Shown piece after piece: positions 1 to 64,000 of a stretch of DNA of 64,000 bases. Under the pieces are notes generated by a model, which was given only the letters and a program-made list of their open reading frames with translations, did not search any database and was not told the origin of the DNA. Within the stretch, counting starts at the first letter, position 1, and the number at the start of each line of letters is the position of its first letter. The position numbers and the translations under genes are program-made. Source of the stretch: Branchiostoma floridae (taxonomy: Eukaryota; Chordata; Leptocardii; Amphioxiformes; Branchiostomatidae); assembly GCF_000003815.2 (NCBI RefSeq), contig NC_049996.1, forward strand, positions 10,936,838 to 11,000,837, read 5' to 3'.

Positions 1-13075
<13,075 letters not shown>

Positions 13076-16000
13076 TGCAACTGGAAGGTGGCAGAATAAC
13101 ATAATATGCAACAACGCTTCAGCCAATAAGTGTTTAACGATAGCTTCTAGGTCAATGTTAGCCACTACAGATTGTCTCTGTTGACATGTTTGTGATTCAG
13201 TCATGTATGTTGTGGTAATCAGATTTAAAAAATTTAGATCTAACACTTTTCAAATTCCTAAAACAAGGATAACTCAAGTCCTGCGCTCACTATATGTTTA
13301 GCACATGTAGTAGTATGTTGCAAGTAAAATACCCAATGGTACTTTGTCATTTGTGTTGGAGGCTTATAACAAATGAGCAACATGAAATTAAAGAAGCATT
13401 TCTTTTTTAAGCAATAATTGGGAAGAAAAATTGAGATGAGCAAACTATGCACATGTTGCAGACAAAATTTGCATGATTTCAGATAACTAATCAGGTAAAC
13501 TATTTAAGAACAAAAATGTATAGATATGTACTGCTCTTAGACTAGTGAAATATTTACAACGAGCTGTACAATAAGAGATTTTGATGTGTGGGTTTAAATG
13601 TGATATTTGTGACATAAAGGTAACGTGATGTCTATGTGATTTACCAAATGTTACATGTGGCAAATAAGCAACTTATAAAGCTATCATTCCTGTAGGTAGG
13701 TTAGACCCAGGTCACATTGGTCATGTGATGGGTTCTGACAGGAAATTGTGGGTGGGCTTGGGACACTCAAGGATGATACAATATCTTACAAAATTCTGCT
13801 GTGGAAACGGTCAACATTCTTACCATTTCAAGTTCAGAGGTTACCTCATGGCCATGGGAGCTAGAAAAAACATTTTGCTTTTCCAGTCCAAGCCAGATTC
13901 TTGACATTTTGGCAACCCACTTACCAACGTGTCATTATTGGACTCTCCTTAGCGTGTTTTCCTCCCTAAAAAACCTTATTCTTGATGAAATTTGAATTTG
14001 ACACTGGCTCTGTATTCTCCACAAATTTGATGATTCATTCAAAGCTAGTAATATTGGTAAAGGAATTATTAGCAATAATGACTGTCACAGTGCTGGTAAT
14101 GTTTCTTCCTGTCCGCACTGACTCAGTATGTTGTTAGCTTAAGGATATGCCTCACACAGAGTAAACTACCTAGTTGATGGTAGTTGATGGTAGTTGATTT
14201 GGTTTTTTTTCCTGGTCAGGAGATATATACTTGTATATGGGACCAAGAGTCTTGCAAATGCTGAAGAATCTGTGTTGTAAAAGTCATCTCAATGTCGGAC
14301 ATGTGTTTTATTGCTAGATGCAGAATGATGATGAAAACCAAATTAAAGATAGAAATCTAAACCAGATGAAGGGTGAAAGTCTCAAGTTGTTGTCTGTAAT
14401 GTTGTTGAGCGATTCTAGTTGTAAAGAACTACTAGTATATATACCTTGAAGTCCCCTCCATCAAGACATACAGAATTTCGTATTTCATCCTATAGTAACT
14501 ATCTTCAAAGCATATTGTTGATGTAAGATGGGTTATCTTCAGAAATAAGTGAGGAATAGAAAGCATTGCTTACGTTATAAACTGCTGTTTCCAGCTCTAA
14601 AAATCATATTTACAAATGATTATTAGGATTATAATCATAACGATGATGATGATAAGGGGGAGCATATTATTGACAGTCAAGAAGGCAGTTAACATCCCAG
14701 AGAGTTTCGTATTAAAAATAGAATGATTTATTGAAACCTGGCGCATGTATCCATATTTACAGCATTCGTCACATGAAGCCATAGGAACACAAAATGGGCA
14801 AATGTAGACTCTTTTTAATAACTGTTTCACTAGTGCTGACTCATTCCTGTTGTTGGCTTCTGGTATGAACGATGCTTTGACTTTGCTGATATTGCATTTC
14901 ATTCCCTATTTGACTCCATGATATTTTGTAAGTTATGTTAAACTCCAACACTTTGAAAATGCCTTTGGCTTTACTCGTCATAAAAATCTTACCAGCAAAA
15001 CCAGGCTCAATCATACCAGAAGCCAGTTTCAGGTGTCAGGGTTAAAAGTTTTACAGCTGCTTTACTTTGGTAGCCTGAACCAAACACCAAATTGACATTG
15101 GTTACTGGGTAGTCAGCACAGAGAAGGTTAATCTTAACTACCATGTACGAGGAACAACACTTTTCACAACTTTACACGGATCTGTTTAAGACATCTGTTA
15201 AAAACGTACTGTCTACACGGATCTGTTTAAGACATCTGTTAAAAACGTACTGTCACAAACTGCAAATGACTGTTTGCGATACAACTATACTGGATGGCTA
15301 CCCTTCACTACTATGGCGGGGGTACTGGAATGGCTTAAATACAGGTTGATCTTCTTTTTCATCTTCTTGCATCAAAACTGTCGACATGTCTCACTGATTT
15401 TGTGTGAGTTAAACAACATAATTTCTAATATGTTGCAGCATCTCTGCATGATAAAATTATTCACCAGAGTCAGTTACATTTCTCTGTGACAGTGAAGAAA
15501 GTGTTGAAAAAACTTTTCTACAAGTACAAAATGTACTCATCTAAACAAATTTCATAAGCACAGATTTTTTTTACTTAAACAAAACAAAACTAAACCAAAC
15601 CTTTCCTAGCTTGTACTTTCAGTTCAGATTAAAACTTGTCTGTGGTAAGAATCTAAAAGCTTCAATAGGGAATATGCTATGATATTGTTAGCTGATAAAA
15701 AGATATTTTACACACTGGTAGCATAGGCCTATGTAGTTTTAAAATGTCAACATGAAACATATACATATCTGTAAATGTATAGATATAAAGCTTTTGTGGC
15801 TTTGGTTAAAACATCTTCAATGACAAAATGCGAGGTCTATTGACCCAAGGGAAGCTTATACTGCATCCTTCGAAGAAAGGCTTAACATCTCAACAGTTAC
15901 ATCATGATAGTCATAACACACGAGCAATATAACATTTACAAGGAACCAATAAATAGAACATCTTTGAAAGTCACCATCGTAAGAAGAAGACTCGAAGAAG

Positions 16001-17134
16001 CCTTTCCTCATGTTTCTCCTTTAAAGTAAGTACAACATTTCATTCTTTACAAATGTACAGAGAGAGCGAAGCCAAAAGTATCAAGACTTCAAAGAAACAC
16101 GTCAATAAAAATATGGTACAATACATGGCCATGATAGACTGTTGCTATAAGCCCATTCACCAGTCCAACTGCTCATGCACAGGTCAAAGGTGAAGAACCC
16201 TGAGGTATAAAACAGCAGCCATAGATACATCTGGGCATGTATAAAGCATGGTCGAGATAAGAACTGTTTGCACGTCAGGGGACTTCACCTTTGACATTGT
16301 GCATGCGGACATGGGATCGTGAACCTTCCTTATTGAAAAGAACCCCACTAAAATGTGCCTAACCATCACAATGAACGAGGAACATAGATACTCGTCGAGT
16401 TGCTACACTAGGACATACCATGATGACAGAGACCACAACAATGATCTTGAGTTGATACTGTGTTAAAGCAATGACGTAACGTCCTTGGTTAAAGTGAAAT
16501 GTGCGTAGTGCCTTTAGTCATGGCACAACTTTGTTATCACCCAGTGCAAATGAATCACCCAAACACCCATTTTCATTGGTCACTGATGGTCCCCCAATCA
16601 GACCTGACAATCGGAAGTCCAGAAAAGTGGGATGTATCGTTGGTTTTGATTGTATCATAAATTTGACTAAATCCTACAGATTTTGATAGAGAAAAAAATA
16701 CATTTCAGTAGCTGATGGGGGCAGTTACGCAGGCGTTCTTGGCAACACCTCAGGGGAGGAAACTTTGGGCAGTGTTTTGATCCTATTAGATCTTCAAGTA
16801 AAAGAACTTCTTTGGGGTGGTTTTAGCACATTCGATGGTGCCTTGGGATTCTCCCTCCTAGGTAAAGAATGGAAATCGTATGTAGGTTGTCAGGTGCATG
16901 TTTAACAGTGTAAAAATTCCACATAGAGATGCCGGCTTGGACTGTTTTGTTGCCATTGGACATGACTTAATCTATATTCTATGAACGGTAGACGTTAATG
17001 GCAAGGCTGTAGGAGGCGTATCTTAAGCGCGGCCACCGTTTCCTTCGTGTGATGTCAGTGTCAACGGCAATGTTCCAAAACGATGATGTCATCAACAAGA
17101 TATGCCAGCCGCCTCGCCACCACTTTTTGTCGCG
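13076..17134. other. Convergent 3' interval between NSF and Wnt3
   Basis: About 4.1 kb holding both 3' UTRs and little else. Plus-strand ATTAAA at 13387-13392 and AATAAA at 15948-15953 and 16104-16109 are possible poly(A) signals. A 41-bp tandem duplication lies at 15173-15254. No minus-strand AATAAA was found close to the Wnt3 stop. No gene recognised. Confidence 0.6.
15173..15254. repeat. 41-bp tandem duplication, two units
   Basis: Two apparently identical 41-bp units beginning TACACGGATCTGTTTAAGAC. The near-perfect identity suggests a recent duplication. Confidence 0.9.
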
Positions 17135-17614
17135 TCATTTGCACGTGTGCACCTGGTGCTTCTTCTGGCACTCCTGACACGTGACGTAGCAGCACCAGTG
17201 GAACTGGCAGTGGCACTTCTCAGTTCTCATCTCCGTCCGCGTGTTCCAGCCTCTGCCGCAGCACATCAGCTGACACCCGTCGATCCCCTGGCTCGTGATG
17301 TTACACTCTCTACCCTTGGTGCCCAGCGAGCCTGTGGAGTTGTTGGGCTCGCAGAAGTTGGGTGAGACCTCAAAGTAGATGAGGTCGTCCTTACCAGGCG
17401 CCTTGAAGAAGCTGTACCGCGGGTAGAGGGAGTCGACCATGCCGGAGGGCTCGCGGTGGCGCTCCACGGCCATCTCCGAGGCGGAGTCGTACTTGTCCTT
17501 CAGCACGTTTCCCACCGTGCGGAAGTCCGGCTGGGCCCACCAGCACGTCTTGATCTCACAGCTGCCCGACAGGCCGTGGCACTTACACTTCAGCTGCAGG
17601 TTCTTCATGATGGA
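17135..17614 (-). CDS. Wnt3: Wnt3 exon 6 (last), C-terminal cysteine-rich domain
   Basis: Acceptor TTCCTCACAG. Encodes [20 protein letters not shown], the acylation loop, and [20 protein letters not shown]. It ends with [23 protein letters not shown] and a TGA at 17137-17135. GRECNIT and EPNNST are potential N-glycosylation sites. Confidence 0.97.
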
Positions 17615-20600
17615 CTGTGAGGAACAATGGGAGAAAATCATCAGCATATGTCATGCACCAAAAGGGGAAACACCTACCATAATGCCCTTCAACTAGGTCT
17701 ATCATCAGACTCAGTTAATTAGATTATCTAAGAAGATTATCAGTATTTGTCAAATAGCAATTACTCAAGCAACTAGATATGATTTTGGAAACGGTCAGAC
17801 GTTTCTGGCAGAATCCACTACCTTTCGTCAGTGACACCAAAGAGATCTCGTTGGAGAGCGTTTGACCGTTTCCAATATCATATCCAGTTGCTTGAATAAT
17901 CCCTATCAGAAATATTTGCTGCTTTGTTTCTTATTCTATTAGCGCCATAAGACGTTAAATGGTTTTTGAGCCACTTGGTCTTGGTCGAAATACCAGCATA
18001 ACCCCCAAACATCTGTTTGAAAATTTCCACGAAGCGGGTATGCTCTTCGTTTTAACGTCACCGGATATCTTTAGAATAAAGTATTAATACCTAACATTTT
18101 CCTTTTAGTTATATTTTCAACAGCGACAAAAATGAAGGTCTGATTGGACATGTTTTACACGTGTATCTGTAACAGTTTACATGTTTAAAAACGTGGTGAC
18201 GTGAATCTAGTCTGCCACGCTTCTATGGAAGGAGACACGCTGTTCACATGAACGTCATGGTCCATCACGGGAACAAAACGAATAATGGCCGACTTGTCTA
18301 GTCTGTACCAGCATCATCCCAGGTCGTATTTGTGGTTTTCGATGTTTGTAAAGGTATTGACGTAAAGCTAACGAGCCATACTTCCACCAAGGATACACTA
18401 TTCACTTAAGCAACGCCAACCACAATCGGAACAAAAAGAAGAAAAAGTTTGACATTTCAGCTTCCACCAGTATAACTGTAAAGTTATATTTAAGGTTTTA
18501 CCACTGTGAAAGCGTAACTGGCGTGTGCTAATGCACAAAGTCGAGTTCTCACAAACACGAGTTTTGCGGTTTGTCCGGGGGATTCGACCTGTTGTGACAA
18601 CAGGGTGGGGATACGGACAGGTTACCCTGCCTTTCTTTATGTCCTGGGCTATCCCCCAAGGCTCAATCTCTCACATCTAAGTCGCGTAATCCTTCTTATA
18701 TTACGCTCGACACGGGTGCAAAGTTTGAGCAAAGTTTACAAATGCCTTCAACGGCAACCTAGTCATTTGACTCAAATTCGACCTTTGCAGTGTGTAGTTT
18801 TAAGTGTTGGGAATCCGGTTGTGCAATACCATACACCGTCTGATCCTGGAGACTTTATAACTCCTTTTTTTAGCCAGCCTTTGTTGTCAAAATTATAGGT
18901 TTGATGCGACTGCGACGTCATCGGTTCCGATGGCGATTGAAGTGAGGACAAACTGGCAGCCACACAACTGCCTGAGCTATGATTTTGGTCCGAAACATCA
19001 AAGGTACCGCGGGGTTTGAAAATAGACGGCCAAAATCACAACCTGTAGAAATGTAGGATTTGTTCTCATCTAAATCATTGGCTTAGCATCAGAAACCATG
19101 ACGTTGGAGAGCGATGGTAGTTGGATTATGACGAATACTTCAAAGGGTTGCCGCTTCCTCAACGTCATGAGCCAAATGTTTCTCTATACAAAAAAAAAAG
19201 AGTTATGTGTTCACACGGGCTTTTGCGATTGGAAACCAAATTCTTATATGTGATCTGAAGTCATCCAAGAGCATTTCAATTAAATGGAAGGGCATAGATA
19301 TCATTTTTAAGGGGACAGGTTTATCTTGTCCTAAATTGTAGCAGTTCTTGCCACCAAAGTCTTATATTTTACCAAGTAAATATTTTAGCTATGCTTCTCT
19401 ACCTGTCTGCCTGCCTCATTGTTGTGTCTGTCCATGGCTGAGCGCCCGTCTCGCCTTCCCCGTATTCTCGCGTCCACGAAGTCTCGCGAGAACTTGGTGC
19501 CGAAGAGAACATCTTCACTGCATCCTCCCCACTTCCATCCCTCGCCGGGAGGTCCCTACAGGCGACAAACGTATGTTAGCGTCAACCTTTCGTGCTAACA
19601 TTGTAGTAAAATTCTGTCAAAAATGCGTTACTCTAGCCTAGTTAAACCACGCTTATAGCAGCCCGCCCAACATCCGACCGTCCTCCTAGAAGAGGGACCA
19701 GTTACAGCTCCGTAAGGCAGAGTTTGTGTCACACAGACTATAGCATAACTCAATCTACGTCAGTTTTGTGCTAGCAAAACATTTCTGTTTTTCAGCCTAC
19801 GTCTATGGAGGCTCCCCGTCTGGTCACCTGACTCAGTCAAGTTACAATGACATTGTTCATTGTTCGTTTCAGTCGTCTAATTGGCCGCCATTTTTGTTGG
19901 TAAGCTTCGATCGATATCGTTACCTTGTGTCGTTGTCACAGCCGCATTCCGGAGAGTTTCCTCTGGGCATGCTTTAGTGCCGCTGTAGCCCACCCCTGCC
20001 GAGGTGATGGCGTGAACGAAGGCAGCTTCTCTTGAAGCTGTTGAACAAAAACACAACGAAACACGTTTTCTTCGTGACTGCTTAGAACATCACAGCTAAG
20101 GCTTAGGTCACATTTCAAAAAAGGGGCCCGGCCGGGCAGCTTTCGGGAGCGAAAGCAATGATATAAAAGACATCAAAATACACAAAATGTCAAACTAAGA
20201 TTCTAGGGCACAATTTGTTCATTTTTCTAGGTATACAATTTGATACTTCGTTTCTTTAAACATCCCGGTCGGGCCCCGGTCTGGAAATGTGACCTAAGCC
20301 TAATCGGGTGCCGTTATTCATTTTTTTTGTGTGTGCACATTTCCGACATGTAAAGTACTTAGAATTCGTGACAAGAATGAGAATAGATCTTCGGATGAAC
20401 AGAAACGATTTTTCTTCATGTGACAGTTGCGATGTGTACGGTATCAACATGCGCGACACATAACTCTTTTATCTTGGCGCCAACCGTGCCAGGTGAAGAA
20501 CACTATGTCTACCACTTAACCCAGGGTCATAAGTTCACAAGGTGGTAGGTCGACTACAGACTATCAATATTCCTGTAGATCAAAGAATCCAAATTGGTTC

Positions 20601-23600
20601 TAAAATAGTCATGGCTAACCACAGAAACACGACGGGTTAAGACGTTGCTAGAGAGTAAGTAGTAGGTACAGACAGCGTTGCCACGAGCTACGAGATGGTG
20701 GTCATTGATAGCCGTGCCACCCACGAGGGGTCATGAGACAAATTCTGCGCGCATCCGTGTGGATCTTTAAGAGCTACATCACAAAGAATGAAGATTATCA
20801 TGATAAGTCTTTCGGAATGTCTTCCATGCTGCTGATGTTTGTTTGACGTCTGTGCAAATCCACAGAGCAAGTCTGATCTAAGAGGAAGTGTTTAAAGATT
20901 GCTGACATATGATATATATTAGATACGTGTGCATGTTGTGAGTGTGATGATGTAGATTTAATGTGTTAATATCATTTGTTGATATATGTGTAGGTAGTTT
21001 CCAAACATAAGCAGAAAAGAAGAAAACTAAATGCACAGTTGAGTGACAGCAACAAGGATTCGAACTCATGACCTTTCGGTCCAGAAACAGGGTCGCTAAC
21101 CACTGGATCACACACACAATACGACGCCTAATGTTTCTCTTACGTGTGTTGATCTTCTGGTGTCATCATCATCAACACCTACCTCTGTTGACGGCCGGAC
21201 CGAGTATGGAGTCCCCTGCACGTGGTCGTGGGAGTGTTTTTGGTGTGGTACTGATGTTTCCTATGGTTGGGAGATGTAAGAGTGTGGGGTTAGGGTCGGA
21301 CCACAAGCATATCAACCAAATGGTCAAAAACATAGGCGGGTCTGGAAACGGCTTCAAACAACGCGTGAAACAACCAAGGAAATGACATAACATCCTTGGT
21401 GAGACAGACCAACAGTGCAGTTTTATCACGGCAGTTCATGATTTAAGACTACGGCAGAGGCAGCATTGGTTCATTTTGAAAGTAAAACTTTGGAAAAATG
21501 ATGACTTTAAACTTGGTCCGACCCTAGTGGTGGTGATGATAATGATGATGATATTTGTGAGTTCTGATGCAGGTACAGTAGAGGATATGAGTGAATGGTT
21601 AAGTGTAGAAGAAGCAGATGAGCAGAAACCGCGAGTGTACGAAAACGTGAATGTCACGGTGTGAATATGGTGAAGAGTAGCACCTCAGTCTAAGATGACA
21701 TTATGGAAATATGTACATTCGGGAATAAGTGACTGAGGATGACAAAACAATCGGTCGAAATTTCGGTGAGTGTATAGCATTCTCTGGGAAAAACAACGAG
21801 CAGAATTTCCCCACATTTCCTAGCAACGCTACTTAAGTGAATAATAGATAGCAATACCTCTGTCTAAGACTGGTCCGAAGATGGAGACCTGTCCCTGGAC
21901 GGTGGTGCAGTTCCAGCGGCGGCCGCGGAACTGGTGCTGGCACTCCCGAATCCCCAGCTTCGTGCCGTCCGCAACGAACGGCATGATCTCGTGAAACTTC
22001 CGGCAGTACCGGATCTGTCTCGGCACCAAACCTGGGAAGGGAAGAATAGTCAATTTTAGTGGAATTTCTTAAGATGATTGGTCACATTTCAACTTAGAAT
22101 CAGTTCTGTGCGTTGTGAAACAAACCCCATACAGATCATTGAATTTGTCTAGTATTCTACTGCAGACCCACCGTCCCCCATACACGCCCTTACCTGATGT
22201 ACTACTGCAGACCCTCCATCCCCCATACACGCCCTTACCTGATGTACCACTGCAGACCCTCCATCCCCCATACACGCCCTTACCTAAAATACCACTGCAG
22301 ACCCCCCATACACACCCTTACCTGGTATACTACTGCATACCAGCGGCCATCTTCTTCCCTGCCCTCCCGCGTTGGAAGCAGCGAGCGAACTGAACTGTGG
22401 TCCCACCGCTAGATACCTGCAGAAAAAAATATTTAAAAACTGTGTTAAATGTTAGGCTCTTAGAATCAAATATACATGTATTTATTTTCATCTAACAACA
22501 TCATCATTTTTCAATTTAATTCTATTTGCATTAGTCCATTGTGATGACAAAAGTTTAATAAACAAGCAATAGAAATTTATCAACGATTTCAATTTGATTC
22601 GCAGCGTGCAATCATTAAAATGCCCAGGGCTGATCGAACTATAGCGAACTTTTGTAACACGACTGTATAACCGAATATCATTAATATGTTCACTGAAAGT
22701 GGTCAGCTCACTAAATCTTATAATTAACTCGAGAAGCAAGCTGTCACTCTGGGCGAGCTGTGGCCCTCCGTTTCATTAAGAGCCAAGGATTTGTTTTTGC
22801 AGATTACGGGCACTTCATCTACTGAAGAGTTGTCTACGTGGGACGGATTCAATTTGTGGACCATATGGTCTTCACCTCTCCTGCTCCACACAATTAGCTT
22901 CAACAGGGGGAGTGCGCCGCGTGCTGGGCAGGAGAAGTGTTTTCTCGTCAATTGGTTTGGAGCAGGTGGCAAAGTGGCACGACCTACGCGTCAACAACTT
23001 CTCTCCAGCCAAAGGCAGGAGTCTCCAAGTAGAGGTTGGGGGGGGGGGGGTTGTGTGCTCATCTGTCAACGCCATCCAGTATAGTTTTCGTAGCGAACTA
23101 ATCAGGGCCCACGAACTAACTGGTTCATTGTTGTTGACCCTTAGTGATAGCAGCCACCTGATTGGTTCTCGCTCAATAGAGATCTGCTGGATGTCGGCTA
23201 CTGTTAACGGGGTAGCTTCATCTTCTTGTAATTGTTAAACCACAATCTAAGAGCTATTCCTCCAATAACTTTTTGAAAGAAAATAACTTTCTCCGTGTCG
23301 TTTGAATAACCGTTTGATGAGGGAGAGGCGACAAGCTCCTAGTCCAACCTCTGCTTGAAGAGTAGAGGGTGGTTCTCTCACAGGGAGAGGGTAACTCGCC
23401 TGCGCAAGGAGATTGCTTAATGGAATTCTCTTGTAGCAAGAACCGTACAACCTTCCAAATCAAAGAGAGGGGTCGTAAGCAAGTAATTGTGAGCTAGGAT
23501 AAACGATATTAAATATTTCCCGAGCACAGCAAGAATATATGCCGGCCTAGCTGAAATTAACAGTCTATTATATTATTTTAAAAAGGTTTCGAATAATATT

Positions 23601-26600
23601 ATCTGACGTTGTAGACAGTTATGAAATTACTGCGAGCTAGATATAAAGTAAGAACTAGGTAGGTAGGTAGACATAGAGTACTGAGACCCGATCCAAGGTC
23701 CACCACCCCTGATCATAATCATTCACCCAACAAATGCAAAAATACTTTTCTTGTCAATAAAATTTCACGGCAGACCGTCGCAACATTCTGTAACCACATT
23801 TTTTTACAAGCCGTCTTGTTGCTCAGCTGGAGATGACCAAAGGGTCAAAACTATAAAGTGAATTCTGAAGAGCGTTTGCGGGTGTACCGGAAATAGAGCA
23901 AGTGCAGACAGACTGTTTTGGCATTGCAACTTTTCGATCATTCATCACGTTTTCCTCTAAAACATAGGCGAGAAACTTAAACATTCTTTTGCATATGTCT
24001 ACCAATTGTGGTTTGCAGTGTCTGGTGAGCGAGATGTCAAAAAGATTACTCTTGGTTATAGAGTGACCTTTGACGAAGTCGATGAAAATGTTATAATGAA
24101 CAACTTTGAAGCTCTTGGTCCTTCTATGTCCATGGACAGTGACATCAGAATACCTGTTATTACAAAGGAGAAAATGGTCATCTCTCAGTACATGAAACCA
24201 AACCCATTCGGCGATCCTAATGCCAGCCACGTAATGAAAAAAAAAAGCGTTGGAATCTCGCTTCGACTCTTCGGTGCTTTCAGTCGTTTACACAAATAGT
24301 CCTTTTATGCACGTTACGCAAGTATTCAAGTGAACTGAACTGGCATAGAAATGTTTGTATTTCTCCAGTGACTGTAAAATCTATTGACTTTTCCGCCGAC
24401 CAGCTGTCTTTTGAAGACGCAGCGTGTGTCATTAAGGGCTGTGGATCGGACAAACGGTGTCGTCATAACGAGCAAGACGGCAATGGCCTCTAATTAAAGA
24501 GTGCGGTTTTTACATTGTACATATTTGTGGACCTATACATTACACCATTCACGCAAAGTGGCCCACACTAACAATAGATTTGATAGCTGTTGGTTTTCCC
24601 ATGCCCACTTTGAAAGGACCTTAAGATAAATACTGTATATTAACTCCAACTACTGACTAATGATCGCGGTTACATACATATGGTATCCTTGCATTTGAAT
24701 GGCTGCTCAACACTGGTTTAACGTTGGTTGAAGGTTAAGTCCTTTGATCAGTATGGGTACTTCTATACCCCTTCCACGCGCTGAACATTCTTGAACCTGG
24801 CTTAGAAGTGGATTGTGTGGGCTCTAACAAAGCATATGTCATCATTAGTGATCATTAACGCTTCAAGCTAAGGCCTCGGTCACATATACGTTGCTGCGAT
24901 CGTTTTACGATTTCTAACAGGAGGAATTCTTGTGATAGCTGTGCATGAATGTGTCCAGCAACATTCAGCTGTCGTAGATTCTTGTCTATAGTTGATACCG
25001 TCATATCATGGATGAAACTTCTACAGCAAAAAATCGCACGACTACCTACAAGACGAATATGACTATGGCGTGACGTACACAACTCAATTCATGCTACCAA
25101 TACTTTCAACTCGATCTGCAGCCTTGTCACTGTAATACTTCTCATGATGACTGCTGTAGTGGCTGATGAGACCACGATACAGTCAGTCCTAACTCCCGAG
25201 GTTGATGCCAGCTCGTGGAGCCCCCAAGAGAGTAGCCGTTGACGTGTTTACATGAAGTGCAAGAGAGATGTGTGGGAAATGTGGGACCTTCCCGCACCTC
25301 CACAGTAGGAGAGATGGGGGCGTTACAACATAGACCTATGATACTACGGGATGAAAAGCTACCCAATTTACGAAGGAATGTTATAGCATTGCTTGTTTAC
25401 CTCAAATTCTTGGTAGAGACCACACATTAGCGATTCTACCCTATAATAATGTTAAGCTCCGATTATTATACTTTTAACCACAGACAACCTACAACATAAA
25501 CACCTGCACATCCGCAAGACGATATTTGCGATAACTAGGCATAACTTGACTTGTATCTCCCGACTGTTATCAGTAAAGAAACCTTTTTGATGACCCAGCT
25601 CTTAAAATCTGTGTGTATTATCTTCCATTGTGTTGTTGTATTTGTTGAGTATTTGACAGTATTGTTGAGACACTGACCCGTAGACTTATCCTTACCGATG
25701 GGTCACTGATCATGCACTTTGCGTTCAGAGATGTACCGATAAGAATAGAGACAGTCTATAATACAGACATGCACCGCCCTTGTGTTTTACCCTTGCCGAC
25801 ACATTGTCCTGAGTAAGGAAGGCTCTAGTACACAACAGCCAGCATTCCTTATCCAATCCTATTCATCATCCCGATATGATTTTCTTTAGAGACAACAAAT
25901 AATCTCTGAGATCCCGAGAAACCTGAAGAATCCAACCTTCCTCTTTAATTATGTCTAAGAACGTAATGACGTTGAAGTTCCGATTTTCTCTTAAGGGTGC
26001 TTAAGTCAGATTTATCCCATGTCTTATAATCCCGGCGATACAATACATGACCGCAGTAAATACGGTAGTGTTGGACCACACACCACTCGGCAAGCTTTAC
26101 CTGAAAACACGCCACCCCCAGGGCTGTTTACGCACCTTTCCTTATCTCATCCAACAATCTCACATCCTGCAAACGTCGAGAAGCTTCCTACCAAGGTAGA
26201 CATTCTCTAAACCGGTTTGTTCTAGCATGAGAAAATAGCTACATGTACCCACTCGTTGTATCATCATGTTAGATCTATATCCATAATGATCGTCATATGA
26301 TTTTAAAGGCTATTGAAATAGCTTGCACAATAAAGCACTAATCCCATAATTACATCAAAGTAAATAAATCACAAACAAGAAGAGGGGTGTATAAGGTATG
26401 TCTATGTCGGTGTACCTTAAAGTGTACGTGCAAGTTTCACACGACTTGTGAAGCTACAACACCTGTTTCTATGATGACGTGTATCTCAACACGGTAAAGA
26501 CTACAATTAATCCACAAGGACGTCTCCTGTACTTCCTTACGCCTTTGTACGAATTGTAATAGTAAGTTTTCCCATATCGAACCATTCCAGGTATTCAGGA

Positions 26601-29600
26601 TTGCTGTGCAAGATTCCTCTCTGATTTTTGCTCACCAACGATGCTGTGTTATGTCTCTAAACAAGCTACTGTTGTAGCAAACGTTAGACAAATATAGTTA
26701 CCAGTTTCACCTTGGCACACAGAGTCTACCTGACAGGAGAACAATGGCAGAGATAATGGGATGCCCCCTTCTTGAACCCTATCAGGCACCGCCGGCAGGA
26801 CCGGGCCTGAATCACACGGTTCGCTGCGTGGCCTTTCTCGGGCTTTCATGGCTTTGAATGACTGACAAATCATCATATCTGCTGAGTGAATAGCCGACAT
26901 AGCGCCGCTTCATTTTCCGTTACATTAACAACAGCCACTGGTCACTGATGTTATCAGTCAGGATGTTATTCATTACTCAAACTTAGCTACAAACGTAACA
27001 AAGAGGAGACCATCTGAACCAGGTGCCATGTAGTATGCATATGCCAATACATGGCTGATCAAAATGTTATGAACAATGCGAATACTCTTGAGGAAAGATG
27101 AAACTAGAAATTCTAAAAAAACTTTAGAAGACGGAACGAAGCAATATATATATGTCCAATAATTTTACCTAATTGACGCGCTCAGTTTGCCATCGTACGA
27201 CGATCGTTAGACAAATAAGACCTATCTGTTTTCGGGGGGTTATGTTTGTGATTTGTTTTCCAAAGGTCTTGTGACACGAACACATTTGACTTTGATGTGG
27301 TAGAGTCTTTAAGCTGACTCTGATAGTACCGATAACTGACATATAATGCTCTAAGCCAGCAATTGTTCGTACCAACTAACCAAGACGGATGAATTTCGTC
27401 CAATATAAGTACCTACTAGTAATTGATGTCCTCAATTTTTTCATTGTACATCGATCGCACGACCATCGTTCGACGAATGTGACTGGTCTCCTACTGAGAA
27501 TCTTAATTATTTGCTACAGGCTTCTGAATTAGCGCTGTAGCTCTGTGTTGGTCACCAAGGTTATTCCTCGGTAAACATATATTGTCCTTGGCCTTGTGGT
27601 AACTACTTATTGCTCTTCTGGTGAAATTAACTTGGTCCGGAACAAGACATTGTAATTCTGTGCTCTGATTAGCCACTAGAGGAACAGAAGCATTGGCTTT
27701 GGTTACACAAATTACCAGGTGAGGTCAAGAGTGAAATGATGTTAGGAAAACCACATCCTCTGCGGTATCAATGCGCGCACTGTCCTCGTGATCAGCAGCA
27801 CCTATTTGTTTGTTTCAAGTCAATTCAATTGCAACCGCAGGATCAAGAGCTCAATCGGATTAGAAATTGTGTTTCTAACGTTTGGCATCCACCTGTATCG
27901 ATGTGATCATCACACATATTGGAATATATGAAGAAGGATTATGATATAATTGTGTAAATAGTGGTTTGCCTTCGTCAATGCAATACTCTTTTTAACTCCA
28001 GTCATTGATGTCCTAGTTGGTGTTCTACTGGATGTGATGATTTGAACATCATTCAAACACGTCGTTCCTCAATACTAAAAGAGACCTGAAGACAGCGTTG
28101 TCTATCTACCAGTGAAAACATCATCGACGTTCAGATAGACGCTACACTGCTGCTAGCCTGTCGCCCAATTGTCTGAGCTGGTCGTAGACACAAAATTTGT
28201 CATTGAGCACGGTGACATTCGTCTTACTCTTTTTGTCGATACGACAACATTTTTCCGTCACAAGACATCCGAATTTTGTACGACGCGTCCACAATGCATT
28301 GTCTCAAGATCGAAAATGTCTTTAATCTGCCGTCGTTACGTAAACCTATCTTACGTAGTTCCAACAATTGACCGGGTCTTCACTATAGAAATGCCCTGCC
28401 TACTAATTTTTCTGTTAATTGTTTCCTTAATGTTTATACCTACTTTCATTTTATATTTCCAACTTTTAGTATAAGAAATATATATGTATATATAATTAGA
28501 GAGAAGCATAATCTTGCAGTGTGGCAATACTAGCCGGCCCAGGTGCATGGGCAAATTCCTCTCCGCTTACGTACAACTCAGGTGGTACGGAGAGCCACGC
28601 AGAGCGCACCGCGGACAATTATCCCTCCCCGTCCCCTGACAGTACCGCCGCCCAGAACACCGTAATCACCCGCTAATTATACAGAAGCAGTTAATGAGTA
28701 AGTATGGCATTAATGACAGGGGACTCATTCTGCGCCATGCCTTAGGAGCTGTGCTGAAGTCATAGCAAGCGGTGAGATAAGCACGTAGTCTCGGAGTAAT
28801 TACACCCCAGATTACACCTCTGCTCCCCGACATTACCACTAATCACGCAACGTGGGGACAATAGGCACGGGATTCTTCAGTACAGGGTAGGAATACGCGT
28901 ACAGAATCTGGTTAACAACATCTTCGAAAAGTTTGCCGTTCGTCGTTATCATGATGCGGATGCTATTGCCTAATCACCAGAACTTAAGTAATTTTAGTGG
29001 CCGAAAAAGTAGTATACATCGGTCAAATAAGGTGAATTATTTGCGGAGGCAGCTAGCCAGTGGATGTTCTTGGGCAAATGAATCATTCTGATTGGCCAAT
29101 TTATGTTCTTTTTAGCCAACAGTTAAGTGTAGTACAGACTACATCAAAGTGGCAACTTTATGGTTTGAATTAATTGCCGTGAAATTGCCTCGACGGTTTG
29201 GCCTGTTACAAAGTTGGTTCGATCATCTCCAAAGATTGCGCCGAGGGCGAGCGGGCATCATTACCGCACATTGTCCCGTGAACCGGGGTGACTTCTTCCA
29301 GGCTGTTGGTTGCGCGTCTTTGTTGTGGGGAGGGGGGCTGTGAAGGCGGTGATTATGATGATGTACGGTGATATACCACGCAGGTGAGAACAAACGGTGC
29401 TGTTCACCACAATTAGAGGAGTGGAAATTGAGGAGGAACAGGCCGCACAGGTGTACGGCCGGAGGGCTAGGGGGCGGGGAGAGATACGCAGGCGCGGGCG
29501 GCAAGCAGCTTCTGAAGGCTTGGGAACAAACTTATCACACAAACATGCACCCTCTAATTTTGCTGTACTCAGAAGAGGAGCAGAAACATTACCCCACTGA

Positions 29601-32600
29601 TATGTGCCCCAGGGAGAGTGTAGAAGAAGAACAGGATTCTGTGGCATCGTCTTTTCAATGCGGCTTCTGAAGGCATGGGAACAAACTCTTCAAACAAACA
29701 TCCATGCACCCTCTAATTTTGCTGCACGTAGAAGAGGAGCAGAAACATTATCCCACTGATATGTGCCCCGTGATAGTGCCTTACATAATATAGAAGAAGA
29801 GCAGGCTTCTAACGTTCTGTAGCATCGTCTTTTCAAAGAACCGTGATGTCATCAAAGAAAGGCATTCTGAAGTGTGATCGCTCATTATCTATGTAATAAT
29901 TGCATGTTTGAGGTATACTGACAACTGCCAGTTGCATTTCGTCATACCAGTCGTTCTTCTTGGAACACTTAGGAGAAGGCAATGTTTGAGGAGTTTCCAT
30001 TATGAATCTCTCAACAGTAATTAGGGTTCTAATGACGTGGGTACATGGTGACAGTAGCCCAGCTTCGCGTCCGAGTCCGGACACGACTGGAAATGGGAGT
30101 CACAATGTCCTTTTCATGGGGTTTCATGCTATATATCATCTGTGTGCGTATAAGAACCCCACACACTTATCGAGTATTTGGTACATGACCCGGCGTGCTA
30201 GTGCTTGGCTAAATACGCTAGCCGTAGCGACGACGCATTACCTACTACCAAGGAGGTTTAACCTCCTTGCTACTACCTTCTTTAGAGAGTCACACAGCAT
30301 GTTTCACCTCAACGGAAAATAACTGTTTGCTTTACGGTACCAAGATAATGGAATTATTACTTATTTCAGATCAATTAAGAGCACTAAACAAACAAAAAAC
30401 ACAAGGGATGGACTTTCAAGTTTCTAGCTGCAGGAGCTAACGAAGAGCTACTGGAGACTAGACGATTGTTGATACATTCTTTATGGGGACAACAATGGAA
30501 TGTCATGTCTATGTCAGGTAGTGTTCTTGTAGACATGTCCATCAACATCGTGGCCTTTATACTGGTGGATGACCTTTTCTGCTGGCCGAGTCAGGGAATC
30601 CCTAAACAATGACAGATGTCTGGAAGTTTGTTTCTGTTTATGTACATGTATGGGTTAACGACTGGGGGACCATTGAAAGAGAGAGAGAGAGAGAGAGAGG
30701 AGGCGGGAATGGTGGTCTTCAAAATAGGAGACAACGAATGATCCATCCATGGCAATGGCTTACAGATTACATATCTATTACCGTTACAACGGTTGTATGA
30801 AGTAATGTCATCAGAGCATTGTTCCAGACCGATTCTACGTTATCATGCATAATCCTAGCGTTTTCGACTATTCAGTTTTCTTGAAAGTCTGGATGCCGGT
30901 AGTTGATTTACTAAGAACCCTATGCTACTTACAGTCCTTCCACTAGTCAGGTGTCGGGGAGGCCCCAATAAGCCCCTGGAATCAAGAACCATGTAACAAA
31001 GGTTAATCTAACCCGACCGTGAGTGGATAAAGCCTGTCTCCTAACCGCTCCCTTCCACAGTAGTTCCTGACATGTGTTTATTACATTTTGACGACAGGCG
31101 CGTTGATGGCTGACTGAACATATTACCGGCACAAAAGAATTCCAACTTACTGTCTATTTCCCCTGTCAGATACACATTCCATCAGATTCTTCGCCAAAGG
31201 TTGCACTTTGAGGATCTTAAAAACGGTGTGATTTTATGGAATCTCCTATTCATTGGCGAAAATGTTTTTGATAGCCCAAATAGTACAAGATTAGCACTAT
31301 AGGTGTAATAAGCTAGAGGGGTTATTGAGTTAGAAATAGGATAGACTTTCGTTAGCCTGATTAAATCTGGCTTATAGCAGTTACAGCCCTGGACAGCAGA
31401 GTTTGGGTTACACAGACTAGACTTTCGTATGGCCGGTATTTTCGTCCAAAAGCAGTACTCAGGCAACTGGATATGATTTTGGAATTTTCATTTGACGTAT
31501 AGTACATATTGTACATACTGTGCACACATGTGTTTTATGCCTGCGATCTAACACGATCATACACAAGTTTCAGTGCTTTCTTTCGTGTATGTAGAAGCTT
31601 CTTCCTGTAAGAAAATATTCCCCCTCCATGATGAGACAGGTTTCCTCAGGTGAAACAACAGGTATGACGGCGGTCCACCCCACACCTGGCGAGAAATTGC
31701 GGCTGAAAGCGAGCTTGTTTGTTGCCACCTGGTCAGCCCCCCTGAAAGCCCGTCCCGTTTCACGCGTTCTTGAGCCGCCGATATTCGCTGGATCTGAAAG
31801 CTTTCTGGCTCCGGTCTTCTCTTTATTTCCCGGGCTTTGCACCCACAATGGATGGGCCGTTTGCGTGAGGAGACTTTTGACATCTTATACCTACCTTGTC
31901 GTTGACCCAGGGGTGATATGAGTGGTGTTTACAGACATACTGTAGGTCTAAAGTCCTGCCAACAAGACGCACTACTGCGCTGTTTGCTAACGTTCGCTTC
32001 TATGAATTATTCAACTGATCCTTGACATATCACAATCGGAGACGGCGGCAAGTATGCCAAATATGTGTTTCTTTGTGAGTTTAAGAAATGAATGCGACTG
32101 GGAATCCTTTACGCCCATCTAGACACGCCCATGTCCAATTACCTTCTCGTCATTCAAGATCTAGACCAACAGCACTGCGCACCTGTAAAGGTCGGTGGCA
32201 CGTGTAAATAGTAACTGTTTAGTGTGTTAAACAGGCAGGCTGACAATGTGGAGCTACTTAGGAAGCCATCAGCATTAAACCGCATATGCAGTGGCTCGGA
32301 ACCTGTGTCAACATCGCAGCGGTTCAGACGGTTGGGTTGACCAATCATGTACTGAGTTCATCTACGCATGACGGAATTCGTTCGTTCGTTCAGACGTTTG
32401 TAGTACATGTACAGTAGCTAATGGTACATTGTAGTGGTGTCTGTAGCTATATTTCAAAAGGAAGAGTTTGCCAGATCTTCCCCTTTATTTTAACGCGCAT
32501 CTCCTCGAACATGGGACCCCCATTTTACGTCCCTTAGGAGTTTAGAAAGACATGTGCAGCCCCAACCGAGCCCCAAGCATACATAGCAAGAACTGAGACC

Positions 32601-35600
32601 TGTAATCCCTAGAGTTACACACAGACAACAAGAACTAATGCAACGGAGTCGACTAAACGACGTTTGAGACCGATTGCGGACGAGATATCATGTTTGAAGA
32701 CATCAGACTTTCTAAAGACGTCCACATGACAAAGCAAACTACTGTTCCTATTATACATCATGGCCTTATAGGGAGAGCTATCCACCGTCCGAGCACGGTA
32801 ATCAAATAATGTCTGTCTGCGGCGTCTGGGTAGATGTGGATCTGGGGATGATACCTTGTTTTGGTCGGACGCATGGTTAGAAATGCGTTCAAAGCGCCTC
32901 AATTATGTAGTAATGAAGACGCACATGTCATGGACAGACTGGTGCAAGGTTGTGTCTCACGCGTTAGTCATCGCGGTTACATAATGTTACAGTGTTAGTC
33001 ATAGCGGTTACAGCAGGTTACACAGCGTTTTTCTCCAAGTAAAGGTTGTGGTCGGGGGATAGATCGAAACCTTTGATACTTGGGGAATAACAAAGTGTTA
33101 GTCATAGCGGTTACAGCGCTTTTTTCTCCAAGCGGGGGATAGATCGAAACCTCTACTTGAAGAATAACAAAGTGTTAGTCATAGCGGTTACAGTAGTTTA
33201 CACAGCGTATTTGTACGGCCCACTACCGATCAAAATGAGAGATGGAGGGGGAAGGAGTCTGGTCTTTGGACGAGCTGCCTAAGAGCACAATACGCTTATG
33301 GGTAAAAGATATATAGCATTAAGATGTTTTGTAGAAACATCACCCTTTCCCGTAAATCATTGTATCTACAAGACAAAACAGACTAAGTGCCTTTAAACGT
33401 CTTGTCGTAAATAGCTTGACACAGGAAGCGATGAGTTATCAGTTGCGATCTGCTATGATAGTTGGTGTATCGACTTTCACGCAGGACCCATTGCCTGAGA
33501 GTAAACTATCACTGTAGCGTTCTCCAACCCCGGTGTCGTATTGTGTCCGCGGGTCATGTCTTCCTGCCTCACCGTCTTATCACATTCCACATCGGCTCAC
33601 GGAAAGTTATCGTCATACCTGAAAAATTGAGACATCTGTGCCCCGGTTTACAGACCATGTAGTCTTGTCTATTCGGTGGTAGTTGTATAAGGTGCAGCTC
33701 ACTAATACATATGGACATCACGTTGTCGTAAAGTTGTTCAGTGGAATTCAATAGCACAAGATCTTCGTAGATTTCCTAAGGGCATTCGACGTCCCTGGAC
33801 GACCTTAATTGGTAGTTGTCAACCGTCCTCAAGGATACAGTGACATGGGCTGTAAAGGGACCTAATTGCAAGAAGATAACGAAAAGTACAATTTTCCATT
33901 GAAAAAGATAGTAAACCCCCTTTTGTTGCGGCATTTTTCCACATGAAGTGATGAAAGACGTAAAAAGAAGCCTAAACGTTTTATTGGGCTTAAGGCGGTT
34001 CTGGTACGTAAATCAACGAAGTGATGGTTGTCTAAAGTTTGCGAAATTATTGGTAGGTATTCAGAACAGCATGTCGCCATTGATAACAGCACTGAAATAC
34101 AAATCAGTCTCCTCCATCACAATGCTTCCTGACATAAACAACACTGACCATTACCATTTCTGTCTTCCAACCATGCAAGAAGTTTAAAACAAAGGTCCAA
34201 AACAAAACCAGTATGGAAGATGAGCCTGAACAGGTAACGGCGCAGCCCTATTCGTCTTATGACGTCGTACGACTTTGTCGTAGGTCGTGGAACGATTTGG
34301 TTGAAGATACAGAACCAACTGTAGACAAGGATCTGAGACAGCGTTTTCCGTTACAACGACAGCTCAACTTTGCAGGGTTGTCGCATTCAAGATTGTCGCA
34401 AGAATGCCATGTGACGATCATACGACCTCTTTGACCCCTAGGGAAATGCAGACAGTGCTAAAACTCACCAGAATCGTTCAAAGTCTAACGGCGCTTTCTG
34501 ATGTCAATAGGGCGTCACCTCGCCATTGCCACCAAGATCAGCAAAGCTCTGCCCACACCTTGGATGGAACCACATGATAGTCCTGCGGCAGAAAAACCTT
34601 TTCTTCCCGAGCCTTTCGGCGGATATCCTGGCTCAGACACATCAACCACTCAACAATACTACCAGGAACCTCCTAATGCCATTGTCCTTTGACTCTCGTA
34701 CAAGCAAATAAGCCGACTGTTTGATACATTAGTATATGTAGATAAACCCGCTCCTGTGCCACAAGTGTCACCGACAGAAATGGTTGAGACCTATATACAA
34801 TACAAGGGAACGCCTGGATGTAAGTAACGATTACGGGATGATCTAAATGTACATATTTGATATGCCGACACAATATCAATCTCTGACAAACTGAAATAAC
34901 TGACTAACGCTGATGTCATTGCCCAGGTGTCATCAAAGACATTTGCACCTGTAGGAAATATTTATTCTTAGATCTAAGTTCTTGAATTATGTGATAAAGT
35001 TATTTAGTAATTTCACCCAGTCTTGCCAACTACATCGTTTGAAAAGCCCTTGCATTTTCGAACTGAAATCCCGTGCAAGACCTCTGTGACAAGTTGAACT
35101 CAAGAAACAGTGGTCCCCTTAGATTTGGATGACACACTATATCAATACTGTTGGTGTATCATACATAACCGCCATTACCCGAGCTATTGGTAAATCATGT
35201 TAAATGTAGAGCAAAGTTTCGGATATCACTTAAACAACATGCTTTCCTGGGTTACGTACTATCTTTAGATCTATAGATTTTTCCCTTTCATTTAATGGGA
35301 TTTTTCAAATTCTCAGAGTTTTCTGAAAACATCAATTTAAATGGCCCAAAATTAAATGTGAAATGACGAGTGCTGGGGCATATGGATAAGTGTGGAAGCC
35401 TCCAACAGGCCTTCCAGGGGTCCTGGAAACTCTTATAGAATAATTTGGCAAAAAGACGGTGGATAACTGGCCAGGATTCAGTCCAAAGGAAGGGTCGCAT
35501 TTCCAAATGTTACCTCACGGTGGTCGAACTACCATGGCAAATTAACTCCTATATAGCCAGTGTGTAAAAGGCGAGTAGAAACAGTCTCCTGATTCCCGGG

Positions 35601-38600
35601 ATTCGTGCGCCGCGCCGAAACCGGGTCACCAGACCGCAAACCCAGCAACGTAAACCACTATGCCAAAAGGCTGAGAAGCATTTGGCATGGTCGGTTTGGC
35701 GGTTCTTGAACCCCACTGTTACAAGCCTGGTAGTGACTATAGAAGACCGACTCACGAGCTAGCTGAATCTTATCTTAGAAGAGAAAGGTTATCTGAACAG
35801 TCCTGTCAGCAGTGAGCAGTTCCTTGATGGATGCACACCTGCACAGTAACATCTCAATCCTCCTCTTCTCTAATTATTACCCCGCCACATTCTCCTTTTC
35901 ACTGGCTGGGAGATCTTATCTACTAAAGCGGAGAGGAATTCTATTTTCTGCCTGACGATGTAGACTCAGTGCAGGGCCATTTCTAAGAACCTGATTATTC
36001 AGTAGTTACAGGATATAAAGTTTAGCTCTTTCTTATAAGTCGTGGCATTGGTTATGAAGAATCATAGATTTGTTAACCTACTTGAATAGACCAAATCTTC
36101 CACAACAATGTTAGTGGAATAGCTCATGAAAAGTGTAAATAGTAACTCTGATAACGCACGGTGAAGATATCTCTGGTGGTAAATAAACAGCCAACACAGC
36201 CATATTTACGATGTATTATCAATACTCATAATTGCAGTGATTACGTTAATTGCCAAAACGATCAAAATCAATGTGTTGGTCATTTCTTTATGTCATCTTC
36301 ATATATATTTTAGATTGAATATACACTATTAGATTATTACTTAGGAGTATTCACAGAGCGCAAATGTAACGCAGCAAAAAGTGTGTCAGCGCACTTCCGT
36401 GTTTACTTTGTCTCAGACAGTAAGTACCGTACCCTGGATGCTAGCCTCTACGCAAGCCGGCCCACTCCGAACGTCCGTCCGTACCCTTACAGTTACACGC
36501 CAGCTATAAACAACTAGAGCAGCCCCATGCCCAACGTGAACGCCGTCCCAGATAAATTCTTGCTACCCTACAAGAATAGCTGTATCTATAACCGAGAGAA
36601 CCTTGCTATACGTACTAGGGTTGACTGGACGTTACAACCCGCTAAAACAAACATGTCTGGCCCCGGGGTAACGTCGCAGAATCAATATAAATATTCACGT
36701 CTTGCATCGACGACAAAGCAGCCGAAGACGTCCTAATCCTCCCGGAGACTAGGGGCTTAACAAAACGTCTTATCAGGGCCATAATGACAGATGAAGAGGA
36801 GATAGACATCGACAAAAGGCGCGAGGAGAAACCTTGTCGTCGGCTCAATAAAAACCCGGGTGACTACTGGGGTGATGGATGTATTTTTCAGCCACATTAT
36901 CTCCCCGGCTTTCACGGACCCGATTGTTATGCGATAAAGATCATAATGGATAATGATAAGGGCTTTCATCGGGCCTTTCCTTGAGAAAAGAACAAAATAT
37001 CAATTGAATAGAGCGTTTATCATAATGATCACTCCCGCCTGTAATGTGTGTACAATAGACGCATTAGTTATGCCGTGGGTGAATTTCTCATCTTCTCTCC
37101 CACAGATAACTACTGCTTCGGTATGATAATTTGATACGGATATATCCATGGCTATTCATGAACTAAATCTGATAAATATCTATAACTATAAGCTTTAGAG
37201 CTGTTAAGGTGAATTGGTGTAGGACGAAATGGGTGGCAGAATCTACTGTGGGACTTACATGACATAAAATTATATTTTCTAAGCATTACGGTCCGAAATT
37301 ATCTCTATGCTGCTACATTTGTCCAAGGACGTTACATTGATGTAACGTCCTTGATTTGTCTACAGGCTTTGATTATATACTCGATTTGAGAGGCAATCCG
37401 ATCTATGCCAGCCAATATTACCTCTATTTATAATGTCCAGTTCAGTTCAGTCGAGGACATCATCAGATGCCAACATGTATCTAACCACTGCGTTTACCAA
37501 TTCCAATGTACGGGTCTGAATTACATTAATACAGGCAAGAAACATAACCATAACGCAGCACCAGACGGAGATGAATCGTCTTTTTGCTGTTCCCTGACGT
37601 TAATCTGTTGTTTTCGTTACTGGCTATCATCCCGACATTGTTATTGATGAGTTGGATCAATGCCACAAAAATCAGCCCGTAAGAAAAAGACACCGGCTGG
37701 AGCTAACAGGTCTAACCCCCGGAGATTTGGTGCTGGAAAACACAATGGATCATTACTGGTCCAAATTTCATATCAATCTCAGGGGAAATCTTCAAGAAAG
37801 GGTCGGTAATTAATTTCAACGCCAACTATGGGTGAAGCAATAACTAGTATCTACCAGACTGGCTACGCTGGCTATCATAGGGAGAAAATTTGCCAGGGTA
37901 GTGTTGCTACCAGGTGGGTTGGTCGGAGGGGAAACATGAACCTTAGCGTGGACTGACTCCACTGGCCAAGCTCCCGATTTTCCCCCGAATTCTACGATTC
38001 CCGTACCCCGTAGGAGGGCCTGGTGGAGGCTAAGCAACAACCACAACGAGGGGCCCTGAACAAGATCCGTACTTGTTCGTTATGTAACTTTTGTACAACG
38101 GTGATGCAATTAAGAGTTCAGAATAAACTGAAAAATAACAGATATGCTATGCTAAAGAGAATAATCTTTATGCTATAGATGAACACCCTTGCTGCATTTT
38201 GTATAGAGTCTCTAAGTTAATCATTCAAGTTCTCGATTCAATTACCATTACGTTATGTAATATATTAGCCTGCGCACCAATATAGGCGTTTGAGATGGCA
38301 GACAACCAGTATTACTTGCATCACAAGTAAAATCACCATCACGAATGTACGTACAAGGCTTTAAAACATATCAGTGGGCACAATTTCTCGACGTTGCCCC
38401 TAAATTGTATCTCCAAGAAGTCTTGAGGAAGCCCTGGACATGGTCAGGATTGCCGCGGCAGCTGCAGGCATCAGGCAGCCTGGTCAGTACCACCGGCACG
38501 TTACTGACAGCCGGCGGCGGGCCCAGCTAATTGGACCACTGCTTGTTTATCTTTATTGGTGAGAATAAAACAGGCACCTGCGATCAACGACGGCAAACAC

Positions 38601-41600
38601 ATTCATCATCCAGAGTGTGAGACAGAACCCCTGACAGAACTATGGGCCTGGCAACAAGCCTGACGTGTGTGGAACAGACTGTTCCTCATGGTTACAACTC
38701 ACAGGAGAAGCTAGCTACATTCCAACATTCAACCCGCACCAGGAAGCAAAGTTTCTCACAAACCTTAATCAGAGGAATCAAGCAATACTTTAAAAAGCTC
38801 TAATCTAAAACCTGTTGTTGAAATCTCCAACTCTCTAGTACACTTGACTTGGAGAATAGCCAGCCATGATTCTACATAACAAGGTGTTAAAGATGCGAAT
38901 GAATAGATTAATGACTCTGTAATTGTGTTTGCTGTTATATCATAGCAAAGTGATAGGGTGTCCAAGGGGGCTTGCTACAATGTATATGTTATTCTACCCA
39001 AATCTATAGGTATGTGCTTACTAGCTATGTCATTTTCATACTTGATCGTCCTGTTTGTACTATTTCCACTAATTTAGTTCAGTAATGGATTGTGGAAACC
39101 ATTGTGTTTTGCTATTTATGTTTTGATTATTGATACGTATTTCGGATCTTAAACGCTGTAAAGCCTAGTTTTGTTTTTAAGCCGTATGACAAATACATGG
39201 ACGACATGTATCCCCGACTATCAGGTGTGACCTAAGCCTTGTATCTGGAGTGTAAGTAGGTCCATCAGGTCCGGGTGTGGCTGATGCTGTTCATGTTACC
39301 CAGCAGATGACAGATGAGGACATCATGGCCACCTGATCCTAACACTAGTAACAGTCCTGACAAGGGGGACGTGTACGGGATGGTAAATGTACATGGCACA
39401 ACGACCTGCTACGTGTACAGGATTGGACACGTCAAAGCGACCTTCTACGTATACAGGATAGTAGTATAGTGTCAGAACGACTTGTTACGTAGTCAGAATC
39501 GTACATATCAGAACAACTTGACGCATTGCCATGATAGTGCACGTCAGAGAATGACCTGCTACTTGTACAGGGAAGGACAGGTCAGAAAGGGTTGCCGCGT
39601 GTACATGACATGTCAGAACGTGTACAGGATAGCATACGCCAGAACAATTTTCTACGCAGCACACAGGCACTCAAACAGAAACCAATTCACACCACGCCTC
39701 ATTAGATGAATCATATGCAGCCCTCTTCTCGGAAACGGGACCAATAATCTGCAGTTATCGACTTCCCCATTAGAATCTTGAGTACAACATTACGTGATGT
39801 TTCAATTTGTTCGGATTAGGGCGTGTGTTGGCAGGATTTTAGTCTCATCGCTTCAATTTTGTCAACATTATTTCCATGTCACACAATCTTTTACAGAGCA
39901 GTCCGCTTTCATATCACATCCGTTATGATCTGTTCCTTATTGTTTCAAAGACGTTATATATGACGTATATGTAACGTCCTTGATTGTTTGTAGCTTTTCC
40001 ACGTTGGGTATGGGGATTGTTACAATTTTCCCTCCCGGTATCTGCTTAAACGTTGCTCCAGTCTGGCTTTCGGAAGGGATTTCAATTTTCCAGAATAGCC
40101 TCGTAAAGGATAATGTATGGGCCCACTGATGGCCTCTAGTCCGGGTAGGGAAGACAGATGGCAGCCGTCTTTCTGTCTATTAGTCCGGCTTGTCTGGAGA
40201 CAAGAGGGAGCTCTGATTTACTGGGCTCTCCGAGATTGGTCTGGAAGGTTCCTGAGTACTTCACTGTTACATATAGATATAGCGTAGTCTCTACCAGTCT
40301 GACTACGCTGGCTGTTGTAGGAAGAATAGTCTGCCAGGGGAGTTTTGCTACAAGAGGAGTTGGTCGTGGACTCATCTGGCCAGTTTTCCTATTTTAGGCG
40401 AATTCTACGATCCCTGTACCCCCGTAGGAAGCCCCAGTTTACGGGGGGTATGGCGGCTGTGTCCGGGCGCAGCCTATGGGTGGATAATGTAGTATCGGCT
40501 CTCTAGTTTGTGAGAGTCGAAACGTTTTTGTTGGCTTTGAAGACTCTATATCTCTATTGGCTTAGAAGACTCTATATCAAGATGATTTATTTACGCGGTT
40601 TAACAAAGTGGTTCTAGGTTTCATCTAGAAATACCAGTTGAAGCGTCTTCTTGAACATCACGATAGCTTGCAAGTATCATTTGCGGTTTTACGTCATCTT
40701 TTGCATACGTTTGTTCAATGACACTACTAGTGCTTATGTTAGGATAAGCACTTATAAGTAGTGTGTTATGTTGGAGCAGGTAAAATAGGAAACTCAGTGA
40801 CGCAATGAGCCTGGAAATAGACATACTTGACGTGCAGTATTAAAAGCTCCTCCTTCCGGGTGTGTGAAGAGGAATCAAGTGTCGCACTACACTTTCATGA
40901 CCTAGCGTACGACAACATCTCATCAGATATACGACATCTCAGCTGGAAGCCTGCGATACTCCCAGTGATGTGCAAATTGCACGACGGTTGCTGAAAACTC
41001 GCCGATTATGTTTGGGTGCCCCTCCCTGCCCCTCCCCCTGATCCCAGACCGCCGCTAGAACACACCACGGGGAGGGGCAGTGGACTGAGCCGTGCAATGG
41101 GCGAGATGTTAGGACAAAACACAGGATATCAGGTGGGCACGGGGACCCCGGACCGGCCTCCCGGGCAGATCGGGTTACACACCGACTGTATTCACAGTTC
41201 TGATAAAAACAAACTTATCGCGATGAAAGAATGGAGGGGGAAACAACAATGGACCAGGAGTGACATACCTGGACGCCAGCATCGCATCGTGCGGCATAAC
41301 TACGCTCTATGGGGCAAAATTGGTACTTATATTCGGCAAAACTGAACATCTCCTGTTTTTTTTATGTTGACATTCTCTGTTGCTTTACTTCCACGTTTCT
41401 TGTGTCAGGACGTTTTCAATAAAGTATACAATTTACTTACTACACAGTATATGTAACTATGCCAGATGATTTATCAACAAGAGCATCTAAACTTATGACA
41501 GTACAGTATGAACGTATGGCAGACTTTAAGGACTAGAGAGAGCAATCTGCTATCTGTGTTTCTTTTTTCTATGCAAACCTGGTCCCTAGAAAGTCTAGTA

Positions 41601-44600
41601 ACATCTGTCTCAGAAACTGTGTTCTCGTCTCGTTCCTGTCTGAAGAGCATGACAAGAGAACGACAACAGGACTCCTCTGTTTCAGGCTAGACTAGAACAC
41701 TCGGGAAGCTTTTAACGACCCGCGTTTGAAACACTGAACAATTCCACTGTTATGTACACACTCCAACAAACTTGTAGTCTAACCTCTAGCTCTATAGTTG
41801 GTGTTCTTTAACATGTCTTAAACGTCTAAACAGAAAACAACATCCTTTTGTTAAGTTAATGTCACTGTCGGCTGCGGTAAACCTTTTCTGTGGAATCAAT
41901 GTAACATTCAAACAAATAGACACATAGGGGAATCCTAGAGCTTTTGTACACAGCTAGACGTCAAAGTTTGGAGGGTGAACAGAGGATAGAGCGAAAACAG
42001 CGAGAGAAGCGCGACTGAAAATCACATGCACAACTGTCCAAAGTATGCCCCAGTTGACAATTCTTCGACGATGTATGTGAAAGAGCGGCAAAATTCTATC
42101 TACATTATAGTACATGTTTTATTCCTCCCCCATTGCTGTTTTATCCCATGTTCCTCCAGCATGACTGTGTGATTTATAGTGGCTAGTTTTGTCCCCTCCG
42201 ACCTGTAATCACCGTCCATCTGTTCCCACATTGTCTGTAGGAACAACCGCTGCCCTGACACGGACCCACAGAAAGAGCTTGTCTGACACCGAACATGTGT
42301 CAGGACTGGCTCTTACAAAGAAACAATGACTAGTAGCCTGCTTGTAGACTCTGCCTTTTTCTCCTGCTTAAAAATACTAGCCTCAACCAGGCCCCACGGG
42401 TCGCCGGGTTGGCTGGAAAAATAGTAGAAATTGGCCAAATGAGACAGAAAACACGCCAGAGGAGTTAGATGGCGAGGAGCACAGTTTGCAACGTAAGGAC
42501 GAGGCTAGAAGCATACAACCAGAACCCATGAGCTTTCCTTCAGTTCAACCCTACGTACAGAAAGAAGTTCGGCGAAATCTACAGCAGAGGCTACAATACT
42601 ATCTAAACAATCATAACGACATCGTAGCCTCTATAATACCTTGAAGGATGCAGTCATAAGTTATGGCATTTTGTCTTGAGAAAATAACATTTTGCATGCG
42701 CTTTTAAGATTGTTTTAAGTACTTGGTAACATCTGTTTTACAAAGAGTAGCTTCGCAGACAACAAACACTCCTCTAAAAATGACTTCATCTCTAATGAAG
42801 GACTATCATTAAGTATACGAGGTGTAGTTTTAACGTCTTTCAGGTTGTAATTTGCGGTAAAAACAAGCTGCACGGTGGCCAATGGGATCAAAGAGACAGG
42901 TAAAATACAAACAGTGATTTGGCTAATGATAGTTGGTGTGATAACAACTGTAGGGGGACCTCACAGGACATGGCGGACATAACATGGGCTACCTTACAGC
43001 TACCGAGAAATGTGACTACGTTTGAGAATTCCTTTTGGGGGATTTTTGCAGGTATATCAAAGGGCTGACTTTAAAGACATAAACTGTTCACTGAACAAAG
43101 AAAGGAGTGGTAGTGATACTACAAAACTAGTATTCGCGGTGACTGAATGTTCGCGGGTTTTGCGTTGACCGCTTAATAGTGAACTCAAAACCACCACGAT
43201 TTATTTTAGATTCTATTTTCTGTCCGATTACCTCTTATTTCCACCTCGAACTCAAAACACTTCATTTCTCCCTACTGCCAAATCAAATAACCGCGAACAT
43301 TTGACATTTTACAATATTACAAGTCTATGTCGTTTTCCTCCTCACATCTGCTTGGATATCAACATTGCCTACCTGAGTACCTCCCCATCCTCTACCACAC
43401 TGACTACGTTGGCTATAATAGGGAGAATAATTTGCCAGGTGAGTTGGTCAGCCTCCTAACATTAACCTTAGAGCGTGGACTGACTCCCCTGGTCGATATT
43501 TTGCCGAATTCTACTAGTCTCTACCAGACTCCGGGTCGCTGGAAAACCGTAGAAATGGAACAAATAGAGGAGTAAGCCGGCCAGAGGAGTGTAGCCGGTC
43601 AGGGAACAGTACGTGACCTGCGGTGTCTGGTAGAGACTATAATTCTAGATTCTACTGTCCCCCTGCCCCGTAGGACGGTCTGATGGAGGCTACACCCCAC
43701 CCAGCCCCTCCCTTCTGTTGTCCCCAACTTCTGCCATCACCCAATCCCACCCACACCGCCCCCCAACAATGCCGACCCCGGCATGCGTGACCCGTCAGCC
43801 CCTTTTACCGCGCTTTTCGTGGGTAAGTTTGCTACATTGCCGGTTTTGTTCCTTGCCATTCCTTGCCACCAAGTCGTGCGACTGTATACAACTTACATTC
43901 CTCCCGTATGAGGCTATCTGGCAGGGGAGTCGGACGTACACGGACTGACGGGGTGAAAAGGACACAGAACACCACACCACCGACACACACACCGCGATCA
44001 TGAACTTCAACTCAAGGAGCTAGAGCTACTCAAGAAATGATAACGCTTTCAAGACTGGCTTGTTGTGACTTCCACGCGAAGGCAGGAACTTCAAGAAGAG
44101 AAAGATAAAACCGTCACGGCAAAGTTTCGCGTACACTCTTTTCGTGTCGTGATCCGGAAAACGGTTACGAAACACAAAATACAATCATCTGTTTTGGAAT
44201 GTATTGATCATTCATTGCTTCTGGCTACAAATAAAGAAGTGATGAGGTAAGAAGACATTATTGTATAAGATGTGGTACTGTCACGCTCACAACTTCCTTC
44301 AAGTCACAGGTGCAGAATGGACACAAGAAGTCTGTAATTATGATATTTAAACAGGAAATACCTGAACGCTTCGCGTACTTTGAAGTCTCTATCATCGTAC
44401 GTCATTGCGCCGAAACTGTCCTTTTTTGTCCGGTACAACAATGCGACGATAAAAGGACAGCCTTGACGGCGTGTCTTAGAATTATAAGACGCATCAATCC
44501 CTGTCTCTCCTCTCTCATCTCGTCTTACCCGTCCTTACCTGTTTCACCTGCCCACCTGCGCGCACCTGATCTTATCTCCTGTTTGTTATTGTTGCCGAAG

Positions 44601-46929
44601 AGTTGCTATCGGAAGAAGCGCTTCTTCAAAGTCGAACTAAAGTGCAAGTATATCTGAACCGGTAAACCTCTCCTCGCCTCTAAACTTCGCCTGCCTTTAT
44701 GTACGACCTCCCTTTTCAACAGTAGCTACTCTGTAAGTGGTTTATAATAAAATCTATAATTCTCGGCCGCCTTCTATCCCATTGTGATCGAGATTATCTG
44801 CAAATCTCTGGGGGGATTTTTCTGACCTACAACTACACGCTTCGCGGCTTAGGATGTCGTGTCGGGAGACGTACAGCTCGACTTTGATGTTTCTGTGCGA
44901 AGGTGAGCCTGGGTCAATTGGTTTCCATGTCGCCAATCGGATGGATTACATTCGCCCTGAGGTGGGAGCAAACTTGGCATCATAAGACATGACAGAAGAC
45001 GGGCAGTGACAGCGTCCGACAAGGGCGTGTCGTCTTGTAGACGAAGACGAGACGATTCCACAAATCCTGATCGCAAGGCTCAGAAATCGAAAACAAAGCC
45101 TTGGCTTTCTTAAACAAACAAGCTAGCAGTCTGAAACGCCCCGTAATTGTTTACACATAGACTAGATGCCGTGTAAGCTACAGTTAGACGTGTAGAGGGC
45201 CTGACGACTGTCACAGCACGTTATCTACCCACCATCCGTGGCCGGGCAGCGATTAACAAACTGTTTAGTCAACAACCAAGCGGGGCAGGGAAACCCGCCA
45301 TCGGGACTCAGCCAAGGTGACGGAGGAATAAATTTGTGGGCACAGAGGGGTTCTATTGCTTGAAAAGGACATCTAGTGTTGTGGTTTCTATTTCTGGAGC
45401 ACGAAAAGAAAACCCGGGGACCATAAATGCCTGTCACGAGACTAGCGCGTTGAAAAGAGAATGTAAGGAGAATGGTAGGGCATTGAATTATGAGAACCTT
45501 GAGCGTAAATGCCTGTTTACGAGGCTACCGCATTGAAAAGATAATGCAAAGAGAATGGTGACCGTAAACGGCTGTTCACGAGACTAGTGCAAAGAGAAGA
45601 AAACCGTGGTCGTGAACGCCTGTTTACCAGACTAGCCTAGCGCATTGAAGTTATGAAAACTGTGAACGTAATCGTCTGTGTACGAGGCTAGCGCAGTACA
45701 GCATGAGTGTACTACTGGTGTTTACACATTACTGACAGGTCTGTGTTTGTCTCAGTGCGTACCCTCCACCTGAGCAGTTCAACTTTTCCATATTTTCCTG
45801 CCCGAAGCTTGCGGGGAGGCCTGCCCGGGTGCCAGCGGCAGCCGTGGGCCGTGTCCGGCGCTGCGGGGGCCCGTAGACGCGGCAACACCTGCACGCCTCC
45901 CCCTGCCCGGCCGCTTCCCGCCTGCACCACTATTTATATGGAAAGCGACGGGCAGAGGCGAAACGAATTCCACTTTGTCATGACAATTGGGCCAGCCCAA
46001 AGAGAACCCCATGCATGATCCTGCGCGAATTCAAATGTTCTTATTACGCCCAATTCGGTCGCTGTTGAGACTGAAAAGTGTGGCGCAAGATCAGAGTCAA
46101 ACCCTGAGTAGATAATCATAATAGAGCTTAGAGAACGTCACTCCTAGAGCAGAGCTCTGGTGCACCGCAGTATTCTGTGCAGTGAGCGCCCGTGGCTGTG
46201 CCGAACTGCGCTGCCAATATCTGCCACCAAATTACGCCACTGTAATAGCCCACAGAAGAAAGGGCCCTGCGACCCTTACCTAATCGCGGGGCTTGTCACA
46301 CGGCTAGCTGTCTTCTAACCAGAAAAACGACTCGTCCCGTCAGGGCAAACCGGCACGGTCTTGTCATACCCTCGGCTGGCTAGGTCTGGTCTAGCCGATA
46401 CTGTTCGTGTGACATATCGGTGGTTTAGTCGGTAGTTATCGTCAGCACATTGCGAGATATTCCAATATCGCGTTAGTCGACAATAAGCCGTTCTGGTATA
46501 CTACATACCTGTAGATAGACAACAGACTTGGACGAAGAGACTAGATAAAAGTGCACTTGGGGCTAAATATCAAATAGGAAGTGGCACAACAAAAAGGTAC
46601 AAAACCGCGCTCGAGGCGCGACGGCGCATCCCTGAGTCACCGTCCTGCGCCCGTCCCTGTCACTGCGCCGGGAGCTCCTACAGACTCACGGCGTGTTACG
46701 GGCATGGTTGGGGTCTCTGAGCACGCCGTATTGAAATAACTCAATGAAGAAAGCTTGTTTTGCACGCTAGGGGGAGAGATAATTCTATCAGGTGCCGCAT
46801 TATTACGATACCAGAGACAGACGGAAGACGCACTCACCACCAGCCGGGGGAACCCATGCCGACGTCCGCCGTCTGAGACCAAATGACGAACAGGAGCAAG
46901 ACCGACACCTGGCACCGCACTGAATCCAT
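17135..46929 (-). CDS. Wnt3: Wnt3, secreted Wnt ligand (6 exons; frameshifts in exon 4)
   Basis: Secreted, lipid-modified, cysteine-rich ligand of Frizzled/LRP receptors. Exons on the minus strand in transcript order: 46838-46929, 22322-22416, 21858-22031, 19924-20037, 19403-19555, 17135-17614. The product is about 369 residues (human about 355). Seen: a signal peptide ([17 protein letters not shown]), then [30 protein letters not shown] and [17 protein letters not shown] with the acylated Ser in the CHGLSGSC loop. The C-terminal cysteine knot ends [13 protein letters not shown] in the last exon is characteristic of Wnt3/3a. Potential N-glycosylation sites include WNCTT, NNST and CNIT. Exon 4 lacks two single bases relative to an open Wnt frame (near 19966 and 19931), while all other junctions keep phase. 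Intron 1 spans 24.4 kb. The gene lies tail to tail with NSF. Confidence 0.95.
17615..19402 (-). other. Wnt3 intron 5
   Basis: 1.8 kb with one MITE (17760-17899). Nothing else recognised. Confidence 0.7.
17760..17899. mobile_element. MITE with 38-bp inverted repeats in Wnt3 intron 5
   Basis: The left arm contains CAAGCAACTAGATATGAT and GGAAACGGTCA. The right arm contains TGACCGTTTCC and ATATCCAGTTGCTTG. Total 140 bp, non-coding. A fragment of one arm (CAACTGGATATGATTTTGGA) is found at 31464-31483. Confidence 0.8.
19403..19555 (-). CDS. Wnt3: Wnt3 exon 5
   Basis: Encodes [20 protein letters not shown], then [20 protein letters not shown] and [11 protein letters not shown]. Acceptor GCCTGTAG, donor GTAGAG. 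153 bp, phase 0 at both ends. HNNEAGR is a Wnt hallmark. Confidence 0.95.
19635..19742 (+). repeat. Interspersed repeat, copy in Wnt3 intron 4
   Basis: Shares GCTTATAGCAG, AGTTACAGC and GGCAGAGTTTG...ACACAGACTA in order with 31355-31425. Confidence 0.5.
19924..20037 (-). CDS. Wnt3: Wnt3 exon 4, with two apparent 1-base losses
   Basis: Starts [15 protein letters not shown] in the frame set by exon 3. After KAC the Wnt similarity moves one frame ([11 protein letters not shown]) near 19965-19967, and again near 19930-19932 to end in HK just before the donor GTAACG. The exon is 114 bp. The 38 aligned Wnt residues need 116 bp, and the two missing bases exactly restore phase 0 into exon 5. As it stands, translation would run off frame and stop in exon 5. 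Both sites are next to C residues, which suggests sequencing or assembly error, but a damaged allele is not excluded. Confidence 0.85.
20099..20301. mobile_element. MITE, AGGCTTAGGTCACATTTC termini
   Basis: Perfect 18-bp inverted ends at 20099-20116 and 20284-20301, with further complementary GGCCCGG(C/T)CGGG blocks just inside. 203 bp, non-coding. The terminal motif GTGACCTAAGCCT recurs alone near 39229. Confidence 0.8.
21040..21115 (-). mobile_element. tRNA-derived SINE head
   Basis: On the minus strand GATCCAGTGGTTAGCGACC (A box) and GAGTTCGAATCC (B box) lie at tRNA-like spacing. Confidence 0.6.
21289..21526. repeat. Inverted pair of TAGGGTCGGACCA motifs
   Basis: GGTTAGGGTCGGACCACAAG at the left is mirrored by CTTGGTCCGACCCTA at the right, about 220 bp apart. 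May be the ends of a MITE. Confidence 0.4.
21858..22031 (-). CDS. Wnt3: Wnt3 exon 3
   Basis: Encodes [20 protein letters not shown], then [20 protein letters not shown] and IFGPVLDR. Acceptor TTCCCAG, donor GTATTG. 174 bp, phase 1 in and out. Confidence 0.96.
22148..22345 (-). repeat. 45-bp minisatellite of the Wnt3 exon 2 / intron 2 junction
   Basis: Read on the minus strand, each unit contains a CTGCAGTRGTA...AG block followed by GTAAGGGYGTGTATGGGGG. This is the end of exon 2 plus its donor. Donor-like GTAAGG copies begin at 22321 (the true one), 22283, 22238 and 22193, spaced 38, 45 and 45 bp. Reading past the true donor meets an in-frame TAG at the second unit. Confidence 0.85.
22322..22416 (-). 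CDS. Wnt3: Wnt3 exon 2
   Basis: Acceptor TTTCTGCAG at the high end. Encodes [20 protein letters not shown] and then [11 protein letters not shown], followed by donor GTAAGG at 22321-22316. Entry phase 2, exit phase 1. Compared with human WNT3 it carries roughly nine extra residues before the LVCSSIPG motif (human LLCGSIPG). Confidence 0.88.
23023..23362. mobile_element. TIR element, CTCCAAGTAGAGGTTGG ends
   Basis: CTCCAAGTAGAGGTTGG at 23023-23039 is mirrored by CCAACCTCTGCTTGAAGAG at 23344-23362. A run of G follows the left end. The same terminal motif borders the foldback at 52650-52823. Confidence 0.55.
23823..24299. other. Overlapping ORFs on both strands, unrecognised
   Basis: A 135-codon minus ORF (23823-24230) and a 97-codon plus ORF (24006-24299, containing [18 protein letters not shown]) overlap inside Wnt3 intron 1. 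Neither shows a family motif I recognise. They may be remnants of a transposon or chance. Confidence 0.2.
24870..25085 (-). repeat. Interspersed repeat related to 34240-34440
   Basis: The minus strand holds CTATAGACAAGAATCTACGA, CAGCTGAATGTTGC and CACAAGAATTCC in the order seen on the plus strand at 34240-34440 (GTAGACAAGGATCTGAGAC, CAGCTCAACTTTGC, GCAAGAATGCC). Confidence 0.4.
28612..28850. promoter_or_regulatory. Candidate enhancer: homeodomain-site cluster in Wnt3 intron 1
   Basis: Within about 240 bp: AATTAT (28617), TAATCA (28663 and 28840), TAATTA (28674 and 28797), TTAATG (28691), CATTAATGACAG with a Meis/TGIF-like TGACAG (28708-28719), AGATAAG (28775) and GATTACA (28810). The stretch is complex, non-repetitive and non-coding. 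Function is inferred only from motif density and position. Confidence 0.35.
29508..29838 (+). repeat. 155-bp tandem duplication
   Basis: Two diverged copies start GCTTCTGAAGGC(T/A)TGGGAACA and share CACCCTCTAATTTTGCTG, AGAAGAGGAGCAGAAACATT and CCCACTGATATGTGCCCC. Confidence 0.85.
30249..30269. repeat. Perfect palindrome, CAAGGAGGTT family
   Basis: Arms CAAGGAGGTT and AACCTCCTTG around a single T. Same element type as at 8258, 48977 and 52216. Confidence 0.85.
30679..30700. repeat. (GA)n microsatellite
   Basis: About eleven GA units without interruption. Confidence 0.95.
31355..31425 (+). repeat. Interspersed repeat, partner of 19635-19742
   Basis: Contains GGCTTATAGCAG, TTACAGCCCTGGACAGCAGAG and TACACAGACTAGAC, parallel to the copy in Wnt3 intron 4. 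A MITE arm fragment follows at 31464. Confidence 0.5.
32960..33215. repeat. Tandem repeat, GTTAGTCATAGCGGTTACA units
   Basis: Four starts (about 32965, 32994, 33097 and 33174) share GTTAGTCAT(A/C)GCGGTTACA. The longer units also carry TTTTCTCCAAG and GGGGGATAGATCGAAACCT. Unit length varies (about 29, 103 and 77 bp) because of internal deletions. Confidence 0.8.
34240..34440 (+). repeat. Interspersed repeat related to 24870-25085
   Basis: Rich in TCGTACGAC-like motifs. Shares ordered blocks with the minus strand of 24870-25085. Confidence 0.4.
35590..35740 (-). mobile_element. SINE-like repeat fragment
   Basis: Ends in TTCTTGAACCCCACTGTTACA, as at 10900, with CCGAAACCGGGTCACCAGACCG near the other end. 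Similar to elements at 10795 and 59330. Confidence 0.45.
37324..37353. repeat. Perfect palindrome, CAAGGACGTTACAT family
   Basis: Arms CAAGGACGTTACAT and ATGTAACGTCCTTG around TG. A diverged copy is at 39945-39982 and a half-site (GTAACGTCCTTGG) near 16478. Confidence 0.8.
37846..38035. mobile_element. MITE, TCTACCAGACTGGCTACG family, copy 1
   Basis: Begins ATCTACCAGACTGGCTACGC and ends GGAGGGCCTGGTGGAGGCTA, so the ends are inverted. Internal GGGAGAAAATTTGCCAGG and GAATTCTACGAT are shared with 40283-40437 and 43390-43693. Confidence 0.7.
39365..39660 (+). repeat. Degenerate minisatellite, about 40-bp units
   Basis: Roughly seven diverged units built on (A/G)GAACGACCTGCTACGTGTACAGGATAG, with GTCAGAAC joining them. 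Confidence 0.6.
39945..39982. repeat. Diverged palindrome, CAAGGACGTTACAT family
   Basis: TCAAAGACGTTATAT and ATATGTAACGTCCTTGA face each other. Confidence 0.6.
40283..40437. mobile_element. MITE, TCTACCAGACTGGCTACG family, copy 2
   Basis: TCTCTACCAGTCTGACTACG at the left, then GGAAGAATAGTCTGCCAGG and GAATTCTACGATCCCTGTAC. The right terminus is less complete than in copy 1. Confidence 0.6.
42376..42508. mobile_element. TIR element, TAGCCTCAACCAG family
   Basis: Begins CTAGCCTCAACCAGGCCC and ends GACGAGGCTAG. Internal TAGTAGAAATTGGCCAAAT and GACAGAAAACACGCCAG match the NSF-intron copy at 5278-5400. Confidence 0.6.
43390..43693. mobile_element. MITE, TCTACCAGACTGGCTACG family, copy 3, with nested insertion
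   Basis: Left CTCTACCACACTGACTACG with GGGAGAATAATTTGCCAGG, right CCCCGTAGGACGGTCTGATGGAGGCTA-like end. A second TIR element sits inside (43515-43639) and interrupts the GAATTCTAC...CCCGTAGG region that is continuous in copies 1 and 2. Confidence 0.65.
43515..43639. mobile_element. 125-bp MITE with perfect 15-bp TIRs, nested
   Basis: TAGTCTCTACCAGAC at 43515-43529 is the exact reverse complement of 43625-43639. The interior matches the 42376 and 5278 elements (GGGTCGCTGGAAAA, GTAGAAAT, GCCAGAGGAG). Confidence 0.8.
45415..45700 (+). repeat. Diverged tandem repeat
   Basis: Four to five units share CGTGAACGCCTGTTTACGAG-like, ACTAGCGCATTGAAAAGA and GAGAATG blocks. Units vary from about 55 to 70 bp. 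Confidence 0.65.
46838..46929 (-). CDS. Wnt3: Wnt3 exon 1, signal peptide
   Basis: ATG at 46929-46927 opens [17 protein letters not shown], a basic start and hydrophobic core typical of a signal peptide, and ends GSPGW plus TG before the donor GTGAGT. The split Trp codon is completed by exon 2, giving GWWYLAVG against GYPIWWSLALG in human WNT3. A longer minus ORF overlaps in another frame and is not used. Confidence 0.88.
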
Positions 46930-47170
46930 AACGCGCTCGGGAGTACTTCCAATGGGATGCCGAAAAACCTGCTCGGTCGACACGGTAGCTCACTCGCACC
47001 CGGCTGCGGTCAAACCTCCGATAATAGCGCCACTCAAGAATGCCTCCAAAAGTTAAAGCAGCGAAAATGAGGGAGGCCCCCCGCGGGCCACGGGATTGGC
47101 TGTCCCGCGGGAGAACCGACCAATCAGAAGGGAGGGTTTCCCCGCCACGGGGCATCTACAAATCGGTAAG
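46930..47170 (-). promoter_or_regulatory. Wnt3 proximal promoter / 5' flank (inferred)
   Basis: Directly upstream of the Wnt3 ATG and GC-rich. It has two oppositely oriented CCAAT boxes, ATTGG at 47095-47099 and CCAAT at 47120-47124. CCGCGGG (47081-47087) and CCCGCGG (47104-47110) form an inverted repeat around the first box. No clear TATA box. The transcription start cannot be fixed from sequence. Confidence 0.45.
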
Positions 47171-48976
47171 CATGTCGTGTCAATCACGGCTGCCACCCAG
47201 GCTCAGTCCGGCCTTTAAATCGATACCAAACCTCGCCCATGCAAACTTCCCATTCACCACAACCCCTGCGCCTTTCCTCAAGTGGAAAAACACAAACACA
47301 GACCACAACAGTCGACCCCCGTCCGAGCTTACGGCGCGCTGGCAATGGGATTAGGCTCTAAAACCTTTCTAAATATTACACTCGATTGCGGATAATCCTT
47401 ACAAAAACCACAAACGGCGAGCGCCCCGTGTGTGCGATACTTTACAGCCTATACAAGAGTTCATAGCAGCTCCATAAACCGTGTCAGAGTTGATGTTCGG
47501 CCCATAAAGATGGATATCGGGGTGAGAGTTTTGCACAAGAATCCGACGACTCGTCACCGCTGCCCCGCCCCTAGGACAGCCCTTTATGTTGTCCTGTCGT
47601 GTACCTAGTTCACACCTGTCTGAGAAAGGTCTGTCTTCGCACCTCTGCCATTCAGGTGAGCTTGTCCGATAGCACCGCGTCGTTGCGCTGGAGTCATCGG
47701 GACTGGGTCCTTTGTTGGTCCGTCTGAGACCGTGCATGTGAATGGAGCCGTTCACACCAGGCCGGTTTTGCATAGCACTCTTATCATCACAAATCAAGCC
47801 ATAAAACAGTTGTCAGCCCGGCTCTAAGTGGGAACAATTGTCGACGTCCCAACGCAAATGCAAGTAGTCATAAAAATCGAGTCAAATCTGACTGGAAAGT
47901 CGATTTACAGCCAATTAACACATAATTGTGCTAATGCTGAAAATGGCACATGTTATTTCTTTGAAATTATGCATGCCAGCGTCCTTATGATAATGGCGCA
48001 CAAGTTGTTCTATAGACCATTTTCTCGAAAACTTTTAATCAACAACGCCAAAGTTTGACTTCTGTTCTGAGGCAGTTTTCTGTGCAAGCTAACTTACATT
48101 TCTGTCAGTTTTGAGTGAATATTAATTGTAGCGTATCATTTGTGAAGTCACATGCACGCTGCTCAGACTACTGTAAAGTTGGGTGGTCTTTGTTTCCACA
48201 TCACAACCGTCACTAATACGGACCCCTCACAGCTACCGGGTTTACACGAACTGCCGAGGCCAGGCCCCGATAGCGATCTGAAACCATGCTACTGTTGATG
48301 ATTCGCTCTGTTTGGGTGTTTATATCACACACAATGCGTACTTCAACCCCCTGTTTATGTTTAATTACATATTTATAAGAACCCTGTTTCGCCAAGTCCC
48401 CCGTGACTGCGCGTCTATTCAATAGACCTGAATGAGTTTGTTTGGTGGACTTTTCAACTCCGTTTCTCCGGGCAGGCGGTTATTGTGGCGGGAAGAATGG
48501 GATGGGAACAGATTAGAACGGATCATTTCTCCGGTAAAATGGCGGGCTGCAGTCCTGTAGGGTCCCCGGGCAGGGAGGCGTTATTATCCGGGGTAAGACC
48601 GTGGCAGTGTGCTGTATTGGAACGCCATTTCTCCCGCAGAGTTCGGCACATTTCACATTCCTCCCCGCCACCCCGCTGGTTAAATCGCACGGTCTGAAAG
48701 AAAAGTTGTTTAAAATGTTTATATGTCCAACTATCAGCGCTGACCTCGCTGTGACCAAAATGCTTGGTAGGTTCAAGGAGCTTTTGTAGGTTGAAAAAAT
48801 ATGGGAAGAGAAGAATCGTCTTTTAATTTGGGGAAAAGTTGTTTCTTATTTATGGAAGAGAGATAATCTCCTAGCAGACATACGGCTTTGCCTTGTTCTA
48901 GGGTGTCTTAATTTTTTTAGCGTTTCATCTTTCAAATAACGCTTGAAAATGTAAAAAGAGGTAACTCAATCAACTT

Positions 48977-48996
48977 CAAGGAGGTTAACCTCCTTG
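48977..48996. repeat. Perfect palindrome, CAAGGAGGTT family
   Basis: CAAGGAGGTTAACCTCCTTG, 20 bp and exactly self-complementary. The complementarity extends one base further on each side (T...A). Confidence 0.85.
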
Positions 48997-49669
48997 ATCA
49001 ACTTGAAGCCTTACGTCTGCTTGGAGATTAGTATTGAGAAACAGCGTTATTATGCAATGCAAGAAAAGCACAACGTTCTTTTTATACAGAGCACAGTCAG
49101 TCCCCCACTGTTGAGATGTTTCGAATTTTGATATGGCTTTGGTAGCTATAGTAGGCGACCCCAGCAACTATCTTACTTGGCTTTCTTTTTACATTATTCT
49201 TGCGTTATTACTTTTATCATCCTTGGGTTTGCAACGTCAAGATGGACATCCATACTCGGTGACATTCGGCAATATTCGGTGATCTTCGGACTCCAAACGT
49301 GAGGTTTCGGGTCCGATCGGGACGAGTCGTGTCGCTGACGGTGAGGACTAATGTATTCATTGGGAAACTCGCAGCTTTTATGATTGGACAGTGAACAACT
49401 GAAATAAACATACTAGTAGACCAACCTATAAACGTGTCCAAGTCAGTTGATCATGTTCAGTTTTTTTTTAATGAATAAAGGCATTTATTACACATTTTTG
49501 CCACATTGGGCTAAGTACAGGCCACAACAAAACATTTTGAACATATATATATCTACCAGGTACAAAATAAAACATATTATGAATAAAATATATTTAAAAC
49601 TATATTGCAAAGCTCAACTAAAGCAGCCTCAGAGGTAAGTTTTTTCTCCTGGTTTCACCTTTTTTTTTC

Positions 49670-49810
49670 ACTGGGGACCCCGGTTCAATCCTGGGCCTTG
49701 TAGGGCGTCTCGGTTGGGGCTGCACCCGTCTTTCGGATGGGGCGTACAAATGGGGGTCCTGTGTTGGAGGGGGCGCCTTGTGCAGGGCCGTACAGTCGGC
49801 ATACCGGGAC
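49670..49810 (+). mobile_element. tRNA-derived SINE
   Basis: B-box-like CCCGGTTCAATCCTGG, then a body with CTCGGTTGGGGCTGCACCCG and TCTTTCGGATGGGGCG. The A-box part is degraded. Confidence 0.5.
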
Positions 49811-50661
49811 AGGACAAGTCATATCATCCACACACTTGTCACCAGGTCAGGTAATTACGGCTGTAATCCGGGGTCACTTGACTCGAGGCGGTCCTTCCCT
49901 ACTTGAGAGACAATACGAGGAAAATGCGACGTAAGAACAGAGTTAGAATGCTGCAGCTGGCTCTGCGGTACCTGGCTCTTCAACATTCTTTCACTGCGTG
50001 CAGCATTCTGTACAAACGAGAGCACACGAGATGACTCAGAGAAGATTAGAAGACATGGCGGCGATCTGTAAGACTCCGACATAATTGACTTTAATTGTTC
50101 TCAATTGTCGCGCCCAGTTGAGTGGAAATTCAAATTGAAAATAACAATTTGTCACAGGTACATACATACCTGCATGCCATCGGCAAACTTTGAACAAGGA
50201 GAAAAAAGAGAACAGATATATCTATGACAAAAATCCATTGTATTCTAACAGTACAATTATTTTCTATGGTATTGTCTTGAAAGTGAGACTACAAGTTTGT
50301 CACACATTGTTGTTTGTTTCGCCTACGGAATCATGATTGTTGTATGTCGCCAAATGGAATAAATCAGACACTTTGATGTGGTTAAACCGCCCCCCTCCCC
50401 TCACCACTTCACAGGAGGACCGAGGGTGTGACGTCACAGGACAGGTATCCTGACATGACGGTGTGTGACAGCAGGGATTGGTGACGTATTGTGCGTGGCC
50501 CACGGGGGTGAGGCCGGGTTTTGGCGGGAATTAATGACCGGTAGTGTCGTCTGTGAGTCGGGCACAGTGGGGAGTCGTGTAAAACAGCACAACTACGTAT
50601 TAAAGTTTACAGGTATATGTGTCATCCTAGTTGTGGGACTGTCCTAGTTGTCGGTTACCTG

Positions 50662-50689
50662 ACAAAACAAAACAAAACAAAACAAAACA
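50662..50689. repeat. (AAAAC)n microsatellite
   Basis: About five uninterrupted AAAAC units. Confidence 0.95.
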
Positions 50690-52215
50690 CATAAAAAGCC
50701 ACACAAAAAGCGAGCTAAATGTCGCAGGAATGAAGAAAAAAGAGTTCTCAAGTCAAAATCAGGCAATAATAGTACACTTTTCACTTTGGCATTGAGTATT
50801 TCATTATCTGAATGTCCATGACGCAAATTCAAGTTTTATTGTTTGCTGGAGTTGTGACGCTGTTGTAGGATTCCATTGAGAATAATGATGTGTACATGTA
50901 TATATTCACCAGTATAACGTGAAGTAAAGACAACATTTATTTAAAGCTAGATGTCATCAGCTCGAGAAATTTCATCACCTCGGCATGTTCCGGACCAACC
51001 ATCAACATCCGGGACCTCCTGCCGAGAAAATTAGCCACATCTTTTCTTCTGACATGTACACAAACTACATAGCTGTCATACAAGCACTGTGTGGTCACAA
51101 CTATCTCTTATACTATGTGGAATCGTAGGAATATGAAATGATATATGAAAAAGAAAAGGATTATTAGAAATGGCAGAATGGTAAGAAATCTTCAAATAGA
51201 AAAGAAATAAATACTAACATTACTAACGTTAGAACATTGTATTCTTCTTCTTTATCAACAAATTAAATTCAAGTACAGTGGAACTTTTTTGCCTATTCGT
51301 GTCAAAGCCACATAAACAAACGGACGAACAAACAAAAGCAGAATTACGAAACGAAACAGAATCACGAAAATACTAGTAGTCGGACTGTAAGCCTGCTATT
51401 TCTGGATCCAACTCAACAGTCAATAGAATTAGAAAGTTTTTTACGGAATTCCGGAATGCCTTTCCCGGTAATTGACAGACATCCGTCTATTTTGTAAATA
51501 TATCGAACTATTTTTTCCTTGTCCCGTGCCATCGCTCATATCGTGTGGACTAGATCGGGTGTCATCCCGACTATTGTGTTATATATTAGCTGAGGAAAAA
51601 ATGAGGTCAGTTGTAGAAGAGGCGGGACTTTGATGTCCGTCAGGAGTAGACAACAACAAAAGGCGCGATGTTCATTTGTCTTGTCTTACCTGTGACAAAA
51701 CACAGGTGCCCGGGATAATTAACGTGCGCTGTTGTGAGCAATGGAACCATGATAAAACACTAGCTGGCTACTTAAAGGTCGAGGTTCTATGTTAAGCATG
51801 TATCACAATCTATTGTGTATTCAGTTCATAGTTTACTCGTAAATGTACATGTATTTTCGAAAAGTTATCCTATCTACCACAGGCGTCGCTGAAACTGGCC
51901 ATTGAAGGACGAACTAAATTTTAAGATCATTTGATATGTTCTTCTGCACAATATATGATATTCGTGTATTATCGAATAATGGAATGTAATGTAACATGGA
52001 TTTAGCCAGGTAGCACATGAACACACGACAAACAGCCCTGCCCATGCTTTTGATTCCAAGTTTCCATGACGAAAAATCAAGTTTTGTTCAGTCTATACCT
52101 TGTGAACTTTCTGCCTGTAGTTTCCGACAGTTCCGCTAGAAGCGCTGTAGTACGGGACGAGTTCCATATCAGACGACACTACGGACTCCTCTTCCAAATG
52201 AAGTTTGCCAATCAG

Positions 52216-52238
52216 CAAGGAGGTTTTAAACCTCATTG
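52216..52238. repeat. Imperfect palindrome, CAAGGAGGTT family
   Basis: CAAGGAGGTTT and AAACCTCATTG with one mismatch. A further half-site, CAAGGAGGTTTAA, lies near 52620. Confidence 0.7.
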
Positions 52239-52649
52239 ATCAAGGACATGGAGTATAGTATCTCCTTGACCAAAGATAGAACTTCCTTGCCTTGACAGAA
52301 GCTTCCACACTCCAACTGGACCCGCCTAGACAGGACAAGAGGAAACAATTATCAACCACAGGAATGACGAGCCGACAGGTAAAATCTCAGGTTCTAGAAG
52401 ATAAACGACTTTGTCTCGGAACTGGGACGTCCGCAATTACCTGTCTGTGGGAAGAACAACCCGGAAGTCTTACAGCATTCCGCGAACTGTTCGGGACATC
52501 CGAGAATCACATCAGAATGGAATGTGGAGGTGGGAATGTTCCCGATGTAATAACACACCTTCAAGTATGGCATCTTTTTGAGAGAGGGTATTGTTTGAAC
52601 TCTATGTAGTAGCTATATGCAAGGAGGTTTAAAAAATCAATATATGTTA

Positions 52650-52823
52650 CTCTCCAAGCAGAGTTTCGGCTCCGGCTTTTTTATGTGGGTTTAGGCGTTC
52701 CATCGGGCTTTCTGTTTTGTAGTATTTTTGACTGGAGGACATAAAGAACAGCACAAAATAGAAAGCCCGATAAAAACGCCTAAACCCACGTCAACAGCCG
52801 GAGCCGAACCTCTGCTTGGAGAG
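52650..52823. mobile_element. Foldback element with about 70-bp arms
   Basis: The left arm reads CTCTCCAAGCAGAG, CGGCTCCGGCT, GTGGGTTTAGGCGTT, CGGGCTTTCTGTTTTGT. The right arm repeats these as reverse complements in reverse order, ending CTCTGCTTGGAGAG. The loop is about 30 bp. No coding capacity. Confidence 0.85.
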
Positions 52824-55800
52824 CAGCTATATATTAGACTTACTAATTAAATAGAGTTCCATAAACTTGCTCATTTCCCATTCAGCCCAAGAAAAGTCTT
52901 GACACCCATCTTATCTTTTATCAAAGCTGTACCACTCCTCTTTAAGTTGTAGATATATGATATCGCTTAATATGATATGTATCACTGATAACCAAAGATG
53001 CATGTTAGGAAACATTAACGAATTTATGTCGACAGAACATTATGGTATCTTTCTTTGACCTTTACAATATATAAATGCCAGAGACAGCATCGCTAACAAT
53101 GCTTAGTATCATCCAATCTCTCATTGGATATCAGGAAATTTGAAATCGCACATAACTTTAGCAATGTCTTCATAATGAATAAATGAATTTATTGCTCAAC
53201 AATCGCACAGGGTACAATGTATGGCAACCAATAACAGATAATAGGTATACACTGACAATGATACTAAGAGGCTACATACAAAACAACAACAAAACATTAT
53301 CGATAACAGTACAGTTATGTATGAGCAATCTAGTCTCGCATTTGGGATACATTATAAAGAAACTGGCCTACGTAGACGGATATATGAGTTGAACATGAGA
53401 GTTTATATCTTCAGCTTATAACCTGGACACCTGTGGGTTTGTAAAGGGTGTTAATTTACGTGCCCAGGTTTATAACTGCGAGTAATGGGGTGATAATGAC
53501 AGGGCACACGCTTCAGGGGTCGTTATTACATGGTCATGAGAGTGACCGCCACAAAACACAGGGTATTATTAGAATTCCTATATATGGTTGTAACAGTTAG
53601 GTGATTATTGTCTCGCCAGGTGTTGATACTAAAGTCATCATACATTCACTGTTCCTTTTCATCTCGCATACGATTCAACATGAGCCAGAGCCACTTCCGA
53701 AAAGCTCCCATTATTGATGCATCTGAGCCACTTAATGCAGATGCAGTCCTACTCTACCAGAGTTTATTAAATGTGTTTTTTTTTTTTAAATTTGAAATTC
53801 GCACTGTTTGCGGTTACAAAGAGAACATAGCAAAGAAATTAATTTCGCAAACCATGGAGCCAGGCCAGAAGGGTGCGTCAAGAAACCTTGCTAAGTTGCT
53901 CCCACCACAACGAAGGTAAGAATCAAGAAAACGTACATGGCAATAAATAATTGTGAAATGCCCTGCGATATTCATTAGAATAAAATCGTAGCATAAAATT
54001 GACAATTAGGATCACACAAAAGCAACCTTTGTAATTTTGGGTGATGAGAACACCAAAGTTCCCTCAGGGTTGAAAGGTTATAACCTCTGACATCCACAGG
54101 TACTGAAAACTCATCACACTCACATCTCACACTGTTCGATTAACCGTTCCACACAGAGTTGCCTTTATATGTGAGTGCCAGGTGTAATGAGGCAGTTTAC
54201 TGCAGCGCTATTTCTATAACAAAAGCGAACAGTGTTTGTGCTAACGACATGATGGTGCAGACATCAGTTAAACCAGGCGGAGAATTTTTGATCCTGTCCT
54301 CCGGCAATGTCGGCACAGAGATCTTTCTGAACGAAACGTCAGGGAACAAACACAAAACAAACATTAACACGTTACCTTGTGTTCCATACAATACCATAGG
54401 AAACCATTAGAATGGCCCTGCGGATATGGAAATTATCACAAATGGTAACCTGAGCTTTTATACAGAGACGACAAATCTCTATTATTAGTATAACCTTGAC
54501 CTCACGAGCAAAAACTTACATATGACGGCCTAATATGCAACAAGTAAGAACTGGACTTTTGAGGGAAATTCAACATTCTACGATATGCATTAAAAATAGT
54601 TAAGCCCCATTTAAAGAGTACAAGAGACAAAGGGCAGACATAAGGTCTAACCTTTACCAATCTGACAGCTAGACTGGTTTGTGTTGATATTTTATACCCC
54701 TGGATTTGCTCAATCACGATAGGGTGCAGATTGGGCCTTAGATAATGATCTGGGATGTAGGCGATTGCTCGTGAGGTTATCCTAGTGAGGTCATGAGTTG
54801 ATCATGAAAACGTGCACGTGAGATGATCGGAGATGTGATAACTTGCGTCGACTCACACATCCCTTTGTATTCGGCAGCTATCATGGTAAACGGTTCCAGT
54901 GTAGTTGCAGCACAGACATTCTTAATATAGAATAGTTGTTTTAAACATAAATCATGGGTATCCATCATGAAGGCGCACTGCATTAGTTTCCAATTTACGC
55001 CCATGCTCTTATGGGCAAAGTCGTCAGGTGAGAAAAGACACAACAGGCAAGGAAGATAGCTTTACTGTACACGTTGCAGATATGAAACAAAATAACAAGT
55101 GGCGCTGCTGACCGTTTGCGTTTGGGAACTACACGACAGGACACACTAGTACATAGGAAGAGATCAGGAACACTACTTCATTAAAGTGGTCTCTTATCTC
55201 TTCTATTATTAGAATTCAACAGTTTCTATTTTTGAAGCACTTTGGCGTGCAAGACCCCTTTCCCGACAAAGGTCGACGGAAATTCTATCATCCCACATAA
55301 TACCGTAACTACCCTGTTCCAACTAGGAAAATCATCGTCTGGGGTGTGGTTTGATCATGTAATTGTTGAAGGACAGGGAGAGAGAGAGAGAGACTGGGAG
55401 AGGAAGACAGCCGGAGAAGGACACTGGGCTCTTAAGGGTGTCAAGGTCACCTTGTAGCAGTCTCATATTTAAACCATTGAAGGATTTGGCTACACGGATG
55501 AAATTCCTGTCATAGTTTCACGGTGATACGATAAGGAGAAGGCTTAGTTCTGGACAATTAGGTCTTACACCTGTCAAGGACACACCCTGTGTTTACGGAA
55601 TTAACGTGCGATAGAGGATATCACAAATCATCTTAGTCATTGGACAAGAAGGTCAACGGTTTAGAAGGTGTTTTGGGTTTAACAAGATAAAATGTTGAAT
55701 GTTCTATTGCTTTTGCTTCTTGGCTTTGACAAACGGACGATTTAACATTGTAACGTTAAATAAAGCATTCAGAATGATTTGGCTGTCATCACGAATGAGC

Positions 55801-56541
55801 ATTTGCAACATACATTGTTGATCAGCCCAATGGTACATACAGGGACATTTGCTGAACATGATCTCTTTAGTCTCGCTTGAATTGTAGGCGGGAATTTCGG
55901 CTGTGATATTCGGTAAGATCTGGACCTGTCGCCCTTGGTGACCCTTGTGTCTAGACCGTCCTTGGACACAACACCTGGGTCTTATATATAAACCCTTTGA
56001 CGTCAGCCTGAGCATTTTTATCCGAAAATTGCTCATATCGGATATCTATGTCAACACCATAGACAATTTTCTTACCACTGAAAATGTGATATTGTATTTC
56101 ATTGGTTGTCATCAAATGCGCGAGCTGTTTAAGCAAAGCATGTTATGTTTGAAAGATTATGATTCATGGTGAAAATTTGCTCTAGATGACAAGATGGTAG
56201 AGTAACAGAGTACAAGACTATGTACAATGTATTATTGGGCTGAAACAATGCCCTGCAGTTTGTAAATGAGTTGCATAGTGTCGCTGTGATACCGCAAAGT
56301 TCTTCTTTGTGAAATACTTTGGAAGAATCCAGTCATAAAAGTGTCGTAGAATTTCATTGATTCTAATAAAACAAACATCTTAGCACTTGATAATTAGCAT
56401 ATCATTTATGAATTACTCATTTTGTTCACTGTTGTTTTATGTGTTGAAAGCTCCTCGGTGTGTCTCACTCAAAGCCTCAAAGCCTCAAAGGTGTGCAGGT
56501 GTGCGGGACCCTTTCCAAATATTGGTAGATTCCATCCCAAC

Positions 56542-56666
56542 ATGGCGGACACAACAGAACTTCGGACCGCCCACCGGTTCGATGTGGACCGTCTTCATGC
56601 CCATCTCCTCAAATACGTGCCAGGTTTTCCTCAGCAAAACGAACAACTGGTCGTCAAGCAGTTCAG
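56542..56666 (+). CDS. ACAD11: ACAD11-like exon 1
   Basis: Encodes MADTTELRTAHRFDVDRLHA and on to KQF, exit phase 2. Donor GTACAA. Confidence 0.85.
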
Positions 56667-59600
56667 GTACAAATTTCAGAACTCTACTCTCTTGTGTTGC
56701 GGAGAAACCTGAGCTAGAAACCCGACAACATTATCAAACTACACATAGGCGACCTCTTACAGAAGGATGGAAAACTGCAGAAATGAAAGTTTATTTTATT
56801 GTAACGTTATACCAAGTGTCTGTACGCTATATATTTTATACATTGAGGGGACTGTCTGTTGTCTTTTTTGGTTTAACACTTCAGCTGTTGTCTTGTATCC
56901 GACAGTGGAGGGACAGATCATAATTTATCACACTGCACTCTGTAAGGGTCAGGTGAACTGTGGGTGACCTTTGTACAGAGAGGCACCTGCTTTGATAAGT
57001 AGAAACATATCAAAGGTGACCAAATAACCGTTACCTATTTAACGTGGTTAAGTTTCAAAGACTTCTAGGTTTGTACATAAAATAGTTGCAAACTAGCCTC
57101 AGACTTCTGTTGGCTCTACCAAACGTCAACGATTGATGAAAAGTGAATAATAATTTGTGACAATAGCTTTTCTGATGCTGCAAATAACCCTTGTCTAATT
57201 TATCAATTCTGCTGGCCAAAGTCTCTGGGGGTAGAATATTTTCTCTTTAACAAAAACTACTTAGATAATCTTAGATTAGCTATATTTCACAGAATCTTTG
57301 CTACAATTTAATTGTTGTTATTCACTTTTAATACTTCAGCTTTGGCCAGTCCAATCCAACATTCTACCTGAAGAAGGGACAGACTGATTATGTCATGCGG
57401 AAGAAACCACCGGGACGCCTCCTTAAAGGGGCACACATGGTACAGTCCATTTTATTGCATTCTTTTTCATCACATGAAAATAGGCAGTTAATGAGGTAAC
57501 ACAATAAAAGGCCAAGACTATTAAACGTTCCTGTCAATAAGAATTTTTTCACTATTACCAAGATAGTCTTGTAAATAAGAATCTCCGACCTGCCAAATGG
57601 AAGTTGACTAATTTGCCTCCTGGGCCATTGCACACTTAACACCAAATCATTGAATAGATGTATACTGTTCACAGTTTTCTTGTGCTAGGCCGTAAGACAT
57701 ATATAGCTATGTATCCCAACCAACATTCACGAAAACCAATCTCTCTCTCTCTTGTCCGTTCGTCAGCATAGACGATGACAAAAAAAAAGAAACCCATCAC
57801 ATTGTCCTGTCAGTGTGTTGAGTTGTAGCTTATGCTATGTACCCCTACCAACATTCATGAAAACAAAATGTACCTACTAGTAGATCTACATATATCTGCA
57901 CAGCTACGTTCTTGATGTTCATTGATGTTCATTGGTGATCGTTATCTGACATTTGCCTGTACCGTCATGTTAAGGTTGAGCGAGAGTACAGGATCATTGC
58001 AGCCCTCCACTCGGTGGGTTTCCCTGTGCCCTGTCCCATTCTCTTCTGTTCGGACACTAACGTCATCGGCACAGAGTTCTACATCATGGAGCATGTCAAG
58101 GTAAGTCCATAGAACAAACAAACAAACAAATAAGCAACAAGCAGAAAATGTTATCAACACAGTCAGAACTAAAATACCTGTACTTTGTAGATAAAACACA
58201 GACCTGTACTATTGTACAAGTAAAAATAGGTGTATGTTAATAAAAAATAGCTTTGAAAATATTGTTTCAGCCTATACATGTATATTGTCGGTAGTAATTT
58301 ACTAGCAGTGTACAGAACTTCAGACGTGTGTTTGATCTTAAAATAAACATTTTCATGTTCATTTTTCTGTTCTCACATATGCCCTATGGTCTTTCTTGGC
58401 CCATCTTCATTGTGAGATGCTTCCATCTCTCTTTGATAGGGAAGAGTTTTCCGAGACGTGTCGTTAAATGAGTTACCTGCGGAAGAGAGGACAGCAGTGT
58501 ACAACGCCATGGCAGAGACACTGGCTCAGCTACACTCTGTAGACTGGAGAAAACTCAAACTGCACGACTTTGGCAAGGAGGGAAACTACTGCAAGAGACA
58601 GGTAATAAGACTGTACTGTTAGCAAACCAGGGTTGTCCCCACAAATCCGACATCTGGTGTGACAGTTTTATTTTTCTCAATTTTAGACGATTTAGATCAA
58701 TTCTGTCATTTTGGATATGATAGTTTTCACAAAGCTATTACCTACCATTGTAGTAAGGTATTCATTCCACGTGGGGTTCAGTGAGGAAAGTGCCTTTCCC
58801 AAGATGATATGTTGATAGATTGATTAGGACGGTATTTTGACTAACCCTAATACCTTTTCCCTCATGACCTTAATGAAAAGTGGCCTGCAAGCCAATTTGA
58901 GGTTTCTCATGAATAAACAAAGGTTCAAACAAACAAACACACAAACATTTGGCCCTGGGAATCAAACCCGTGACTTTTCGATCTCCTTATTGATATTGAT
59001 GACACAATGTTCTGCATTTGTCAAAAGCAACCATTGATTTTCTTTTTCTTTTTGTACCCTCTAGCTATCCACATGGACCAGACAGTACCAGGCTGCAGCT
59101 ACTGGTGACATCCCGGCCATGAACCGGCTCATCCAGTGGTTAAACCAGAACCTTCCTGCTGAGGACACCAAAACCACCATCGTACACGGTGACTACAAAC
59201 TGGACAACGTCATCTTCCACCCCACTCAGGTACGTCTTTCTGCAGTAAGGAGGCAAATAAATATGTTCATGTGTTGATGGAGGTTAATAATGGTATGAAA
59301 CAGTAGAGGCAGGCAAGAAGAAAAAGTCTCCTGGCTACCAGAAATTGAACCCGGGCTAAAAACTGTTTGACCAAAAGTCTGTTCCCTTTGAAATGGTCAG
59401 TTGGTGGTGCTTGAACCCCACTGGTATTTGTAGATGATATCACTCTCCAGGTAAACAATATTTGTCTCAGATTTTTTATTCAGTCTTTGACAAACTCACT
59501 AAAGACTGTCCAAAGAAGCAAAAAACTATAAGGCACTCAATAGAAACAGTGTAAGTTACAAATTCACAAAGAAATACTGTTTCCAGTTATGCAGTATCTT

Positions 59601-62600
59601 TAGCAACATCTTTATGTATTGACATATTTTCCTATGATTAAAAAAGTTTAAAAAGTTTTTGTTTGTAAAATTTTGTGTTTTCTGCAGCCCCGAGTGATTG
59701 CTGTTCTAGACTGGGAGTTGTGCACCCTGGGTGACCCCCTGACAGACCTGGCCTACCTCTGTCAACCTTACAACTGGCCTGAAGATCTGCCCCAACTCAA
59801 CATGGCACAACCCTCAGGAAGTGGTATGCAAGTTTCCCTTTGTTCTTACTTAGATCACTCATATTCGATGTATTTATTCCACACTTACACTTACAGACAG
59901 AAAGAAAATTACTCTCCTCTTATTAACATAGCAAAACCCACAAATAACAGAAAAGGGGGGATCATACGTCTTCTATCGTCTCAGAAAAAGAAGTCAAACC
60001 CAATAAGTTACAGTTTGGTGTTGAACCTTAGACTAGAGTAGTCTCTTAATATACTGTTTGTTTGTCTGTCATTTTTTGTCACTTGCAATTACAATGTAAC
60101 CCCTCAGGCAAGAACTTGCAGTAAACAATTAATTTTTTTGAGAATGAGAATTAATCACATGTCCATAATTTTGAGTAAATATTTACTGGTGGCACTACTT
60201 AGGCGTTGACTTAGTAAACATTAGCGCCCCTTGTTCTACTTTAGTGGACCGTATAACTGAGGTAGCAGGCATTCCAAGCCAGGACCAGTTTGTACAGAGG
60301 TACTGCACCGCTAGGGGGCTGCACTCCCGACCCGACAACTGGGAGTTCTACCTGGCTCTGTCCTTCTTCAAGGGAGCCTCCATCTGCCAGGTAAGGTTGT
60401 TTAGGTCACACTAGCCCCCTGCTGTAGTGATTGCACAAAGTTGTGTGGCCCAGGGCTTCTGAAATGGAGATGGACACCGCCCTATGCACCACCTGGTGCG
60501 GGAAGGACTTAAACTAACTTAACACAAGGCCACAATTAGCATTTTACGTTTATGGAGGACATACCAATGTTGTCTTTCTTCACAGCTGATATTCTCTGTT
60601 CTCCGACTTTGATATGTCAGCCTCCAATGAGACAATATCAAATGATCACCATTTAGTGTATGGTCAGGGTACCCAAACTACTGCAAAAAAGACAATTTTC
60701 CTGTCAGAAATCTTAACAAATCTAGGCAACTGCTTGGAGACTAGGAGTCCCAAACTTGCTCCTGTATTGACTGTAATCTTGAAGCAGATGTAGGGTTTTA
60801 CATGTGTTTGTTAGGCTTTTTATTCATCTACCGAGTGGTCGACTTTTATTTGAAAGATGGTCAAATACAGACCAATAAAAAGAGGAATGAAAAGCGTAAG
60901 GAACAATGAATGCAACACTTAGCCCTACATCTGGGAAGATGCGTGACGGGTGCCTGTTCCACCCACCAGGGTGTGTATGCCCGAGCCTTACAGGGAAACG
61001 CCAGCTCCGATATGGCACATGCTGTGGGTGTGCTTGTTGAACCTCGGGCTAGGACAGGACTTGAGATAGCTTTAAGGTTAGTCATACTGTACATGTACGA
61101 AATGCCGAAGTTCATTTCCTTGTTCTCAGGATCTTTAAGTGTGATGCAAAACATATTTTCAGTCCCTGTACTTAAATCTTCCAAGGAAGATATAAGTTCT
61201 GAGGAAAAAAAGGCAGACGTTTTTCTTAGATTACATTTTTTTTCTCTGCATTTTCCTTCTTGTCATTCAACATCAAAAATCTGAGAGGGAAGGAAATGAA
61301 TTAGTTTGGCATACATGCACAACATGGTTTGTTTTACTTCAATGCTGCTTTGAAGCTACATGAACCATCTAAAATTGCACAGTTCTGTTTAGTGTATGCT
61401 GTTTCTTGATTTTGTCAAAAAAACTTTGAAGGAGCTTTGAGCTTGAAACAAACTAAGTGTGCATTTATAATCATATCAATGATACGCAAATGTACAAGGG
61501 CACCTTTCAGTGTACATAATGATGTGTGGTAGTGGTACTGAATCAAGAACCAAGAGGCCACGTCTAGCGAAATAATAGACGTTAAACGAGGACAACAACA
61601 ACAACAACAATCAAGTAAAAAAAATCATAACAGTTTGAGAGGACCGAAATTGGGTGTTAAGTTTTCTAGGCAAGGTATTATCTGTTCAAAAAGAGTTCTT
61701 TTCATAATCATTGGCAAAATCGATTTTTACAAACAACTCAAACCATGCATTCATATAACTTGCCCCTTAAAGTTTAAAAGCAAGTTGCAGTTCATAGTTA
61801 GACAGAAAGGTGGCGCTTGTGTACCAGCACTACCACTGGTCAAAGGTTAAAAGTTTACCGTGTCAAAGGTCAATGCCCTAGCTGCCACTGCACTCTTGCT
61901 GTCCAAAGTCTGCAAACTCTGTGTGAAACACTTGTGTAAGGACAGCAGCTTCAGGTTAGTATTTCTGACTTTCTGTGCAAACCAGAGGCAACAGTTTGCT
62001 GTGCTGAGAGTCTCAGATACTTCTGGGTTTATGCTGACATTTTGGACCTTACACAATGGTCATCTCGTAACAAGGTCACTTCAAGGTGTGACACTGAGGC
62101 CACTCTGAGGTTACAGTAATACATAATATATATTACTGTATCTACTGTGATTCAAACTTTGGAAAGATGTTTGCAAGCCATTATGAAGGTTTCCATTGCG
62201 TATACATAGCCAGGAATGGTTAATTAAGGAGGTGGATTCACATATGTTCTAGAAATCAGGCTATATATCTCTGTCAACCGTGGCATGTCTGCCAGGTCCC
62301 ACCACTTGTTGCTGCGTCTTTAGATAAATTTCCAGGTAAACCTAGAGATTGCTCCATAGTTCCCTAATACATTCAACAAATTTAAGGCAACTAAGGAAGG
62401 ATAGTTAATCTAACATTAGTTTTAAGTACAATATAATGATACAACTTTTATTAGTTTTACCCAAGTTTTAGCTACAAATGTAGATTGTACATCATGTCAG
62501 TATGGTGTTACATAGACAGATCCCTGCAGTTGGAAATGAATCTGCTAGAGGGAGCAAGATTTTGCAATTTTTTCTTAGTCTAAGGCCTATCCACAAACTG

Positions 62601-63981
62601 GAAAACACTCATAAGATTGGTAAAACCTTTTGAATCAGCATTACCACCTACAGAAGCTGTTGAACATTGAACAAACTTGTATCCTCCATACATCATACAA
62701 AGCCCATACACTGAAAGGTGCCCTCTGTGCTGATTTTTTACTGCCTGTTTCAAGCCCCCCTCTCCCCCATATTTTCCAGGGGGTGTATAAGAGAGCTTTG
62801 CAGGGCAATGCTAGTGCAGCACAGGCAGAAATATTTGGACTTATAGTGGAACCATTGGCTGGTGCAGGAGTGAAAATAATAGAACGGTGAGGACAACAAT
62901 GGACTTTTGAATGGATTTTGGTGGCCTTTTTTTTCTTTTTCAGAAAGACCAAAAACTACAGTTATTTAAAGACAAGGCAAGAAGGGCTCTTTGGAAATAT
63001 TGAGCTGAAAATACAGGAAACTGCAAAAAATAGGTTTTGCAAAATGTAATTAAAGAAAGGACAGATTCTGATTGGAAAAAAAATTGCTTGAAGTTTGAAC
63101 TAACAGTTACTTTAATAGTTGACCTTCATTTTGTGGTATAAATGTCTCGCATATACTCTTTCCTCTTGGCCCCAATCCTTACTGGTCTACCATTATATGT
63201 AATGTTGATCTAAGATAAATGATAATATTAGCAATATATGAAGCAATAATTGAAGCAAAGATAGTAGGAAAGGGATCTATCTTACCTCAGGCTGTCTCTA
63301 TATCAATGTTGTTTGTGTTGCACCCATCAGAAAGATGTCAGCTCAGACCGGCTCTCTGCTCCAGCCTTCACCTAAAGGTCAGGAGCTGTTAAACAGGGTC
63401 AGGGCTTTCCTGGAGCAACATGTGGCACCAGCATTTAAGGTATGTGCAGCTCTGTATCAATCAATGTAATGTTGTGCCCATGTATACAGATAGCAGTGGA
63501 ATTGTGGTAGCATTGTAATAGATTTACTCACAGTGACTTCCAAATGCACATAGTTCTAGTCCAACCTGTACAAGTGACCACCTCTACATAAGGTCCACCT
63601 GGCCAATATCACCACTTTTTGGACAGATCCCTTTGTTGATTCTTCCCATGGACACAAGTATTAAGAATCTTGTCTTAAGTAACCTGTCCACATAGACCAT
63701 GAGAGGTGTTCTTGTGTAGGTTTTTTCATTTTTAAATGTAATTTCTATCCCTTTCCTTGTCTCTTGTTCTTACTCTCCCCTTCTCTCTTACTCTCATCCG
63801 TCACTCTCTCATCTCTCATCCTCCCGCATGCACTCTCTCTCCCTTTCTATTTTTCTGTGTAATACAGAGCAAAAAAAACAACTGAAAACTTACCATTGTG
63901 TGCTTTGTTTTGTGGCAGACTTATGAAGAACAAGTTGCCAAGAACAGATGGGGTGCCCCTCCCATTGTGGATGAAATAAGG
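56542..63981 (+). CDS. ACAD11: ACAD11-like acyl-CoA dehydrogenase (3'-partial)
   Basis: ACAD10/11-family protein: an N-terminal aminoglycoside-phosphotransferase (APH)-like kinase domain followed by an acyl-CoA dehydrogenase. Recent work assigns the vertebrate enzymes to 4-hydroxyacid catabolism through 4-phospho-acyl-CoA. Exons: 56542-56666, 57340-57439, 57975-58100, 58440-58601, 59065-59229, 59688-59823, 60245-60390, then either 60970-61076 or 62780-62886, then 63331-63439 and 63919-63981. Seen: FGQSNPTFYLKKG, VMRKKPPG, the catalytic loop HGDYKLDN and the metal-binding VLDWELCTLGDPLTDLAY. No HAD-like domain precedes, so the layout is ACAD11-like and not ACAD10-like. The start ATG at 56542 (CAACATGGCG) is favoured over an in-frame ATG at 56422. 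The dehydrogenase core lies beyond the window. Confidence 0.92.
56667..57339 (+). other. ACAD11-like introns, small
   Basis: Intron 1. Nothing recognised inside. Intron 2 (57440-57974) holds two diverged direct copies of GCTATGTA(T/C)CCC...CCAACATTCA (57704 and 57833). Confidence 0.6.
57340..57439 (+). CDS. ACAD11: ACAD11-like exon 2
   Basis: Encodes FGQSNPTFYLKKGQTDYVMR and KKPPGRLLKGAHM, the nucleotide-binding N-lobe. Acceptor ACTTCAG, donor GTACAG. Confidence 0.95.
57975..58100 (+). CDS. ACAD11: ACAD11-like exon 3
   Basis: Encodes VEREYRIIAALHSVGFPVPC and SDTNVIGTEFYIMEHVK. 126 bp, phase 0. Acceptor TTAAG is short of pyrimidines but protein and phase fit. Donor GTAAGT. Confidence 0.94.
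58440..58601 (+). CDS. ACAD11: ACAD11-like exon 4
   Basis: Encodes GRVFRDVSLNELPAEERTAV, then MAETLAQLHSVDWRKLKLHD and GNYCKRQ. 162 bp, phase 0. Donor GTAATA. Confidence 0.95.
58755..58990 (-). mobile_element. tRNA-derived SINE in ACAD11-like intron 4
   Basis: On the minus strand: B-box-like ACGGGTTTGATTCCCAGGGC, then a body ending CTTGGGAAAGGCACTTTCC. The tail motif AAAGGCACTT also occurs in the NSF-intron SINE at 4535-4665. Confidence 0.55.
59065..59229 (+). CDS. ACAD11: ACAD11-like exon 5, kinase catalytic loop
   Basis: Encodes LSTWTRQYQAAATGDIPAMN and TIVHGDYKLDNVIFHPTQ, with the HGD...N motif of APH-type kinases. Acceptor CCTCTAG, donor GTACGT. Confidence 0.97.
59330..59435 (-). mobile_element. 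SINE-like repeat in ACAD11-like intron 5
   Basis: Contains GAAATTGAACCCGGGC and GGTGCTTGAACCCCACTGG, the same pair of blocks as at 10795-10920. Confidence 0.5.
59688..59823 (+). CDS. ACAD11: ACAD11-like exon 6
   Basis: Encodes PRVIAVLDWELCTLGDPLTD and LAYLCQPYNWPEDLPQ. The DWE Asp is the metal ligand equivalent to kinase DFG. Acceptor TTCTGCAG, donor GTATGC. Confidence 0.96.
60245..60390 (+). CDS. ACAD11: ACAD11-like exon 7
   Basis: Encodes DRITEVAGIPSQDQFVQRYC and DNWEFYLALSFFKGASICQ. Acceptor ACTTTAG, donor GTAAGG, exit phase 0. Confidence 0.95.
60970..61076 (+). CDS. ACAD11: ACAD11-like exon 8a (mutually exclusive with 8b)
   Basis: Encodes GVYARALQGNASSDMAHAVG and VLVEPRARTGLEIALR. 107 bp, entry phase 0, exit phase 2. 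Acceptor CCACCAG, donor GTTAGT. About 20 of 36 residues are identical to exon 8b. It forms the last helices of the APH-like domain. Confidence 0.88.
61077..62779 (+). other. Intron between alternative exons 8a and 8b
   Basis: 1.7 kb with a (CAA)n run near 61597-61611. No exon seen. Competing intronic sequences that enforce the exclusive choice could lie here, but none is evident by eye. Confidence 0.6.
62780..62886 (+). CDS. ACAD11: ACAD11-like exon 8b (mutually exclusive with 8a)
   Basis: Encodes GVYKRALQGNASAAQAEIFG and LIVEPLAGAGVKIIER. 107 bp with the same phases as 8a. Acceptor TTTTCCAG, donor GTGAGG. Its second half (IVEPLAGAG) is closer to human ACAD11 (IVQPLAETG) than 8a is. Splicing 8a to 8b would shift the frame and meet a TAG within 8b. 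Confidence 0.9.
63331..63439 (+). CDS. ACAD11: ACAD11-like exon 9, linker to dehydrogenase
   Basis: Encodes KMSAQTGSLLQPSPKGQELL and RVRAFLEQHVAPAFK. Entry phase 2 fits either 8a or 8b. Acceptor ACCCATCAG, donor GTATGT. Confidence 0.92.
63919..63981 (+). CDS. ACAD11: ACAD11-like exon 10, start of ACAD N-terminal domain
   Basis: Encodes TYEEQVAKNRWGAPPIVDEI and R. 63 bp, phase 0. Acceptor GTGGCAG, donor GTAAGT. Matches the RW-x-PP-ID region ahead of the dehydrogenase core. Confidence 0.9.
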
Positions 63982-64000
63982 GTAAGTTGTCCTAACTTCC

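Follow-up and report, generated by a model that had tools for sequence, protein, structure and literature searches.

The window, the whole 64,000-nucleotide stretch of Branchiostoma floridae DNA that was analysed, contains near its end the first part of an ACAD11 gene on the plus strand. With 19 kb added past the window end, this gene was modelled from an ATG at 56542 to a stop at 73181; the model encodes 766 residues, and every intron is bounded by GT-AG. Coordinates above 64000 carry on the window numbering (window coordinate = 64000 + L009 position). The gene consists of the following parts:

56542..60390, plus strand: ACAD11 exons 1-7, from the start ATG to the end of exon 7 (GT-AG exon model), encoding most of the APH-like kinase domain
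60970..61076, plus strand: exon 8a, 107 bp, phase 0 in and 2 out, residues 321-356
61077..62779, plus strand: intron between 8a and 8b, 1,703 nt, which exceeds the length for steric exclusion
62780..62886, plus strand: exon 8b, 107 bp, phase 0 in and 2 out, residues 321-356
63331..63439, plus strand: exon 9, common to both forms, 3' of the 8a/8b pair, encoding the linker to the dehydrogenase domain
63919..63981, plus strand: exon 10, the final exon within the window, a common exon preceding the second pair
64268-64409 (L009:268-409), plus strand: exon 11a, 142 bp, phase 0 in and 1 out
L009:410-449, plus strand: intron between 11a and 11b, 40 nt
64450-64591 (L009:450-591), plus strand: exon 11b, 142 bp, phase 0 in and 1 out
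L009:1259-9181, plus strand: exons 12-17, past the window end

An APH-like kinase and an acyl-CoA dehydrogenase are joined in a single open frame, which is the ACAD11 type of fusion. A Pfam search with a 551-residue string (exons 1-13, with 8b and 11b) recovered the APH (1.2e-52), Acyl-CoA_dh_N (1.2e-12) and Acyl-CoA_dh_M (1.3e-11) domains. Among solved chains, the best matches to exons 10-17 (with 11a) were human and mouse ACAD11 (541-553 bits). Both the kinase motif HGDYKLDN and the dehydrogenase motif GRLGPGRIHHCMR are present in the model, which also keeps the catalytic and phosphate-binding residues D220, N225, R626, H634 and R637 of mouse ACAD11. The model ends in Ala-Lys-Met, which may fit the type-1 peroxisomal targeting consensus. 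The ACAD10 and ACAD11 proteins phosphorylate 4-hydroxyacyl-CoAs and convert the product to 2-enoyl-CoAs for beta-oxidation, a function that has been assigned recently (PMC12440821).

Two pairs of homologous exons and their conservation

The earlier note on the window had described 8a and 8b as two exons of exactly 107 bp with identical phases (0 in, 2 out), 1.7 kb apart. The lengths, the GT-AG sites, the phases and the spacing (an intervening intron of 1,703 nt) were all borne out at the same positions. The approximate count of 20 identities over 36 residues proved to be exact (20/36), and 61 of the 107 nucleotides are identical. As that note had also maintained, the reading frame breaks when both exons are used (with a stop within 8b) as well as when both are skipped; in the latter case, the analysis located a stop in exon 9. 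Shuffling the residues of one copy 100,000 times yielded at most 12 matches compared to the 20 observed. Identity between 8a and 8b by codon position amounts to 19/36, 29/36 and 13/35, a pattern that is indicative of protein-level constraint with worn-out silent sites. The Nei-Gojobori silent distance is not computable, that is, saturated, for this pair as well as for the pair described next; together with the low third-position match, this saturation argues that 8a and 8b are neither alleles nor the products of a recent duplication.

A second homologous pair, 11a and 11b, begins 268 bases beyond the window end in the same gene, with 34 of the 47 residues and 93 of the 142 nucleotides identical between the two exons. 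Joining 11a to 11b, skipping both or retaining the intervening intron leads to stops, and all four combinations of 8a or 8b with 11a or 11b are open over 766 residues. Each of the two pairs shows the features by which mutually exclusive exons are recognized, namely neighbouring homologous exons of equal length with the same phases and GT-AG sites.

The intron between 11a and 11b is only 40 nt long, whereas the remaining 17 introns of the gene span 286-3,362 nt, and the A residues in it that resemble branch points lie 18 and 26 nt downstream of the 5' splice site. A donor and a branch point less than approximately 50 nt apart are quoted as being too close for simultaneous assembly of both spliceosomal complexes (PMC7969005). 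Since no branch point in the 40-nt intron reaches this distance, splicing of 11a to 11b should be sterically blocked, judging by intron length. The 11a acceptor is poor: its AG-free zone measures 8 nt, less than that of any other among the 18 acceptors, and it has a pyrimidine fraction of 0.45 (tied with exon 13 for the lowest), and 11a accordingly could be rarely used; the 11a donor is middling, with six of nine consensus matches (compared to four for exon 2 and five for exon 6).

Conservation of the four exons was assessed in two ways. In simulations of neutral decay (3,000 per pair), one copy was mutated in the absence of selection until the observed DNA identity was reached. For neither pair did any of these runs retain the observed amino-acid identity. 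An open frame by itself persisted in 31% of the runs for exon 8 and in 19% for exon 11, and therefore proves little. The second approach employed column profiles from bacteria, namely the best 80 of 454 relatives of the dehydrogenase half, which were collected with seed patterns that all lie outside exon 11 and ranked with a query that carried 11a. The kinase columns come from the 26 of these 80 loci that possess an alignable kinase gene, 22-23 of which cover most of exon 8. Against these profiles, 8a and 8b scored 47.2-54.6 bits, each about 7 bits higher when serving as the alignment anchor, and 11a and 11b scored 104.0-107.0 bits; 2,000 shuffles per case yielded maxima of 15.7 bits for exon 8 and -19.5 bits for exon 11. 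This equal fit indicates that no member of either pair has decayed relative to the family, and all four exons appear to be conserved. A dead exon as the main reading was rejected given the neutral decay and the profile fit.

In 26 of the 80 bacterial loci (L021-L062, mostly Marinobacter and Planococcus, as well as L074 and L094), a kinase relative is present as a separate gene within about 2 kb of the dehydrogenase gene, located on the opposite strand in L094. These separate kinase and dehydrogenase genes represent a two-gene form of the animal fusion.

Protein segments that the swaps would exchange

By alignment, exon 8 corresponds to residues 321-356 and exon 11 to approximately residues 425-471 of mouse ACAD11, where the numbering of the mouse paper equals the chain index plus one, as fixed by R626, R631, H634 and R637. 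The mouse residues R86, R176, D220, N225, R626, H634, R637 and D753, as named and numbered in section 7 of PMC12440821, all map outside both cassettes, which suggests that the enzyme would be tuned, and not switched off, by the swaps. At exon 8, the mouse chain aligns to one version, and the solved human chain does not include the kinase part.

The earlier placement of exon 8 in the C-terminal kinase helices near the linker agrees with an AlphaFold model (mean pLDDT 86) that was built for a bacterial kinase relative of 354 aa from an alignment containing 22 of the 26 kinases. The top solved match of this model is 3dxp, and mouse ACAD11 (8v3v) ranks sixth. The exon 8 segment corresponds to model residues 315-350, which cover the end of a long helix (298-321), the loop that follows and the final helix (330-350). 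Exon 8 is thus predicted to encode the end of the penultimate kinase helix together with the last helix, and swapping it would alter the last kinase helices ahead of the linker.

For exon 11, which extends as far as the beginning of dehydrogenase helix E, a sharper functional prediction is possible. In human ACAD11, Pro463 unwinds helix E and thereby creates a large acyl pocket, and ChsE4 contains a second proline two residues past the first and has a slightly larger cavity (PMC11153573). Human Pro463 was placed at column 452 of the ungapped 11a/11b alignment, on the assumption that mouse and human numbering are offset by one residue. At this column, 11a has Pro and 11b has Ser; at column 453 they have Glu and Met, and at column 454 Ala and Pro, respectively. 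Of the 80 bacterial relatives, 76 have Pro and four (L044, L051, L063 and L094) have Ser at column 452, all 80 have Glu at column 453, and 35 have Pro at column 454. Columns 452-453 are Pro-Asp in mouse and human and Pro-Glu in the ACAD10-like amphioxus paralogue (see below). By these bacterial counts, Pro454 of 11b is ordinary, Ser452 is rare but tolerated, and Met453 is absent from these relatives. Thus, 11a probably forms the standard pocket, and 11b might form a distinct but plausible one. Judging from the alignment to a published structure, exchanging the two would alter the beginning of the pocket-shaping helix E and might thereby affect substrate choice, although the change from Pro to Ser alone may be mild considering the four relatives with Ser in this column.

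Proposed mutually exclusive use and its alternatives

In the interpretation that we consider quite probable, ACAD11 contains two tandem-duplicated, mutually exclusive cassettes that allow four possible full-length enzymes, with swaps that tune rather than disable the protein. Each mRNA would include one exon of the pair 8a/8b, for the kinase half, and one of the pair 11a/11b, for the dehydrogenase half. Most likely, both cassettes tune a 4-hydroxyacyl-CoA kinase/dehydrogenase. The mutually exclusive reading that had originally been proposed for 8a and 8b stands in part: on sequence grounds it appears to be the best reading of this pair, thanks to the equal fit of both exons to the bacterial profile and to the second pair in the same gene, and the use of the exons in RNA is extrapolated from these features.

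Mutually exclusive splicing is known to result, among other causes, from short introns, from the decay of products that contain both exons, and from RNA structures that compete with each other (PMC6071210). In pair 11, the 40-nt intron would bar the joining of 11a to 11b, and any escape would break the frame. The 1,703-nt spacing of pair 8 permits double inclusion, so exclusivity must come from regulated choice combined with frame breakage; here, regulators of splice-site choice, the broken frame and the decay of wrong products presumably act together. A scan of the exon 8 introns for docking/selector pairing yielded one low-complexity purine/pyrimidine match of 17 nt with G-U pairs between introns 8 and 9, compared to a maximum of 16 in 12 shuffles, and the other two exon 8 intron pairs were within the shuffle range; the scan gave no convincing docking/selector RNA structure for exon 8. 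No convincing motif was detected in a scan around exon 8 for Rbfox, PTB, Nova, CELF and ESRP sites, with motifs counted without a control.

It is rather unlikely that both pairs are spliced in a mutually exclusive manner but that the two versions of each are interchangeable and functionally neutral. Such neutrality would be in line with the equal fit of both versions to the family profile, with Ser at the helix-E proline column in four of the 80 bacterial relatives and with Pro two columns on, as in 11b, in 35 of them. Interchangeable copies, however, are expected to be lost or converted, and 8a and 8b, with 20/36 identical residues, are nearly as divergent from each other as each is from three of the four bacterial kinase rows (16-18/36, with 13/36 in the remaining row). 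Moreover, 11b has Met where all 80 bacterial relatives have Glu and mouse and human have Asp.

We would put little weight on the extension of the two-cassette interpretation according to which the cassettes are chosen together by coordinated double splicing, so that matched pockets of kinase and dehydrogenase would be swapped and different 4-hydroxyacyl-CoA enzymes would result, one handling, for instance, straight long chains and another bulky or sterol-like ones. Should this be the case, one gene would provide a variety for which mammals use two genes, ACAD10 and ACAD11.

It seems improbable that only one exon of each pair is normally used and the other is a conserved poison or emergency exon, the joint inclusion of which causes decay and lowers output. 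Double inclusion does bring an early stop at both places, and the weak 11a acceptor would fit such a role. A poison exon requires no protein conservation, yet every copy fits the family profile far above the shuffles, and neutral decay would have erased the amino-acid identity.

Tandem-duplicated mutually exclusive exons are well known, and the layout proposed for ACAD11 is unusual in having one cassette per catalytic half, with exclusivity apparently achieved by different means in the two. The nearest metabolic precedent is the pair of exons 4a/4b of vertebrate OGDH, likewise a metabolic dehydrogenase with properties switched by a tandem-duplicated exon pair; in that case, however, a single pair, demonstrated on RNA, controls the calcium response, whereas the ACAD11 pairs are read from DNA. 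The FGFR2 exons IIIb and IIIc are alternative exons whose double inclusion brings stops and decay, and they have been studied on RNA, unlike exon 8 of ACAD11, for which no regulator was found. The likeness of FGFR2 to exon 8 lies in these stop codons and decay upon double inclusion (cited so in PMC6071210). The nearest kinase precedent is ketohexokinase, in which the choice between exons 3A and 3C of a small-molecule kinase changes substrate affinity (PMC6464065), albeit with one pair and a known tissue pattern. Two mutually exclusive sets in one gene, as in ACAD11, are present in Caenorhabditis elegans unc-32 (exons 4a-4c and 7a-7b; PMC3585155), which, in contrast, encodes a V-ATPase subunit, has one set of three exons, and has known regulators. 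The mammalian ACAD11 and ACAD10 share the kinase-dehydrogenase fusion with the amphioxus gene, and in mammals chain-length and organelle roles are divided between the two genes (PMC12440821, PMC11342911). The solved mouse and human ACAD11 chains contain one version wherever they are covered, whereas the amphioxus gene could add variety by splicing. No ACAD11 exon pair was found in print in the open-licence PMC literature, and two ACAD10/11 papers do not contain 'splice' in their text.

A gene with two natural versions of the terminal kinase helices and of the pocket segment, of which one has the cavity-opening proline and the other lacks it, represents a ready-made experiment on the basis of the ACAD10/ACAD11 substrate range. 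If confirmed, a two-cassette enzyme of lipid breakdown would join the metabolic enzymes that are tuned by mutually exclusive exons.

Further copies, the paralogue and the age of the duplications

A scan for duplicates among 2,300 open reading frame pieces in 83 kb (tblastn, E <= 1e-4, same strand, less than 10 kb apart) returned 16 rows, which comprise the two ACAD11 pairs on both strands and repeats near 1.7/6.4, 15.2, 29.6, 65.1 and 68 kb; among these other repeats, the exon structure was checked for the 65-kb one. No further copies of exon 8 or 11 were detected by protein similarity in the 83-kb gene region. A genome search with the exon 7-9 stretch matched seven places, namely five in ACAD11 and the C129 fragment, one in a paralogue on C11 and a weak one on C9 (E 2.9).

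The paralogue (C11:8507100-8536800, minus strand; L020, L018 and L019) contains a single copy of each segment in 29.7 kb. It keeps the helix-E proline, carries HAD-like segments upstream (assigned by visual inspection) and resembles ACAD10. The exon that matches exon 11 apparently begins at the same intron position, and the exon 7/8 boundary is not an intron in this gene.

The C129 fragment is a 561-bp orphan contig (C129:1-561; L014) that is 86% identical over 300 columns to intron 8b-9 and exon 9, with both exon pairs outside it, and is probably a leftover of the other, very divergent haplotype. The B. floridae assembly initially assembled two highly divergent haplotypes apart (PMC7269912), and this fragment of the ACAD11 locus is itself divergent, but it is highly improbable that either pair contains a dead duplicate or a copy created artificially by the assembly or by haplotype divergence, considering that all four exons are intact and that 46 of the 107 nucleotides differ between 8a and 8b and 49 of the 142 between 11a and 11b, far above the approximately 14% (gaps included) of the fragment. 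A haplotype or assembly duplication was rejected on the strength of this divergence. The near-identical flank repeats that would signal an allelic misjoin were not seen around exon 11, nor were any listed near exon 8 by a search too coarse to show even the exons.

The trees were built from short rows copied by hand (10 for exon 11 and eight for exon 8), including a few bacterial strings picked by eye and with insert columns dropped, and are too short to date the duplications. The best exon 11 topology joins 11a with the mammals, and the other two topologies were kept (AU 0.084 each). Accordingly, the tree leans, non-significantly, towards an exon 11 duplication that would be older than the vertebrate split, with 11b lost in vertebrates. 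The two amphioxus exons, however, share an extra residue that neither mouse, human nor the paralogue possesses and that is also missing from the bacterial rows included; this residue groups 11a with 11b and argues against the topology with mammals. For exon 8, no topology was resolved.

A 118-bp tandem repeat in three copies (L009:983-1319; 64983-65319) duplicates the acceptor and the first part of exon 12. Starting at the two upstream acceptors, the frame runs into a stop after 22 and 19 residues, and visual inspection revealed no donor resembling that of exon 12, so that the use of these acceptors would truncate the protein. The repeat at exon 12 is thus no exon pair. The repeat may be haplotype-specific or a splicing trap. 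Two further local duplications were noted, one of approximately 190 bp in tandem within ACAD11 intron 14 (L009:3854-4223), and one at 29502-29769, with 84% protein-level identity over 25 residues and copies about 160 bp apart.
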